DNA from: Trichococcus paludicola
GTDB taxonomy: Bacteria > Bacillota > Bacilli > Lactobacillales > Aerococcaceae
Direction of reading: 5' to 3'
Assembly: GCF_003052295.1 (NCBI RefSeq)
Contig: NZ_QBLC01000004.1
Location: 186,001-250,000, forward strand
DNA: 64,000 nucleotides
The notes under the pieces are model-generated. The model ran no database searches. It was not told the DNA's origin and was given only the letters and a program-made list of their open reading frames with translations. Position 1 is the first letter of the stretch; every line of letters begins with the position of its first letter. A program made the translations under genes and the position numbers. Positions 1-64,000 of the stretch are shown here, one piece after another.

Positions 1-681
1 TTCTCCGGTTGCCAACAGAACTTGATACGGCCTGTTTTTGAAGAGCGGGTAGGCGGCTACGAAAGAGTCATTCAGTTTTCTGGCTCCGCGGCTGCCGCCA
101 AATATCAAAACAGTCGGCAACTCTTCCTTCAATCCGTAGACCTTCAGATCAGCACTTTCTTTCAAGGAGGCTACTTCCTGCGCCCGGGGATTCCCGGTGA
201 AAACAATCTTCTCTGGATAGGCGGAGAAGTCTCCGCGGGCATCCTCAAAACAAATGCAGATGCGATCCACAACTCGGCTCAAAAATTTATTGGTGACGCC
301 TGCTACTGAATTTTGCTCATGAATGATGGTTGGCACGCTCAGTTTGGATGCGGCATACAGGACGGGGGCGCAAACATAACCACCCGTCCCGATAACGACA
401 TCCGGCTGGAAATCCTTAATAATTTTCTTTGAGTCCGAAATGCTCTTGATCATCAAGTAGACTGTCTTCAGGTTCTGAAGCGATAAACTTCGGCGCAGAC
501 CTTGGATTTTGACCGATTTGAAGGCAACGCCCGCCTTCGGTACGATTGTGCTTTCCAAACCGCGGTCTGTTCCCACGTAAAGGAACTCGCTGTCCGGATA
601 TTTTTCTTTGATTCGGTTCATCAGGGCTAAAGCCGGGTAGATGTGCCCGCCTGTTCCCCCACCGGATAATACTATTTTCAT
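1..681 (-). CDS. murG: MurG, UDP-GlcNAc:lipid I GlcNAc transferase (3' end outside window)
   Basis: The translation begins [16 protein letters not shown], the glycine-rich N-terminal loop of MurG (GT28). It continues with the [10 protein letters not shown] region, HEQNS near residue 140 and a GGSRGA loop before running off the left edge with about 227 residues visible. MurG transfers GlcNAc from UDP-GlcNAc to lipid I at the inner face of the membrane, making lipid II. The gene follows murD by 15 bases. There is no clear Shine-Dalgarno sequence. Instead a perfect palindrome at 691-708, with 8-base arms, covers the murD stop codon, so translation is probably coupled to murD. Identification is secure; only the C-terminal part is missing. 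Confidence 0.96.
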
Positions 682-690
682 AAGCACATA

Positions 691-708
691 GGTTCTTTAG
701 AAAGAACC
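691..708 (-). promoter_or_regulatory. Palindrome over the murD stop codon, in front of murG
   Basis: GGTTCTTT-AG-AAAGAACC is a perfect inverted repeat with 8-base arms that overlaps the last codons and stop of murD. murG starts 10 bases later without a visible Shine-Dalgarno sequence. Ribosomes finishing murD would melt the hairpin, so it may enforce translational coupling. The function is inferred. Confidence 0.35.
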
Positions 709-2085
709 ATCCTCCTCACTCGTGGCTTTGACCAAGGAATGGACAGCATCTGTGAATGTTTTGCCGCGCACTTCAAAATTTTTGTACTGATCCCAACTCG
801 CGCAGGCCGGAGACAACAGAATCGTTTCGCCTTCTTCACTGTACTGGTAACTGATCGGAACCGCACTGGCGACATGATCCGTCACGACGATTTCTTTGAT
901 TCCGGCTTTTTCTCCCGCATCCTTGAGTTTCTCGGCAGTTTCCCCGAAGACGATCAGCGTTTTCACGTTTTCAAGAAAGGGAACGAGCTCATCGAAGGTA
1001 TTCCCACGGTCCAATCCTCCCGCCAACAGGATGATTGGTGCCCGGAAACTGCTCAGAGCCGTTTTGGTTGCGAGGATGTTGGTCGCTTTCGAGTCATTGT
1101 AGAATTTTCTTCCGTTGAGCTCGGCTACGAATTGGATCCGGTGCTCTACGCCATAAAAGAGGTGGAAGGCTGATACGATAGCGACATTGGCCACACCCGA
1201 CAGTTTCGCTACAGCGATCGCAGCAAGTGCATTTTCGACATTGTGTTCGCCAGGAACCCTCAAATCGGAAATATCCATCACTTTTTCGCCCTTGAAATAC
1301 AGTGAACCTTCTGATGCATAGGCGCCATCATTCAGAACCTGCGTGCGTGAAAAAGGAACGATTTGCGCTTTTGAAAGCTGAGACATTTCACGCAATTCCG
1401 CTTGATCCCAATTCAAAACAAGATAATCATCCGCGGTTTGGTTCTCGGTTATGCGCCACTTCGCTTTGACGTATTCTTTGCGGTCCCCATGATAATCCAG
1501 ATGGGCTTCCGTGATATTGGTGATGACGGCGATGGCAGGACGCATCGCTTCGATACCCATCAATTGGAAGCTGGACAGTTCCATCACGACATCGTCGTCT
1601 GCAGTCGCCACACGCGCCACTGCGGATGCAGGCACGCCGATATTGCCGGCTTTATAGGCTTTCCCTATTTTTCTGCCTGCATTCAAGAGGTCAGTGATCA
1701 TCGTCGTGGTAGTGGTCTTTCCGTTCGTGCCTGTCACACCGATCAGGCGGCCTTCGAGAATTTCTGCTGCCAACTCGACCTCTGTCAACACTGGGATTCC
1801 CAATTCAATAGCACGTTTGACCATCGGATTGTTGTAAGGGATGCCCGGATTCTTGACCATGAACGAGAAAGATTCATCCAATAACTCGATTGGATGGGAT
1901 CCAGCGATGACTTTGATTCCGGATGAAATCAACTCCTTCGCATCCGGATTGTCGTTCAATTCCTTTGCGTCATTGACTGTGACCATTGCACCCAGTTCCA
2001 AGAGCAGTTTGGCCGCATTCATCCCGCTGAGCGCCAAGCCCAGCACCAATACTTTTTTGTTTTCAAATCGATTATTTGTTTTCAT
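697..2085 (-). CDS. murD: MurD, UDP-N-acetylmuramoyl-L-alanine--D-glutamate ligase
   Basis: This 462-residue Mur ligase adds D-glutamate to UDP-MurNAc-L-Ala in the cytoplasm. The N-terminal Rossmann part has VLVLGLALSGMNAA at about residues 13-26. The ATP loop GTNGKT lies at 119-124. The central MELSSFQL and the C-terminal FYNDSKATN and LLAGGLDRG segments are typical of MurD rather than MurC, MurE or MurF. The length fits the family. A strong AAAGGAG site precedes the ATG. It lies between mraY and murG in the division/cell-wall cluster, 18 bases after mraY. Confidence 0.97.
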   Translation of the reverse strand: MKTNNRFENKKVLVLGLALSGMNAAKLLLELGAMVTVNDAKELNDNPDAKELISSGIKVIAGSHPIELLDESFSFMVKNPGIPYNNPMVKRAIELGIPVLTEVELAAEILEGRLIGVTGTNGKTTTTTMITDLLNAGRKIGKAYKAGNIGVPASAVARVATADDDVVMELSSFQLMGIEAMRPAIAVITNITEAHLDYHGDRKEYVKAKWRITENQTADDYLVLNWDQAELREMSQLSKAQIVPFSRTQVLNDGAYASEGSLYFKGEKVMDISDLRVPGEHNVENALAAIAVAKLSGVANVAIVSAFHLFYGVEHRIQFVAELNGRKFYNDSKATNILATKTALSSFRAPIILLAGGLDRGNTFDELVPFLENVKTLIVFGETAEKLKDAGEKAGIKEIVVTDHVASAVPISYQYSEEGETILLSPACASWDQYKNFEVRGKTFTDAVHSLVKATSEEDGSF

Positions 2086-2103
2086 GTCTTTTTCTCCTTT
2101 CGC

Positions 2104-3069
2104 TTAGACAAGCAGCCACAAGGCTAAGATTGCAGAAACTAGACCGACCGCCCAGAAAGTCAAGACGACGCGCCATTCGCTCCACCCACTCATTTCGAAA
2201 TGATGATGGATCGGAGACATCTTGAAGATGCGTTTGCCGCGCAATTTGAAGGAGCCTACCTGCAGCATGACGCTGGCCGTTTCAATGACGAAAACAAGGC
2301 CAATCAGCAACAAGGACCATTCCAGATGCAACGCCAAGGAAACAACAGCGAGTCCGGCACCCAATGCCAACGAGCCGACGTCGCCCATAAAAATCTTAGC
2401 TGGTTTTTTGTTGAAAAAGAAGAAACCGATCAGGCCGCCTACAATCGCGATACAAAACAGTAGTACTTCCAATTGTCCTTGGCGGTATGCCAATATGCCG
2501 TATGCAGTATAGGCGATGCCTGCTGTGCCGGCAACCAATCCGTCCAATCCATCGGTCAGATTCACAGCATTCGAAAAACCTGTGATCCAGATAATCGTGA
2601 ATGCAGCGAACACGAACCAGTTATGGATCTGTCCCAAGAAGGGAATGGTGATCAGAGGATCTGAACCCGACAAGAAGAACAGCGCGACGAAGACGAAAGA
2701 CCCGACCAATTGCGAAATGAACTTTTGTTTGGAAGTCAGCCCTTCATTTTGTTTTTTGAATATTTTCAGGAAATCATCCAAAAAACCGATAGCTGCAAAA
2801 AACAACAGAACAAACAGCAACATAGCCAATTTTACGGTGAGGACATCTTTCCAGATTGCTGTCCCGATAACGGTAAGGATTGCAGCAATGATGAATACGA
2901 CTCCGCCCATCGTCGGTGTGCCACTTTTCACTTGATGCCATTTCGGACCTTCTTCCCTTGTGATCTGTCCGAATTGTTTCAATTTAAAATAGCCGATGAA
3001 AATTGGCATCATGCTGATTGTAAGGGCAAAGCTGATCGATAATGGCAACAGCATTTCTGTCCAATGCAT
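2104..3069 (-). CDS. mraY: MraY, phospho-MurNAc-pentapeptide transferase
   Basis: This 321-residue polytopic membrane enzyme transfers phospho-MurNAc-pentapeptide to undecaprenyl phosphate, giving lipid I. About ten hydrophobic segments are visible. Family motifs are the acidic pair DD at 98-99, NLTDGLDGL at 170-178, the MGD aspartate at about 230, and the HHH cluster at 288-290 near the C-terminus. TAGGAGG precedes the ATG. It sits between the class B penicillin-binding protein gene and murD, its usual place in Bacilli. Confidence 0.97.
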   Translation of the reverse strand: MHWTEMLLPLSISFALTISMMPIFIGYFKLKQFGQITREEGPKWHQVKSGTPTMGGVVFIIAAILTVIGTAIWKDVLTVKLAMLLFVLLFFAAIGFLDDFLKIFKKQNEGLTSKQKFISQLVGSFVFVALFFLSGSDPLITIPFLGQIHNWFVFAAFTIIWITGFSNAVNLTDGLDGLVAGTAGIAYTAYGILAYRQGQLEVLLFCIAIVGGLIGFFFFNKKPAKIFMGDVGSLALGAGLAVVSLALHLEWSLLLIGLVFVIETASVMLQVGSFKLRGKRIFKMSPIHHHFEMSGWSEWRVVLTFWAVGLVSAILALWLLV

Positions 3070-3138
3070 ATGATTTCCTCCTAATAGGTGTTTTACATTT
3101 TTTGATTGATTAATTTTATGAGTGTTGCTTCTGAACGC

Positions 3139-5298
3139 TTATTCCAAAATGATCTTGACTTCCGTGGCAGCGTTCAAGATGGATCCCGTCTCCAGACTCT
3201 GGAAAACCACATAGCCTTCCCCTTCAAAAGTAAAGTTTATGCCAGCGATTTCTGATACTTTCAAGACATCGTCTTTTGACCAACCGTAAACATCAGGCAT
3301 CGTCATCGCCCCTTCTGTCATAAGGATCGCCTTCTGGTTCGTGATAGTTTGTGTCCCGGCGTATGGGTATTGTTGCACGATTCGGCTACCGCTGCCGATG
3401 ATTGCTGTATCATTATATCCGACAGCAGTCAGTGCCGCCAAAGCTTCATCTTTGGATAATGTTGTCACTTCCGGCATCGAAGCCTGGTTGACGTCCCCCG
3501 TCACTTCCGTATTCAGGTTGTCGTACTCGATTGCTCTTGTCATGAATGGATTGAATATTTCCGACAGATACTTGGAGCCATTCAGGCTGTCCAAGTTTGC
3601 AGGTCGTTTCATTGTCAAATACAGGATATAGCTGGGATCATCCGCTGGCGCGAATCCGACCACCGAGTAAAGATAATTGGAATAGCCAGTGTAATATGCG
3701 CCAGTTGTGGAATTCACCACTTCCGCCGTACCCGTTTTAGCAGCGATCTCTGTCCCTTCGATCTTGTAAGCCTGTCCGGATCCATTCTCGTTGTAGACGA
3801 CTTCTTTCAGATAGGTCAGGACTGTTTGGGCGGTTTCAGCCTTGATCGGAGATCCGACTTCTTCCGGTTCATTAACGGTAACCTTGCCCGTATTCGGATC
3901 TTCTGTGCGATCCAAATAGTTCAGTTTCATCATGGTGCCATCATTTGCGATTGCCGTAAAAGCTTGCATCAATTGGAAAGGCGTAACGGTTACCCCTTGT
4001 CCGAAAGCCGTATTCGCTTTTTCCAGCGGATACGTATAGCTGTAATTCCCAGTTGCTTCATTTTCCAGTCCCGAATCGGTTGATTGTCCGATTCCAAATG
4101 CCTTCATATAGGACTCCCAAACATCGTAACCCATTGTTTGCACCAGTTTCACGAAGGCCACGTTGCTTGAGCGGGCCAATCCCTCGAGATAGGTGATATT
4201 GCCCCAACCATCCTTATTGTAGTCACGGATGGTTCCTCCTTCCACTTCCACACTACCGGAAGTATATGTTGCAAATGGGCTGAATACCCCCTCGTTCACA
4301 GCTGCCGCCAAAGTCAAAATTTTGAAAGTGGAACCCGGTTCGTAGGTATCCTCCACCAACAGATTCTGCCATTGCGCATCAATGCCATCTTTGGTCGTGG
4401 CGTTGAAGGTGGGACGCTGGGAAGCCGCAAGAATCGCACCGGTATCCGGATCAACCAACATAGCTGTCATCGATTCCGGTTCAGCCTCTGCATACACTTG
4501 CGACATCAGGCTTTCCAGATAGATCTGCAGGCGACTGTCGAGCGTCAGATAAAGATTATTCCCTTCAACTGGCTCCTTTTCCTGAATCTGCGTTCCGGGA
4601 ATCAGGTAACCATTGGAATCTTCTTGATAGGTAACTTCACCATCACTGCCATCCAACTCATTATCGTACAGGGATTCTATTCCCATCATGCCGACCAATT
4701 TCTTCTCTTCGTTTGTGTCTGCTTCTTCTTCGCTGGCTGAACTTTGCGCAAAGCCGACAAGATGAGACGCAAAAATCCCGTTTGGATAAAGTCTTGAAGG
4801 TGTTTCCTCGAACGTAATCCCCGGAAGTTCTTCTGCTTCAATGCTGGATTTGGTCGCATAATTCAGGTTGGTTCCTGCGCTTCCGAATTCGACTTGCTTC
4901 AAACCCTCTTGGTTCAGAGTGGTCAGAATCTCTTCTTTGCTCATGCTGATATATTGTGCCAGAGCTTCAGCAGTTTTTTCCTTGTCGACGATATGATTCG
5001 GAGCTTCTTTATCTTCGCTCCATTCATCGGTCAAAACGGCAACCAACGAATAAGAAGTAGCATCCAAGGCAATGGGATTACCACCTATGTCATAGATGGT
5101 ACCTCTTTTTGCGGCAAGGATACTACTTCTGGTATATAAGTTATTAACATGCTCGCTTAAATTCTCGCCATTTACCTTCTTGGTGATCATGATCATAGAA
5201 AAACGAAAAATAAATACAAGAAATAGTAAACCTGTTAAACCAACCATGATGCGAGTCATTTTTTTTCGGTTTTTTTGAGGATTAGCTGTTTTTTTCAT
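3139..5298 (-). CDS. Class B penicillin-binding protein (PBP2X/FtsI type) with PASTA domains
   Basis: This 719-residue septal transpeptidase has one N-terminal membrane anchor (about 15-38), a PBP dimerisation domain, and a transpeptidase domain with all three signature motifs: STFK at 323-326 (catalytic Ser323), SSN at 377-379 and KTGT from 521. Two C-terminal PASTA repeats follow (about 614-719), as in streptococcal PBP2X and Bacillus PbpB. It cross-links division-site peptidoglycan with FtsW. The ATG overlaps the ftsL stop by four bases (ATGA), indicating coupling. No active-site residue is missing. The gene name in this genus is uncertain (pbp2X, pbpB or ftsI). Confidence 0.95.
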   Translation of the reverse strand: MKKTANPQKNRKKMTRIMVGLTGLLFLVFIFRFSMIMITKKVNGENLSEHVNNLYTRSSILAAKRGTIYDIGGNPIALDATSYSLVAVLTDEWSEDKEAPNHIVDKEKTAEALAQYISMSKEEILTTLNQEGLKQVEFGSAGTNLNYATKSSIEAEELPGITFEETPSRLYPNGIFASHLVGFAQSSASEEEADTNEEKKLVGMMGIESLYDNELDGSDGEVTYQEDSNGYLIPGTQIQEKEPVEGNNLYLTLDSRLQIYLESLMSQVYAEAEPESMTAMLVDPDTGAILAASQRPTFNATTKDGIDAQWQNLLVEDTYEPGSTFKILTLAAAVNEGVFSPFATYTSGSVEVEGGTIRDYNKDGWGNITYLEGLARSSNVAFVKLVQTMGYDVWESYMKAFGIGQSTDSGLENEATGNYSYTYPLEKANTAFGQGVTVTPFQLMQAFTAIANDGTMMKLNYLDRTEDPNTGKVTVNEPEEVGSPIKAETAQTVLTYLKEVVYNENGSGQAYKIEGTEIAAKTGTAEVVNSTTGAYYTGYSNYLYSVVGFAPADDPSYILYLTMKRPANLDSLNGSKYLSEIFNPFMTRAIEYDNLNTEVTGDVNQASMPEVTTLSKDEALAALTAVGYNDTAIIGSGSRIVQQYPYAGTQTITNQKAILMTEGAMTMPDVYGWSKDDVLKVSEIAGINFTFEGEGYVVFQSLETGSILNAATEVKIILE

Positions 5299-5678
5299 CG
5301 CGTAACATTCCTAACGTTTGCTTCATTCATTTCCAGACCAAGTTCTTTTGCTATCTCGATGATGCGGTCGTATCTTGAAAGTTCTTGGACTTCTTGCTCC
5401 AAGTTTTGATTTTCTAAACCGATTGCAACGCTATCATTTTGTAAGTCCTGCAACGCTCTGTTCTGATTGGAGAGGGTCACTTGTGTAGCCAGTGATAACA
5501 GCAATACGACCAATGCACTTAACAGCGTGATGGTGATGGCAAATTTTTCAAGTTTGACATATTTATCTCTAACGGCCTTGTAGCCTTTCGGTTCAGGTTG
5601 GCCTTTTATGGGTTCTGTCTGTTCTTTAGGCAGCTTCGGTTGTGGTGCTATTGCCGCTCTATATTCAGGTAATGCCAC
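5295..5678 (-). CDS. ftsL: FtsL, cell-division protein
   Basis: This 127-residue bitopic membrane protein has a proline-rich cytoplasmic tail, one membrane segment (about 50-70) and an extracellular coiled coil containing QNRALQDLQND and NLEQEVQEL. FtsL forms the FtsL-DivIC-FtsQ complex that activates septal synthesis. Sequence conservation is low in this family, so the call rests on topology and on its position between rsmH and the class B PBP gene. The start codon is GTG, preceded by GGAGAGG at good spacing. It overlaps the next gene by four bases. Confidence 0.9.
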   Translation of the reverse strand: MALPEYRAAIAPQPKLPKEQTEPIKGQPEPKGYKAVRDKYVKLEKFAITITLLSALVVLLLSLATQVTLSNQNRALQDLQNDSVAIGLENQNLEQEVQELSRYDRIIEIAKELGLEMNEANVRNVTR

Positions 5679-5773
5679 TTAATCCTCTCCTCCCCCGCAA
5701 TGAATCGTGCAGCTCAGGCACGCTTCATTGTTTCTGACTGATGATCTTTAGTTACAGAGCTGCTGTGCTCCTG

Positions 5774-6724
5774 TTATATCTTGACTCTTTCGATGACACG
5801 CAATTTTGCACTTTGAGAACGCGAATTTTCACTTAATTCCGCCTCGTTGGGCATGATTGGTTTTCGGCTGATCAGTTTGTAGTCCGCTTCATACTCCACG
5901 GGAAGAATAGGCAAAAGCGGCAAGGTGTCCTCTTTCGAGCTGGCTTCTTTGAAAAGAACTTTAACGATCCGGTCCTCCAATGATTGGAAGGAAATCACGC
6001 TCATGCGCCCTCCGACGTTCAGCATCTTCAAGCCATCTTCTATCGAATCTTCAATAGCGGATAATTCGTCGTTGACGGCGATGCGCAAAGCTTGGAAAAT
6101 ACGCTTAGCCGGGTGTCCACCTTTTCTTCTGGCAGGTGCAGGGATGCAGTCCTTGATGATTTCAACCAATTCGCCAGTCGTCTCAATCGGTTGGGTTTCT
6201 CTGATTTTTTCGATTTTACGGGCAATCTGCTTTGAAAATTTTTCTTCGCCATAACGATAAAAAATCTTCACTAACTCAGCAAAAGACCACTCATTCACAA
6301 TGACGCGGGCCGTCAATTCCTGTTCTTGGTCCATGCGCATGTCGAGCGGCGCATCATAGCGGTAACTGAACCCTCGTTCTGCTTGGTCCAATTGTGGGGA
6401 AGACACTCCCAAATCATACAGGATGCCATCCACGCCAAACACATCACGGTCTTCCAGTTCTTCTTTGATATTCCGAAAATTGGCCTTGATGAGTGTCACC
6501 ATGCCTTTTTCGATATAACTCGCCAACGTTGCTTCTGCATTTTCGATAGCGATACGGTCTTGGTCAAAGGCATACAGATGCCCATTTTCATTCAATTTTG
6601 ATAAAATCACGCTGCTGTGTCCGGCACCACCCAAAGTGCAATCGACATAAATGCCATCTGGTTTGATGTTCAAACCATCGATGGACTCATTTAACAACAC
6701 GCTATAATGTTCAAATTTTTCCAT
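5774..6724 (-). CDS. rsmH: RsmH, 16S rRNA (cytosine-1402-N4)-methyltransferase
   Basis: This 316-residue protein was formerly called MraW. The N-terminal HYSVLLNE is followed by the SAM-binding [10 protein letters not shown] (about 28-37), and later by [17 protein letters not shown] and DMRMD, all characteristic of the family. It methylates C1402 of 16S rRNA in the decoding site. It lies directly after mraZ (8-base gap) and before ftsL, the standard start of this cluster. The length fits the family. Confidence 0.97.
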
Positions 6725-6732
6725 TTTTACAC

Positions 6733-7164
6733 CTACAATCCAAAGTCGATCATCGTTTCAGCAATATCTTCGAAGTTTTCGGCAGCCTCATCAGCAAATT
6801 CTTCCCACTTCTCGTTGCTCCATATTTCAATACGGTCGGCTACTCCGACAATACGACATTCTTTTTCAATTTTCGCATAATCCAATAATGTTTGAGGGAT
6901 ATTGATGCGCCCTTGTTTATCCAATTCAGCTTCCATAGCGGCTGAATAGAAGAAACGGGTAAAAGCACGCGCATCTTTTTTGGCAAGGGGCAGCTGTTTC
7001 AATTTCTCTTGCAGCAGCTCCCATTGGCTTAACGGATAGCCGAACAAACAGCCGTCCAATCCACGGGTGATGATGAACGTATCGCCTAATTCCTCACGGA
7101 ATTTTGCGGGCATGATCAATCTGCCTTTAGCATCTATATTGTGTTTGAATTCGCCCATCAACAT
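6733..7164 (-). CDS. mraZ: MraZ, transcriptional regulator of the division/cell-wall cluster
   Basis: The ATG at 7164 gives 143 residues, the usual length, beginning [15 protein letters not shown]. An upstream in-frame start would add 18 residues that do not resemble the family. AAGGTGGG lies in front of the chosen start. The two DxxxR motifs of the AbrB-like fold are present: DAKGR at 11-15 and DKQGR at 82-86. MraZ binds GTGG repeats in its own promoter and controls the cluster; such repeats are visible just upstream. Confidence 0.96.
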
Positions 7165-7201
7165 AAAGACACTCGCCCCCACCTTCAAATATGTTTTCAG
7201 T

Positions 7202-7231
7202 CTACCACATCCCCCCACTTTCTACCACATT
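7202..7231 (-). promoter_or_regulatory. MraZ operator: three tandem 10-bp GTGG boxes
   Basis: Read on the minus strand, three consecutive decamers occur: AATGTGGTAG, AAAGTGGGGG and GATGTGGTAG. They lie 38 bases before the mraZ start. Direct repeats with a 10-base period and a GTGG core are the known MraZ recognition pattern, best described in Mycoplasma and E. coli. Autoregulation here is inferred from the match and the position. Confidence 0.8.
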
Positions 7232-7247
7232 TTCCCGAACAATTCAT

Positions 7248-7290
7248 AAAAAAAACAAATTGATTTCGACAAATAATCGAAATCAATTTG
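7248..7290 (-). terminator. Rho-independent terminator after the glycosyltransferase gene
   Basis: 13-base arms (CAAATTGATTTCG and its complement) with a 9-base loop are followed on the minus strand by eight T. It separates the upstream glycosyltransferase unit from the mraZ promoter. Confidence 0.85.
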
Positions 7291-7420
7291 TTTTCAGTTA
7301 TCATCTATCATTTTGCTCGGCGCAAGGATGGGACACCACCAGTGCCACGCAGATAAAGCTTGGCTCAGACTAGCGGTTTCCGAAAAATTTATCGAATGTG
7401 GGGATTTTTCCCACAAAAAA

Positions 7421-8464
7421 TCATTTTGTTTGCGGGACCGAGATTGGGCTTTTGTCGGACTTATTCAACTGGATCGCAGTTTCGTAAGCACTTCTCAATT
7501 CCGAACCGATGTAGCTGAGGTCTTTCTGGCGTATATGATCTTGGCCTGCAGCCTTCAAAGAAGGCAGGTCCCCTTCCAATATGCCGCTGATCAACCTTCG
7601 GAAATCATCATTCGTTTTGCCTTTGTAGACGTGTTTGCCATCGACGAAATCGTCCTCATAAATCGGTATATCCCGGATCAGGACCTCCTGTCCCATGGCG
7701 AGTGCCTCCAGAAGGACGATTCCTTCCGTTTCTTCGTAAGTTGGAAAGAAAAACAAATCAGCACCACAGTATGCATTCCGGAGCTCATCAGGAGCCACAT
7801 AACCGGCAAATTGCAGATTGGGCAATTTTGTCTCTACCGCTTCGCGGATTTCCCGTGGAACTTGGTGGAGGTTCAAGTATCCAAACCAGATGAACTGGTA
7901 AGCAGGCATCGCTTTGGCTAAAGCGACAAAATCAAGGATCCCTTTCCGCTTGATGTAAAGGCCAACAGACATAATAACCTTGTCTGTTGCAGTATACCCA
8001 TATTTCTGGCGGAAGGACGCACCCATTTCCGCAGTCGCTTGGTAAAACGACAAATCGATTCCGTTCGAAATCGGGATGATCGGTTGTTGCAACCCCGCCT
8101 GCAGCAGCAATTTTTTGGAATAGGGGGTAGGCGTCAAGACCACATCGCCATGGCTGTAGCAGTGCAGAATCCATTTACTGAACAAAGGCGCAGCCGCATT
8201 GGAGAATATAAAAGAATTCCGGAAGTCCTCCTTTGTGGAGTGGGCATGATAAACGATTGGTTTCCCTTGTTTTTTGACTTTATGCAACAGACGATAGGAT
8301 TGTCCGAAGTAGGTATTGATGTGCATCAGATCAAAATCGTCTCTGTAGTCTGTCGTAAAAGATATCCCTTCCAGTGTGAGAGCTTTTTTCTGATGCTCGA
8401 TCGCTCTTCCCAAACCGGATTTCCCGATGTATTTCATACCTTCAGAGTACAATAATACTTTCAT
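7421..8464 (-). CDS. GT4 glycosyltransferase, probable glycolipid (diglycosyl-diacylglycerol) synthase
   Basis: The start at 8464 gives MKVLLYSEGMKYIGKSG. The body has HAHSTKEDFRNSF, TPYSKKLL, ISNGID and the C-terminal EETEGIVLLEALA, whose spaced glutamates are the GT4 nucleotide-sugar site. The sequence pattern resembles streptococcal CpoA-type enzymes that add the second sugar to monoglucosyl-diacylglycerol, the anchor glycolipid of lipoteichoic acid. The likely first-step enzyme is encoded about 14 kb away at 22177-23382. The gene lies between a DUF3397-like gene and mraZ. GT4 membership is secure; the acceptor is inferred from memory of homologues. Confidence 0.75.
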   Translation of the reverse strand: MKVLLYSEGMKYIGKSGLGRAIEHQKKALTLEGISFTTDYRDDFDLMHINTYFGQSYRLLHKVKKQGKPIVYHAHSTKEDFRNSFIFSNAAAPLFSKWILHCYSHGDVVLTPTPYSKKLLLQAGLQQPIIPISNGIDLSFYQATAEMGASFRQKYGYTATDKVIMSVGLYIKRKGILDFVALAKAMPAYQFIWFGYLNLHQVPREIREAVETKLPNLQFAGYVAPDELRNAYCGADLFFFPTYEETEGIVLLEALAMGQEVLIRDIPIYEDDFVDGKHVYKGKTNDDFRRLISGILEGDLPSLKAAGQDHIRQKDLSYIGSELRSAYETAIQLNKSDKSPISVPQTK

Positions 8465-8496
8465 GATTTCGTGCCACCTCATTCTTTAATTTTCGG

Positions 8497-8874
8497 CTAT
8501 CCTCTTACAAGGAAATAAATGCGCAACAGCACCAACATGTAATAAAAAAGCAGTGCCATCAAAAACAGTATTTTTATGAAATAACGATAAAACCGCTTCG
8601 GATGATGGATCTTTTTGCGTTTGTCGAAATACAGCGTCTGGAGCAGGCCGACGACGCAAGACGCAAGCAGAAAGTGCGGCAAGAGCGAATAAGTCAAACT
8701 GTAGACACTCAGCAGATGAATGCCTACGAACAAAAACGGCAACACAACGTCCGCAACCGTCAATTGGATAATTTGTTTGTACCTGAGATACGGCCTAAAA
8801 AATTTGTTGATCAGAATGATTTCTAAAATCGGAAAAACATACAACAGAATTTCAAAATAGTGGAAGTTTTGCAT
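8497..8874 (-). CDS. DUF3397-like integral membrane protein
   Basis: The start at 8874 has AAAGGAG seven bases upstream; the longer reading frame has no such site. The 125-residue product has about four hydrophobic segments with a basic patch (FDKRKKIHHPKR) before the last one. Length, topology and location between rpmF and mraZ match the DUF3397 family of Lactobacillales, whose function is unknown. The family call is from context and general appearance, not from a signature motif. Confidence 0.65.
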   Translation of the reverse strand: MQNFHYFEILLYVFPILEIILINKFFRPYLRYKQIIQLTVADVVLPFLFVGIHLLSVYSLTYSLLPHFLLASCVVGLLQTLYFDKRKKIHHPKRFYRYFIKILFLMALLFYYMLVLLRIYFLVRG

Positions 8875-8965
8875 CCCAACGCTCCTTTGCGAAAATATGG
8901 CGTCCATGCCGCATAGATACATTTTACCTCATTCTGGAAAATTATGCTTCCTTGAAAAAAGGGAA

Positions 8966-9000
8966 CAAAAAAAGCCAGCAGAAAATTCATTCTGCTGGCT
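8966..9000 (-). terminator. Rho-independent terminator after rpmF
   Basis: AGCCAGCAGAA and its exact complement form an 11-base stem with a 6-base loop, followed on the minus strand by a T run. It lies 25 bases after the rpmF stop. Confidence 0.9.
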
Positions 9001-9024
9001 GGAATTGCGGATGGCATTTCAGGA

Positions 9025-9204
9025 TTAGCTTTGTTTTTCGATAACTACTTCTCCATCATAGTGACCGCATGATGCACAAACGTGGTGGCTCTTTTTCAAT
9101 TCGCCACAATTAGGGCATGCGTTCAAGCCTGGAATTGATAACTTGAAGTGCGTACGTCTTTTTGCTTTTCTTGCTTTAGATGTTCTTCTTTTAGGTACTG
9201 CCAT
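9025..9204 (-). CDS. rpmF: 50S ribosomal protein L32
   Basis: This 59-residue protein begins [19 protein letters not shown], the L32 signature. It carries a zinc ribbon with four cysteines (CPNC at 30-33, CASC at 43-46). In many Bacilli a second L32 copy lacks the cysteines; this is the zinc-binding form. AGGGAGG precedes the ATG. It follows the yceD homologue, the conserved pairing across bacteria, and is closed by a strong terminator. Confidence 0.97.
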
Positions 9205-9264
9205 TTCCTTACACCTCCCTGTATTAATCGCTGTATTTATTTAAAAAGATCAGCGTCAAAAATT

Positions 9265-9822
9265 TCACTCTGTTTTTTCTTCGTCTTCTAACAGGGCCTT
9301 CAGACCAGCTAATCGCGGATCAATCTGGTCGGTTTTTTCTTCTTGTCTCTTTCTTGCGAAAGATTCTTCGGAAACAACTTCCCATTCAGCGCCACTAGGC
9401 ATGTCCTCGGACTCCATCTCTTCCGGCGTGAAGACTTGTAGAGGTAGATTCAGCAGAATGTTGTCCTCGATAGCGGGGACCAGATTCACTTCATCACCTT
9501 CAAGCGGCAACACGACTTCCGCAGGATTGTCCTGCTCGAGGTAGAGCGATTCACTCTCAGTGTACACTTCTTCGATTGCTAATTGCAAGGGTACATCAAC
9601 TAATTCCAACGACCTTGACGAAGGCAGGGTAATCGTTAAATCGATTCGGAAATTGGCAAGCACAGAATGATTTTCGTATAATAAGAAACCTTCCGCCTTA
9701 ATCGGCGACACTGCTTTGATTTCATTATTTCTTTGCATCAATGAACTTTCCCGGTCTATCATCCGAGAGAAATAGTACGGTTCACCACGATGTTCTTGTA
9801 ATTCTTTTAATGGCCATTGCAT
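9265..9822 (-). CDS. YceD/DUF177 family protein (23S rRNA accumulation factor)
   Basis: This acidic cytoplasmic protein has the DUF177 pattern. Conserved parts are the middle VLANFRIDLTITLPSSRSL, where a CxxC occurs in some relatives but is absent here, and the C-terminal DPRLAGLKALL. The start at 9822 (MQWPLKEL) has AGGGG eight bases upstream; the alternative ATG six bases earlier is too close to it. Length is 185 residues. YceD is linked to 23S rRNA levels in E. coli, and it is nearly always next to rpmF, as here. Confidence 0.88.
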   Translation of the reverse strand: MQWPLKELQEHRGEPYYFSRMIDRESSLMQRNNEIKAVSPIKAEGFLLYENHSVLANFRIDLTITLPSSRSLELVDVPLQLAIEEVYTESESLYLEQDNPAEVVLPLEGDEVNLVPAIEDNILLNLPLQVFTPEEMESEDMPSGAEWEVVSEESFARKRQEEKTDQIDPRLAGLKALLEDEEKTE

Positions 9823-9916
9823 TTCCATCACCCCTAAAATAACAAATTGAATTATACTAGTGAAAAAAAACTTTGTCAATGTATTTTCCTTTACATCTAA
9901 AAAGGAAAACGTTTTT

Positions 9917-10621
9917 TTATGCTTTTAATTCTTTGGCCAACGCGATTGTTTTGTCCAAAAGCACCTTTTCCGCGTCGACGATCGGATAGCGTTGCTCTTC
10001 ATCCTCACTGTTCATCAAGGAAACTTCCGTGCAACCCAACAGCACAATATCCGCACCGCAATTTTTGAAGTCTTCCAAAATTTCGTAATACAAAGGGAAA
10101 AATAAATGCGATCTCTCTTTGATGTAATAATAAATCATTTTATTGATCTTGTTTTGTAATTCTCTGTCCGGCAATACAACTTGGTAACCTTTCTCAACAA
10201 GCCGATTTTCGTAGATGCGGCTCTGATGCGTTCCCTCTGTGGCAAATAATCCGACTTTTTCTGCGCCCTCATAATGTTCCGCAATATAGTCGACCGTAAG
10301 ATCGATCATATTCAAAATCGGAATATCCGTTTCCTTTTGAATATCATCGAAGAAATAATGGATAGTATTGCAGGGCATGATGATGAATTCTGGCTGAAGA
10401 AGATTCAACATATGAACATCTTCTATCACTGCGTCCACCGGATTCGGTTTGGTCGGATCCAAAATATATTCCGTACGATCCGGAATATCAGCGTGGTTCA
10501 TCAGAACGTAATTGAAATAATCCTGGTCGTTTTCGGGGAAATGACGTTTATTCATTTCAACAAGAAAGTTGGTCGTCGCCAGCGTTCCCATTCCCCCAAG
10601 AATACCAAAAAATTTTTTCAT
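9917..10621 (-). CDS. Aspartate/glutamate racemase family protein, probable aspartate racemase
   Basis: This 234-residue enzyme starts MKKFFGILGGMGTLAT, the N-terminus of the Asp/Glu racemase superfamily. Both catalytic cysteines are visible: Cys84 in MPCNTIHYF and Cys197 in LLGCTEV. It interconverts L- and D-aspartate without a cofactor. It lies 41 bases after an ATP-grasp gene resembling D-aspartate ligase, and a D-Asp supply is what that enzyme needs. The pair corresponds to racemase plus Asl ligase of Enterococcus faecium and Lactococcus. A glutamate racemase (MurI) is less likely because of the RacX/YgeA-like N-terminus and the context. Confidence 0.85.
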   Translation of the reverse strand: MKKFFGILGGMGTLATTNFLVEMNKRHFPENDQDYFNYVLMNHADIPDRTEYILDPTKPNPVDAVIEDVHMLNLLQPEFIIMPCNTIHYFFDDIQKETDIPILNMIDLTVDYIAEHYEGAEKVGLFATEGTHQSRIYENRLVEKGYQVVLPDRELQNKINKMIYYYIKERSHLFFPLYYEILEDFKNCGADIVLLGCTEVSLMNSEDEEQRYPIVDAEKVLLDKTIALAKELKA

Positions 10622-10662
10622 ACTTTCTCATCCCTCGTTTCCCGTTTGTTTCTTGATTCAGC

Positions 10663-11880
10663 TTATTCCTCTGGCGGATACTCTCTGAATTTTTTGTAAT
10701 AATTGAATTTGGAAGCCAACACATAGAATTTCCTTTTCGGGCTGACTTCAAAAGGCGCATCCAACGGGTGCACTACTTTGCCATCCTTGTACAGCTCTTT
10801 TACTTTTTTCCGCAACACGTCGGACTTGACGTACTTCAGCAAAAGGCTCTTTGGTGTCATAGTGAACAAGGTTTCATTCGTATTGATCGTAACACCAAGT
10901 TTTTTCTTGGCTATGAAATCTTCAACATAGTATTTCGCGACATTGTTGCCGCTGGCAGTGACATAATAGTTACTGACGCCAAGACGCCCGTTCAATTCAA
11001 AGAAAACATAGTCATCTTTGCGCTCATCATACTTCACGTCAAAATTGGAGAAACCATAAAACTCGGTTTCCGCAACCAGTTTTTGGACGGAAGCAACAAT
11101 CTTCTGCTCTTCTCTTGCCCAAATCGTCAGGTGGTTTCCGATGGCGGATGGCGTATGGTCTTCCAAAAGGATGTGGCCGAACGCGATCAGCTTGATTTCC
11201 TTGTCCCTAGGCGATGTGTAGACCGTTACGACACCGAGGTAAGTGTCATCGCCGGGCACATACTCCTGCAGGATCAGGTTGTCTGTATAGCCATTGTCGC
11301 GCACTAAATGATAGATGCGTTCAAGATCTTTTTCATCCCGTCCTATGAAGACTTTTTCTTTCCCTTCAAAATGCAGTCCCTGATACATGATGGCATTCGA
11401 AGGCTTGATGATAATCGGAAATTCAAACGGCAAGTTCAGTGAAAATTCATCCATAACTACAGTCTTCGGATAAGGAACCCCTGCTTTTTCACAGATGGCG
11501 TAAAAACTTTCCTTATTTGTCGCCCGCAGGAATACATCTTCATCCACGTACGGAATGATCCAATCATCACTGAAGCGGTCCTTCGTTCGGATCAACAGTT
11601 CTGCATAGCGATCGTCTGCCCCAAAGATGATTTTTTTCATATTCGGATAGTCACGGCCGATTTGTTGAATAGTCTCAAAAAAATGATCCAGGTCATCGAT
11701 TCCCGGTTGGATGTAATGCTTGATGATGCGGGAATTGCCGATAGGACCTATGATCATCGGGCTGATGAGATTCGTTTTAACTTGATACGCTTCATAGAAA
11801 GCTCTCGCCAAACTATAGGCTCCTCTGTTCCCCCCCACGATTACGGGAACGAAACTGACGGAGTTGGCTTCTTCGCTCAT
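10663..11880 (-). CDS. ATP-grasp ligase, probable D-aspartate ligase for the peptidoglycan cross-bridge
   Basis: This 405-residue protein has an N-terminal PreATP-grasp part (VPVIVGGNRGAYSLARAFYE) and an ATP-grasp domain with FPIIIKPSNA (about 153-162), LILQEYVPGDD and the metal-binding VFFELNGRLG segment. Asl ligases join D-aspartate to the Lys side chain of UDP-MurNAc-pentapeptide, and the bridge is later amidated to D-Asn. The adjacent aspartate racemase supports this over other carboxylate-amine ligases. AAGGAGG precedes the ATG. The pair sits between tmcAL and yceD, which are direct neighbours in Bacillus (ylbM-ylbN), so it looks like an insertion into conserved order. Confidence 0.82.
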   Translation of the reverse strand: MSEEANSVSFVPVIVGGNRGAYSLARAFYEAYQVKTNLISPMIIGPIGNSRIIKHYIQPGIDDLDHFFETIQQIGRDYPNMKKIIFGADDRYAELLIRTKDRFSDDWIIPYVDEDVFLRATNKESFYAICEKAGVPYPKTVVMDEFSLNLPFEFPIIIKPSNAIMYQGLHFEGKEKVFIGRDEKDLERIYHLVRDNGYTDNLILQEYVPGDDTYLGVVTVYTSPRDKEIKLIAFGHILLEDHTPSAIGNHLTIWAREEQKIVASVQKLVAETEFYGFSNFDVKYDERKDDYVFFELNGRLGVSNYYVTASGNNVAKYYVEDFIAKKKLGVTINTNETLFTMTPKSLLLKYVKSDVLRKKVKELYKDGKVVHPLDAPFEVSPKRKFYVLASKFNYYKKFREYPPEE

Positions 11881-12022
11881 TTGATTGTCCTCCTTAGTGC
11901 CTAAAACCGAATATTAAAGGCTCTAGCATCTATTAACCTATCCATTATATTTCTTTGGTTGTGGTCAGTCAAACGCTTCTTGCATTTTTTCATTAAAGTT
12001 TTCATAAATTTCCTTAAAAAAC

Positions 12023-13240
12023 TTAGCTCTGATTCCTTGGCTCGTTACGGATATAAATGGGCGACCGGGTGAAATTCTGCTCCTCCAAAACTGGAATGGC
12101 TCCCAACCGATAGATGCGATCGCTCCGGATTTCCAGCTGCAAGTCCGAGGTATGTGGCTCACGCAATTTCGTGACGATCGGGGTTTCCGTGTTTTTTTTC
12201 AAAGTGTTCAGATAGCGTCTTCCTGCCTCCGTAAATCCGAGCAACCGGATGGAATCCGCTTTTTCCCGGAAAGAATGCGCTTCTGCTTTGGTTATCCCCA
12301 ACAAAATATAGGTGCAGACCCGCTGAAGCCTCGCCCATGTCCAGCGCTTGGTCTTCACACGCCGAATGAAGGCCGTAAAATCAGCTGCGTCCTCGGCTTC
12401 CTTTTTCAGCCTGTATTCGATACCTTCTTCAACCTGATAGATGTTCTGGAGTTCCGTATGCGAGAGCAACAGGAGCTGATATTGCAACATTCCCCAGTAA
12501 GGGGCCCAATCAAGCAGAGGACGCCTCTCCAGCGCCTCTAACGTCTCTTGCGGCACAAACCTGCCAATGTCCTTCCTTTCGGTTTCTTTCCCGTGGTGGA
12601 GTGACCATTCGCGAATGGCGGTCCCACTTGCAAATTCTTGTCCGAAAGCGTCACTGTCGTTGTGTCCGGCACCGCGCCTAAGCACGATGGCCGTTTCCAT
12701 CGGTTCAGGGAATTGTTCATTTTCTTTGACATACGCCAATCCGAGCTGATTATTGGGCGTTGAAAAGGAAATAGCAGAACCTCGTGGGCGCAAGATGTCG
12801 GCAATGGCCGTTTCCAGTTGCGCAGCATAGGTTCTGCCATCATTTCGGTAAGTCTGAAAAATCCGATTGATTTCCGATTCGTGTTCGCGCAAGAAGCGGC
12901 TGTGCGAAATGAAATCTTCCGCTGTGCCTTCTTCAGCACCGAATGCAAAGGCATCGCACTGCATCGCCTGCAGCAAACGGATGCCTGCACTTGCGAACAG
13001 ATCCGCGGCCTGGACACTTCCCAACACGGGCATCTCCACGACTATATCAGCACCGTTCCGCAACGCGATTTCCGCACGCGTCCATTTATCCAACAAAGCG
13101 GGCGCGCCCCTTTGGACAAAATTGCCGCTCATGGCGACAATCATGACATCGCTCTTGGTCATCTGACGTGCTTCCGACAGTTGATAGCGGTGTCCGTTGT
13201 GAAAAGGATTATATTCTGCGATTACACCACAAGCTTTCAT
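12023..13240 (-). CDS. tmcAL: TmcAL (YlbM), tRNA(Met) cytidine acetate ligase
   Basis: The start at 13240 gives MKACGVIAEYNPFHNGH. The nucleotidyltransferase motif HNGH is at 14-17, and GNFVQRG and ALLDKWTRAE follow, as in Bacillus YlbM/TmcAL. The enzyme makes acetyladenylate from acetate and ATP and acetylates C34 of elongator tRNA(Met). AAAGGGGGG lies ahead of this start, whereas the longer frame has no site. Length is 405 residues. It follows yqeM by 35 bases at the end of the yqe cluster, an arrangement usual in Lactobacillales. Confidence 0.93.
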   Translation of the reverse strand: MKACGVIAEYNPFHNGHRYQLSEARQMTKSDVMIVAMSGNFVQRGAPALLDKWTRAEIALRNGADIVVEMPVLGSVQAADLFASAGIRLLQAMQCDAFAFGAEEGTAEDFISHSRFLREHESEINRIFQTYRNDGRTYAAQLETAIADILRPRGSAISFSTPNNQLGLAYVKENEQFPEPMETAIVLRRGAGHNDSDAFGQEFASGTAIREWSLHHGKETERKDIGRFVPQETLEALERRPLLDWAPYWGMLQYQLLLLSHTELQNIYQVEEGIEYRLKKEAEDAADFTAFIRRVKTKRWTWARLQRVCTYILLGITKAEAHSFREKADSIRLLGFTEAGRRYLNTLKKNTETPIVTKLREPHTSDLQLEIRSDRIYRLGAIPVLEEQNFTRSPIYIRNEPRNQS

Positions 13241-13275
13241 CGAAGCGCCCCCCTTTGGTTTCATTGTATGGTTGC

Positions 13276-14019
13276 TTAAGCTTTTTTGCAGGCAAAAAAC
13301 CAGCGCGGACTGTCATCACGCACATCAGTTTCACCGAATTCGGCTGTAGCCGCAACATCGGTGAAGCCGGCTTCTTTAAGGATCCGCTTATAGACTTCCA
13401 GCGGATACGTGCGTTCGCGATGATATTCCGAATGGCGCTCAAACAATTCCGGATTCTTCTGGGATCCCATGAAGAAAGTCAAATCATGCTCGACACTATT
13501 CGCAGCATCGCCGGTAAAACTTTCCCAAAGGAAGGCTCCCGCTTCATCCTGATAGATGTATTGATATCCCGGAAAAACGTTATTCACTTGATGCATCGAG
13601 TGGACGTCGAACAAAAAAACACCGCCAGGTCCGAGATTGCGGATGACGCTCTGAAAGACTTCCGCCACTTCAGCTTCATCCGTCATGTAGCAAAGTGAAT
13701 CAGAGAAGCACGTCACGACGTCAAAATCCCCCATCGGCTCCAGCGAACGCATGTCTCCCACTGCCAACGAAAGCGTAACGCCTTCTTCCTGCATCCGATT
13801 ATAGGCAAGCGAAAGCATTTCGTCGGAGAGGTCGACCCCTGTTACCCGATGGCCTTTTTTCGCCAATTCCACTGCAATCTTCCCTGTCCCGCATGCCAAT
13901 TCCATGATGTCCAGACCGGATTTCCCGGCTGTATATTTTTCAACATAAAGAAGCCAGCTGTCGTAGACAGACTGGTCCATTATTTCATCATAGTAATGGG
14001 CAAAGATGTCGTAACTCAT
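13276..14019 (-). CDS. yqeM: YqeM, class I SAM-dependent methyltransferase
   Basis: This 247-residue Rossmann methyltransferase has the SAM loop ELACGTGKIA (about 40-49), the acidic GVDLSDEML after strand 2, and GGVFLFDVHS. The start MSYDIFAHYYDEIMD is typical of YqeM. The substrate is unknown. The ATG overlaps the rsfS stop by four bases, and the gene occupies the same position in the yqeG-yqeM cluster of Bacillus. Confidence 0.9.
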   Translation of the reverse strand: MSYDIFAHYYDEIMDQSVYDSWLLYVEKYTAGKSGLDIMELACGTGKIAVELAKKGHRVTGVDLSDEMLSLAYNRMQEEGVTLSLAVGDMRSLEPMGDFDVVTCFSDSLCYMTDEAEVAEVFQSVIRNLGPGGVFLFDVHSMHQVNNVFPGYQYIYQDEAGAFLWESFTGDAANSVEHDLTFFMGSQKNPELFERHSEYHRERTYPLEVYKRILKEAGFTDVAATAEFGETDVRDDSPRWFFACKKA

Positions 14020-14381
14020 TGCTCAGTGACCATCCCCGAGATGTCGACCATAGGCGCATCACTCCATAATTTTTCGATGTTGTAGTAGCCGCGTTCCTCA
14101 TGGTTGAATACGTGCACGATAAGGTCGTTCAGATCGATCAATGTCCATTTGCCCGAATCTTTGCCTTCAACATTTTTGACTTCGCCTTTGTTTTTGTGCA
14201 CGCTCTCCACGATCGCTTCCACGATTGCAGCGACTTGCTTTTCGTTACGGCCGTTCATGACAACAAAGTAATCACCGATCGATGTCAAACCGCGTACATC
14301 CAATGCCATGATATCCTGAGCCAATTTGTCATCTGCTGCTTTAACCACTAATTCCAATAATTCTTCACTTGTTAATTTCAT
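14016..14381 (-). CDS. rsfS: RsfS, ribosomal silencing factor
   Basis: The start at 14381 (MKLTSEELLELV) has GTGGGG upstream and overlaps the yqeK stop by one base (TAATG). The 121 residues include the family core DIMALDVRGLTSIGDYFVV and GKWTLIDLNDLIVHVF. RsfS binds L14 on the 50S subunit and blocks subunit joining during starvation. The neighbours yqeK and yqeM are as in Bacillus yqeL. Confidence 0.95.
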   Translation of the reverse strand: MKLTSEELLELVVKAADDKLAQDIMALDVRGLTSIGDYFVVMNGRNEKQVAAIVEAIVESVHKNKGEVKNVEGKDSGKWTLIDLNDLIVHVFNHEERGYYNIEKLWSDAPMVDISGMVTEQ

Positions 14382-14995
14382 TATGATTTCCCCACTTTTC
14401 TTTGGATCCAACTGTTGTAGACATAGATTGTGCCGGGATAAATCGGCAGTTCTTTCTTCACCAGATGGATGATTGTTTTTTCTATTTTAAAATAAGCTGC
14501 CTCATCCAGGCTGATTTCAGCCAGTCTTCTGGCTTCGTCTACGCCCTTGAATGCGCGTCCCGATTCGATGTAATCGGCAACGAAGAGGACTTTCCCGATC
14601 AGGGTCATTGTCTCGCCACCGATTGTATGCTGGCGGATTGCGTCAAGGATAGCCTCATCCGTGATTCCGAATACCATTTCGGCATAATAAGCGCCGACAG
14701 GTCCATGCATGATTTCGCTGCCGTAACCGGTCATTTCGCTGTCCATCCCTTCGGATAGGACGATTTCCTTCATGCTTTCCGCGTCATGTTCTTTCGCAAA
14801 GTCATGCAGGAGAGCGGCCAACGAGCAGGCTTCCATGGATGTGCCGTATTTTTCCGCCAATTGGATGGAACAGGCTTCAACCCGCAGTACATGCTGGAAA
14901 CGCGATGGCTTCATCTGTTTTTCCACTTCCGCCAAAACGGCTTCCCGCGTCCAATCCGTATAGATTCCTGTGTATGCAAGCTCAGTCTTCGTCAT
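14381..14995 (-). CDS. yqeK: YqeK, HD-domain Ap4A hydrolase (symmetrical)
   Basis: This 204-residue HD phosphohydrolase has His35 (RFQHVLRV) and the HD pair at 64-65 in ALLHDFAKEHD. HGPVGA and VLFVADYIESGR provide the remaining metal ligands. YqeK proteins cleave Ap4A to two ADP with an Fe-containing centre. It overlaps the end of nadD by 14 bases, and translation is probably coupled. Confidence 0.93.
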   Translation of the reverse strand: MTKTELAYTGIYTDWTREAVLAEVEKQMKPSRFQHVLRVEACSIQLAEKYGTSMEACSLAALLHDFAKEHDAESMKEIVLSEGMDSEMTGYGSEIMHGPVGAYYAEMVFGITDEAILDAIRQHTIGGETMTLIGKVLFVADYIESGRAFKGVDEARRLAEISLDEAAYFKIEKTIIHLVKKELPIYPGTIYVYNSWIQRKVGKS

Positions 14996-15647
14996 CGAGA
15001 TAGAGTCCTTCTTTCAAAATGTAATCTTTGACGTCCTCTTTCACCAAATAACGGATCGAGCGGCCGGTTTTGACCATCTTGCGGATTTCCGTCGAACTGA
15101 TGTCGATCAATGGCGCATCGACCCAGATGATTGGATAGATGCTTTCCCTTCCATATCCCAGCCTGGCGACGCCGACGAACTGCACAAGTTGTACCAGTTC
15201 ATCGATGCGTTCCCACTTCGGCAAGTATTCCACCATGTCTCCGCCGATGATGAAATAATAATCAGTGTCCGGATGCATGGAAGTCAACAATTTCATCGTA
15301 TCGATCGTAAAGCTCTTACCGCCCCGCTCCAACTCGATTGTTTCGATATCGAACAACGGATTGCCCGCAATGGACAACCGCACCATCGATTCGCGATGAT
15401 TCGCTGGAATTGATTCTTTTTCATCAACATGTGGGGGCTCGGCATCGGGCATGAAATAAATCTTATCCAAGCCAAGTTGTTCCCCAACCTGTTGCGCTAC
15501 GATCAGATGGCCTAAATGGGGCGGACTGAATGTCCCTCCCATAATGCCGATGCGTTTCCGGTCCTGGAAAGCGATCTGCGTCTCGACCTCGGTTTCTTCG
15601 ATGATCATATAATCCGTTTGTCCGATCAAATTTAAAGTTGTGATCAA
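14982..15647 (-). CDS. nadD: NadD, nicotinate-nucleotide adenylyltransferase
   Basis: This 221-residue NAD biosynthesis enzyme has GGTFSPPHLGHL at 37-48 with the nucleotidyltransferase histidines, and ISSTEIRKMV near the C-terminus. About 30 residues precede the catalytic core, an extension also seen in enterococcal NadD. The start is TTG at 15647, with GAGGTG eight bases upstream. It converts nicotinate mononucleotide and ATP to deamido-NAD. It lies between yhbY and yqeK. Confidence 0.95.
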   Translation of the reverse strand: MITTLNLIGQTDYMIIEETEVETQIAFQDRKRIGIMGGTFSPPHLGHLIVAQQVGEQLGLDKIYFMPDAEPPHVDEKESIPANHRESMVRLSIAGNPLFDIETIELERGGKSFTIDTMKLLTSMHPDTDYYFIIGGDMVEYLPKWERIDELVQLVQFVGVARLGYGRESIYPIIWVDAPLIDISSTEIRKMVKTGRSIRYLVKEDVKDYILKEGLYLDDED

Positions 15648-15685
15648 TTTTTTCTCACCTCAATAAAATATGGATTGGCCTGCCT

Positions 15686-15997
15686 TTAGATTTTTTCAAC
15701 GACAGTCGAATAACGACGATTCTTTTCTTTGGTTGATGGTTTGAACAACACAAGCGTGCGTCCGATCTGTTGTACGACTTTCGCTTGCAGTTTTTCTTCG
15801 ATAACTGCAGCGACATCTTCTGTTTCTTCATCCGTGTTCTGCAGAAGAGCGATCTTCAGCAATTCTCTTTTCTCCAACGCTTCCCCAATTTGGTAAAGCA
15901 TCTCTTCGTTCAATCCACCTTTACCCACTTGGAAGAGCGGATTCATATGGTGTGCTTCTTTTTTTAAATATTGTTTTTGTTTGCCTCTTAATTCCAT
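15686..15997 (-). CDS. yhbY: YhbY family RNA-binding protein (CRM domain)
   Basis: This 103-residue single CRM domain starts ELRGKQKQYLKKEAH, with the GKGGLNE loop (the GxxG-type RNA contact) at about 26-32 and VVQQIGRTLVLFKPS near the end. YhbY binds pre-50S particles and aids ribosome assembly. GAGGTG precedes the ATG. Its position between yqeH and nadD matches Bacillus yqeI. The aroE gene that lies between yqeH and yqeI in Bacillus is absent here. Confidence 0.94.
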   Translation of the reverse strand: MELRGKQKQYLKKEAHHMNPLFQVGKGGLNEEMLYQIGEALEKRELLKIALLQNTDEETEDVAAVIEEKLQAKVVQQIGRTLVLFKPSTKEKNRRYSTVVEKI

Positions 15998-16019
15998 TTG
16001 ACACCTCAGTCTTTTATTA

Positions 16020-17147
16020 TTAAATGATCGGTTTGCGCATTACTGTGTCCACGCCTTGTGGGACCCATGCTGCGACTTTGCCTGGTTTGCGGACAGTTAT
16101 CCATCCCAATCCGGAAAATACGATATCGGACGGTACTTTGACATTGAATTCACGTCTGACCAACGGCGGAAAATTTTCCGCGTCTTCCGCAGACGGCGGC
16201 TGAAGAAGGGTCCCCAGATGTTTTGCATAGAATTCATCCGCTTTTTCCAATTTGGTTCGGTGAATTTTTAAATCATTCGCGAAATAGCAAGTGAAGGATG
16301 ATTTTTCCCCACTGATGAAATCAAAACGCGATGCGCCACCCAAGAACAACGTCTGTTCCGGGTTCAATTGATAAGTAATCGGTTTGATTTCGTGTTGCGG
16401 CGCTACGAGCTTCAATTCTTTCGGGCTCAACACATGCGCCATTTGGTGGTGATGGATGATCCCTGGCGTATCGATTAGGAAATGCCCATCGTCCAAAGGA
16501 ATACGGATCTGATCCAACGTTGTGCCAGGGAATTGGGAAGTCGTGATGACATCTTCCTTGTTGCCTGTAGCCGCACGGATGATCTGGTTCATGACAGTGG
16601 ATTTACCTACGTTCGTGACGCCCACGACATAAACATCTTTGCCATCCCGATGTTCTTCGATGGTTTCCAACAGATCATCGATGGACGTCGCTTTCTTGCC
16701 GCTTACCAGCATGACGTCAACCGGACGCAAACCTACTGACTGCACCTGCTCCGTCAACCATTGCTTCACACGGGACAGTTTGACCGACTTGGGCAAAACA
16801 TCCACTTTATTTCCGACCACCAACACTTTATTATTGCCCGCAAAGCGATGCAATCCAGGGATCATGCTGCCGTATACGTCGAACAGGTCGATGACGTTGA
16901 CGATCAAGGCATCTTCCATCGAGATGGTGTTCAGCATCGCCAAAAATTCATCATCCGTGACGGACACTTTTTCCATCTGATTGTAGTGTCGCAGACGGAA
17001 ACAGCGTTGGCAGTATAATTGCCCGGAATCCAATCCCTTTTGCAGAGCGGCCGCCGGGGTATACCCTCGTTCGGTCGGATCATCGGTCTGGATTTTCGCC
17101 CCACAGCCGATGCAATAGAGATCTTCTGTTAATTCTTCTTTAGTCAA
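16020..17147 (-). CDS. yqeH: YqeH, circularly permuted ribosome-biogenesis GTPase
   Basis: This 375-residue protein has an N-terminal zinc finger (Cys12, 15, 46, 49). Its GTPase motifs are in permuted order: NKVD (G4) at 113-116, the Walker A GVTNVGKS at 176-183, then DTPG (G3) at 226-229. YqeH is needed for 30S assembly in Bacillus. The start is TTG at 17147 with GGAGG seven bases upstream, and it overlaps yqeG by eight bases. Confidence 0.96.
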   Translation of the reverse strand: MTKEELTEDLYCIGCGAKIQTDDPTERGYTPAAALQKGLDSGQLYCQRCFRLRHYNQMEKVSVTDDEFLAMLNTISMEDALIVNVIDLFDVYGSMIPGLHRFAGNNKVLVVGNKVDVLPKSVKLSRVKQWLTEQVQSVGLRPVDVMLVSGKKATSIDDLLETIEEHRDGKDVYVVGVTNVGKSTVMNQIIRAATGNKEDVITTSQFPGTTLDQIRIPLDDGHFLIDTPGIIHHHQMAHVLSPKELKLVAPQHEIKPITYQLNPEQTLFLGGASRFDFISGEKSSFTCYFANDLKIHRTKLEKADEFYAKHLGTLLQPPSAEDAENFPPLVRREFNVKVPSDIVFSGLGWITVRKPGKVAAWVPQGVDTVMRKPII

Positions 17148-17667
17148 GTGATTTCCTCCATATCATTCCTGGATCATTTTTCAACAAACGTTTCAGCAGT
17201 TTTCTTTCAAAGAATCGGTTTATGCGCGTATTCCATCCGTCCGAATTGATGATTGGCATTACCCACACACTCTTGACTCCCGCTCGAGTCGCGCCAAAAA
17301 CATCCGTAAGCAATTGGTCCCCAACCATCAGGCATTGGTCCAACGGAAGCTGCAGCTGTTCAGCTGCCTTGATGTACCCACGGCGAGAAGGCTTCATCGA
17401 CCTTGGCACATAAGACAATTGCAACTTATCCGCGATTATCTTGACGCGCTTATCGCTATTGTTGGAAATGATGACGACGGGTATCGCATTTTCTTTCATC
17501 AAGGCGATCCAATCCTTCAATTCCTGTGTTCCTTCCGGATTGTTCCAGGCGATCAAGGTATTGTCCAGATCGGTCAATACACCTTTGATGTTGTTCTTTT
17601 CAAGTTGTTCCGGAGTGATGTGATAGATGGACTCCACCATCCATGTCGGTTTGAATTTATTTAACAT
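17140..17667 (-). CDS. yqeG: YqeG, HAD-IIIA family phosphatase
   Basis: This 175-residue HAD hydrolase has the nucleophile motif DLDNT at 33-37, VIISNNS for motif II and MVGDQLLTDVFGA for motif IV. The physiological substrate is not established; relatives act on phosphatidylglycerophosphate. It is the first gene of the yqe cluster, and about 210 bases of untranslated leader separate it from its likely promoter. Confidence 0.92.
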   Translation of the reverse strand: MLNKFKPTWMVESIYHITPEQLEKNNIKGVLTDLDNTLIAWNNPEGTQELKDWIALMKENAIPVVIISNNSDKRVKIIADKLQLSYVPRSMKPSRRGYIKAAEQLQLPLDQCLMVGDQLLTDVFGATRAGVKSVWVMPIINSDGWNTRINRFFERKLLKRLLKNDPGMIWRKSLD

Positions 17668-17875
17668 AATGTCTCCTCATCAAAAAAATAAGAGGACGGG
17701 AAAAAGCAACAATGTCACTTTTCAAGCAGAACCCGAGAGAACTTCCCCAAGTCGCGCCCCAAAACCAAAAAACTGCACGGCACACAATCCGAAACAAGCA
17801 TCCTGTACCCCACAAAAAAGTTTTGACCCAGCCTCACTACTATCCAATTGTATATTATAACCCCATTCCAGTAAC

Positions 17876-17903
17876 ATTATAAAGCATAAACCAAAAAATA
17901 CAA
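17876..17903 (-). promoter_or_regulatory. Probable promoter of the yqeG cluster
   Basis: On the minus strand, -35 TTGTAT and -10 TATAAT are separated by 16 bases. It lies just downstream of the first copy of repeat module a. The transcript would have a leader of about 200 bases that contains a stretch close to GAGGCTGGGTCAAAAC. Confidence 0.5.
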
Positions 17904-17905
17904 GA

Positions 17906-18270
17906 GCGCGATGATTCGCGCTTAGACATCCGGACGTTGGAGCAAGCGGATGACGTTCACTTCTTTTGTGGACGACAGCCACTTGCGAAACGGGAGTGGT
18001 GTCTGCGAATCAGAGCGCGTTTAAGAAGGCGCGATGCTATGCGGGAGAGTGTGATGGATCCCGGGTAGAAATCGAGCACTAAGAGGACTAACACTAAACG
18101 GACGCTTTTTGTCCGTGTGTGGTAGTCAGCTTAGGCACAGATTTCTGGGATTCAGAACACGTTTGATATGGCGCTATGTCCCTAGGCAGCTTGTCAGCTT
18201 AAGCGGAACCCCCTGCAGGCCAGAGCGCGTCTAAGAGGAGCGCGATGATTTGCGCTCAGACACCCGGACG
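17906..18270. repeat. Modular intergenic repeat, locus A (modules a-b-c-a')
   Basis: The gene-free stretch from 17668 to 18418 contains repeated modules. Module a is at 17906-17936 and again at 18240-18270 (28 of 31 bases identical). Module b is at 17985-18022 and module c at 18062-18097. Modules b and c recur at 36519-36592 in the opposite order. Several pieces can form short hairpins (for example GCGCGATGATTCGCGC and ACGGAC-GTCCGT). No protein is supported: the short reading frames across it follow the repeat. The origin is unknown. Confidence 0.8.
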
Positions 18271-18354
18271 CTGCGCTCGGGCCTGGAAATATGGATAACT
18301 TTCTCTTATTCATCTTTTCTGCCTGCGTTCACTGCTAAGATTGCTTTCACTAGC

Positions 18355-18389
18355 CAAAAAAACAAAAAACCCAAGGATTGCTCCTCGGG
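18355..18389 (-). terminator. Rho-independent terminator after thrB
   Basis: On the minus strand an 8-base stem CCCGAGGA/TCCTTGGG (one G-T pair) with a short loop is followed by a long T run, about 30 bases after the thrB stop. Confidence 0.85.
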
Positions 18390-18418
18390 CCCGTTGTTAT
18401 TTGATTGTTATTTGACTA

Positions 18419-19288
18419 TCATTTGATTACTTGCACGCCATTTTTTTCAACATGCAGCAACTTGACTTCACTGTTTTTAACGGCGGCTCTAGCCGCAGCT
18501 ACGAATGCTGCTGCCTTTTCAGGATGGATCATCGTGAGGATCGTCGTGCCTGCACCACTTAGGTAAGTACCGTACGCTCCCATCTCATGTCCCAATTCCC
18601 GGACTTGACTCAACTCCGGAACCAATGCGCCCCGATAAGGCTCATGGAAAACATCCTGTTCCATCAATGCGCCCGCTTTTTCAATGTCACCCGAAAAAAC
18701 AGCCGCCACCAACATATTCGAGATGCTGCTGCCTTTGACGGCTTCCTTAAACGGAAGCGAATCCGGCAAAACGGCCCTGCTTGCCTTCGTCAACAATTCC
18801 TTTTCCGGAATCGTCACTACCAAGGCAACCTCAGGGAAACTTGCTTTTGTCCAATATACTTTTGAATCCAGAACGGTTCCAACAGTGAAATCCCCCGTGA
18901 TGGCAGGCGTCACATTGTCAGGATGGCCTTCGATGCGTGTCGCGATTTGAATTTTATCATCAATGCTCAATCGCAGATTTGCACATTGATTAGCCAACTC
19001 GATTCCTGCAACGATGGCAGCGGAACTACTGCCCAAACCTCTGGCAGCAGGCACTTCACTCGTCATCGTGATTTTCCGTGGTACCATGTTCGGCGCCAAA
19101 GACAACGCCGTCTCAATTATCAGATTTGTTTTATCAGTCGGAATCCCCGCTCCCAAATCATGGAGAATTTCCCACTCGTCGGCCTCTTCTTTTACAGTTA
19201 ACGTCAAATATAATGATACAGCCAATCCAAGGGAATCAAAGCCTGGTCCCAAATTGGCGGAAGTTGCCGGTACACGGATATCAAACAT
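18419..19288 (-). CDS. thrB: ThrB, homoserine kinase (GHMP family)
   Basis: The start at 19288 gives MFDIRVPATSANLGPGFD. The GHMP ATP loop PAARGLGSSSAA is at about 80-91, and the C-terminal GTYLSGAGTTIL is typical. It phosphorylates homoserine in threonine synthesis. AAAGGG is about 12 bases ahead; a TTG four codons earlier would have no room for a ribosome site. Length is 289 residues. It follows hom, but no thrC is adjacent, unlike the usual hom-thrC-thrB order. Confidence 0.95.
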   Translation of the reverse strand: MFDIRVPATSANLGPGFDSLGLAVSLYLTLTVKEEADEWEILHDLGAGIPTDKTNLIIETALSLAPNMVPRKITMTSEVPAARGLGSSSAAIVAGIELANQCANLRLSIDDKIQIATRIEGHPDNVTPAITGDFTVGTVLDSKVYWTKASFPEVALVVTIPEKELLTKASRAVLPDSLPFKEAVKGSSISNMLVAAVFSGDIEKAGALMEQDVFHEPYRGALVPELSQVRELGHEMGAYGTYLSGAGTTILTMIHPEKAAAFVAAARAAVKNSEVKLLHVEKNGVQVIK

Positions 19289-19369
19289 CCTACTAATCAA
19301 CCCTTTCCAAAGAACGATGGTCCATCAATTCTTAATCTTTACTGTGTTCGAAATACGAAAGAAATCCGA

Positions 19370-20659
19370 TCAGTGTTCCAACACTTTGAAATGGACTTTC
19401 AATTTCATATCATCATTATCTTCCATCGCTTGGATGATTTCATTTTCTTGCGCTTTCGACATCGGATGCGTAACGATGACAATGATCGCTTTACCGTTTG
19501 CCAATGGCTCTTGGATGATCTTATCAAAGCTTACTTCTGCAGTAGCGAAGATTTTCGCCAATTCCAAAAATTGTCCTGCACGATCGGTAACTTCCAAACG
19601 CATGAATACAGGATTGATGACCTGCTCAGGTTTCGCAATCAAGGTCTCTACTTCATACTCGTTAAAGATGTTTCCAGTTGTTCCCAAAAGGATATTTTTA
19701 GCGATATTCATCACATCACTGACGACGGCTGTTGCAGTAGGCAATTCTCCTGCTCCGGCGCCGTAGAACATCGTTTCCCCAAGAGCTTCCCCCGCCACAA
19801 AGACAGCATTCATTTCATTGTTGACGCTTGCCAAAGGATGCGATTCCGGAACAAATACCGGTCCGACTTCCACGTTGACGCTGTCGTCGATTTTTTCGGC
19901 AGTACCAATCAACTTGATTTTATAGCCTAAACGATTCGCCAACTTGATGTCGTTGATGGAAACATTGCGGATACCCGTCACTGCAACATCATCCAAAGTC
20001 ACATCATTCGTTCCGAAGGCAAGACGAGCCAAAATGACCATTTTGCGCGCTGCATCCAACCCATCGACATCGCTTGTCGGATTTTTTTCGGCAAAGCCCA
20101 ATTCCTGTGCCAATGCCAAGGCTTCATCGTAAGAGTAGCCTTCTTTGTCCATTTTCGTCATCATGAAGTTTGTCGTACCGTTCACGATCCCCATGACTTT
20201 TTGAATATTGTCTGAAGCGAAACTTTCTGTGATCGCACGTAAGATCGGAACACCTCCAGCAACAGCTGCTTCATACAAGAAATCGCATTTGTTTGCTTTC
20301 GCCAGAGTGACCAATTCTTTCCCATGCAAAGCCACAAGATCTTTATTTGCTGAAACGACATGCTTTCCAGCCGCCAAAGCTTTTGAAATGTAATCTTTTG
20401 CTACCGGAACATATCCAATTAATTCTACAATAATCGAAATTTCTTCGTCATTCAAAATTTCATCAAAATTATCTGTGCAATGAACAGCCTCACTAAAGAA
20501 AGTTTTGCATTTATCAATATCGCGGTCCAAAACCGTTTTGATGACTACTTCCTGTCCGACCACTTGATTGATTTTATTCTGGTGGCCACTGATGATGCGG
20601 GCAACGCCAGTCCCTATCGTTCCTAGTCCTAATAAACCTACGTAAATCTTGTTTGCCAT
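19370..20659 (-). CDS. hom: Hom, homoserine dehydrogenase with ACT domain
   Basis: This 429-residue enzyme has the Rossmann motif GLGTIGTGVA (about 11-20), SANKDLVALHG and the catalytic-domain GVPILRAI, GTTNFMMTKM and SDVDGLDAARK. The ACT regulatory domain (about 350-429) suggests threonine feedback control. It reduces aspartate semialdehyde to homoserine. GAGGTGG precedes the ATG, and thrB follows after 81 bases. Confidence 0.97.
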   Translation of the reverse strand: MANKIYVGLLGLGTIGTGVARIISGHQNKINQVVGQEVVIKTVLDRDIDKCKTFFSEAVHCTDNFDEILNDEEISIIVELIGYVPVAKDYISKALAAGKHVVSANKDLVALHGKELVTLAKANKCDFLYEAAVAGGVPILRAITESFASDNIQKVMGIVNGTTNFMMTKMDKEGYSYDEALALAQELGFAEKNPTSDVDGLDAARKMVILARLAFGTNDVTLDDVAVTGIRNVSINDIKLANRLGYKIKLIGTAEKIDDSVNVEVGPVFVPESHPLASVNNEMNAVFVAGEALGETMFYGAGAGELPTATAVVSDVMNIAKNILLGTTGNIFNEYEVETLIAKPEQVINPVFMRLEVTDRAGQFLELAKIFATAEVSFDKIIQEPLANGKAIIVIVTHPMSKAQENEIIQAMEDNDDMKLKVHFKVLEH

Positions 20660-20779
20660 TATTCCACCTCTTCAATTATTTCCTTATTACACAGTATACT
20701 GAATGTTGCGGAATTACTCTACATAAAAATTAAAAAATTTTAATGATTGCCACTTTATTCCCATGAAAATGGAATGGGC

Positions 20780-20826
20780 AAAAAAAGGCAGCGGGAAAAT
20801 GAGGCCTACTCATTTTCCCGCTGCCT
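20780..20826 (-). terminator. Rho-independent terminator after ykuJ
   Basis: GGCAGCGGGAAAATGAG and its complement give a 17-base stem with a 7-base loop, followed by T7 on the minus strand. It lies just after the small gene at 20850-21080, upstream of hom. Confidence 0.92.
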
Positions 20827-20849
20827 TAGTTCATGCAAGGATGGATGAA

Positions 20850-21080
20850 TTAATCTTGTAATAATTCGTAAATTTCGATGGCAACTAAATCAAGATCATC
20901 AAATTGATAAGTTTGGTTTGAATCGTGTTCTTCCAATTCAAAACTTTCCGTATCGCGATTGTATTTAACGACGCAACGTTCTACGCCTGCTTTTTCAAAA
21001 CGACGGATTTCGACATCACCATTGTCTTCCATCATTACTTCTAGGCGACGAAGGATCGCTGAGAGCTGTGAAGGTTTCAT
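20850..21080 (-). CDS. ykuJ: YkuJ family protein (DUF1797)
   Basis: This 76-residue protein follows the YkuJ pattern, with an N-terminal helix, then RFEKAGVERCVVKYNRD and a C-terminal FDDLDLVAIEIYELLQ. The fold is known from structural genomics, but no function is established. It is monocistronic, with GGGG upstream of the ATG and a strong terminator behind. Confidence 0.88.
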   Translation of the reverse strand: MKPSQLSAILRRLEVMMEDNGDVEIRRFEKAGVERCVVKYNRDTESFELEEHDSNQTYQFDDLDLVAIEIYELLQD

Positions 21081-21190
21081 GATATTTCCCCTTTCAAGAC
21101 TAACTTCTTATTTATTCTAGCATTTTTTTTCTGACTACGCATCAATTTACTGTAATTTATCCAAGAAAATCAATATTTGAGTATTGCGCC

Positions 21191-22057
21191 TTATTCGCCC
21201 CACCAAAGCTTCACCAATGCTTGCGTACCATCATCAGCGAAACCTTTGCCCGCTAATTGTTCGTAAAGCACCGCTGCCTGTCTTGTGGCCGGCAAGTCGA
21301 TGCCCATCTTATCTGCTTCATCCAGTGCGATCTTAAGATCTTTTACAAAATGTTTGACGAAGAATCCAGCTGTGTAATCTTGCTTCAGGATTCGAGGGGC
21401 ATAGTTCGTCAAAGACCAGTTCGCGGCACTACCGGAACCGACTTGTTCGACTACGCGTTGCAAATCCAATCCGGCAGCTTTCGAATAAACAAGCAACTCG
21501 GTCATACCGGTCATCGTACCGGCCACCATGATCTGGTTGGCCATTTTTGTGTGCTGACCACTGCCGGCTGGCCCTTGCAACATCACCTTGCTGGAAAAAA
21601 CGGACAAGACTTCTTTTGCGGCCTCAAATGTTCCTTCATCTCCACCGACCATCGTTGTGAGCGTTCCGTTTTGCGCACCCTTGTCTCCCCCTGATACCGG
21701 GGCATCCAGAGTCCGGATCCCTTTTGATTTCCCGAAATCATCTATTTTTTCTGCCAGAGTTGGGGTACTAGTGGTCATATCAATGAGAATATGGTGGTTA
21801 TCCGCTTTCGAAAAGATGCCGTTCTCCCCAAAATAGGTCTCTTCAACGTCTTTCGGATAGCCTACTATCGTGATGACGATATCTGATTGCGCCGTCACAT
21901 CAGCAGGCGTATCGCACCATTTTGCACCTTCAGCGATAACCGCATCCGCCTTGCTTTTCGTCCGATTAAAAACACGGACAGGATAACCCGCATTCAAGAG
22001 ATGCCTGATCATGGACGAGCCCATGACACCCGTTCCGATAAATCCAATATTTTCCAT
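21191..22057 (-). CDS. NAD(P)-dependent beta-hydroxyacid dehydrogenase (3-hydroxyisobutyrate dehydrogenase family)
   Basis: This 288-residue protein begins MENIGFIGTGVMGSSM, the dinucleotide-binding motif. DAPVSGGDKGAQNGTL is the substrate loop, and the catalytic lysine is in the GQHTKMANQIMVAG helix (about 168). This is the YkwC/GarR/MmsB superfamily; the substrate cannot be told from sequence. It stands between two unrelated monocistronic genes. Confidence 0.88.
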   Translation of the reverse strand: MENIGFIGTGVMGSSMIRHLLNAGYPVRVFNRTKSKADAVIAEGAKWCDTPADVTAQSDIVITIVGYPKDVEETYFGENGIFSKADNHHILIDMTTSTPTLAEKIDDFGKSKGIRTLDAPVSGGDKGAQNGTLTTMVGGDEGTFEAAKEVLSVFSSKVMLQGPAGSGQHTKMANQIMVAGTMTGMTELLVYSKAAGLDLQRVVEQVGSGSAANWSLTNYAPRILKQDYTAGFFVKHFVKDLKIALDEADKMGIDLPATRQAAVLYEQLAGKGFADDGTQALVKLWWGE

Positions 22058-22121
22058 TTATAAATCCGCCCCTTCTAAAAGCTATGTTAACAGTATACCC
22101 TACGCTCTGCGCAGATAAAAA

Positions 22122-22169
22122 TAAAAAAGCGCCGAGAAACAGATTATCCAAGCAATCTGTTTCCCGGCG
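22122..22169 (-). terminator. Rho-independent terminator after the glucosyltransferase gene
   Basis: A long stem with arms CGCCG(A)GAAACAGATT and AATCTGTTTC(C)CGGCG is followed by T-rich sequence on the minus strand, directly after the stop at 22177. Confidence 0.88.
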
Positions 22170-22176
22170 TTCCGGC

Positions 22177-23382
22177 TCAACGTTTGATTTTTTCCAAGAG
22201 ATTCACTCTTAATTTCACTTCTTCGCGCGGCTGCGAGTCATAAATGTCGATACTTGTTTGATAATAGCTCAATACGGCCTCCGCAAATGCTTTTGAAGAA
22301 ATTTTCTGCATCAGCTCATCCCACACTTCTTGGTTTGTCGCAACATCGGAGCTGTGATAAAAATCCGCATAAGCGATGATGGTCTTACCAATTTTGTCAT
22401 CTTCGTCGAACAACATCCCTAGGCTATCCTCTGTTATCAGACCGGATAAGTAGTCGTTCCGTTTAGCGATGACCGGACACCCGTTTACGATCGATTCCAA
22501 GTAGGTCAAGCCTTGCGTTTCTGATTCGGAAGCATTGATATAAATGTCCGCCATTTGGTAATATTCGCTCACATCTTCATTTCTGACTTCGCCCACGAAG
22601 ATCACGTTAGGGGTCAAATTCATTTCCGATACCAGCATCTCTAACTCATGGCGCATCGGTCCATCCCCGACGAACACAAGTTTTGCGGACGGGCAGGCTT
22701 CGACAACTTCAGGAAAGGCATGGACAAGCTTGTCCAAATTTTTTTCTGAAGACAACCTGCTGAGGGAGAGGAGCACCAATTCGGAATCCGAAATGCCCAA
22801 CTCTTCGCGCTTACGGGATTTGATTCCGACAATCTGTGCGGGTATCTTGACACCCGTTGGAATGACGCGAATTTCCTTATAAATATTGTAGGATGCCAAT
22901 TTCTCCTTCATTTGCTCGCTTGGAGCAATGATGCCCATCGTACTGTTGCAGAAATAACGGGAGGCTATCTTAACCGCACGGGGTTTCACAACTTTCCCTT
23001 TAGCGATGTAGTGCAGATATTTTTCGTACATGGTGTGATAAGTATGCACCGTCGGAATCTCCAGCATGTACCCGACAAATTTACCCGTCAAGCCCAAGCT
23101 GAACTCCGTATGCGTGTGCACGATATCTATTCTCTGCCTCTTCGCTTCCTTCAACGCTTTGTTCATCCCTTTGACCGCAACCCTACGATCTTTGAAAGAT
23201 AAGAACGGGATGCTGGTCAAACGGATTATATTTTTTTCAGATTCGTCAGCTTTCGGGTCGGTTGTGGTAAAAATGATGACCTCATGACCTTCTGCCTCCA
23301 ATTCCTCTTTCAAGGTGCGGATTGAAGTGGAAACCCCGCTCACTTGAGGAAAATACGAATCTGTAAACATGCCTATTCTCAT
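22177..23382 (-). CDS. GT4 glycosyltransferase, probable 1,2-diacylglycerol 3-alpha-glucosyltransferase
   Basis: The start at 23382 (MRIGMFTDSYFPQVSGVSTS) has GAGGTG upstream. HTHTEFSLGLTGK, HTYHTMYEKYLHYIAKGK, VIPTGVK and the GT4 segment ASESETQGLTYLES closely follow the enterococcal BgsB and streptococcal family that makes monoglucosyl-diacylglycerol from UDP-glucose. This glycolipid anchors lipoteichoic acid and shapes the membrane. In streptococci the gene pairs with the second-step enzyme; here that homologue is probably at 7421-8464. Length is 401 residues. The enzyme works at the cytoplasmic membrane face. Confidence 0.86.
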   Translation of the reverse strand: MRIGMFTDSYFPQVSGVSTSIRTLKEELEAEGHEVIIFTTTDPKADESEKNIIRLTSIPFLSFKDRRVAVKGMNKALKEAKRQRIDIVHTHTEFSLGLTGKFVGYMLEIPTVHTYHTMYEKYLHYIAKGKVVKPRAVKIASRYFCNSTMGIIAPSEQMKEKLASYNIYKEIRVIPTGVKIPAQIVGIKSRKREELGISDSELVLLSLSRLSSEKNLDKLVHAFPEVVEACPSAKLVFVGDGPMRHELEMLVSEMNLTPNVIFVGEVRNEDVSEYYQMADIYINASESETQGLTYLESIVNGCPVIAKRNDYLSGLITEDSLGMLFDEDDKIGKTIIAYADFYHSSDVATNQEVWDELMQKISSKAFAEAVLSYYQTSIDIYDSQPREEVKLRVNLLEKIKR

Positions 23383-23559
23383 GATTTCACCTCGAAAAAA
23401 TCCCATCAAATTTATTATGACTCAATATGTTCAGTATATAGAACATTTTGATATTTGTCACTCATCCGTCAGACCTACTTTTTAAAATATATTCGCCCGA
23501 AACGGAATGCCCAAATAACAGAGGCTGCATCCTTGATCGGTTTCAACTCGCAGGCACAC

Positions 23560-23595
23560 AAAAAGGCCAGGCATGCAAGCATGCCTGGCCTTTTT
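23560..23595. terminator. Perfect palindromic terminator after ptsI
   Basis: AAAAAGGCCAGGCATGC-AA-GCATGCCTGGCCTTTTT has 17-base perfect arms with flanking A and T runs, so it can work on both strands. It lies 13 bases after the ptsI stop. Confidence 0.92.
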
Positions 23596-23608
23596 AACCT
23601 GAATCGGC

Positions 23609-25339
23609 TTAGTCTAATTTAGCTTTCATTTCTTCAACCAATGCAATGACTTCTTCAACAGTCGTACATTCATTGATTGCTTTGTCCGCTAATGTTTCCA
23701 TTTCTTTGGAATCCAAGCGTTTCATCAAGCTGCGTGTTTTCAGGACGCTGGATGCGCTCATTGAGAACTCATCCAAACCAAGACCTACCAACAACGGAAC
23801 CGCTGTTTGGTCGCCGGCCATCTCGCCACACATACCAGTCCATTTACCTTCCGCATGAGAAGCATCAATAACATGCTTGATCAGCGTAAGGATAGCTGGG
23901 TTGTAAGGTTGATACAAGTAAGAAACTTGTTGGTTCATGCGATCTGCCGCCATTGTGTATTGGATCAAGTCATTTGTTCCGATACTGAAGAAATCTACTT
24001 CTTTAGCGAATTGATGAGCTAATACAGCAGCCGCTGGGATTTCAATCATGATACCTACTTGGATATCATCAGCAACTTCTACGCCATCGGCCAATAGATT
24101 CGCTTTTTCTTCATCCAACATCGCTTTTGCAGCTCTGAATTCGTTCAGTGTTGCAATCATTGGGAACATGATGCGTAATTTACCGTAAACGGAAGCACGC
24201 AATAATGCACGCAATTGTGTACGGAACATCTCTGGTTCAGCCAAACAAATACGGATTGCACGGTAACCCAAGAATGGGTTCATTTCTTTCGGCAATTCCA
24301 AATAAGGCAATTCTTTGTCCCCACCGATGTCCATTGTACGAACAACGACAGGTTTGCCTTCCATGCCTTCCAAAACAGCTTTATAAGCATCGAATTGCTC
24401 ATCTTCTGTCGGGAAGTCCGAAGAGTCCATGTACAGGAATTCAGTACGGTATAGACCTATTGCTTCAGCACCGTTAGCGACAACGCCTTCCAAATCTTTA
24501 GGCGTTCCGATATTGGCAGCCAATTCGATATGTTTACCGTCTGCTGTCATTGTATCTGCATTCTTCAGTTTGTGCCATTCAGCTTGCATCGCAGAAAACT
24601 CTTCAGCTTTCTTCTTGTATGCAGCTAATGTTTCTTCATCTGGATTGATGTAGACGTCGCCGTCCAAACCATCCAAAATGATGATATCGCCATCTTTGAC
24701 GATTTGCGTGATCTCTTTTGAACCTACAATTGCAGGAATTTCCAAAGAACGGGCCATGATTGCGCTATGGGAAGTGCGTCCACCGATATCGGTAACGAAT
24801 CCTTTAACATAATCACGGTTCAATTGAGCCGTATCACTAGGAGTCAAATCTTTGGCAACGACGATCACTTCTTCTGTGATTGTCGATGGATTAGGGATTT
24901 TGACACCCAACAAGTGGCTCAATACACGCTCGGTAACGTCGCGGATATCCGCTGCACGTTCTTGCATGTATGGATTGTCTTCCATCGCTTCGAACATACC
25001 GATGAACATACCGGCAACATCAGAAAGTGCTGATTCAGCATTCACACCGTTGTCGCGGATGTTTGAATTCATTGATCCAATCATTTCTGGATCGGATAAT
25101 ACCATTAAATGTGCATCAAAAACTTGTGCTTCTTCTTCGCCAAGTGACACTGCCGCTTTGTCTCTGATTGCACTTACCTCTGATTTAGCGGTTTCAAAGC
25201 TTTGCAAAAGGCGAGCAATTTCGCCTTCTGAATCTTCCACTTTACGCTTCTCAAAGGATAGATCCGGTTCGGTAAGCAAATATGCTTTCGCAATTGCAAT
25301 ACCGTCACTAGCTGCTATTCCTTGTAAGTGGTTTTTCAT
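23609..25339 (-). CDS. ptsI: PtsI, phosphotransferase system enzyme I
   Basis: This 576-residue protein transfers phosphate from PEP to HPr. The phosphohistidine is His191 in [13 protein letters not shown]. The PEP-binding barrel has the [11 protein letters not shown] and GIMIEIPAA segments, and the C-terminal MCGEMAG motif contains the active cysteine. It follows ptsH after one base, the normal ptsHI operon. A bidirectional terminator follows. Confidence 0.98.
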
Positions 25340-25340
25340 A

Positions 25341-25607
25341 TTACTCTGCTAGCCCTTCTTTTACCATTGTTTCAGTAATTCCAGCCATAGCGTCTGCTTC
25401 GTCCGGACCTTCTGCAGTGATGACAACATCAGCGCCTTGGCCTACGCCTAATGACATTACACCCATAATGGATTTTAAGTTAACTGATTTACCTTTGTAT
25501 TCTAAATTGATGTCTGAATTAAATTTGCTTGCAGTTTGCACCAATAAAGTTGCTGGACGTGCGTGAATCCCTGTTTCTGCGATTACGTGATATTCTTTTC
25601 TTTCCAT
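25341..25607 (-). CDS. ptsH: HPr, phosphocarrier protein
   Basis: This 88-residue HPr has His15 (GIHARPAT), phosphorylated by enzyme I, and the regulatory Ser46 ([11 protein letters not shown]) used by HPr kinase for catabolite control through CcpA. AAAAGGGG precedes the ATG. It is cotranscribed with ptsI. Confidence 0.98.
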
Positions 25608-25647
25608 GTCATAAACCCCTTTTGAGATGTATTTATTTAAGGTACTT

Positions 25648-25666
25648 TTAATACGTTTCCATTATA
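25648..25666 (-). promoter_or_regulatory. ptsHI -10 element with an overlapping cre-like site
   Basis: On the minus strand TATAAT (25661-25666) overlaps TGGAAACGTATTAA (25648-25661). The latter agrees with the CcpA site core TGNAANCG but deviates at the 3' end. No good -35 was found at 17 bases. Both parts are suggestive only. Confidence 0.35.
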
Positions 25667-25868
25667 ACAGAAAAATGGGAAACCGGATTAAAAATAACCC
25701 TTTCATTGAATAAGATTACCATCTTTCGCTTTATACTACAACTGTTTTAACTAGATTCGTTCAAATTTTTGTCATAATTGCTGAAATGTCACTAATTTAA
25801 TACAACCTTCCTATTTGGCTGAAAGCCGTCCCGCGAAGAAAAATTTTGCTTTGTACAGGTCAAACCAC

Positions 25869-25897
25869 TTGAAAGTCAAAATAGGTCAATGTATAAT
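25869..25897 (+). promoter_or_regulatory. clpE promoter with CtsR operator in the spacer
   Basis: -35 TTGAAA (25869-25874) and -10 TATAAT (25892-25897) are 17 bases apart. The CtsR heptad repeat AGTCAAA-ATA-GGTCAAT (25874-25890) fills the spacer and matches the consensus in all but the last base. CtsR would block polymerase directly until heat inactivates it. Confidence 0.88.
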
Positions 25898-25907
25898 GGG
25901 CTCATAA

Positions 25908-25924
25908 GGTCAGAGTTGGTCAGG
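25908..25924 (+). promoter_or_regulatory. Possible second, degenerate CtsR box
   Basis: GGTCAGA-GTT-GGTCAGG has the same heptad-3-heptad layout as the main operator but several mismatches. It lies at about +5 to +21 of the likely transcript. In the 25608-26005 intergenic stretch nothing else was recognised apart from the ptsH and clpE promoters. Confidence 0.4.
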
Positions 25925-26005
25925 AAACCTTCTCACGAGAATTCCTTAGCCGTTACTACTATAATATACATGTAGCTATGATCCATAATAGAAAGGAAGA
26001 TTGCC

Positions 26006-28204
26006 ATGCTTTGTCAAAATTGCGAAAAGAACCAAGCTTCCATTCATCTGTATGCCAGTGTGAATGGACAAAGACGCCAAATCGACTTATGCCAGAGCTG
26101 CTATCAAGAATTCAAAGCCGCTCAATCGCAACAAAACAATCCGAATCCAAGATCCCAAGGCCCAGTAGACCCTTTTTCTTTCGGTAATCTGGATTCCTTC
26201 TTCAAAAAAATGCAGCAAAACCAAGAACAGAATTACCAACAGCCGCCTGCCCCTGAAGCTGCCCGCGGAGGAAAAGGCGGTGGCAAAGGCGGTTTGCTGG
26301 ATGAATACGGCATAAACCTGACGCAGTTGGCCCGTGATGGTGGTATCGACCCAGTAATCGGAAGAGACAGTGAAATCGCACGCGTCATCGAAATCCTGAA
26401 TCGTCGCACGAAAAATAACCCCGTACTCACAGGGGAAGCCGGTGTCGGCAAAACAGCCGTAGTTGAAGGTCTTGCCCAAAAAATCGTGGACGGCGATGTC
26501 CCTCAAAAATTGTTGGAAAAAGAAGTTATCCGCTTGGATGTCGTCTCGCTCGTTCAAGGCACCGGCATCCGTGGCCAGTTCGAAGAACGGATGCAAAAAC
26601 TGATGGATGAAATTCGCGCGAACAAACAGATCATCCTCTTCATCGATGAAATCCATGAAATCGTCGGGGCAGGAAACGCTGAGGGAAGTATGGATGCAGG
26701 CAATATCCTGAAGCCCGCCCTTGCGAGAGGCGAACTGCAACTGGTCGGAGCCACAACGCTGAATGAATACCGCAGAATCGAGAAAGACGCCGCACTGGAA
26801 CGCCGATTCCAGCCCGTCCGTGTGAATGAACCAACACCTGAACAGACGCTGATCATACTTCAAGGTATCCGTCCGAAATACGAAGATTATCACCACGTTA
26901 AATATTCGGATAAGGCACTGGAAGCGGCAGTCAAATTGTCACACCGCTATATCCAGGATCGTTTCCTTCCCGACAAAGCCATTGACTTGCTTGACGAGTC
27001 CGGTTCCAAAAAGAATCTGACAATCAAAGCCATCGATCCGCAACAAATTGAGGAGCGCATCGAAGCGGCCGAAAAAGAAAAACAAGCTGCCCTCCATGCA
27101 GAAGATTACGAGAAAGCTGCTTACTATCGCGATCAGATCACAAATCTGAACAAGATGAAACTAAATCCGACACCAGCCGATGGCGATCCCGTCGTAACGG
27201 AACAGGATATCCAAAAAATCATTGAAATCAAAACAAATATACCAGTCGGTGAATTGCTTGAAAAAGAGCAAACACAATTGAAGAATCTTGACAGCGACCT
27301 GAAGAAAAATGTCATCGGACAGGACGAAGCTATCGACAAAGTGTCAAAAGCAATCCGCAGAAACCGGATCGGACTAAGCCGCAAAAACCGCCCGATCGGT
27401 TCCTTCCTGTTCGTGGGACCTACCGGTGTCGGCAAGACCGAGTTGGCCAAACAGTTGGCAATCGAAATGTTCGGGACCGAAGATGCGATCATCCGCTTCG
27501 ACATGAGCGAGTACATGGAAAAACATGCCGTCTCCAAATTGATAGGTTCGCCGCCTGGGTACATCGGCTACGACGAAGCCGGACAATTGACCGAACGTGT
27601 CCGCCGCAGCCCTTACAGCATCCTGCTTTTGGATGAAGTCGAAAAAGCCCACCCAGATGTTATGCATCTCTTCCTGCAGATCCTTGACGATGGCCGCCTG
27701 ACGGATTCCCAAGGCAGAACTGTCAGCTTCAAAGACACTATCATCATCATGACCAGCAATGCCGGCTCAGGCGTTCAGGAAGCAAGCGTAGGATTCGGCG
27801 CAGCCATGAAAGGCAAGACGCATTCCATCTTGAACCGTTTGAGCGATTACTTCAAACCTGAATTCATCAATCGCTTCGATGCGATTGTCGAGTTCAATCA
27901 ATTGTCCAAAGAAAATTTGAGCAGCATCGTCACGCTTATGTTGGACGACGTCAACGCATTGTTGAAGGATAAGGAAATCAGCGTTACCGTCTCGCAGAAA
28001 GCAAAAGATCGTCTTATCGATCTGGGATATGACCCAAGCATGGGAGCACGCCCGCTCCGCCGCGTCATTCAGGATCAAATTGAGGACCAGGTAGCTGAAT
28101 TCTACTTGGATAATCCAAAAATAAAAGATTTGTTTGTCGACGCAGATGAAGAAGGCAATCTGATAGTCGTCAGCAAAGTCGAGCGCACAGAGACAAAAGA
28201 CTGA
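26006..28204 (+). CDS. clpE: ClpE, Clp protease ATPase subunit
   Basis: This 732-residue Hsp100 ATPase has an N-terminal four-cysteine zinc finger (Cys3, 6, 29, 32) that distinguishes ClpE from ClpC. A glycine/glutamine-rich linker follows, then AAA domain 1 (Walker A GEAGVGKT at 143-150, FIDEIHE), a UVR-like coiled middle segment (about 356-380) and AAA domain 2 (GPTGVGKT at 471-478). It unfolds damaged proteins for ClpP. The promoter carries a CtsR operator, so heat-shock control is expected. Strong start site (AAAGGAAG). Confidence 0.97.
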
Positions 28205-28213
28205 ACATCAGGG

Positions 28214-28252
28214 GGCAAGAGTTGTCATTGACTTCTCTTGCCTTTTTCTTTT
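28214..28252 (+). terminator. Rho-independent terminator after clpE
   Basis: GGCAAGAG and CTCTTGCC form an 8-base stem with a 13-base loop, followed by TTTTTCTTTT, ten bases after the clpE stop. Confidence 0.88.
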
Positions 28253-28269
28253 GGAAAGCCAATGAAAAT

Positions 28270-28306
28270 TGTTCATTTATTTCTTTACCCTTTAAATAAA
28301 TGAACA
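28270..28306. promoter_or_regulatory. Perfect 13-bp inverted repeat before the DUF1827 gene
   Basis: TGTTCATTTATTT and AAATAAATGAACA are exact complements separated by 11 bases. A TATAAT follows at 28313-28318, so the repeat overlaps where a -35 would lie. This suits an operator for a dimeric repressor. It lacks the GC stem and T run of a terminator. Confidence 0.5.
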
Positions 28307-28359
28307 GTTGTTATATAATTATTCTATAAACAGCCAACCTAAGTTAGGGGTGTTCGTCT

Positions 28360-28635
28360 ATGAAATTGATCGATGTTACAAATAGCCATGCTGATCTTGT
28401 ACGTGAGCAATTGGCCAACACCGATGCGCAATTTGTCAAAGTGTATTCTTTGGGACAAACTACAGTCATCTTTACCGGTGCCGTAACACATGAGGATGTC
28501 ATCATCCTCAACAAAAACCGTCGCGTGAAGCAAAGCGAAATCGACTTTGTGCTGACGAAATTGTTGCACCTTACCGTTGCCGATGTGGAAGTTATGCCTG
28601 GTCATAACTTCGTGGAGCTATCTCATCTGAAATGA
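28360..28635 (+). CDS. DUF1827 family protein
   Basis: This 91-residue protein with MKLIDVTNSHADLVREQL at the start and VYSLGQTTVIFTGAVTHED in the middle resembles the DUF1827 family of Lactobacillales. I recall this family lying near clpE. No catalytic motif, signal peptide or membrane segment is visible. It is soluble, probably a small alpha/beta protein of unknown function. A TAGGGGTG site precedes the ATG, and a possible operator lies upstream. Confidence 0.75.
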   Translation: MKLIDVTNSHADLVREQLANTDAQFVKVYSLGQTTVIFTGAVTHEDVIILNKNRRVKQSEIDFVLTKLLHLTVADVEVMPGHNFVELSHLK

Positions 28636-28674
28636 TTGACATTTTCTGCACTCGAAAAAAACTCTTTTTAATGC

Positions 28675-28710
28675 AAAACGCACACTGCTTTTCGGCAATG
28701 TGCGTTTTTT
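28675..28710. terminator. Bidirectional terminator between the DUF1827 gene and prfC
   Basis: AAAACGCACA and TGTGCGTTTT form a 10-base stem between two converging genes, with T runs available in both directions. Confidence 0.88.
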
Positions 28711-28731
28711 GTTTTGTTTTTTTGATTTGAA

Positions 28732-30309
28732 TTAAAGCAAAGCTTTCAATTTGACTTCCGGATATTTATCCTCGAACCAGCGCATAGCAAATTGGTTTTC
28801 GAAAAGGAATACGGGATTGCCGAAACGGTCGCGGCACAACAAGTTACGGCTTGAAGACATGTTCGGATCCAAATCTTCCGAATCGATCCATCGCGCAATC
28901 TTGGAGCCCATCGGCATCATTTCGACTTCCGCATTGTATTCGTGCAGCAAACGGTACTGGAACACTTCAAACTGCAATTGGCCGACCGCACCCAGGATGT
29001 AATCCTCTGTATGGTACGTTTTGTACAACTGGATGGCCCCTTCTTGAACCAACTGTTGCACACCTTTATGGAAGGATTTCTGCTTCATGACGTTTTTCGG
29101 AGTGACTTTCATGAACAGTTCCGGTGTAAATTGCGGCAACGCTTCGAACTCAAGGCCTTTTTTGCCTTCATAGATCGTATCGCCGATCTGGAAGTTACCA
29201 GTGTCATACAATCCGATGATGTCGCCTGCAACAGCCGTTTGGACTTGCTCACGGGAATCGGCCATGAACTGCGTCGTATGAGCCAGTTTGATTTTTTTGC
29301 CGGTGCGCTGAACATAGACGTCCATTCCGGGTTTGAATTCACCAGAGCAGACCCGCACGAAGGCAATCCTGTCTCGGTGAGCCGGATTCATATTCGCTTG
29401 GATCTTGAAGATGAAGCCGGTAAAGTTTTCGTCTGTAGGTTCAACAATCTCTTCCGCTACGGTCACATGCTCACTTGGGCTCGGAGCAAAATCCACAAAG
29501 GCATCAAGAAACGTCTGGACGCCGAAGCCAGTCAAAGCTGATCCGAAGAAGACAGGCGTCAATTTCCCGGCTGCGATTGCTTCTTCCGAAAAGACGTTGC
29601 CCGCCTCTTTCAGCAACTGGACATCTTCAACCGCTTGGGTATAGATGGTTGATTGCGTGACTTGATAATCGCCTTCGATTTCGCCATCTTCATTCAGCGG
29701 CAGGAAATCGTTGTCTTCATTCTCTTCGGGATGAGTCAATTCCACGCGATTATTGTAGATGTCATACAGACCCAATAAATTTTTCCCCATGCCCATCGGC
29801 CAGTTCATCGGATAGGCTTCGATCCCCAAAACTTCTTCCAATTCCGCAATCAGATCCATCGGCTCGCGGCCATCACGGTCCAATTTATTGATGAAGGTGA
29901 AGATCGGAATCCCTCGCATGCTGCAGACTTTGAATAATTTCTTTGTCTGAGGCTCAATCCCCTTCCCGCTGTCGATGACCATCACTGCACTATCCACAGC
30001 CATCAAAGTACGGTATGTATCTTCCGAGAAATCCTCATGCCCGGGTGTATCCAAAATATTGATCTGTTTGCCATCATAATCGACCTGCATGACCGAACTG
30101 GTTACCGAAATACCCCTTTGTTTTTCAATATCCATCCAATCCGATTTGGCAAATCTGCCTGATTTTTTCCCTTTTACTGTTCCTGCTTGGCGGATTGCGC
30201 CCCCGAACAACAATAACTGCTCCGTGATGGTCGTTTTACCCGCATCCGGATGGGAAATGATGGCAAATGTTCTTCTTGCTTTTACTTTATCTGCTAATGT
30301 TTGAGTCAT
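28732..30309 (-). CDS. prfC: Peptide chain release factor 3
   Basis: This 525-residue translational GTPase has SHPDAGKTT (19-27), [10 protein letters not shown] for switch I, DTPGHEDF and NKLDRDGRE motifs. RF3 removes RF1/RF2 from the ribosome after peptide release. Length and the RF3-specific [10 protein letters not shown] and PVFLFENQF segments exclude EF-G. It is monocistronic. Confidence 0.97.
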
Positions 30310-30522
30310 ATTGTTCTCCTTTTTCGAATATCTCTATCGTGAATGCTATCCAAACAAAAAGATAGCATGAGCAATATGCACACGCTAACCCACGACAATG
30401 CCTTTGTTATTATACAAGAAATCCGAGCATTCCACAAGATTGTCCTTGCAACAGTATGGGGACCAAAAAAAGCAGTTTCACCCTGACCGACTATTATCGA
30501 TCCAGGCAAAACTACTCATCAT

Positions 30523-31908
30523 TCATTCTGTTTCTTTTTTCACATCGGCAGCTTCTTTAGCCTCGTCCTCTTTAAAACGTTCTTTTGCGGGTCGGTCATT
30601 CTCGTTCATATAAGACACTCCGACTTTCAAAAGACGGCGATTGTCGAACGCCAACGTTTTTATGATCAATCCGTTCTCTTCGATGGACGCTTCCTCATTT
30701 TCTTCCGGAAACTCACCCAACTCAGTCAACAGATAACCGGCGATCGTATCGACATCCGCCGATTCAAGTTGCGTGCCAAAATAATCATTGAAGCGATGCA
30801 ATGGCGTGGCTCCATCCGCTTCGTAGACATTATCGCCGATCCGCTCGATAAGGACATAGCTTTCATCGTATTCATCCTCGATATCGCCAACAATTTCTTC
30901 GAGGATATCCTCCAAGGTTACAATCCCCACCATGCCGCCATATTCGTCATGGAGCAACGCCAATTGGTTATGGCTTTTCTTCAGGTAGGACATCAATTCA
31001 TCGGTCATGATCGTTTCCGGAACAAACAGAGGCTCATTCATGATTTTTCGAAGATCAATCAGATTTATAGGGGTATTCTTGGATTCCTTCAATAAATTTT
31101 TCAGATGCAATACACCTATGATATTGTCCTTATCATCTTCATAGATTGGTATGCGGGTATAAGGGGAATCCAATGCTGCTTCTATATTAGCATCGACATC
31201 ATCGTTCACATTCAGCATGAAGGTGTCCGTCCGCGGTACCATGACCTCACGGGCCATTTTGTTATCCATGGAAAGCACCCCCTTCAGCATGTTGAATTCC
31301 ATCCGTTCGATGGTCCCTTCATCGCTACTCTTTTCCAACAGGTCCCGTACTTCTTCGCGCGAAAACATATCGTTGCCGCTCGTGAACGTGATTGGTGTCA
31401 TTTTTTCCAAAACACTGGTGGAAAAGGATAAGAACCAGACGAAGGGTTTCATCAGCTTTTGGACGACAGTGATGAAGCCCGCACCTGCCCGCGCCACTTC
31501 TTCAGGGCGTTGCAGTCCCAACTGTTTCGGATACAGTTCACCAAAGACTAGGGAAATGTAGGAGAGCGCTAACGTCACGATCAGAATGGCAGCCTGTTCC
31601 GCTCCGGGTATATTGCTCAAATAGGGATCGAGTCTGGCTGCGAATGTATTGGCAGCCGAAGCACTGGAAAGGAATCCCGCGAAAGTAATAGCAACTTGGA
31701 TAGTCGCCAAAAAATCATCAGAATGATCTAAAAGCGCCAAAATTTTACGCGCTTTTTCATCCCCTTTGATGGCTTGATTTGCCACCCTATTTTTGTTCAA
31801 TGAAACAAATGCGATTTCGGATGCCGCAAAAAATGCGTTCACCAATGTCAATACCGCAATCAGCAGCAGTTGCCAAAGCAAGGTCTGATTACTGGGGTCT
31901 GTGGTCAT
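30523..31908 (-). CDS. CNNM/CorC-HlyC family membrane protein with CBS pair
   Basis: This 461-residue protein has an N-terminal DUF21/CNNM membrane domain of about four helices (15-160), two CBS domains with MVPRTDTFML and LLHDEYGGMVGIVTLEDILEEIVGDI, and a C-terminal CorC_HlyC domain. Such proteins are linked to Mg2+ or cobalt efflux or homeostasis; the older 'hemolysin' name is not informative. The acidic and basic C-terminal tail is low complexity. Confidence 0.9.
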   Translation of the reverse strand: MTTDPSNQTLLWQLLLIAVLTLVNAFFAASEIAFVSLNKNRVANQAIKGDEKARKILALLDHSDDFLATIQVAITFAGFLSSASAANTFAARLDPYLSNIPGAEQAAILIVTLALSYISLVFGELYPKQLGLQRPEEVARAGAGFITVVQKLMKPFVWFLSFSTSVLEKMTPITFTSGNDMFSREEVRDLLEKSSDEGTIERMEFNMLKGVLSMDNKMAREVMVPRTDTFMLNVNDDVDANIEAALDSPYTRIPIYEDDKDNIIGVLHLKNLLKESKNTPINLIDLRKIMNEPLFVPETIMTDELMSYLKKSHNQLALLHDEYGGMVGIVTLEDILEEIVGDIEDEYDESYVLIERIGDNVYEADGATPLHRFNDYFGTQLESADVDTIAGYLLTELGEFPEENEEASIEENGLIIKTLAFDNRRLLKVGVSYMNENDRPAKERFKEDEAKEAADVKKETE

Positions 31909-32025
31909 AGATTGTTTCTCCTTCGTTTTTTTATCTCTTTGAAAGTTTATCGTTATCGTTCATTATCTAATGACCCAGCAAAAAATACAAGTGTTTTATC
32001 CGGAAACCCTATCTATTCCACAAAG

Positions 32026-32065
32026 AACCCCTCTGTTAATCAAAGGATTGATTAACAGAGGGGTT
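32026..32065 (-). terminator. Long hairpin after the NADH oxidase gene
   Basis: AACCCCTCTGTTAATC and GATTAACAGAGGGGTT pair over 16 bases, 20 bases after the nox stop. There is no convincing T run on either strand, so it may act as an RNA-stabilising 3' hairpin rather than a simple terminator. Confidence 0.6.
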
Positions 32066-32084
32066 ACAAAGTAACGTGTTTAAA

Positions 32085-33443
32085 TTATTTGGCAGCTAAT
32101 TCTGCTTCTTGTTCCAAAGCTTTTTGTGCCAACAAGTTCAAGTAGTTCCAAGGACGGTCAAAATGAGGTTGGAAGAAGAAGTCGACCAAAGCCAGATCTT
32201 CAATCGTCATTTTGTTTTGAATAGCCAATGATAAAGTATTGGCTGATTGTGTGATGTCATACTTGGACATCAGCTGTCCGCCGACGATGCGGTTGGTACC
32301 TACTTCGTAGACAAGTTTCATCAGCACTTTTTCATTTGATGGCATGAATTCCGGACGGTAGAAGTCTTCCAGAACTACGGAGCGTGTTTCAAGTCCGAAA
32401 GCTTCAGCACTTGCATCGTTCACACCGGTAGAACCGATAGTGAAGCCATTCAAATACAATCCGGAAGTGGATTGTGTTCCACGGTATTTCATTTTAGGTC
32501 CGTTGATGTTTTTACCGACCAATAATCCCATCCGCACAGCGTTTGTTGCCAACGGAATATATGCATGTCCGCCGTTCGGATTGTAGTTTACAGCACAGCT
32601 GTCTCCTGCTGCATAAACGTCAGGCAAGCTTGTTTGCATGTAATCATTCACGATAATCGCACCGTTCTTCATCATATCCACTTGGCCTTTGACAAGGTCC
32701 GTATTCGGTCGGAACCCTACGCATAAGATGACCATTTCAGCTTCGTATTCTCCGCCTGTTGTAACTACTGTAGTGATGTCTCCAGCTTCGTTCTCTTTGA
32801 AGCCTTTAACCATTTCATTCAATTGTACTTTTACGCCATGTGCGCGCAAGTCATTTTCAAGGATGTCCGTGAATTCAGAATCCAAATATTTATTCAAAAT
32901 GCGATCCAAACCATCAACCAATGTAACTTCTTTACCGTCGTTAGCAAAAGCTTCCACCAACTCGATACCGATGTAGCCGCCGCCGACAACGACGATTTTC
33001 TTTTTGTCATCCTTGCGTGCGATGATTTCTTTCGCTTGGTTGTAGTTTTTGCAAAGCAAAACATTTTTGCTCTGGATGCCATCGATTGGTGGGATAATTG
33101 GCCATGATCCAATCGTTAAAACTAACTTATCATATGTATCTTGGAATTCTACGCCAGTAACTAAGTTTTTCACAGAAACAGTTTTTGCAGCTGTATCAAT
33201 GCTTGTTACATCATGTTGCATATTTACGTTTGCGCCTAGTGAAGCAAGCTCCTCAGGGTTAGAATAGAATAATCCTTGTGGATCTTTAACGACACCGCCG
33301 ACGTAAAGCGCAATCCCGCATGACAAGAATGAAACGTTGTCGTTTCTTTCGTATACTGTTAATTCAGTACCTGGATTCTCCTTCAAAATTGTCTTCACTG
33401 CTGACGTTCCGGCATGTGTACATCCCACTACGATTACTTTCAT
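32085..33443 (-). CDS. nox: FAD-dependent NADH oxidase (Nox/CoA-disulfide reductase family)
   Basis: The start at 33443 (MKVIVVGCTHAGTSAV) has AGGAGG upstream. This 452-residue flavoprotein has the redox cysteine Cys42 in VSFLSCGIALY, the NADH-binding GGGYIGIELVEAF, VFAAGD-type FAD contact (DVYAAGDSCAV) and the C-terminal dimerisation domain. The GCTHAGT start and Cys42 point to water-forming NADH oxidase, which regenerates NAD+ and removes O2 in lactic acid bacteria. A related NADH peroxidase or CoA-disulfide reductase cannot be fully excluded. Confidence 0.88.
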   Translation of the reverse strand: MKVIVVGCTHAGTSAVKTILKENPGTELTVYERNDNVSFLSCGIALYVGGVVKDPQGLFYSNPEELASLGANVNMQHDVTSIDTAAKTVSVKNLVTGVEFQDTYDKLVLTIGSWPIIPPIDGIQSKNVLLCKNYNQAKEIIARKDDKKKIVVVGGGYIGIELVEAFANDGKEVTLVDGLDRILNKYLDSEFTDILENDLRAHGVKVQLNEMVKGFKENEAGDITTVVTTGGEYEAEMVILCVGFRPNTDLVKGQVDMMKNGAIIVNDYMQTSLPDVYAAGDSCAVNYNPNGGHAYIPLATNAVRMGLLVGKNINGPKMKYRGTQSTSGLYLNGFTIGSTGVNDASAEAFGLETRSVVLEDFYRPEFMPSNEKVLMKLVYEVGTNRIVGGQLMSKYDITQSANTLSLAIQNKMTIEDLALVDFFFQPHFDRPWNYLNLLAQKALEQEAELAAK

Positions 33444-33569
33444 TGTACTTCCTCCTAAATTTTCCGCATTAATATATTTTGCACAAACCAATCGCTGTCA
33501 TTCTCATAATTCATAATAAAAACTGCACAAATTGATTCGTTATGCCCTTAACACTTTTTACATAATAAA

Positions 33570-33610
33570 GGATTCCAAAGGTAAAAAGCAATCAATAACC
33601 CTTGGAATCC
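33570..33610 (-). terminator. Hairpin after the AI-2E family gene
   Basis: GGATTCCAA(A)GG and CC(C)TTGGAATCC pair, followed on the minus strand by TTTATTAT. It is a plausible weak terminator for the gene ending at 33624. Confidence 0.55.
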
Positions 33611-33623
33611 CTATTATTTTTCA

Positions 33624-34727
33624 TTATTGTTTATGCAACACTTTTTCCCTTCTGTTTTTAACGTAACGGTGGACATATTGAACAACGGTTTTCACCACCG
33701 CATACGTGGGAATCGCCAATATCATTCCCAGTACACCGGAGATTTTGCCTACAGCCAACAGCAAAAACAAGATCGTCAGCGGATGCATATCCAGCGTTTT
33801 GCCCAAGACATTGGGGGAGATGATGTTCGATTCCACTTGCTGGACCACCAACACAACGACACAGACAAGCAGCGCCTTTGAAGGAGCGACAGTCAACCCG
33901 ATTATAGCGGCCGGAATTAAGCCGATGTATGGTCCAAGATAAGGAATGATGTTCGTGATGGCTGCTGTGACCCCAAGCAGGAAGGCATACGGCAGTCCAA
34001 TCAGCAGATAGCCGATGAAGGTGAATGTCCCTACGAATAAACAGACAAGCGCCTGCCCACTGATGTACTTGGCGATCGTTTTGTTGATTTCCTTCAGCAA
34101 CGCAAGCACATCTGAAGAATATTCATGCGGCAGCAATTGGGCGACCGCTTCAGGAAACTTATGTCCGTCCTTCAACATGTAGAAAAAAATCAGCGGAATG
34201 ATGATGACGAGCAAGGCTACGTTCGCTACGGCCGACAACACAGAACCGATGCTGCCCGTCAGATCATTCAGGAAGGCGCTGATGCTGGTTTGGACATTTC
34301 CGCTCATCTGAGACAATTGGGTAGGGATATCCAGACGCTCCACCCATTCCTGTTCAATGACTTGTTGATAAAGTTTATTCAGGGAACGGACTACGTTAGG
34401 CAAATTCGTCAATAACTCTCCGATTTGGCTTACGAGATTCGGAATGAGTCCCAGAAAAGAGAAAATGACGATGCCTATCATAAGAACCATGACGATGAGG
34501 ATGCCTATCGGTCGTTTGATGTTCAGCCTATTCTCAAGCATTTCGATGAACGGTGTGAAAATATAATACAGAAATCCGGCCACAAGCACTGGCGTGAAGA
34601 TTGTCGAGATGAAGGCACCGATCGGATAAAAAATAAAATCAATTTTGGTGGACACCCATATCAGGCACGCCATCACCAAAAGCCACACACTCCAATAGAG
34701 CAGATTTGTTTTCCTTAATTTTTCCAT
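33624..34727 (-). CDS. AI-2E family transporter (PF01594-type)
   Basis: This 367-residue polytopic membrane protein has an N-terminal pair of helices, an extracytoplasmic amphipathic region (about 85-150) and five or more C-terminal helices. GLPYAFLLGVTAAITNIIPYLGPYIG, rich in the family's GxxNxIPYxGP pattern, is clear. Family members export small molecules or exchange Na+/H+; the name does not prove AI-2 transport. It overlaps the upstream M42 peptidase gene by 13 bases. Confidence 0.88.
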   Translation of the reverse strand: MEKLRKTNLLYWSVWLLVMACLIWVSTKIDFIFYPIGAFISTIFTPVLVAGFLYYIFTPFIEMLENRLNIKRPIGILIVMVLMIGIVIFSFLGLIPNLVSQIGELLTNLPNVVRSLNKLYQQVIEQEWVERLDIPTQLSQMSGNVQTSISAFLNDLTGSIGSVLSAVANVALLVIIIPLIFFYMLKDGHKFPEAVAQLLPHEYSSDVLALLKEINKTIAKYISGQALVCLFVGTFTFIGYLLIGLPYAFLLGVTAAITNIIPYLGPYIGLIPAAIIGLTVAPSKALLVCVVVLVVQQVESNIISPNVLGKTLDMHPLTILFLLLAVGKISGVLGMILAIPTYAVVKTVVQYVHRYVKNRREKVLHKQ

Positions 34728-35791
34728 TCAATATCCCCTTGTTTCCGCGGCTGTTTGCCGATCATTGGAGCGGACAGGTACGCTTCCAAAAGTTTGGAGC
34801 AAGCTTCCAAGGATTTCCGATGGGTACGCTCATAGGCATGGCTTGCATCGATTCCCGGCCCGATCAAAGCATGGCGGACATCCCAACCCGCTTTCATGGC
34901 TGCTGATGCATCACTGCCGTAAAACGGATAGATGTCCAGTTTAAAAGGAATTGCCTGGGATTCGCATAATCCGACCAACTGCTGCCGAAGACCAAAGTGG
35001 TAAGGACCCGATCCATCCTTCACGCAGATGGACACGGTATACTCGTCAGTCTGCTGGTCGTCGCCCATCGCGCCCATATCGACAGCCAAATATTCCACCG
35101 TATGCTCCGGCATATTCGAGTTGCCGCCGTAGCCGATTTCCTCATTGTTCGAAAAAAAGAAGCAGGTCGTATAAGGCAGCGTCAAGTTTTCATCAACGAT
35201 ACGGTGCAAGAACTGCAGCAGGATTGCCGCGCTGGCTTTATCGTCCAAATGTCTTGATTTGATGTACCCTGTCGGAGTAATCTCTGTCCGAGGCGCAAAG
35301 CTGATGAAATCCCCTACGCCGATGCCAAGAGCAGAGACATCTTTGGCGGTTTGCACTTCTGCATCCAGACGGATTTCCATATTATCCTGGTTTCGTTCGG
35401 CCGTGCGCGCATCTTTATAGACGTGAACGCTCGTTTGGTGCAATAATATCGTCCCCGTCCAGTCTTTCCCTGTGGCTGCACTATGGACCGTACAGTATTC
35501 ACCATCTATGGAATGGTAGGTAAAGCCGCCTATCAGGTCGATTTTCAGTCTCCCATCCGGTTTGATTGCGCGTACCATCGCCCCAAGTGTATCGATATGC
35601 GCGGTCACGAAGCGCCGGCTTTGATCTTCGGTGCCTATAACAGTCACCATCAAGCTGCCTTTGTGATTTCTTTCAGGTTCGTACCCCTTCCGTTTCAGGT
35701 TTTCATCCAAAAAGTCGATGATTTCCGCAGTATATCCTGTCGGCGACGGGATGTTTGTCAATTGTTGGATTGTTTCAATTATGTCTAGCAT
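34715..35791 (-). CDS. M42 family metallopeptidase
   Basis: The start at 35791 (MLDIIETIQQLTNIPSPTG) has GAGGAGG upstream. The 358-residue protein shows VTAHIDTLGAMV (metal His and Asp), RHLDDKASAAILL, the catalytic NNEEIGYGG, AVDMGA and a late DASHAYERTH. These are the two-metal site residues of M42 aminopeptidases (PepA/FrvX/YtoP). It is cytoplasmic and probably trims peptides. A second M42 enzyme lies at 53524-54609. Confidence 0.9.
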   Translation of the reverse strand: MLDIIETIQQLTNIPSPTGYTAEIIDFLDENLKRKGYEPERNHKGSLMVTVIGTEDQSRRFVTAHIDTLGAMVRAIKPDGRLKIDLIGGFTYHSIDGEYCTVHSAATGKDWTGTILLHQTSVHVYKDARTAERNQDNMEIRLDAEVQTAKDVSALGIGVGDFISFAPRTEITPTGYIKSRHLDDKASAAILLQFLHRIVDENLTLPYTTCFFFSNNEEIGYGGNSNMPEHTVEYLAVDMGAMGDDQQTDEYTVSICVKDGSGPYHFGLRQQLVGLCESQAIPFKLDIYPFYGSDASAAMKAGWDVRHALIGPGIDASHAYERTHRKSLEACSKLLEAYLSAPMIGKQPRKQGDIEWKN

Positions 35792-35944
35792 ACTTTTCCT
35801 CCTCTTGCTGATTAGATAAGTATAGCAAAAGAACACGGGTAAATGAGGTAAAAGTAATTAATTCAGACAAAAAATGCCGATTCAGGTAAAATAAGAAAAG
35901 AGGTTTCTACAAACCCAACAAATTTTGAAAGCGAGGTAGACGTA

Positions 35945-36382
35945 TTGTTGCATTTTGAATGGACACAAGATTTACAATCAAAAACCTATCGGGATGCCTT
36001 GGCCATCCGCAAAGAAGTATTCGTGGAGGAGCAACAGGTCCCGGTCTCCATTGAAATTGATAATTTGGAAGATAAAACCTTGCATCTCGTCGGATACGAA
36101 GAAGCCATCCCTGTCGCCACCGCCCGCATCTACCCGATGGAAAACGGCAAACACAAGGTGCAGCGTGTCGCCATCCGCAAAGCCGTAAGGGAAAAGAAAT
36201 ACGGCAGCATCCTGATGCAGGAAATCGAAAGGCACGTCCGCGAGCTCGGCGGTAAGCGTCTGTTCCTCGGAGCCCAAAACCACGCCATCGGTTTTTACGA
36301 AAAAGCCGGCTACAGCATCTGCGGCGAAGAATACGAAGAAGCCGGAATACAACACCACGACATGGATAAAATGATAGAGTAG
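35945..36382 (+). CDS. GNAT family N-acetyltransferase (YjcF/ElaA type)
   Basis: This 145-residue protein has the acetyl-CoA motif A as VQRVAIRKAVREKKYGSILM (about 74-93) and the C-terminal GAQNHAIGFYEKAGY. FVEEQQVP at about 26-33 is typical of the YjcF/ElaA subgroup. The acceptor is unknown. The start is TTG at 35945 with GAGGT seven bases before; no ATG fits. A long antisense frame here is a shadow. Confidence 0.85.
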   Translation: MLHFEWTQDLQSKTYRDALAIRKEVFVEEQQVPVSIEIDNLEDKTLHLVGYEEAIPVATARIYPMENGKHKVQRVAIRKAVREKKYGSILMQEIERHVRELGGKRLFLGAQNHAIGFYEKAGYSICGEEYEEAGIQHHDMDKMIE

Positions 36383-36388
36383 AAAGAT

Positions 36389-36441
36389 GCACTGTGATCG
36401 TAAACGACCAAGTACTCTGATGTCACAGTGCGACATCAGAG
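36389..36441 (+). terminator. Two competing hairpins after the GNAT gene
   Basis: CTCTGATGTC/GACATCAGAG (36415-36441) is a perfect 10-base stem. GCACTGTG (36389-36396) can instead pair with CACAGTGC (36424-36431), which overlaps it. There is no T run. The first hairpin may be the 3' end of the GNAT transcript. A further TGCGATT-AA-AATCGCA lies at 36486-36501. Confidence 0.5.
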
Positions 36442-36518
36442 GGCCTTACTTCAAATTGTGTAACAAGCAAAATGATGCACCCTGATGCGATTAAAATCGC
36501 AAGAGCCATAACAAATCG

Positions 36519-36592
36519 CGGGTAGAAATCGAGCACTAAGAGGACTAACACTAAGCGAAACGGTAGTGGTGTCTGCGAATCAGAACGCGTTT
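36519..36592. repeat. Modular intergenic repeat, locus B (modules c-b)
   Basis: Module c (36519-36554) is identical over 36 bases to 18062-18097. Directly joined to it is module b (36555-36592), which matches 17985-18022 at 36 of 38 bases. At locus A the order is b then c with 39 bases between. The 36383-36677 stretch holds these repeats plus hairpins and no supported gene; the 84-residue minus-strand frame across it is judged an artefact of the repeat. Confidence 0.85.
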
Positions 36593-36616
36593 GAGTATAG
36601 CGTGACAGCTCTTCGC

Positions 36617-36675
36617 AACAAAACAGGCAAAGGACACAGCCGAAGCGGCTGCTTGTCCATTGCCTGTTTTGTTGC
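36617..36675 (-). terminator. Large hairpin directly after mgtE
   Basis: GCAACAAAACAGGCAA and TTGCCTGTTTTGTTGC form a 16-base perfect outer stem, with GGACA/TGTCC-type and AGCCG/CGGCT inner pairing. It begins 2 bases after the mgtE stop codon. It probably ends the relQ-mgtE side transcript. Confidence 0.75.
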
Positions 36676-36677
36676 AC

Positions 36678-38048
36678 CTACATGAGTGTGGTGATGAAAT
36701 GTTTCGCGATGTTGAAATAGATCAAAACGGAAGTCAAATCGCTGAATGTCGAGATGAACGGTCCGCTTGCGACAGCAGGATCAAAGCCAAGACGATCCAT
36801 CAATACCGGAATCAAGCTACCGGCCAGATTCGCCACCGTGATGGCAACCAACATGGAAATGCCGATGATCCCACCCAAGATGAAGTTATGTTTCCAAACA
36901 CCGATGACAAGCGCAATCGTGACCCCAGTCACCAACCCGGAAATCAATCCGGTCGCCAACTCGGATAAAATGGTACGGAACAAATTTTTCTCCTCATCAT
37001 CCTGCATGCCGATCTTTCGCACGGCAACGGCAAGCGATTGTGTCCCCGCATTACCGGATGTTCCGGTGATCAAGGTGACAAACACTGAAAGGATTGATGC
37101 TTCCGAAATCAAACCCTCATATTGGCTGATCAAAGTGGACGTACCCATACCCAAGAACAATAGCGTAATCAACCACGGCAACCGCTTGGATGCAGCCACA
37201 AAGGGGTTTTCTGATTGCTCCTCAACGTCGACCCCGGCCAAACCGGAGAAGTCACTGACAGCTTCCTCATCGATGACGTCGATGATGTCATCGACGGTGA
37301 TGATCCCCAGCAATACATTGTTTTCGTCGACTACCGGCACAGCCAGGAAGTCATAGTCCCTGATTTTATGGGCAACATCTTCTTGCCCTTCTTTTACGTT
37401 CACCGATACGATACGCTCACTCATGATGTCGCTGATCATCATATCTTCATCGTTCACGATCAGATCTCTCAAGGAAATGACACCGACCAGCACATTATCC
37501 ACATTGACGACGTAGATATAGTAAATTGTCTCAGCATCCGGGGCCTTACTCTTAAGGATGGCCATCGCGGATCGGACCGTCTGATTGGCTACGATAGAGA
37601 CAAATTCAGGCGTCATGATGGCCCCGGCAGTCTCATCTTCATAACTCAATAAGGCCCGAATCTCTTTCGCCGCCTCTATGGGCATCAAACGCAGATAAAG
37701 CCAAATCCGTTCATCCTTCAGTTGCTTCAGCATATCCACCGCATTATCGGCATACATGTTTGCCAACATATCGGCTGCGTATTGATTGTTCATCTCCAAA
37801 AGATACTCTTCGATCGACTCCACATCTTCTTCGATGATTTCGAACATGTCCGCCATCTCATTAGCGGAGAGATAATTGTACACCGTTATGCGCTCTTCAG
37901 GGGACAAAGCCAGGTAGATCTGGGCTTGATCGTAGAGGTGATAGTCCAAAAAATCGGAACGGAATCTTTCCATATCCTCTCCCTGGAGCGATTCGCGGAT
38001 TTTCGCCAACGCTTCGTCTAGTTCAAATTCATATTGTGGTTCCAACAC
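36678..38048 (-). CDS. mgtE: MgtE, magnesium transporter/channel
   Basis: The GTG at 38048 (MLEPQYEFELDEALAKI) has AAGGAGG nine bases upstream and gives 456 residues, normal for MgtE. An upstream ATG would add 23 unrelated residues. The protein has an N domain (about 20-130), two CBS domains (LLGIITVDDIIDVID) that sense Mg2+, and five membrane helices with the pore-forming GTSGNAGTQSLAVAVR and PxxSTFSDLTSV regions. It overlaps the preceding pseudouridine synthase gene by 20 bases. Confidence 0.95.
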   Translation of the reverse strand: MLEPQYEFELDEALAKIRESLQGEDMERFRSDFLDYHLYDQAQIYLALSPEERITVYNYLSANEMADMFEIIEEDVESIEEYLLEMNNQYAADMLANMYADNAVDMLKQLKDERIWLYLRLMPIEAAKEIRALLSYEDETAGAIMTPEFVSIVANQTVRSAMAILKSKAPDAETIYYIYVVNVDNVLVGVISLRDLIVNDEDMMISDIMSERIVSVNVKEGQEDVAHKIRDYDFLAVPVVDENNVLLGIITVDDIIDVIDEEAVSDFSGLAGVDVEEQSENPFVAASKRLPWLITLLFLGMGTSTLISQYEGLISEASILSVFVTLITGTSGNAGTQSLAVAVRKIGMQDDEEKNLFRTILSELATGLISGLVTGVTIALVIGVWKHNFILGGIIGISMLVAITVANLAGSLIPVLMDRLGFDPAVASGPFISTFSDLTSVLIYFNIAKHFITTLM

Positions 38049-38958
38049 GGATATCAGCCTCCTTATTGATCTGTCTGCTTTCCCACTTGATGAAATCATC
38101 CGGCAATGGTGCTTCAATCTTTAAAGGTTCTCCGCTGATCGGATGCACAAATGCCAATGACTCGCAATGCAGGGCTTGCCGCAACATATCAGGGTCAGCT
38201 TTCCCTCCATAAAGGTCATCCCCAAGCAAAGGCGCACCGATTGAGGTGAAATGTACCCGAATTTGATGGGTCCTGCCCGTATGCAACTTGATTTTAACAG
38301 TCTGCCCATCCGGATAGGACTTATCCAACCAATATTCCGTCAACGCTTGTTTTCCGTCTTCCCGCACCATTCGCGTTATGATAGAATCCTCTGTCCTGCC
38401 GATGGGGGCATCGATGAATCCATGCGTTTCCGCCAGCACGGGTTCGGATAAGACCGCACGATAGGTTTTGTCGACTTCCTTGTTGCGCAATAGCGTGTCC
38501 ATCAGAGCATGCGCGTACCCATGCCTTGCAAAAAGCATGACGCCGGTCGTATCACGATCCAGACGCGTGACAATATGAATAACTTGGTCCACATAGCCCT
38601 GCTGTTGATAGTAGCCTTTCACGCGATTCGCCATGGAAAGACGCGGGTGCACCTTCGATGGGATGGAAGCAGCACCAAACGGTTTGTTCACAACCAAAAA
38701 GTGCTCGTCCTCAAACAAAATATCCAATGGCATGTCCACCCCGACAGTCGTTTCATGTTCCCCTTCATCCGGTATGCGGATCATCACTTTATCGCCTTTT
38801 TCCAAGGTCGCCAATACCGTTCTTTCCTTGCCGTTCAGCCAGATACAGCCTCCATCGAATTTGATGGTGGCCAACAGACTTTTTGATACGCCCTTGGAAC
38901 GTAAAAAAGTCTTCATCAGTGTCGTCTCTTCTTTTTCATATATCCAGCTAAAAATCAC
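38029..38958 (-). CDS. RluA/RluD family pseudouridine synthase (YjbO-like)
   Basis: This 309-residue enzyme has an S4-like N-terminal part (FLRSKGVSKSLLATIKFDGG) and the catalytic Asp in IVTRLDRDTTGVML. HTGRTHQIRVH is the family motif near the end. It converts uridine to pseudouridine in rRNA or tRNA; the exact site is unknown. The GTG start at 38958, with AGGGG nine bases upstream, keeps the family N-terminus. A later ATG would cut into it. In Bacillus yjbO follows nadK directly; here a dehydrogenase gene intervenes. Confidence 0.92.
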   Translation of the reverse strand: MIFSWIYEKEETTLMKTFLRSKGVSKSLLATIKFDGGCIWLNGKERTVLATLEKGDKVMIRIPDEGEHETTVGVDMPLDILFEDEHFLVVNKPFGAASIPSKVHPRLSMANRVKGYYQQQGYVDQVIHIVTRLDRDTTGVMLFARHGYAHALMDTLLRNKEVDKTYRAVLSEPVLAETHGFIDAPIGRTEDSIITRMVREDGKQALTEYWLDKSYPDGQTVKIKLHTGRTHQIRVHFTSIGAPLLGDDLYGGKADPDMLRQALHCESLAFVHPISGEPLKIEAPLPDDFIKWESRQINKEADIRVGTTI

Positions 38959-39171
38959 TTTACACTACCCCTACTCTATACCGAATCTCTGTGTGCGGGC
39001 CCTCCGCCTTGGTTTGTTACAAGCTATTTCAGACTTGGAACAGGTTGCCCAATCAACCCGATGGTCTTGAGACCTTCAGGCGTCTGGTCGGCAACATACA
39101 TTCCTATTCTAACCAAAACGAGGGTATTCTACAACTCATGCCCCGTCATCAAGCAAAAAAAAATTGTCCGC

Positions 39172-39209
39172 AAAAAGGGCTGCACCATCTGACTCGCTGG
39201 CGCAGCCCT
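39172..39209 (-). terminator. Rho-independent terminator after the hydroxyacid dehydrogenase gene
   Basis: AGGGCTGC and GCAGCCCT pair with an inner GCC/GGY extension, followed by TTTTTG on the minus strand. It separates the relQ-nadK-dehydrogenase unit from the rluD-like gene. Confidence 0.82.
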
Positions 39210-39219
39210 ACTTTATTTG

Positions 39220-40173
39220 TTAATACTTTTTTTCAAAATCGATCAGGTTGCGGCTTGGTTTGCCGTCTTTTTTAAAACTCGCTGCATTTTCTAAGACAAC
39301 TTCGAACAGATTGTCCCGGAAATGCTCAACCACACCGGAAAAATGCGGTGTAATCAGTACCTTTTCATGATTCCACAAAGGGCTGGCAGCAGGCAACGGT
39401 TCCTCATCGAACACATCCAAAGCCGCATAAGCCACTGTTCCATCGTCCAATGCCTTGATGAGGCTGGCAGTGTCCACTGTGACGCCGCGCCCAACGTTCA
39501 CAAAGAGAACGCCTTTTTTCATGCGCGAGAAAAGAGCATCATCAAAAACACGGTAGGTTTCATCCGTTTGGGGGAGGATGTCCACGACAACATCCGCAAA
39601 GTCGATGACCGTGCCAATGTTATCCATTTTGACCGTCACATCCAACCTTGGTATGTCCTTGCCGCTGCGATTGACAGCGATGACCTTCATTCCGAACGCT
39701 TTAGCCAATTCCCCCAGGCGATTGCCGATTTGGCCTGCCCCTACGATCATCATCGTCTTGCCTTTCAGCTCCTGGAGTTCCGTGGTCTGTTCCCATTTCC
39801 GTTGCGGCTGATTCAGGATCGCAGTCCGCAATCCGCGCATATGCGAAAGCAGCACGCCGATGACATATTCAGCAATCGGTTCGCTGTGGATGCCGCTCGC
39901 ATTCGTCAAATAGATTCCCTGTCTTTCAAAGGTTGCCAAGGGAAGGCTGTTCACGCCCGCCGAAATCGCTTGGACCCATCTTAATGAAGGCAACTGTCCT
40001 TCCTCCAATAGATCCGTCAATCTGTCGTTCCAGCCGACAGTCCACTCGACATCACTGAACGCTTCGGTTTCCGCGTCATTGGTAATCATTTCGTAATCCG
40101 GATAGAGTTCTTTTAGCTTTTCGACGTGCTGTTCCTTCAAACTTGTCTTCAGCAGCCACTTTTTAGTCGCCAT
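39220..40173 (-). CDS. D-2-hydroxyacid dehydrogenase family protein
   Basis: The start at 40173 (MATKKWLLKTSL) has AAAGGAG eight bases upstream and follows the nadK stop by two bases. The 317-residue enzyme has the NAD motif VGAGQIGNRLGELA (about 143-156), VDILPQTDETY, NVGRGVTVD with the catalytic Arg region, FDEEPLP and a late HFSGV with the active-site His. It reduces 2-oxo acids with NAD(P)H. The substrate is unknown. It interrupts the nadK-rluD order of Bacillus. Confidence 0.88.
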   Translation of the reverse strand: MATKKWLLKTSLKEQHVEKLKELYPDYEMITNDAETEAFSDVEWTVGWNDRLTDLLEEGQLPSLRWVQAISAGVNSLPLATFERQGIYLTNASGIHSEPIAEYVIGVLLSHMRGLRTAILNQPQRKWEQTTELQELKGKTMMIVGAGQIGNRLGELAKAFGMKVIAVNRSGKDIPRLDVTVKMDNIGTVIDFADVVVDILPQTDETYRVFDDALFSRMKKGVLFVNVGRGVTVDTASLIKALDDGTVAYAALDVFDEEPLPAASPLWNHEKVLITPHFSGVVEHFRDNLFEVVLENAASFKKDGKPSRNLIDFEKKY

Positions 40174-40175
40174 AT

Positions 40176-41006
40176 TCACTGCTCCTTTGTCCGTTCATTC
40201 CTGTCGTTTTTCTTTACGCCGATGAATGCATCTTCGACCCGATCCCAGAAATGCGTGTGACGATAACGTGCAAAATGCACACGCTCTTGGGCAATCCGAT
40301 ACACCAGTCGTTCGATGCTTCTTTTCTTGAAGGTCAAATGATCTACAGACAAAATCAAGCGGTCTTCCTTGTGCGGATAGATTACGATCCATTCGTCTTT
40401 CGCGATGATCATGGGTGAGCTCAGCGTCCGATAGATGCGGTTATTCACTGAAGCCATCTCCGTCAGCTGGATAGCTTCCGTTCGGGGATGGATAACAGCT
40501 CCGCCAAGCGATTTACTGAAACCTGTCGAACCTGTAGGCGTGGAAACACAAAGACCATCGCCCCGGAATGTCTCGAACAGCTCATCCTTCACATAGATAT
40601 CGCAAACCATCGTTCCATCCATTTTCTTCAGACTCGCCTCATTCAAAGCGATATAGCGGGTTTCTTCCTCCTCATCCGCATACTTGACGCGGACATCGAG
40701 CAAGGGATAGCTCACGCTTTCCCCTTTATCATGCTTTAGGCTTTCGATAAGCTCCGCCAGTTCATAGGTCCGCCAATCTGTATAAAAGCCCAGGTGCCCG
40801 GTATGGATCCCCACAAAACGCACTTGGCTCAATTGGTCTTCGTACTTATGGAAAGCTGACAGCAAGGTACCGTCGCCCCCAATCGACACCACAAGATCCG
40901 GATGGTCCGTGACAATTTCGATTTTTTCAGAGAGGCACATCTCTTTGAATTTCGCCGCGACCGATAAAGTCTCTGGCGTCTGGTTATGGACCAGTGCAAT
41001 TTTCAT
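40176..41006 (-). CDS. nadK: NAD kinase
   Basis: The start at 41006 (MKIALVHNQTPETLS) has GAGAGGAG upstream. The 276-residue protein has the GGDGTLLSAFH motif (about 45-55) with its catalytic Asp, and the second signature TPTGSTGFSKSLGG. It makes NADP from NAD and ATP. It lies 32 bases after relQ, matching yjbM-yjbN in Bacillus, so alarmone synthesis and NADP supply share a transcript. Confidence 0.96.
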   Translation of the reverse strand: MKIALVHNQTPETLSVAAKFKEMCLSEKIEIVTDHPDLVVSIGGDGTLLSAFHKYEDQLSQVRFVGIHTGHLGFYTDWRTYELAELIESLKHDKGESVSYPLLDVRVKYADEEEETRYIALNEASLKKMDGTMVCDIYVKDELFETFRGDGLCVSTPTGSTGFSKSLGGAVIHPRTEAIQLTEMASVNNRIYRTLSSPMIIAKDEWIVIYPHKEDRLILSVDHLTFKKRSIERLVYRIAQERVHFARYRHTHFWDRVEDAFIGVKKNDRNERTKEQ

Positions 41007-41038
41007 ATTTGAACTCCTCTCGACCAACCTTGTCTTCT

Positions 41039-41671
41039 TTATTCTTTTTTATCGGAAAAATAGCGCTGTGCATCTTTGATTTCTTCGCGTATTTCCGACA
41101 TCTCTTCGTCAAGTCGGAAGGCTGCTTCCGCCGCGCGTATTAGGCGGTCATGCAATTCTTCCGGATATTCGCCCCGATATTTGTAGTTCAATGAATGTTC
41201 GATCGTTGCCCAGAAATTCATGGCAAGTGTCCTGATCTGAATTTCGACAAGTATTTTCTTCTCTTCGAAAATGCGTTGGACCGGATATTCGATCACCATA
41301 TGGTATGAGCGATAACCGCTCTCTTTTTTATGTGTAACATAATCCCGTTCTATGATGATCTTAAAGTCTTTTCTTGCGCGCAAAAGGCGCACAACTTCGT
41401 GTATATCCTCTACAAATTGGCACATGATCCGCAAGCCGGCAATATCCTGCACATCTTGTTCCAGTCTGGTCAAGTCAATGTCCCGGACTTCCGCCTTTTC
41501 CAATATGCTTTCCTTCGTTTTGACGCGGCCCGTGATGAATTCAATGGGCGCGTGCGCATTCTCATCGCGGTATTGCTTACGGATCCCCTTCAGCTTAACT
41601 TTTAATTCCTCTACCGCTTGTTCGTACGGCGCTAAAAATGAATCCCAGTTTTCAACTTCCTTATTTTCCAT
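41039..41671 (-). CDS. relQ: RelQ-type small alarmone synthetase
   Basis: The start at 41671 (MENKEVENWDSF) has AGGGTG upstream. The 210-residue protein is a lone RelA/SpoT synthetase domain with GRVKTKESILEKA, IAGLRIMCQFVED, the catalytic GYRSYHMVIEYP and VEIQIRTLAMNFWATIEH. There is no hydrolase or TGS domain. Such enzymes form tetramers that make (p)ppGpp from GTP/GDP and ATP. It lies beside nadK, and divergent from the CYTH gene, as in the Bacillus yjbK-yjbN region. The 290-base divergent gap to the CYTH gene showed no clear further site. Confidence 0.94.
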   Translation of the reverse strand: MENKEVENWDSFLAPYEQAVEELKVKLKGIRKQYRDENAHAPIEFITGRVKTKESILEKAEVRDIDLTRLEQDVQDIAGLRIMCQFVEDIHEVVRLLRARKDFKIIIERDYVTHKKESGYRSYHMVIEYPVQRIFEEKKILVEIQIRTLAMNFWATIEHSLNYKYRGEYPEELHDRLIRAAEAAFRLDEEMSEIREEIKDAQRYFSDKKE

Positions 41672-41966
41672 AGAACGACACCCTATCATATAGTATATGC
41701 TACTTTATTTTATCACAATTATTTATGATTCTATACAATTCTTGTCGAAAAGGACCGAATTCATTTTTTCTTCAAATATACACGGTATGCTATGTGCACT
41801 AGCAGCTCCGAATAATCAACTCCGCAAAACTTATGATACAATAAGAATAAGATTTCGCATCGCCTGCTAGTATATATGCTGATGAACGGACTGTAACGAA
41901 GGTTCGGATTTTTTGAACAGCTGTTGCAATCAAAATGAACCTCATAACCGAAAGGAAATAATGACG

Positions 41967-42560
41967 ATGAGCCAAAATATCGAAAAAGAATTCAAAAACC
42001 TATTGAATAAAGAAGAATACGAAGCGTTGCTTACTGCCTTCAACCTTGATGAAACAGACCCCATCAAACAAACCAACGTCTATTTCGATACACCTGACTA
42101 TAAACTCAAAGGCCTGAACAGCGGACTGCGCATCCGCATGTATGAAGATAAAGGTGAAATCACTTTGAAGACGCCGATTCAGGAAAATGAAAAATTGGAA
42201 ACGACCGACGCTTTGACCCTTGAAGAAGCAAGAGCATTGGTCGATTCCCACCAGATCAAAGCGTCAGGAAATGTAGCCGAAAAACTGAAGGAGTTAGGCA
42301 TTGAGACAGGAGACCTTGGGATCATCGGCCAGCTCTCTACCATCCGCTATGATTTTCCCGGTGACAAAGGGACCTACTTCTTGGACAAAAGCTTCTACCA
42401 AGATCAAATGGATTACGAATTAGAATTCGAGTCCGAATCTTTGGACGAAGGAGCTCTTGCATTCCAAAATTTCCTGAAGCTTCACGACATCAAAGTCCGT
42501 AAAGCGAAACAGAAAATTGAACGCATGCTGGCCTATCCCAATTCGACGACACACCAATAG
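41967..42560 (+). CDS. CYTH domain protein (YjbK-like)
   Basis: This 198-residue protein starts MSQNIEKEFKNLLNKEEYEAL, with the CYTH signature ExExK as EKEFK near the N-terminus. Charged tunnel residues follow (YFDTPDY, LRIRMY, EITLKTP, YELEFE, KIERML). CYTH proteins bind and cleave inorganic triphosphate or related polyphosphates. An ATG two codons earlier (41961) is also possible; AAAGGA lies just before both. It stands divergent to relQ. Confidence 0.9.
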   Translation: MSQNIEKEFKNLLNKEEYEALLTAFNLDETDPIKQTNVYFDTPDYKLKGLNSGLRIRMYEDKGEITLKTPIQENEKLETTDALTLEEARALVDSHQIKASGNVAEKLKELGIETGDLGIIGQLSTIRYDFPGDKGTYFLDKSFYQDQMDYELEFESESLDEGALAFQNFLKLHDIKVRKAKQKIERMLAYPNSTTHQ

Positions 42561-42591
42561 CCGGTAGCCAGCAACAGCCCATACAGACAGG

Positions 42592-42630
42592 TCCATTCTG
42601 CGGAAATCCAAGCGGAGAATGGGTCTTTTT
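42592..42630 (+). terminator. Rho-independent terminator after the CYTH gene
   Basis: CCATTCTGCGG and GCGGAGAATGG pair around a 9-base loop, followed by GTCTTTTTGC. Confidence 0.82.
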
Positions 42631-42726
42631 GCTTATTACCTTCCGAGAAAACAGACAAAAACGTGAATTCCTTCTATTTGAATCGGATTCTAGGCCATAC
42701 AAGATGAAAAAAATCAGTCGATTTAG

Positions 42727-42755
42727 TTGCAAAATTGTTAATTGTCTCGTAAAAT
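42727..42755 (+). promoter_or_regulatory. Sigma-A type promoter upstream of spxH
   Basis: TTGCAA (42727-42732) and TAAAAT (42750-42755) are separated by exactly 17 bases. Transcription would start near 42762, about 160 bases before spxH. Confidence 0.65.
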
Positions 42756-42761
42756 ACACCT

Positions 42762-42880
42762 TGAGAATAAAACAGAAGATACTGAACAAGAAAAAATGAA
42801 GGTTTCACGGAAGAATCAGAGCCTATCTCCAAAGGCAGCCCTTCGAAAAGCCTTATTGCTACTTGTTTAGGCTTTTTTTT
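42762..42880 (+). ncRNA. Candidate small RNA or attenuator leader in front of spxH
   Basis: The predicted transcript from the promoter at 42727 ends in a terminator-like stem AAAAGCCT (42846-42853) / AGGCTTTT (42869-42876) with T continuing to 42880. AAAGGC at 42831-42836 can instead pair with GCCTT at 42850-42854, destroying the terminator stem. This is the layout of an attenuator; read-through would give the spxH mRNA. It could equally be a free small RNA of about 118 bases. No known RNA family was recognised. Confidence 0.45.
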
Positions 42881-42923
42881 GGTAAACTTAAAGTAAGCAA
42901 AATAGGAAAGAGGGAGGGATAAA

Positions 42924-43622
42924 ATGTATAGGTCAAAACAGAATACCGCTGATTCTATCTCTTCTCCTCAACAGATTTTTGAACTTTATCTATTCGTGAA
43001 TCCGATCGGCCACAAATGCTACCGTACGGAACAAGAAGTCCTGAAATTCATGAGTTCGTTGGATGGACCTAAAGTCCACTTCCGCTTCATCACGTTCCAT
43101 AATTTCAATACCGTCACACAGTATATGAAGAGATTAAATTTGCCGGAAAAAGACCTAACCTTACGCAACCAAATATACAGTTCAATCTATGATGCCTCAT
43201 TGGCATATAAAGCTGCCTTGATGCAAGGAAAAAAACGCGGCCGCAACTTTTTGCTTCATCTGCAGAAATCACTTGCGGACGGCAAGACCACCTACTCCAA
43301 AGAATTATTGGCGGTGGTGGCTGCCAAAGCCAATCTGGACGTCGACATGTTCTTTGAGGATAAAGAATCGCCTTTCGTAAAAAGCAGCTACGAAGCAGAT
43401 CAGCACATCGCCCAGGAGATGAACATCAAAACGAATCCGTCACTTGTCATCTTTGACAATCTTAATTATCAATACGGCCTTTTGTTGGAGGACAACATCA
43501 CTGCCGAAGTACTCCATGAAGTGATCAAGGACTGCTCGGTCGAGTGTGGACAAAAGCATGCCAACCTGAAAAAAACGAACATCACGACAATCGGAAAAAA
43601 CTACCAACGCATCACCCACTGA
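42924..43622 (+). CDS. spxH: SpxH (YjbH), adaptor for Spx degradation
   Basis: This 232-residue DsbA-like thioredoxin-fold protein has the all-helical insert (about 60-140) and a late NPSLVIFDN cis-Pro-type loop. SpxH delivers Spx to ClpXP. The usual CxxC active site (CPEC in Bacillus) is here NPIGHKCY, so the first cysteine is Gly and the protein cannot form the normal disulfide. Spx itself is encoded 4.4 kb downstream at 48072-48470, and pepF converges, as in Bacillus. GAGGGAGG precedes the ATG. Confidence 0.88.
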   Translation: MYRSKQNTADSISSPQQIFELYLFVNPIGHKCYRTEQEVLKFMSSLDGPKVHFRFITFHNFNTVTQYMKRLNLPEKDLTLRNQIYSSIYDASLAYKAALMQGKKRGRNFLLHLQKSLADGKTTYSKELLAVVAAKANLDVDMFFEDKESPFVKSSYEADQHIAQEMNIKTNPSLVIFDNLNYQYGLLLEDNITAEVLHEVIKDCSVECGQKHANLKKTNITTIGKNYQRITH

Positions 43623-43627
43623 TAAGC

Positions 43628-43667
43628 AAAAAGCTTCGTGGTCCTCAACGGACCGCGAAGCTTTTAT
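43628..43667. terminator. Bidirectional terminator between spxH and pepF
   Basis: AAAGCTTCGtGGTCC and GGACCgCGAAGCTTT pair around TCAAC, with T-rich tails on both strands, between two converging genes. Confidence 0.9.
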
Positions 43668-43673
43668 TGTTTA

Positions 43674-45491
43674 TTACGCTTGTTGCGCTGCAATCAATTG
43701 TTCCAGTTCATCCAGACGTTCCTCGAACACTTTCATGGCATCCTCGATGTAAGCGGACTGGGTCATATCCACGCCAGCTTTTTTCATCACTTCAATCGGA
43801 TAGTCGCTGTTCCCTGATTTCAGATAGGAAAGGTACTTCTCCAACGCGCCTTCTTCTCCCTCAACGATGCGTTTTGCCAACGCCGTTGCAGCCGAAAAGC
43901 CGGTAGCGTATTGGTAAACGTAATAATTATAGTAGAAATGCGGAATGCGGGTCCATTCGATGCCGATCTCAGGGTCCTTCTCGACGGTCGGACCATAATA
44001 TTTGGCATTCAGCTCTGCATAATAAGAAGTCATGAAATCTTGCGTCAACGGCACACCTGCCAAAGCTTGCTGGTGGATGTAGTGCTCGAATTCAGCAAAT
44101 TGGGTTTGGCGGAAAATCGTTCCTTTGAAGCCATCCAGGTAATGATTCAAAATATAGATACGGACCTTTGGATCAGTCTGGGTCTTCAGCAAATAATCAG
44201 TCAAAATATTTTCGTTCGTTGTCGAAGCGATTTCGGCCAGGAAGATCGAATAATCGCCGTATACATATGGCTGATTCTTTCTTGTCAGATAGCTGTGCAC
44301 ACTATGACCCAATTCATGGACCAAGGTATACAGTTGATTTAATGAATCTTGCCAATTCATCAGGATATACGGATTCGTGTCGTATGCGCCTGAAGAATAA
44401 GCCCCGCTACGTTTGCCTTCATTCTCAAGCCAGTCGATCCATCGATTACCGAATGCTTCCTGGAGGATAGTCAGATACTCAGCTCCAAGCGGCTGAAGTC
44501 CTTTCAAGGTTTCTTCCGTCGCCGCCTCGATGCTGTATTTGATCGGGGCTTCCCCTGTCAGAGGCGTATACATATCGTACATATGCAACTCCTCTACACC
44601 CAACAACTCCTTGCGCAAGTCCACATAGCGATGCAGCAAAGGCAGGTGCTCATTGACTACCTGGAGCAACGTATCATAAACCGCTTCCGGAATGTGATTG
44701 TTTGCCAACGCCGCTGCACGGGCGGATTTATATTTATGCACTTTGGCTTTGTAATTGTGCGCCTTCACGTTCGTGGATAAGGTGGTCGCAAACGTATTTT
44801 TCAGACCCTCATACGTTTGGTAGAGCGCCTTGAAGGCACCTTCGCGCACTTCCCGATCCGGACTTTCCATCAACTGCCCATACAAACCGTGAGTCAGTTG
44901 GACATCTTGGCCCTCCTCGTTCTTGACTGTCGGGAAGGTGATGTCTGCATTATTGAGAACCGAGAAAGTTTTGCTTGGCGCAGCAAAAATTTCCCCAGCC
45001 CCCGCCAATAGCTCTTCTTCTCTGGCGGTCAGCACATGCTCACGAGCAGAAGTTAGGCTATCCAACAGATGCGCATACGGCTGCAACTGTTCGTTTTCTG
45101 CCAAGTATTTCTCCAGCTCGTCCTCCGGAATCTCCAATATTTCCGGTTCGAACCAAGAAGTCGCTTCACTGACGCTCGTCAAGATAGATATGGCTTTGTC
45201 GTGCAGGTTTTGGTACAGGCTATCCGCTGTATCCTGATCATTCTTCAGATGGGAGTAAACATAGACCCGTTCCAATTTCTGGTTGATTTTGAGGACTTCT
45301 TCAATCCCTTTCAACAAGGCGTGACTGCTCGAGCCGACGGTTCCTTGCAACGCACGCACGAACGGCACTGCACCTGCTAATTCATCCAACGCTTTCCCGA
45401 AAGCTTCGTCTGTCGCAAAGATTGCTGTCAAATCCCATGTGGATGCCTCTGGGACTTCCGCTCTCTTCAATTGTTTATCTGTGTTTGTCAT
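43674..45491 (-). CDS. pepF: Oligoendopeptidase F (M3 family)
   Basis: The start at 45491 (MTNTDKQLKRAEVPE) has AGAGGGGG upstream. The 605-residue zinc peptidase has the HELGH motif at 392-396 and the third ligand in the EIASTTNE segment. It cleaves peptides of about 7-17 residues in the cytoplasm. It follows coiA, the conserved coiA-pepF order of Bacilli. Confidence 0.96.
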   Translation of the reverse strand: MTNTDKQLKRAEVPEASTWDLTAIFATDEAFGKALDELAGAVPFVRALQGTVGSSSHALLKGIEEVLKINQKLERVYVYSHLKNDQDTADSLYQNLHDKAISILTSVSEATSWFEPEILEIPEDELEKYLAENEQLQPYAHLLDSLTSAREHVLTAREEELLAGAGEIFAAPSKTFSVLNNADITFPTVKNEEGQDVQLTHGLYGQLMESPDREVREGAFKALYQTYEGLKNTFATTLSTNVKAHNYKAKVHKYKSARAAALANNHIPEAVYDTLLQVVNEHLPLLHRYVDLRKELLGVEELHMYDMYTPLTGEAPIKYSIEAATEETLKGLQPLGAEYLTILQEAFGNRWIDWLENEGKRSGAYSSGAYDTNPYILMNWQDSLNQLYTLVHELGHSVHSYLTRKNQPYVYGDYSIFLAEIASTTNENILTDYLLKTQTDPKVRIYILNHYLDGFKGTIFRQTQFAEFEHYIHQQALAGVPLTQDFMTSYYAELNAKYYGPTVEKDPEIGIEWTRIPHFYYNYYVYQYATGFSAATALAKRIVEGEEGALEKYLSYLKSGNSDYPIEVMKKAGVDMTQSAYIEDAMKVFEERLDELEQLIAAQQA

Positions 45492-45570
45492 CCGAGTTCC
45501 CCCTCTAATTTTCAATAGTATAATTTTAGCATACCTTGAGACCGAAAGGGTACTTAGAGTTGAACACGTT

Positions 45571-46737
45571 CTAACCCAAGCAAGAATGATGACCCTCAGT
45601 TTGCCTATCCAACGGCGTGGAAATCAGGACCCATTCTTCCCTGCCGATGGCTGCGGCATGCCCATCCTCGACCAGCCGCATCATAAATTGGAGCAATGGT
45701 TCCCATAAATTCGCCTCCTCAGCTTCCATCGACGTCCTTGTCCGGATTATGTTCATGTGTATGCATTTTGACAGCCAATCCAGCAACTGTTTTTTCGTGA
45801 GCGGATTGGCCATTTCCGGTTTACTGAAATCCCTGAGCAAATAATACCGCCAAATATATGCCGGCGTACGGATACCTAATGTTTTGCAAGGCAATTCGAA
45901 CAGGAATGCCGGTAAATGATACAGGTCCTTCCGATCGAGATAGACCGCCAACAGAAATTTCCGGTGCTCCGGATCGGTGCGGTACCGCAATAGGTTGATA
46001 TCCTTCGCCTGCATGTGCTTTCGCTGAGCAGTTTTCCCGGTAGATTGCGGCATCAGATCGGTATCGTTAGGCAAACTCCCCTTCCTATAGATATTCTCTA
46101 AGTAAGCAATTGTGAGCTTATCCCAAGGAATCGCCGTCTTCACAAAATAGAAACGATCATCACCGCCCAACTTGAGGTGGTGATGGATAAGCATTTCTTC
46201 CGCCTGGGTATCCAGAATCCCGATCCAACTGCCAAGTGCAACGGAATGCTTCAAGAATTGATAGACAGATTGCGTCATTTTGATGCCACCAGGTTGATAA
46301 TTCATCCCACAAATCCACCATACTTCGTAGCCGAATCGTCGGTATCCCTTTGTCCGTTCCGACAAATCGGCAGCAGAAATCGGACTGCACTGGTACTCCA
46401 CAGCAATTTTCTTTCCATCCGCAAAAACAAGCAAGAGATCCGGGCGCTGCTGCAATTCAGGCAGCCAACACTCCAACGTGACTTCAAAGCCTTCACTCTT
46501 GAACTTATCCAGAAGCAGCTGTTTCCCTTTCAGATGGGGAAGCGTTTCGCCTTCCGAAAAAGCGGCACAATCCGAATGTTGGTGATGGGCAAAATGGGCA
46601 ATCATGATGTTTCCTTTTTTCAGCACCAACTTCCCTTTGCACGCCGGACAATAATATTCTTCAACATTCTTCCCTTTTTCTTTTGAGGCTTGGTAAGCCT
46701 GAACCAGTTCTCCATTAGCATTTCTAGCGATCAGCAT
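45571..46737 (-). CDS. coiA: CoiA, competence protein
   Basis: The start at 46737 (MLIARNANGELVQAYQAS) gives 388 residues; an upstream in-frame start has no ribosome site. Cys30 and Cys33 (YYCPAC) start an N-terminal zinc-finger-like part, followed by FAHHQHSDC. RPDLLLVFADGKKIAVEYQC looks like a PD-(D/E)xK nuclease core. CoiA promotes processing of incoming DNA during transformation. It lies between mecA and pepF as in Bacillus. Its integrity suggests at least part of the competence machinery is kept. Confidence 0.9.
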   Translation of the reverse strand: MLIARNANGELVQAYQASKEKGKNVEEYYCPACKGKLVLKKGNIMIAHFAHHQHSDCAAFSEGETLPHLKGKQLLLDKFKSEGFEVTLECWLPELQQRPDLLLVFADGKKIAVEYQCSPISAADLSERTKGYRRFGYEVWWICGMNYQPGGIKMTQSVYQFLKHSVALGSWIGILDTQAEEMLIHHHLKLGGDDRFYFVKTAIPWDKLTIAYLENIYRKGSLPNDTDLMPQSTGKTAQRKHMQAKDINLLRYRTDPEHRKFLLAVYLDRKDLYHLPAFLFELPCKTLGIRTPAYIWRYYLLRDFSKPEMANPLTKKQLLDWLSKCIHMNIIRTRTSMEAEEANLWEPLLQFMMRLVEDGHAAAIGREEWVLISTPLDRQTEGHHSCLG

Positions 46738-46827
46738 AAGCAACCGCCCTTTCTGTCTCTTTCCCATAATATCCGCAGAAGAATTAGAAAAGCGTTCCAA
46801 GCCCGAACTGCTTCGAAAGAAATTTAG

Positions 46828-46992
46828 GAAATCGTGCCTTGCAACGTTCCCTACGGTCACCTTGTACTGGGAGTCTTAGAGCGCAATATGCTGAGAGACT
46901 TCCGAAACAAAGGAATCAACGTGACCGTACCGGTCAGTTGTATCGTGTTTCTAAGGCATCAAGATGACAAGAACTATCGCCTTGTCGAATAG
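46828..46992 (+). pseudogene. Possible remnant of a coding sequence
   Basis: The plus-strand frame stays open for about 54 codons up to TAG at 46990 and reads like protein (for example LERNMLRDFRNKGINV then SCIVFLR), but it has no start codon with a ribosome site. The pattern faintly resembles the end of a NERD nuclease-related domain. The rest of the 46738-47152 gap shows only a small palindrome TGACCG-TAC-CGGTCA at 46922-46936. Weakly supported. Confidence 0.25.
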
Positions 46993-47152
46993 TATCCTTG
47001 GCTCGTAGAGACAAGGGGTTCCTTTATTCCTTTTCCGAGAGGCTGCCTTGGAACGCTAGACATCGGTTGGAGATGCAGAATATTGTTGCAAATGTATAAA
47101 ACGCTTGTGGTGATGCAATTTTCAATTAAATTAGTCAACCTCGTTGAAGTAT

Positions 47153-47182
47153 AAAAAAATCCGACCCTTTTCGGGGTCGGAT
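47153..47182 (-). terminator. Rho-independent terminator after mecA
   Basis: TCCGACCC and GGGTCGGA pair with a short loop, followed by seven T on the minus strand, ten bases after the mecA stop. Confidence 0.92.
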
Positions 47183-47190
47183 CAGATTAG

Positions 47191-47850
47191 TTATTTAAAG
47201 TAGTGTCTGGCTGATTCCAATGCGTTGTCTTGGATGACCAACTTACCGTATTCGCCCAATATCTCAACAGCAATATCAGATTCCTCCGCAAATTCCAAGG
47301 CCTTCAAAATTTCATTGTCGATATTCGTTTCCGTCATCTCATCTATGAAGTAGACAACCGTCAAATAGTATTGATTATCATAATAGTAAAGCGAAGATAC
47401 GCCGCTCTCCAAAAACATCCGTTTCGCCAGCTCCAAGAAGTCATCAAAACTCTGGAATTTAAATACGACTTCCAAAGGTGCCATATCATCTTCTTCAGAT
47501 TCAGCATCCGTTTTATCACGTGCGTTGAAACTCTTTGTCTGTTTTTTGATGTAATCCACTACATGCTCCAATTGATTGGAGCCATTCGCCATGTCGAAGT
47601 CGTCTTCATTGTTCATCCCTTTACTGATGAATAACTCTAAACCATTCCCATTAGGCAGCACTTGGAAAGTAATTGCATCTGATTCATGAAATTGATTATC
47701 AACATCGACCTCCTCGAGGATGCTGTAGAAAAAGCTCTCGATTTGCTTTTGATTTCCTAATAAATCCAGAAAGGTGATGCCTCTTTCCTCTAAATCAGAA
47801 TTCTCAATCAAAACGCGAATTGTGTTTTCGTTGATGTTTTCCATTTCCAT
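47191..47850 (-). CDS. mecA: MecA, adaptor protein for ClpC
   Basis: This 219-residue protein starts MEMENINENTIRVLIENSDLEERG, the MecA N-terminal substrate-binding part. An acidic linker (about 105-120) and the C-terminal ClpC-binding domain with FDDFLELAKR follow. MecA brings ComK, Spx or other targets to ClpCP. GTGGGGTG precedes the start. It lies between spx and coiA, the conserved order. Confidence 0.95.
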   Translation of the reverse strand: MEMENINENTIRVLIENSDLEERGITFLDLLGNQKQIESFFYSILEEVDVDNQFHESDAITFQVLPNGNGLELFISKGMNNEDDFDMANGSNQLEHVVDYIKKQTKSFNARDKTDAESEEDDMAPLEVVFKFQSFDDFLELAKRMFLESGVSSLYYYDNQYYLTVVYFIDEMTETNIDNEILKALEFAEESDIAVEILGEYGKLVIQDNALESARHYFK

Positions 47851-48004
47851 CATGCTTCACCCCACTTTTCTTTCCCTATTTTTCTTATACCCATTGTAAA
47901 TCAAATCGCAAAAATGTAAAGCCAAAAGCACAAAATCTTTTAACTTCTCATTTGTTTTCTCATCTAAGTGTTTCTGTCGTTGTAAAATATCGAAGTTCAG
48001 CGGT

Positions 48005-48044
48005 CAAAAAAGACAAGTACAGCCGTCTGTCCGGTGCACTTGTC
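48005..48044 (-). terminator. Rho-independent terminator after spx
   Basis: GACAAGTaCA and TGcACTTGTC pair with a 13-base loop, followed by TTTTTTGAC on the minus strand. Confidence 0.85.
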
Positions 48045-48071
48045 TGTTGATTCCTGTTTAGTTGCGGTTGA

Positions 48072-48470
48072 CTAGAAGTTTGCCAATCTTTGCGCTTTTT
48101 GTAATTCCAACGCGCGGACTTCCCTCGGCAAGAAACGACGGATTTCATCTTCGTTGTATCCCACTTGCAAACGCTTCTCATCCAAAATGATCGGACGACG
48201 CAACAGGCCGGGATTATCCTCGATCAAAGTGAATAATGTATTTAAAGGTAATTCATCTAAGTCGATGTTCAGTTCTTGGAATGCTTTGGATCGAGTGGAA
48301 ATAATTTCTTCGGTGCCTTCTTCAGTCATTTTCAGGATACTTTTGATTTCAATTTCTGTCAAAGGTTCGGAGAATATATTCCTTTCAGTGTAAGGGATGT
48401 TATTGTCTTCTAGCCATGCACGTGCCTTGCGACATGAAGTACAACTTGGGGAAGTATATAATGTTACCAT
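48072..48470 (-). CDS. spx: Spx family redox-sensing transcriptional regulator
   Basis: This 132-residue ArsC-like protein has the redox switch CTSC at Cys10 and Cys13 ([11 protein letters not shown]) and [14 protein letters not shown]. Spx binds the alpha subunit C-terminal domain of RNA polymerase and turns on thiol-stress genes when the disulfide forms. Both its adaptor SpxH and MecA are encoded within 6 kb. The 389-base gap from 48471 to trpS shows only AT-rich sequence and the trpS promoter area; no T-box was found there. Confidence 0.96.
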
Positions 48471-48820
48471 CTCTGATCTCTCCTTTATTCGTAAGCTTTA
48501 TTTGTGAACCACTTACAACTATTATTATAAACCAAGCCACGCACAATAGCTATCCTTTTTTTGGGGGTTCTACACACTTCCGTCACATTTACGACACAAT
48601 TACACTTTTCAATAGTCAGTAAAAAGTTTGTGAAAACCTTATTTAAAGGCGTTTCCAGTCAACATATCTCAATTCTGAAATTTTACAATTTATAATAAAT
48701 ATCGTTTGATAATTATTTTTTTCCGAATTCAGTCTAAATTTTAAAAACGCTTCCATTCCATCCACAATCATCCAACTTTATGCATTCGATTTAAATCGTG
48801 AATACAAGCTCAATTTGCGT

Positions 48821-48826
48821 TATAAT
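48821..48826 (+). promoter_or_regulatory. Probable -10 element of trpS
   Basis: TATAAT lies 34 bases before the trpS ATG. No clear -35 hexamer is seen at 16-18 bases. Confidence 0.4.
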
Positions 48827-48844
48827 AAATAATGACGTATTTAA

Positions 48845-49852
<1,008 letters not shown>

Positions 49853-49895
49853 AACAGAAATGCTGAACGAGTTTGTTCAGCCCTATAGATGCAAA

Positions 49896-49926
49896 AGAGA
49901 AGCTCCGCTAATTGCGGGGCTTCTCT
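49896..49926. terminator. Terminator between trpS and lplA
   Basis: AGAGAAGCtCCGC and GCGGgGCTTCTCT pair around TAATT between two converging genes. T runs are short on both sides. Confidence 0.78.
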
Positions 49927-49933
49927 TTCATTA

Positions 49934-50941
49934 TCAGTACAATTCTTCAAGCAATTCCTCTGCGGTCACATTACCGAAGTATTTTTTGATGTCAAGTTCA
50001 TTCAATTTAGCCAGCATATCCTCTTTGGCATATTTGACGCCTATGAAAGCATCTTCAACATCCTTGATTTCCCCCAAGCCAAAGAAATCCCCGAAAACTT
50101 TCAGCTGTTGGATATGCCCATCTTCAACGTTCATGCGGACTTCAATGGATCCGATCGGAAAACGATGATGTTTTTGGATTTCGAATTTAGGTGATTTACC
50201 ATAATTCCAATCCCAGTTGCCGAAGTACTCTTCGCGGATTTCATATACGCGTTTCCAATCTTCCTCGGTTAAATGGTACTCTTTTACTTCCTCACGCGTT
50301 TCGACATCAAAAATCGACAACAACATCAAATCACGGAATTCTTCCGTAGTCAGGTTTTGATAAGCCTCATCAACAAAAGGTTTGATGTTGGTCACGCGGC
50401 TGCGGATCGACTTGATGCCTTTCGATTCGATTTTCTCTTTGCGTGGTTTCAACGCGCCGGTTACGGCATCCAGATCGGAGTCGAATAGGATCGTTCCATG
50501 GGCGGTCATCCTTCCGTTTGTCGCATACATGGCGTTCCCCGAGAATTTTTTCTCCCCGATCACCAAATCGTTTCTTCCTTTTAGCTCAGCTTCTTTGACG
50601 CCTACGCTGTGCAAAAAGGAAATGACTGGCTTTGTGAATTTCCCGAAATCGCGGAATGAATCACCATCATCCTTGGTGATGAAGCAGAAAGAGAAGTTCC
50701 CCAAATCGTGGTACACTGCGCCGCCCCCGGACATACGGCGGACAATGTGTATCTTATTCGCTTCGACATAGTCCGCATTGATTTCTTCAATCGTATTCTG
50801 GTTGCGTCCGATGATGATCGACGGCTCATTGATATAGAACAACAGGATCGGTTCATCCAAGATTTTTTCTTTCAATAAAAATGTCTCCAACGCAATATTT
50901 ACGCTAGGGTCCAACTGTCCTTGATTATCCACAAAATACAT
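49934..50941 (-). CDS. lplA: Lipoate--protein ligase
   Basis: The start at 50941 (MYFVDNQGQLDPS) has GGAGAGG upstream. The 335-residue enzyme has IIGRNQNTIEEIN, RRMSGGGAVYHDLGN (the lipoate/ATP loop) and GRNDLVIGEKKFSG. It activates free lipoate and attaches it to E2 and GcvH lysines. An MBL hydrolase gene precedes it, the same pairing as yhfI-lplJ in Bacillus. Confidence 0.95.
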   Translation of the reverse strand: MYFVDNQGQLDPSVNIALETFLLKEKILDEPILLFYINEPSIIIGRNQNTIEEINADYVEANKIHIVRRMSGGGAVYHDLGNFSFCFITKDDGDSFRDFGKFTKPVISFLHSVGVKEAELKGRNDLVIGEKKFSGNAMYATNGRMTAHGTILFDSDLDAVTGALKPRKEKIESKGIKSIRSRVTNIKPFVDEAYQNLTTEEFRDLMLLSIFDVETREEVKEYHLTEEDWKRVYEIREEYFGNWDWNYGKSPKFEIQKHHRFPIGSIEVRMNVEDGHIQQLKVFGDFFGLGEIKDVEDAFIGVKYAKEDMLAKLNELDIKKYFGNVTAEELLEELY

Positions 50942-50997
50942 ATGTTTATACCTCTCCCATTCTTCATTCAATTTGTTGTTCTGGTTGCTGGACGCGA

Positions 50998-51738
50998 TTA
51001 GATTGTGATGATCCGGTCCTTTTTGGCAAGCGTGACGGATACGGAAGGTGCTGCTTCCTTCGCTTGATCCAGCAGCACGGATAGCGCGCCTTTTTGAGGC
51101 AAATGCGTCAGAATCAGCTGTTTGACTGCCGCTTCTTCAGCTATCGCTCCGACTTCGCCTGCAGTCATATGCGCATGGTGCCGCTCATTGCCGTTGAACA
51201 GGTTTGCATCAGCCAAGAATAGGTCAGCAGCCTTCACAAAAGGCACAAATGCCGCCAAATAGGCTGAATCCGCACCGAACACGAAGACTTTCCCGGTGGC
51301 TATCTCTTCGATCCTCAACGCATAGCACGCAACCGGATGGATGGTTTTCAGAAATCGGATCCGGAATGGCCCCAATTTCAACGTTTCCTCCGGCGTATAG
51401 GCAATCCCTTCACTCACTCCCGGCATTTCCAGCAAGCGGAAAAATTCCGATTCAGCATGACCGTATATCGGCAGTATTTTTTTTGACTTGCCTTCAGCAG
51501 GCTCTTTCAGCTGAAAAGTATATTGCAGAACACCCAAGTCCGCAATATGGTCCGCGTGATAGTGCGTCAGGATGACCGCATCCAAATCCAACGGGTCCAG
51601 ATGATGCTCCAGCGACAGCAAAGCGTTGCTGCCGACGTCGATCAATAGTTTGAAATCATCGGATGTCAGCAGATACGCCGTCGTCCCGACATCTTTTGTG
51701 GGATAGCCACCCATGCAGCCCAAAATAGTCAATTCCAT
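50998..51738 (-). CDS. MBL-fold metallohydrolase (YhfI-like)
   Basis: The start at 51738 (MELTILGCMGGYP) has GGGGGA upstream. The 246-residue beta-lactamase-fold protein has HYHADHIADL, the metal ligands of the RNase Z-like branch, a distal HAHMTAGEVG and a final LTHLPQ. The substrate is unknown. The location before lplA matches Bacillus yhfI. Confidence 0.88.
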   Translation of the reverse strand: MELTILGCMGGYPTKDVGTTAYLLTSDDFKLLIDVGSNALLSLEHHLDPLDLDAVILTHYHADHIADLGVLQYTFQLKEPAEGKSKKILPIYGHAESEFFRLLEMPGVSEGIAYTPEETLKLGPFRIRFLKTIHPVACYALRIEEIATGKVFVFGADSAYLAAFVPFVKAADLFLADANLFNGNERHHAHMTAGEVGAIAEEAAVKQLILTHLPQKGALSVLLDQAKEAAPSVSVTLAKKDRIITI

Positions 51739-51924
51739 TAAACGTCCCCCAATCCAATATTTGATAATCAAAGAATCCTATTCAGATTATAGCATGCCTT
51801 TAGCCATCCTCAATGGCAAACTCTTTCACAGGCACGAAAAGAAACAGTCCTGACACTAAAAAAAACAGCTTAATATCGTTGGGTTCATTATAGCACCAAA
51901 CAAAAACAAACACTATATGAAATT

Positions 51925-51972
51925 AAAAACAGTCCACCTTAATCTGTAAAAACACAGATTTGCGGACTGTTT
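51925..51972 (-). terminator. Rho-independent terminator after the HemY-like gene
   Basis: AAACAGTCC/GGACTGTTT and AATCTGT/ACAGATT form a two-part stem directly after the stop. The minus-strand tail is TTTTAATT. Confidence 0.78.
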
Positions 51973-51974
51973 CA

Positions 51975-53405
51975 TTATGTATTCGGACTGTCATTCTTTT
52001 CCAGTTTTTTCATGTAACGGATCGCCTCGTGGGCTAAGCGTTTTCCCTCAATGACGGCATTTTCCAAACCATAACCAGTGATTCCATTTCCCCCTACAAA
52101 AACACCTCTTTTTGCATACTCTCTCCGAACTGGATATACTTCTTCCAACATCTCTTGTCTTTGCTGCAAACTGAAATGAGGCACGGCTTGTCCCCAGCGA
52201 TAAAAAGTGGACTGCAAAGGTTCCTCTGTCAAAGCCAAAATTTCCTTCACTTCATTTTTGATAATATCCATCACGAGATCATCGGCTAATTCTATCAAGG
52301 TTTCTTCCAGACGTCTGCCGAATTCCACAAGCACATAATAATAATCTGCTTGTTCAAAAAGTGGCCATTTGTTGTTCAAAACGACAACCTTCGTGCTATG
52401 AAAGGAACTTTTCCGCGGAATCACAAACCCTTGCCCTTCCGGTAGGTTATTGACTGATTTTTTATTTATTTTGAAAAAAACGGTACCGACACTCGTGCTT
52501 TGGGCCTTCGGGAAATCATTCTCCTTAGCGAAGCCTTCCAAAAAACCAAGGGATTCTTGGGGGTTGGTTGTGATGACAACACTCCCAGCACGCATGGATT
52601 CACGACCGTTCAATTCAATCATAAGCAGGTCTTCTGACACATTGATCAACGATTTAACTTTCTGATTCACGTATAGATGGCCTTCCGTATGTTGGGCCAG
52701 ACGTTTGATTAAGCTTGACAACCCCCCTTTGAAGGTATATTCCTGACCGGAGCCATCCGCGTAGCGCATCAGCTGCTCTTTTTTGCCTTTTCCGATGTGC
52801 GCCTTCCCATAGATCGTCACCAAATTCCCATCAAATAATTTCACTGGCATCAGTTCCATGGAGCCATAGACGTTGTCCGGATAGTAGGGTTCAGCCATAT
52901 AGTCGACCACTTCCCGTCCCAAACGGAATTCCAAAAAGTTGTCGGTTGAATATTCTGGGTTCTCATGTAAGCTTTTGGACAGAAAAACGCTATTCATGAA
53001 CGCCCGGAGCTTTGCATCCAAAGTCAATCCGTTGGCCTGCCAAATGTCATTCAGAAAGAGCGGCATGCCATGGTAAGTAGGCATAACGTCATCGATGACC
53101 GCATTTCCATCGAACAACACCAGTTTCCCCCCTCGGCTGAATTGTTTTTCATCTTCCAAACCTAATTCCTGCAAAAAACCGGAAATGTCCGCGCGTCTCG
53201 AATCGAAAGCCGAAGCCCCTACATCAATCGCATAACCATCCATATCTATCGTATGGATCATGCCGCCGACCGAGGCTCGATCCTCAAGAATGACATACTC
53301 AAACGGGAGGTTCTGTTCCCGGATGGCTTTATCGATTTCGTAAGCGGCTGTCAACCCTCTCAGTCCGCCGCCAATGATCGCGATACGTCTTTTCATCTTC
53401 TCCAT
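51975..53405 (-). CDS. HemY/CgoX-like coproporphyrinogen III/protoporphyrinogen oxidase
   Basis: The start at 53405 (MEKMKRRIAIIGGGLRG) has GGGGGG eight bases upstream. The 476-residue flavoprotein has the FAD motif IIGGGLRGLTAAYE, VGGMIHT, a KGGLSSLIKRL segment and the C-terminal GVFVGGNGITGYGLENAV, as in Bacillus HemY. In Gram-positives this enzyme oxidises coproporphyrinogen III to coproporphyrin III. No hemE, hemH or hemQ is adjacent, and most Lactobacillales do not make haem, so it may serve another oxidation. The family call is firm and the role is open. Confidence 0.82.
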   Translation of the reverse strand: MEKMKRRIAIIGGGLRGLTAAYEIDKAIREQNLPFEYVILEDRASVGGMIHTIDMDGYAIDVGASAFDSRRADISGFLQELGLEDEKQFSRGGKLVLFDGNAVIDDVMPTYHGMPLFLNDIWQANGLTLDAKLRAFMNSVFLSKSLHENPEYSTDNFLEFRLGREVVDYMAEPYYPDNVYGSMELMPVKLFDGNLVTIYGKAHIGKGKKEQLMRYADGSGQEYTFKGGLSSLIKRLAQHTEGHLYVNQKVKSLINVSEDLLMIELNGRESMRAGSVVITTNPQESLGFLEGFAKENDFPKAQSTSVGTVFFKINKKSVNNLPEGQGFVIPRKSSFHSTKVVVLNNKWPLFEQADYYYVLVEFGRRLEETLIELADDLVMDIIKNEVKEILALTEEPLQSTFYRWGQAVPHFSLQQRQEMLEEVYPVRREYAKRGVFVGGNGITGYGLENAVIEGKRLAHEAIRYMKKLEKNDSPNT

Positions 53406-53523
53406 CCTGTCATCCCCCCCTCTTGCTTTATTGACACCCACTTTTTCATTATCTATATCTTACTCTATCCACCAACGAAAATATGTGGATACTTTTCGAC
53501 AGATATTCATGCTGTTTTCATTT

Positions 53524-54609
53524 TTAGACGTTTTCGCGGATCTGTTTGACCGCTTCGCCATCCAAGCGTTTGACTAATTCCGTGACCAATTTAACCGCAT
53601 TCAGATAGTCATCTTCATGGATTATGGACGTGTGCGAATGCAGATAACGTACCGGCACCGTGATCGCAAAGGAGGGAATGCCATCCAAACTCTGATGTTG
53701 GGCACCGGCATCCGTACCGCCGCCTGTGATGACTGTGTACTGGAATGGAATTTCGCATTCTTCGGCAACGCCCACAATGAAGTCGCGCAAGCCACGATGC
53801 GGAATCATCGACGCATCATAAATCAATAACTGCGGCCCTTTTCCTAATTCGGAATCCGCTTCTTGAGGCGTCATTCCTGGAGTATCCCCTGCCGTGCCAG
53901 TATCCAAAGCAAATGCGATATCCGGACGAATCATGTGCGTGGCCGTCTTCGCTCCGCGCAGACCCACTTCCTCCTGGACATTCCCACCGCTGAAGATTAC
54001 ATTCGGGTGCCCGGCTTTGGCGACATTTTCCAACACTTTGAGCGCAACGGCCAGTCCGATGCGGTTATCCCAAGCTTTCGCTAGCAGGAATTTGGAATCG
54101 TTCATGCGTTTGAAGGAAATGTAAGGTGTAATCATATCGCCGGGCTTGATGCCCCATTCCGTTACTTGCTCTTTCGAACAAGCACCGATGTCGATGAACA
54201 TATCTTTGATTTCATATGGCTTTTTGCGGGCTTCCGGCGTCAGCACATGCGGTGGTTTGCAGCCGATGACCCCGTGGCGGCGCTCGCCTTTCGAGTTGGT
54301 GATCTCCACTTGTTGCGCCAGCATAACCTGATTCCACCAACCTCCCAAAGTTTGGAATTTGATGAATCCCTTCTCGGTTATGGTCGTCACCATGAATCCC
54401 ACTTCATCCAAATGCCCCGCCAACAAAATGGTGGGGCCCTCTTCCTTACCGGCATGTTTGGCAAAGAGACCGCCCAATCCGTCCTGCGAAAAGCTTTCGG
54501 CGAAAGGTTCGGCATATCGTCTGAAGACTTCACGTACCTCCCCTTCATTGCCCGGAACGCCTCTTGCATCCGTCAAATCGATCAACATTTGTAATTCTTT
54601 CTCTTCCAA
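53524..54609 (-). CDS. M42 family glutamyl/leucyl aminopeptidase (YsdC-like)
   Basis: This 361-residue metallopeptidase has [11 protein letters not shown] (His and Asp ligands), [13 protein letters not shown], the catalytic [13 protein letters not shown] and a late [11 protein letters not shown]. The M42 fold gives large tetrahedral particles in relatives. It follows the infC-rpmI-rplT operon, as ysdC does in Bacillus. It is distinct from the M42 gene at 34715-35791. Confidence 0.92.
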
Positions 54610-54670
54610 AATAATACCCCCATTGATTTAGCGACATAATATCAGTATAGCATTTACTCTAAGAAAAACA

Positions 54671-54716
54671 AAAAATCGCTGCACTCCCGATACAAGACCG
54701 GAGAGGCAACGATTCA
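54671..54716 (-). terminator. Rho-independent terminator after rplT
   Basis: On the minus strand AATCGTTGC and its imperfect partner GCAGCGATT pair around an inner CTC/GAG stem, followed by TTTTTG. Confidence 0.75.
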
Positions 54717-54720
54717 AAAA

Positions 54721-55080
54721 TTATTTAGCTAATGCAGCTTTAGCTTGTTCAGCCACTGCAGTGAAAGCTGCAGCGTCCGTAACAGCCAAGTCAGCCAACA
54801 TTTTACGGTTCATTTCGATACCAGCAAGTTTCAATCCGTGGATCAAAGTGCTGTAGCTCATGCCGTTGATGCGAGCAGCCGCGTTGATACGAGTGACCCA
54901 TAATCTACGGAAGTCACGTTTCTTTTGACGACGGTCTCTGTAAGCATAAGTATAAGATTTCATTACTTGTTCTTTAGCTGTTTTGAATAATGTATGTTTT
55001 GAACCGTAATAACCTTTAGATAATTTAATAATCTTTTTGCGGCGTTTACGGGTTACTGTCCCACCTTTTACACGTGGCAT
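54721..55080 (-). CDS. rplT: 50S ribosomal protein L20
   Basis: This 119-residue protein starts [20 protein letters not shown], with the L20 segment [18 protein letters not shown]. It is an early 23S rRNA assembly protein and in Firmicutes represses its own operon through the infC leader. GGAGG precedes the ATG. Confidence 0.98.
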
Positions 55081-55134
55081 AGTGATTTCCTCCTTATTAG
55101 AACCAAAGTTCTATCTCGTATTGTTGTTTTAGAA

Positions 55135-55335
55135 TTATTTCATTTGTGATAATTGTTGGCTGATGCGTTTCATATCAGATGCGCTAACCATTGAAGCTTG
55201 ACGCAATTGACGTCTTTGTTTCTTCGTTTTTCCGTGGAATCTATGGCTTGTAAAAGCGCTCCAACGTTTTAGTCCGCCGTTACCAGTTCTTTTGAAACGT
55301 TTAGCTGAACCACGGTGAGTTTTTTGTTTTGGCAT
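55135..55335 (-). CDS. rpmI: 50S ribosomal protein L35
   Basis: This 66-residue basic protein starts [20 protein letters not shown], the L35 signature. It lies between infC and rplT in the universal order, with AGGAGG in front. Confidence 0.98.
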
Positions 55336-55365
55336 TTGTCTTTCCTCCTAAATTAAGTTACAAAT

Positions 55366-55881
55366 TTATTTATCGGCTTTTGGTGCCAACATCAAGAACA
55401 TGCTTCTTCCGTCCATTTTAGGATGAGATTCAATCGTCGAAACGTCAGTAAGCTCAGATGCAAGGCGATCAAGGACCCTTTGTCCGATTTCTTTGTGGGT
55501 GATTGCACGTCCTTTGAATCGGATGGATGCTTTCACTTTGTCACCTTTTTCCAAGAATTTGCGAGCATTCCGCATTTTCGTTTGAAAATCATTTTCGTCG
55601 ATGGAAGGACTCAAGCGCACTTCTTTAAGGCTTACCACTTTTTGGTTTTTACGGGCTTCACGTTCGCGTTTTTGTTGATCGAAACGGAACTTGCCGTAAT
55701 CCATAATACGGGCAACGGGCGGGTTTGCATTTGGCGATACCAAAACTAAATCTAAATTTGCTGCCTCTGCAATCTGCAATGCATCACTTTTCGATTTGAC
55801 TCCTAGTTGCTCGCCGTCACTACCTATAATGCGTAGTTCGCGGGCACGGATGCCGTCGTTAACCATCATATCTTTTGCTAT
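55366..55881 (-). CDS. infC: Translation initiation factor IF-3
   Basis: The product has [31 protein letters not shown] and the C-terminal DGRSMFLML typical of IF-3. The first ATG (55869) lies 18 bases from the ribosome site. The in-frame ATA at 55881 lies six bases after GGAGGTGA and would add I-A-K-D, which matches the usual IF-3 N-terminus. IF-3 genes often use rare start codons (AUU in E. coli) for autoregulation, so ATA is chosen. About 171 residues result. An attenuated leader precedes the gene. Confidence 0.93.
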
Positions 55882-56050
55882 GGTCGTTCACCTCCATGAT
55901 ATTTGAGAGAAAGAACGCAGAAAAAAGTCGGCGGGTCATAATAACCCGCCGACAATACTTGCATTGCTGCAAGTTACTTGTACATATCTGGCCCAGGAAC
56001 GCAATTGTCCGCTTAGGCGAGAAGCGGGTGCTTCTGCTTAATTTCTCAAC
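55882..56050 (-). promoter_or_regulatory. L20-type leader of infC-rpmI-rplT with attenuator
   Basis: The 170-base leader contains a strong intrinsic terminator (stem GTCGGCGGGT/ACCCGCCGAC at 55927-55953, then T6) before the infC ribosome site. Upstream is a structured part with AGAAGCACCCGCTTCT and GCGGACAATTGC. Position and architecture match the L20 autoregulatory leader of Firmicutes, where L20 binding favours termination. Assignment to that RNA family is from layout. Confidence 0.78.
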
Positions 56051-56056
56051 TTTTAT

Positions 56057-56085
56057 AGTATACCTTGTTGCAATGAAAACGTCAA
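56057..56085 (-). promoter_or_regulatory. Promoter of infC-rpmI-rplT
   Basis: On the minus strand TTGACG (56080-56085) and TATACT (56057-56062) have a 17-base spacer, close to the sigma-A consensus. Confidence 0.85.
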
Positions 56086-56130
56086 GCGCATTTCTCTAAA
56101 AATATTCTTTTTCAAGATATGCTCAGACAT

Positions 56131-56631
56131 TCAGGATTCCGGTGCGTATTTCCAGATTTCTTCGAGATCATTCGCTGGCAATTCCGCCACCAATTCATTG
56201 ACTGTCTTGTTCCATTTCGGAACGATTAATTCGGGATTCAGCTCCTGCAAAGGCAAAAGCACGAAAGCGCGCTCCTGCATCCTCGGATGCGGCACGATTA
56301 ACCGTTCTTCTTCAATAATTTCCGCTCTGTACAAAACAATGTCGACATCCAGCGTGCGCGGTCCGAAGCGGATGGTCCGCACTCTGCCAAGCTCCTCTTC
56401 GATGCTTTGGCATCTGTCCAGCAGGTCCACGGGCAGCAGATCCGTTTCCGCTTCGAACACAAGGTTCAGGAAATCTGGTTGATCGAGGTAGCCGACGGGT
56501 TTCGATTCATAAATGGAGGATACGCGTTTCACTTCCACATCCGGAAAGGACCGGAAGAGCTCCAAAGCTTTTTCAAGATGGGCTGCGCGAGGTTCCAGAT
56601 TCGTACCTAAGGCGATGAACACGACAGGCAT
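56131..56631 (-). CDS. folK: FolK, 6-hydroxymethyl-7,8-dihydropterin pyrophosphokinase
   Basis: The start at 56631 (MPVVFIALGTNLEPR) has AGGGAG upstream. The 166-residue enzyme has the GTNL loop, VSSIYESKPVGYLDQPDFLN, FGPRTLDVDIVLY and PHPRMQERAFVL, all HPPK signatures. It transfers pyrophosphate from ATP to the pterin. It is last in folE-folP-folB-folK. Confidence 0.96.
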   Translation of the reverse strand: MPVVFIALGTNLEPRAAHLEKALELFRSFPDVEVKRVSSIYESKPVGYLDQPDFLNLVFEAETDLLPVDLLDRCQSIEEELGRVRTIRFGPRTLDVDIVLYRAEIIEEERLIVPHPRMQERAFVLLPLQELNPELIVPKWNKTVNELVAELPANDLEEIWKYAPES

Positions 56632-56635
56632 GCGC

Positions 56636-57004
56636 TTAGCTCCCTTCCCTTTCGCGGTAGATTTCAACCGCAACGGAATCATAATGGCCGACGATCGGCG
56701 GATCCGGTTTGATCACTTTCACTTGGCAAGACTGCAGCCCGTCGAAGCGCGCAAACAAAGCGATGGCGATATGCTCCGCCAAAGCTTCGATCAGGTTGAA
56801 GTTTTCGCCCTCCACTACCGCTTTGACGGCCTTGTAGGCATGTCCGTAATGGATCGAATCCTCCATTTTGTCGCTGTAGCCGGCTTTTTTTGTATCGGTG
56901 TGCAGCACAACATCTACGTTGAAGCGTTGTCCTAACACCTTTTCTTCCGCATTCAATCCATGAAAAGCATAGAACTGCAGATTATTCAAATAGATTTTAT
57001 CCAA
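56636..57004 (-). CDS. folB: FolB, dihydroneopterin aldolase
   Basis: This 122-residue tunnelling-fold enzyme has FYAFHGLNAEEKVLGQRF with the catalytic Glu, DSIHYGHAYKAVK and the late KPDPPIVGHYDSVAVEI. It cleaves dihydroneopterin to hydroxymethyl-dihydropterin and glycolaldehyde. It overlaps folP by eight bases. Confidence 0.96.
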   Translation of the reverse strand: MDKIYLNNLQFYAFHGLNAEEKVLGQRFNVDVVLHTDTKKAGYSDKMEDSIHYGHAYKAVKAVVEGENFNLIEALAEHIAIALFARFDGLQSCQVKVIKPDPPIVGHYDSVAVEIYREREGS

Positions 57005-57830
57005 TTGGGCTCTCTCCTTTTTTCAACATGATATCCATCATCCGCGCCATTTCCGCATTGGCCTTCACATTGTGCACGCGGAAAAGCTGGGCCCCGTTCA
57101 CGATGCCCAAAGCAGTCGTTGCGGCTGTCCCCAGATCTCGCTCCTTGAAAGGGAGATCCCCAAGTGCCGTTCCGATGAACCGTTTCCGGGACGTTCCCAA
57201 GAGCACTGGGTAACCTAGCTCCGTAAACCGCTTCAGATGATGGACAACATTCAGATTGTCTTCATAGGTTTTTCCGAATCCGCAACCGGGATCCAGAATG
57301 ATGTTTTGCCTTTTGACGCCTGCTGACACTGCGATCCGCACGCTCTCGGCCAAATCAGCCAACATATCTTCGATCAAAAAGGCATAATCCGACTTTTCCC
57401 GATTATGCATCAAAATGATCGGCACATCAAATGCCGCGGCCACCGTTGCGATTTCGGGATCGTACTTGCAGCCCCAGATGTCGTTGATGATGTCGATGCC
57501 GGCTTCACAAGCCGCACGGGCGACCGCTGACTTGTAGGTATCAATCGAAAGTGGCACATCGATCGCCTTTTTGAGCGCTTCAATGATAGGCACTACGCGG
57601 GCGATTTCCTCTTCATCAGAAATCTGAGTATGGCCCGGGCGTGTTGATTCCCCGCCGATGTCGATGATGTCGGCGCCATCCGCAACCATTTCGAGGGCGT
57701 GGGCGACGGCTTTTTCGACCGTGTTCCATTCCCCGCCATCGGAGAACGAATCGGGCGTAACATTCAGTATCCCCATGATATGGCTGCGCTGCGACAGATC
57801 ATATACTTTTGTTTTTGTCATTAATTTCAA
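56997..57830 (-). CDS. folP: FolP, dihydropteroate synthase
   Basis: This 277-residue TIM barrel has MGILNVTPDSFSDGG, DIGGESTRPGH, the SIDTYK loop, DPGCGFGKT and LLGTSRKRFIG. It condenses p-aminobenzoate with the pterin diphosphate and is the sulfonamide target. The TTG at 57830 lies eight bases after GAGGAG; the ATG three codons later would be 17 bases away, so TTG is preferred. Confidence 0.96.
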   Translation of the reverse strand: MKLMTKTKVYDLSQRSHIMGILNVTPDSFSDGGEWNTVEKAVAHALEMVADGADIIDIGGESTRPGHTQISDEEEIARVVPIIEALKKAIDVPLSIDTYKSAVARAACEAGIDIINDIWGCKYDPEIATVAAAFDVPIILMHNREKSDYAFLIEDMLADLAESVRIAVSAGVKRQNIILDPGCGFGKTYEDNLNVVHHLKRFTELGYPVLLGTSRKRFIGTALGDLPFKERDLGTAATTALGIVNGAQLFRVHNVKANAEMARMMDIMLKKGESPIG

Positions 57831-57861
57831 GGTTCATTCTCCTCGTCAGCGTGCAATGTGT

Positions 57862-58419
57862 CTACAGTTTGATCAATTCCAGCACTTCGCTTCTGGATTT
57901 GAATGATTGTTTGAATGCGCCACGGACTGCGGATGTCACGGTCTTGCTGCCCGGCTTTTTCACGCCTCGCATCGTCATGCACATATGCTCGGCTTCCAAA
58001 ACCACCATGACTCCCTGCGGTTGCAGATGCTCCATCAGGATATCCGCAACCGTCGTCGTGATCCGTTCCTGGATCTGCGGTTTTTTGCTGACCTCATCCA
58101 AGATACGCGCCAGCTTGCTCAAACCGATCACCTGTCCATCCTTCGGCATATAAGCGATATGTCCCACACCAAAAAACGGAACCAGATGATGTTCGCAAGT
58201 GGAATAAAAAGGAATGTCCTTCACTAATACGATTTCGTCGGTATCTTCATGGAAGACCACTTTAGCGTGATCGGCAGGGTCTTTCTCGACACCGGAAAAA
58301 ATTTCCGCATACATGCGCGCCACCCGCTTCGGCGTATCCTGCAACCCTGAGCGGTTCGGGTCTTCCCCGATCGCCTCCAAAATCATTTGGACGGCGGTTT
58401 CTATCTTTTCTAAATCCAT
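57862..58419 (-). CDS. folE: FolE, GTP cyclohydrolase I
   Basis: This 185-residue enzyme has the zinc ligands in [11 protein letters not shown] and the distal [11 protein letters not shown], where the Cys of CMTMRG is the third ligand. It opens GTP to dihydroneopterin triphosphate, the first step of folate synthesis. It heads folE-folP-folB-folK. No folC or pab genes are in the window. Confidence 0.97.
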
Positions 58420-58437
58420 TTTTATCCTCCTAAACGC

Positions 58438-59628
58438 TCATTCCCCGGCTAACGCCGCAAGGGTGATATCAGCGACTGTTTTAGCCGCGACCAATAGAGC
58501 TTTTTCATTGATGTCAAATTTCGGGTGATGATTATTGAAAACTTCTGCCTGATCCGGGCGAGCACCGACATTCAAGAAAGCGCCGGGGATCTTCAGCAGA
58601 TACTGTCCGAAATCCTCCGCTCCGGTATTGGCAGAAGTTGCGATGACCTGTTTCAAGTAAGACCCGACACCATTTTTTTCCAGAACAGCAGCGGCTTTCG
58701 CAGTCTCTTTCGGATGATTGTACAAAGGCGGGTAATCGGAGTTGTAGTCGATATCCACTTTCACGTCATACATCTCTTCAAGACCGCGGCCGATCCGGTG
58801 GAAATGCTCCTCGATGACTTTTCCGACTTCAAGATCCATGTAACGGGCATCTCCACGCAGAATCAGGTTGTCCTTTATGACATTGCTGCTGCCGACCGCC
58901 TCGAAGGAGCCAATCGTCACGACAGCCATATCATACGGGTTGATGCGCCGGGAAACAATTGTCTGCAGATTCATCACGAAGCTCGATGCCGCCACGATTG
59001 TATCGTTGGAGCGGTGCGGTTGCGAACCATGCCCGCCCGTCCCCTGAATCGTGACTTTGATGTCACTGCAACCGGCGTAGGCGAAGCCGCTCGTGTAAAA
59101 GACGGTGCCCACTTCATAGTCCGGATAGAAATGGATGCCGTAGATTTCGTCGACATCGTCGAGCAAGCCGGATTCCACGATGCTCTGGGCGCCGGCGGGG
59201 GCCATCTCTTCGGCATGCTGATGCACGATTTTTACGGTCCCTTGCCATTGGTCCCGCAGACGGATCAGGCATTCAGCCAAGACCATCAGATAGGCGGTGT
59301 GTCCGTCATGTCCGCAGGCGTGCATGACGCCTGGATTTTTGGATGCGAACGGCAGACCGGTCTGTTCCTCGATCTGGAGCGCATCGAAATCCGCCCGCAA
59401 CGCGATGGTGCGGCCGGGTTGTTTCCCATTGATCGTGACGACGATGCCATAGCCGTTCCCGACATTCGTCTGCACATCAACCGGTTTATCTTCATAGAAA
59501 CGGGCGATGAACGCAGCCGTTTCTTTCTCATCGAATGACAGTTCAGGATGCTCATGGAAATGACGGCGCAGAGAAATCATGTCATCTTCGCGGCCATCCA
59601 ACATTTTCATCAATTCATCTCTTAACAT
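58438..59628 (-). CDS. M20 family amidohydrolase/N-acyl-amino-acid deacylase
   Basis: The start at 59628 (MLRDELMKMLDGREDD) has GGGGGA ten bases upstream. Longer frames translate through a terminator hairpin. The 396-residue protein has RADFDALQIEE, MHACGHDGH, HQHAEE and GGHGSQPHRSNDT, the two-metal site and lid of the M20D group (hippuricase, N-acetyldiaminopimelate deacetylase, IAA-amino acid hydrolase relatives). The acyl substrate is unknown. Confidence 0.88.
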   Translation of the reverse strand: MLRDELMKMLDGREDDMISLRRHFHEHPELSFDEKETAAFIARFYEDKPVDVQTNVGNGYGIVVTINGKQPGRTIALRADFDALQIEEQTGLPFASKNPGVMHACGHDGHTAYLMVLAECLIRLRDQWQGTVKIVHQHAEEMAPAGAQSIVESGLLDDVDEIYGIHFYPDYEVGTVFYTSGFAYAGCSDIKVTIQGTGGHGSQPHRSNDTIVAASSFVMNLQTIVSRRINPYDMAVVTIGSFEAVGSSNVIKDNLILRGDARYMDLEVGKVIEEHFHRIGRGLEEMYDVKVDIDYNSDYPPLYNHPKETAKAAAVLEKNGVGSYLKQVIATSANTGAEDFGQYLLKIPGAFLNVGARPDQAEVFNNHHPKFDINEKALLVAAKTVADITLAALAGE

Positions 59629-59667
59629 CTTCTCATCATCCCCCATTAAGCGAATTATATAAAGACG

Positions 59668-59705
59668 AAGGCCCGGAACACAAACCGCCATGTTCCGGGC
59701 CTTCA
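59668..59705 (-). terminator. Terminator-like hairpin between thrS and the M20 gene
   Basis: GAAGGCCCGGAACA and TGTTCCGGGCCTTC are exact 14-base arms around a 10-base loop, followed by TCGTCTTTATAT on the minus strand. It lies 80 bases after the thrS stop. Confidence 0.75.
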
Positions 59706-59784
59706 TCAAGCTAACAGAATCAAAGCTACATCACTGAAACTTATTGTATCATGATTTGCTCAGAAAGATGTGGATTTGATAAGA

Positions 59785-61719
59785 TTATTTGAAGTTTTTG
59801 ATTTCAGATTGAACCTCAGCCAAGAAATCATCCATGCTGAAAGTAACCATTTCTTTCGAGCCATAACGGCGGACAGTTACGGTTCCGTTCAGTAATTCCT
59901 GATCGCCGATGACCAATTGGTAAGGGATTTTTTGAGTCTGGGAAGCACGGATTTTGTAACCCATCTTCTCGTTGCGATCATCGACTTCGACGCGCATACC
60001 CAACTGTTCCATTACGGCTTTCAGTTCAAATGCTTGATCGGCATGCAGATCAAGGTTGACAGGGATGATCGTTGCTTGGACAGGAGCCAACCATACCGGG
60101 AATGCGCCTTTGTACTCTTCAATCAGATACGCTACAAAACGCTCCATTGTGGAGATGACGCCACGGTGGATGACGACCGGACGGTGGTTGTTTTCGCCGT
60201 CTTCGCCGACATAAGTCAGGTCGAAGCGCTCAGGCAACAGGAAGTCCAATTGGATAGTGGACATCGTTTCTTCCAAGCCCATCGCTGTCTTGAACTGCAC
60301 ATCCAATTTAGGGCCGTAAAAAGCAGCTTCGCCGATGGCTTCGTAGTATTCCAAACCGAATTCGTCCATCGCTTCTTTCAGCATCGCTTCCGCGCGGTCC
60401 CACATAGCGTCGTCATCAAAGTACTTCACTTTGTCTTCCGGATCGCGGTAGCTCAGACGGAAACGGTAATCGCTGATCTGGAAATCTGCATAAACATCCA
60501 TGACCAACTGCAACACACGTTTGAACTCGTCCTTGATCTGATCCGGACGGACAAATGCGTGAGCATCATTCAGAGTCATTTCACGCACGCGCTGCAGACC
60601 TGACAATGCACCGCTCTTTTCGTAACGGTGCATCATGCCCAACTCAGCGATGCGGATCGGCAATTCGCGGTAGCTGTGGATGTCGTTCTTGTAGACCATC
60701 ATGTGGTGCGGACAGTTCATCGGACGCAACACCAACATTTCGCCATCGCCCATATCCATCGGCGGGAACATATCCTCATGGTAGTGGTCCCAATGGCCGG
60801 AAGTTTTGTACAATTCCACGTTCGCCATGATCGGCGTGTAGACGTGCTGGTACCCCAGGCTCACTTCTTTGTCGACGATGTAACGCTCAAGCGTGCGACG
60901 GATCGTAGCGCCTTTAGGCAACCAGAAAGGCAAACCGGAACCGACTTCAGGGGAAATCATGAACAAGTCCAGTTCTTTGCCCAATTTGCGGTGATCGCGC
61001 TCTTTTGCTTCTTCGCGCATCTTGATGAATTCAGCCAAGGCTTTCTTGTCGAAGAAGGCTGTTCCGTAAACACGTTGCATCATTTTGTTGTTCGAGTTCC
61101 CTCTCCAATAGGCACCCGCCAACGACAACAACTTGAAGACTTGGATTTTGCCTGTTGCCGGCACGTGGACGCCTCGGCAAAGGTCCGTGAAGTCATCTTG
61201 CGTATAGACAGTGATGATATCACCTTCAGGCAATGCTGTGATCAATTCGACTTTGTATGGGTCATTTGCGAAGATTTCCAACGCTTCCGCACGACTGACT
61301 TCACGTCTGACGATCGGATAATTAGCCTTCACAATGTTCATCATTTCCGCTTCGACTTTCGACAAGTCCTCTTCGGCAAGCTGTACTTCCATATCGGTAT
61401 CATAGTAGAACCCAGTTTCGATTGCTGGACCGACACCAAAATGGATTTCAGGGAACAGGCGCGTCAAGGCATGCGCCATCAAGTGGGCAGTCGAGTGACG
61501 CAGGACACCCAATCCGTCTGCGTGATCCGGTGTCACGATTTCAAGTGAACCATCCGTCTCCAATTGGCGTGTGAAGTCGACCAATTCCCCGTTGAATTTT
61601 CCGGCCAAAGCCTTTTTAGCCAGGCTGTTGCTGATGCTTTTTGCTACTTCTTCCACTGTTACGCCGGCTTCGAATACTTTTACGGCGCCATCAGGAAAAG
61701 TGATTTTGATTTCTGACAT
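59785..61719 (-). CDS. thrS: Threonyl-tRNA synthetase
   Basis: This 644-residue class II synthetase has an N-terminal TGS domain (about 1-62), an editing domain with [11 protein letters not shown], the core with [13 protein letters not shown] and [14 protein letters not shown], and a C-terminal anticodon-binding domain. It charges tRNA(Thr) and removes mischarged Ser. A T-box leader precedes it. Confidence 0.98.
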
Positions 61720-61775
61720 GCTGATTCCTCCAATTAATTAAGTTCTGTACCTTAGTGATACTGACAAAAAGGCAA

Positions 61776-62050
61776 TAAAAAAAGCCCATTCCCAGCTTGT
61801 GCCGGAAATGGGACGTGTCTACGTGGTTCCACCCAAATTCAAAGAGTGCGACAGGCATCCGCTTAAGATTCTGTCTCATCCTTACTTGAACGCGATAACG
61901 AGCGTACCGTTTCCCCCTACTGTAGTTTCAGGGAATCTCTCGAAAGGGGTCAATACATGATTGATTAGGATGTTTCACCAAGCCATCCCTCGCTAAAAAT
62001 CAGATCATCCATCGGTGTCTTTCTCATCGATTTGTCTTTCGTTTCATCTG
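61776..62050 (-). promoter_or_regulatory. T-box riboswitch controlling thrS
   Basis: On the minus strand the conserved T-box sequence GGGTGGAACCACG (61822-61834) is followed by a terminator stem (CCCATTTCC... / ...GGGAATGGG) and T7 at 61776-61812. Upstream is a stem I region with GGCTTGGTGAA and a likely specifier ACU (61924-61926) in CTGAA-ACU-ACAGTAG, a threonine codon. Binding of uncharged tRNA(Thr) would prevent termination. The T-box is certain; the exact specifier is my reading. Confidence 0.93.
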
Positions 62051-62056
62051 TAGTCC

Positions 62057-62085
62057 ATTTAAACACAAAAAATAGTTGTTTTCAA
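62057..62085 (-). promoter_or_regulatory. Probable thrS promoter
   Basis: On the minus strand TTGAAA (62080-62085) and TTAAAT (62057-62062) have a 17-base spacer, just ahead of the T-box leader. Confidence 0.5.
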
Positions 62086-62146
62086 GTTTAAAATAAGAAA
62101 AGCTGAACGGGTTAGCTTATCCCTTCGGAAATTAGATAAATCGTGC

Positions 62147-63076
62147 CTATTGCTCGAAACGGCGGTTTTTCCCAGTCATCGGAATCTCGCGCGATAAGAA
62201 GCGGATCCGCTCCATCAGACGTTTCGCCTTCATCGGCTCGTCATCGCCCCGGTTGCCCATGCGCAAATGCTCCTCCAACTGTTGCATCGTAAAGTTAGAA
62301 CTGAAGAATGTCGGCAAGTCTTCTTGCATGCGGTACTGGAGGATGACACCGAGCACTTCATCGCGGATCCAGGTGGAATTGGCTTCTGCTCCGATATCAT
62401 CCAACATCAGAATCTCCGCTTTCTTCACGGCATCAATCTTTTCGTTGACCGTATTGCTCTGGATCGCCTGCTTCATCTCCATCGTGAAGGTCGGGTAATG
62501 CATCAGTGTCGTCAGATGGCCGCCCATCGCCAATTCATGCGCAATCGCACCCAGAAGATAGGATTTCCCTACCCCGAATGGACCATAGAAATAAAGTGCT
62601 TGGTGATGCACTTTCGGATTCCCATTGAATGAATCAATAAAATTCAACGATTCCAGAATGGCCGGCATCCGCTCGTTTGATTGGACAAACCGATCCAATG
62701 TCGCCGTGCGGACATCCTTCGGCATCGACATCGAATGGACGCGACTCCGCAATTCCTTTTCTTTTTCCCTCGCCATCGTCTCATTGGTCGGTGTATAGAC
62801 GACATCAATGTAACCGGCATTCAATACAAGATTCGGCTCATAACCGGGATTCTGTGATTCTTTCCCAACACGGATCTTCTCTTTTTCCTGCACATATTCG
62901 TGCAACTTGGAATAACTTCTCTCGACGATTTCCCGCGTCAGGCGCTCTTCGTGTTTCTGGAAGAAGGCCTGGACATCGGCATCCTTCATGATTGTGTCGA
63001 TCATGCCTTTGTAGCGTTGGCTGATTTCGGGATTATTCATATATTTGTATAATGCTCTTCCGATATGATCCATCAC
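62147..63076 (-). CDS. dnaI: DnaI, primosomal helicase loader
   Basis: This 309-residue AAA+ protein has an N-terminal helicase-binding region and the Walker A GPFGVGKSYLLGA (about 170-182). ILMLDDIGAEA is Walker B, and FSSNFTMQQLEEHL is the sensor region. DnaI loads the replicative helicase at oriC and at restart sites. It overlaps dnaB by four bases. Confidence 0.95.
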   Translation of the reverse strand: MMDHIGRALYKYMNNPEISQRYKGMIDTIMKDADVQAFFQKHEERLTREIVERSYSKLHEYVQEKEKIRVGKESQNPGYEPNLVLNAGYIDVVYTPTNETMAREKEKELRSRVHSMSMPKDVRTATLDRFVQSNERMPAILESLNFIDSFNGNPKVHHQALYFYGPFGVGKSYLLGAIAHELAMGGHLTTLMHYPTFTMEMKQAIQSNTVNEKIDAVKKAEILMLDDIGAEANSTWIRDEVLGVILQYRMQEDLPTFFSSNFTMQQLEEHLRMGNRGDDEPMKAKRLMERIRFLSREIPMTGKNRRFEQ

Positions 63077-64000
63077 TCATCCCCTGCCTTTCCGCTACTT
63101 TTTAATTTTTTGATGCGCTCATTCAATTTTTGTTGCGCTTCCGGCGTCAGCGGTGTTTCCACAACCGATTTATGTTCCTCTTTAGCCCAATCCGGCAAGT
63201 TTTCCTTCTTGCGCGCCACCGTTTTCCCGTAATTCTTTGCGGTTGTCCGGCTGGCTGCCCGCTTCTCCGCTTTCGCTTTCATCTCGCCGGCGAATTGCTT
63301 CGCCTTCGCCAACGCTTTTTCGGGCGAATCGACACCGTCCTGCAGCCAATCGTTTGCGATGGCTTCCACATAGGCCTTGGAAAGATGCGGATTGTTGAGG
63401 ATGACCAACACATAGTGCGTCAATACATTGAGCACACTCGGTTTGAAATCAGCCTTTTCCATCAGCGTACGCAGCAGTTGCGTCTCCGAAGCGGTCACGA
63501 TGCCGCCTTTCTGCTTTTTGATGCTCGTCAAAAATTGATGCGGCGTCAATTGTTCGCACGCCTTGATGAACGAGATCTCTTCATTGGAAAAGCGTGCCTG
63601 AATCAATTTTTGTTCCCGGCCTTTTTCAGTATCTTTAGCCAATTGGATGCTCTGGGTGACTTTATCCTTAACTTCCAAACGGGTGCTGTGTCTCTGCTCA
63701 AAGGCATCGGATACAATTTTTTTGAGCGCTTCTCCGTCTACTTTGCCCGATTCGATATCGGCGGCCTCCAGAATGAATTGAGCCATCTGCAGTTCGTCGC
63801 AACCATACAGCGTGTAGAGGATAGTGATTGTGTGCTCCAATTCCTTTGTGATAGAATCACGCTTAACGAATTGTTTGTTCAACAGCTGCCGGAAAAAGGC
63901 GAAGTCAAACCCCTCATTCTCGATCACGGGCAGGCTTGCCGAGTTATCGCCCAACAACGAGTTGTCGTTCTGCCTCATCCGCGCTTGCTCCGTAAAGGCG
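63073..64000 (-). CDS. dnaB: DnaB, replication initiation and membrane attachment protein (5' end outside window)
   Basis: The reading frame stays open through the right edge, so the ATG at 63978 is not the true start. The visible 309 residues cover the middle and C-terminal parts of Firmicutes DnaB (DnaD-like helical domains, then a lysine-rich KKENLPDWAKEEH tail). With DnaD and DnaI it loads the replicative helicase. The name refers to the Gram-positive initiation protein, not the E. coli helicase. dnaB-dnaI order is as in Bacillus. Confidence 0.92.
   Translation of the reverse strand, partial: AFTEQARMRQNDNSLLGDNSASLPVIENEGFDFAFFRQLLNKQFVKRDSITKELEHTITILYTLYGCDELQMAQFILEAADIESGKVDGEALKKIVSDAFEQRHSTRLEVKDKVTQSIQLAKDTEKGREQKLIQARFSNEEISFIKACEQLTPHQFLTSIKKQKGGIVTASETQLLRTLMEKADFKPSVLNVLTHYVLVILNNPHLSKAYVEAIANDWLQDGVDSPEKALAKAKQFAGEMKAKAEKRAASRTTAKNYGKTVARKKENLPDWAKEEHKSVVETPLTPEAQQKLNERIKKLKSSGKAGDE

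Follow-up and report, generated by a model that had tools for sequence, protein, structure and literature searches.

The window analysed here, a stretch of 64,000 nucleotides from Trichococcus paludicola, contains two intergenic loci that share repeated pieces in different arrangements, and the question they raise is what kind of element these pieces belong to and how they came to lie where they do. The first-pass annotation had described three modules, a, b and c, and direct comparison within the window reproduced its matches exactly: module c is identical at 36 of 36 positions (18062-18097 and 36519-36554), module b is equal at 36 of 38 bases (17985-18022 and 36555-36592), and module a, duplicated inside locus A, at 28 of 31 (17906-17936 and 18240-18270). 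The c pair is the sole exact direct repeat of at least 24 nt in the window, and the longest exact direct repeats in 20 Markov-1 surrogates measured 14-17 nt, so that this 36-base repeat is not a product of chance. The three modules did not survive as natural units; they are half-hairpins of imperfect hairpins, and what had been called short hairpins are in fact about 120 nt long (Table 1). Locus A (17903-18273) comprises an X element, a Y element inside an older element Z, and the 5' half of a second X. We read the Y as nested within Z, a complete relative of which aligns at L027:1403-1520. Locus B (36388-36592) comprises a W/V element followed by c, the 5' part of a Y, joined to b, the 3' part of an X. 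The reversed module order reported there is that of one chimeric element without a stable fold, and, as far as folding predictions go, locus B is debris and not a rearranged working unit.

Table 1. Positions, strand and basis of the features recognised at loci A and B of the window.
Feature	Position	Strand	Basis
X-type hairpin, complete (module a = 5' arm, module b = 3' arm)	17903..18022	+	alignment; fold -57.1 kcal/mol, z -5.83
Z 5' end fragment, older Y-like element, apparently cut by Y insertion	18027..18045	+	coordinates; nesting inferred
Y-type hairpin, complete (module c within 5' arm)	18046..18164	+	G000:C4:204046-204164, 139.6 bits; fold -54.2 kcal/mol, z -7.91
Z 3' remainder, Y apparently nested inside	about 18165..18232	+	partial match L001:1782-1838; left edge approximate
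5' half of second X (module a'), 3' half missing	18238..18273	+	alignment
W-type element (GCACTGTG...CATAACA) with V hairpin (CTCTGATGTC-ACAGTGC-GACATCAGAG)	36388..36513	+	read in sequence
Chimera, Y 5' part + X 3' part, no stable hairpin	36514..36592	+	fold 36512-36592: -13.4 kcal/mol, z +0.79
Terminator-type inverted repeat between convergent GNAT and mgtE, directly 3' of locus B	36613..36676	.	read in sequence

A complete element is a single long imperfect hairpin of about 120 nt, in which a shared outer stem (5' GCGT-GA-TGAWTC and 3' GAWTCA-GA-ACGC, with tandem G.A mismatches) is combined with one of several conserved cores, namely Y, X and others. On folding, the X and the Y of locus A give one long hairpin each, with the same outer helix. 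Terminal inverted repeats are present, in the sense that the two ends pair with conserved G.A mismatches, and ends of matching type were found in 161 of 177 elements. No conserved reading frame was seen among the copies. A small ORF starting from the conserved ATGA of the 5' end was rejected by eye, frames and stops varying among copies, and a kink-turn reading of the GA/GA motif was likewise rejected by eye, the three-base bulge being absent.

The structure is conserved through compensating changes. Among 30 Trichococcus Y elements, 94.9% of cells pair, double-sided changes occur in 26 of 39 pairs (shuffles 15.2, sd 1.8), and covariation amounts to 0.343 against 0.144 in shuffled alignments, a value reached by none of 500 shuffles. 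Outside the genus, we used 76 matches (74 distinct) from 46 of the 70 loci L270-L339, none of which had entered model building, the remaining loci being overlapping, duplicate or not needed. In these, the share of paired cells is 94.6%, compared with 54.8% after shuffling; a double-sided change is carried by 1129 cells against 325, and covariation reaches 0.963 against 0.210, with at most 0.147 on sliding of the partners; since a covariance model picked and aligned these matches, structure is favoured in all such figures. Less weight attaches to the finding that 39 of 39 pairs show a double change, because the shuffles average 35.0 and one of 500 reached 39. The consensus of the 76 matches retains GAGCA-TAA / TTA-GC-G.A and the GA/GA motif. 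As a separate observation, the element ends at L166, L210, L213 and L115 are now perfect palindromes (AGAGCGTTCTGA...), which points to hairpin-templated correction. Template switching allows hairpin DNA to correct itself, and such correction of palindromes could be the source of part of the covariation; the mismatched GA/GA and the core loops persist despite it, which suggests that they matter.

The modules are not confined to the two loci of the window. With locus A as query, BLASTN returned 18 matches at E<=0.01 in the same genome, which is 63% complete. It also matched each of the 12 other Trichococcus genomes searched, and none of 12 genomes from other genera of the family or of 16 others of the order. 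These matches across genome and genus support the view, already put forward in the first-pass annotation, of a dispersed, recombining intergenic repeat family and not a simple duplication; the copies examined sit between genes, as had been described. A covariance model built from the 30 Y elements matched 13 of 13 Trichococcus genomes, with at least 8-46 copies in each and at least 360 in all. The values per genome (at least 17, 17, 28, 39, 35, 38, 27, 27, 28, 28, 22, 8 and 46) are lower bounds, up to 150 candidates having been scored in each. When the pattern of the outer ends was searched in a named genome collection, 40 of the 47 stretches recovered were titled Trichococcus and the other seven Sedimentibacter sp. 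SX930; the three of these seven that were compared are equal in length to contigs of G012, a genome placed in Trichococcus.

The genus-only distribution given by BLASTN was overturned by the covariance model, which at E<=0.001, with nine candidates scored per genome, found matches in 12 Trichococcus genomes and in 29 further ones, or 41 of the 395 searched in the order. These span 17 of 80 genera (16 besides Trichococcus) and five families. On a deeper search, 17 matching genomes gave from at least 1 to at least 116 matches each, the latter in a genome of another family. Most of the matches read in family f9 have the ends AGAG[TC]G.GA ... GA[AG]C[AG]CGTTT, and several in f1, f2, f3 and f8 have more divergent ones. 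In a class-wide sample of 398 genomes, 5 matched: the genome studied here, another from the same order, and three from outside it, whose weak matches (39-48 bits) lack the AGAGYG ends and were therefore not accepted. No Rfam 15 family was found at locus A or B at the gathering score, and at permissive E-values the window copies gave lncRNA and miRNA models only, far below threshold; one such match (36431-36495) falls inside the W/V element, and miRNA models also match the terminator-type repeat behind locus B below threshold. A plasmid collection searched by BLASTN gave no match for a Y element or for a W-holding stretch of L168.

In order to place the elements relative to genes, 111 Trichococcus arrays were reduced to 94 with at least 500 nt on both sides and distinct upstream sequence, and from these 10 preceded by a module or W, 5 in antisense and 4 without a recognisable 5' end were dropped. 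The 75 arrays kept represent 36 upstream contexts, among which are a few orthologues that failed to cluster. In 28 of the 36 contexts the element starts between -6 and +2 nt relative to the point where the stop codon of an open frame in the same sense ends, some of the stop assignments resting on short frames of 86 to 129 codons; the other eight comprise four with the stop inside the element, two with the element 7-40 nt past the stop and two without a stop. One of the two cases at 7-40 nt is locus A itself, whose true neighbours, thrB (3' end) and the start of yqeG, are both encoded on the opposite strand. Over the 94 arrays, 44 lie at a stop in a 9-nt window, against 12.8 expected from uniform placement over the free intergenic length. 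The open frame of the GNAT gene of locus B enters the element in four arrays, and in two translated orthologues (L145, L150) the frame closes at a TAA within the element, about eleven residues past the end of the window protein.

Outside Trichococcus the siting at stop codons is weaker: of 36 elements for which both ends were recognised, members from within arrays among them, 7 lie at -6 to +2 and 9 contain the stop. For the copy-rich genome G237 a script recognised both ends in 12 of 19 regions and placed none of the 12 at -6 to +2, six having the stop inside and the rest lying further off; by eye, two of these six elements directly follow a stop. In G237 and elsewhere, several elements come after a terminator's T-run, and two in G237 (L334, L337) are placed directly behind what we take to be the 3' end of 23S rRNA. 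Exact siting at the stop codon, as judged by genome comparison, is established for Trichococcus only; siting at gene 3' ends across the wider order is our impression.

The turnover of the elements was followed at orthologous genes. Eight gene ends were searched jointly in 13 genomes and 80 regions were taken for seven of them, one gene and four rows of another being left out of the regions fetched. Family searches named groEL, argS, gatB, a phosphoglycerate-dehydrogenase-like gene (labelled serA), a GH3 gene (Q5) and a PgpA gene (Q1); one more, which gave nothing in an NCBIfam search, is presumably a HIT gene. Behind gatB, argS, groEL and Q5, modules are present in 12 of 12 genomes examined for each, and their type and order vary among species. 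One of 11 genomes has nothing behind the dehydrogenase gene; the putative HIT gene has full modules in 7 of 13, only 5' fragments in two and none in four; and at Q1 a full module is present in 4 of 8, the others carrying 5' pieces or W. An X element with an identical 110-nt core was found in a single genome both in the gatB array and directly behind the argS stop (L163, L182), and its flanks follow the locus, being AT at gatB and GT at argS. Likewise, the joints between modules end in AT at gatB (15 of 15) and in GT at argS (18 of 19), the same dinucleotides that stand before the first module of each gene. Taking the seven loci together, 42 of 83 joints close with the dinucleotide that usually stands before the first element of their own gene (shuffled mean 11.9, maximum 24 in 20,000). 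In an earlier test of joints against flanks, on partly different loci, the match averaged 0.25, compared with 0.10 after shuffling (p 0.003). These comparisons support the movement of the elements as units, and the sequences at gatB and argS make a short target duplication likely there. Since the joints match in 33 of 34 cases at these two genes and in just 9 of 49 at the other five, target-site duplication is not established as a general rule, and within-locus tandem duplication could account for part of the joint pattern.

The arrays also carry smaller pieces and decayed copies. W (GCACTGTG...CATGACA) consists of two hairpins; pieces of the W and V types were seen at 36388-36513, L002, L010, L030-L032, L043, L168 and L169, and the loop of the V hairpin, CACAGTGC, is exactly complementary to GCACTGTG of W. 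Both are structured pieces that substitute parts of host hairpins (X or Y) at recurrent points. Among 164 family matches, 30 are intact at the 5' end and truncated at the 3' end, two of them ending at a locus or contig edge, and 5 show the opposite; the 5' remnants often lie at the distal end of the array, adjoining the terminator. The idea of a retroelement, raised by this bias in truncation, was set aside, some of the 5' remnants resembling deletions within the hairpin between short direct repeats.

Based on these comparisons, we consider it fairly probable that loci A and B are members or debris of a non-autonomous mobile family of hairpin repeats that lodges at gene 3' ends. The elements would transpose as units by means of an enzyme supplied in trans; in Trichococcus they would mostly settle precisely where a coding sequence ends, oriented like the gene, and pile up there head to tail. 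Placed directly behind the stop, often before the terminator, they should form a structured 3' end of the transcribed message, which may confer resistance to 3' exonucleases and/or slow termination, the latter being proposed because the first stem would lie inside the footprint of the terminating ribosome. The Trichococcus elements probably act, in this manner, on mRNA stability or termination. The family, its structure, its siting in Trichococcus, its turnover at orthologous sites and the presence of the same module behind different genes are read from sequence comparison. Against this reading stand the position of locus A, whose neighbouring genes run on the other strand, the poor agreement of joints with gene flanks away from gatB and argS, the weak siting at stops in other genera, the lack of X and Y at the Y1 loci fetched, and the share of covariation that palindrome correction could explain. 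The label MITE-like, given to the repeats in the first-pass annotation, is a fair one; no transposase was found, Y1 being the one class looked for.

Selection might instead keep the hairpins at stops as a functional RNA motif of the 3'-UTR, spread by duplication, gene conversion and transfer between strains and not by transposition. This reading, which we hold to be rather unlikely, agrees with the strong structure and the unpaired bases (GA/GA, GAGCA-TAA, TTA-GC-G.A) conserved across genera, with the sense of the elements, which is that of the upstream gene in most Trichococcus cases, and with the constant occupation of the gatB, argS, groEL and Q5 ends, but the content at a given stop varies between close species, and the absence of full modules from six of the 13 HIT-labelled gene ends, four empty and two with 5' fragments, speaks against it. 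Many copies are moreover truncated, one is apparently nested and one does not fold, and at least 116 matches in one genome of another family also weigh against it.

The mobile-repeat reading may also be taken further, in a form that we regard as unlikely, the more so in view of the weaker siting at stops outside Trichococcus. Insertion would here be directed to the 3' boundary of genes, the elements being order-wide mobile structured RNAs with interchangeable cores and the target a termination intermediate, of transcription or translation: in Trichococcus the stop codon above all, elsewhere also the terminator T-run and the apparent 3' end of 23S rRNA.

An improbable alternative is a REP-like element that a REP-associated Y1 (HUH) transposase would move by acting on its single-stranded hairpins. 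GTAG REPs often provide flanking ORFs with their TAG stop (PMC3733652), and Y1 transposases were matched in 12 of 13 Trichococcus genomes. Nevertheless, the search found no Y1 match in G008, which has at least 35 copies, and no X or Y within about 1.5 kb in any of the 30 Y1 loci fetched (of 47 matches), and a Y1 transposase is disfavoured as partner by both results. The elements are also about 120 nt long against 20-40, and the bases before them vary, being GTAG at argS, ATAG at gatB and different again at other loci.

Still less credible are integron-like cassettes, in which a tyrosine recombinase would shuffle hairpins that serve as its recombination sites. Such a system would share the head-to-tail arrangement of the arrays, the 5'-end remnant that often closes them distally, their variable interiors and the differences in module order between species, but the hairpins have no genes between them and the bases between modules track the locus and not the module in gatB and argS. 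The core boxes of integron attC sites read RYYYAAC / GTTRRRY, and by inspection the ends of the elements lack them. Finally, local duplication inside the window, suggested by the 36- and 38-base pieces that the loci share, is refuted by the many matches at further places in the genome and in each of the 12 other Trichococcus genomes searched.

Several known systems resemble the family. MIRU of mycobacteria are short tandem repeats, oriented with transcription at overlapping stop and start codons, whose last copy is shorter and which have no long hairpin; compared by description, they share with the Trichococcus family the tandem arrangement at stops and the sense, but belong to another phylum and lack the long hairpin. 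BOX of pneumococcus is a modular structured intergenic repeat in which the number of boxB varies between boxA and boxC; again by description, both families are modular and found in the same order, whereas each module is here a complete hairpin. The EFAR elements of Enterococcus are reportedly (work of De Gregorio et al. in 2009) of assorted sequence types, about 170 bp long, L-shaped with two hairpins, and inserted at stem-loops, replacing the target one. They are palindromic protein-less repeats in another genus of the same order, and differ, by description, from the Trichococcus elements, which are single hairpins located mostly at stops; W, whose two hairpins replace one arm of a host hairpin, is closer to that description than X or Y. 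EFAR are palindromic, encode no protein and are counted among bacterial MITEs (PMC3733652), a class that the present family resembles in its length of about 120 nt, its lack of coding capacity, its at least 8-46 copies per Trichococcus genome and its paired ends. REP and GTAG repeats are likewise extragenic hairpins near gene 3' ends (PMC3733652, PMC12306157), and REPs within 15 nt of the stop are stated to stall ribosomes in E. coli (PMC12306157); the Trichococcus elements are three to six times longer, have no fixed GTAG tag, form head-to-tail arrays and show no linked Y1. LPSM of L. plantarum, a large cruciform-like supermotif, is a many-copy, transcribed, structured intergenic RNA of 800-1000 nt reported to be very specific to L. 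plantarum (PMC5643018), unlike the present family of about 120 nt with model matches in 17 genera. In the literature searched, whose coverage leaves most subscription papers outside, no description was recognised as that of a hairpin family of about 120 nt in Trichococcus; the kind is known, from MITE, REP, MIRU and EFAR-type repeats, and this family is apparently undescribed.

If the mobile-repeat reading is true, Trichococcus has mobile RNA hairpins directly behind the stops of gatB, argS, groEL and other genes. One and the same gene with none to several hairpins across sister species would then offer a natural series in which to gauge the effect of 3' hairpins on termination and on the life of the mRNA, and the family would be worth masking and annotating in genome and RNA-family pipelines.

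The surroundings of the loci provided some minor observations. Between the yqeG start and locus A, the stretch 17790-17902 (GTTTTGACCCAGCCTCACTACTATCC...AAAATACAAGAGCG) is very well conserved, even in the most distant Trichococcus (L139), and it contains a promoter-like site on the minus strand. A second small repeated hairpin, CTGGAAA.ATGGATAACTTTC..TTATTCATCTTTTC, lies at 18283-18319 and in the orthologues L131, L133 and L135, sometimes in tandem beside locus A. Elsewhere in the window, a ribosomal protein L20 leader was observed on the minus strand at 55914-56045.
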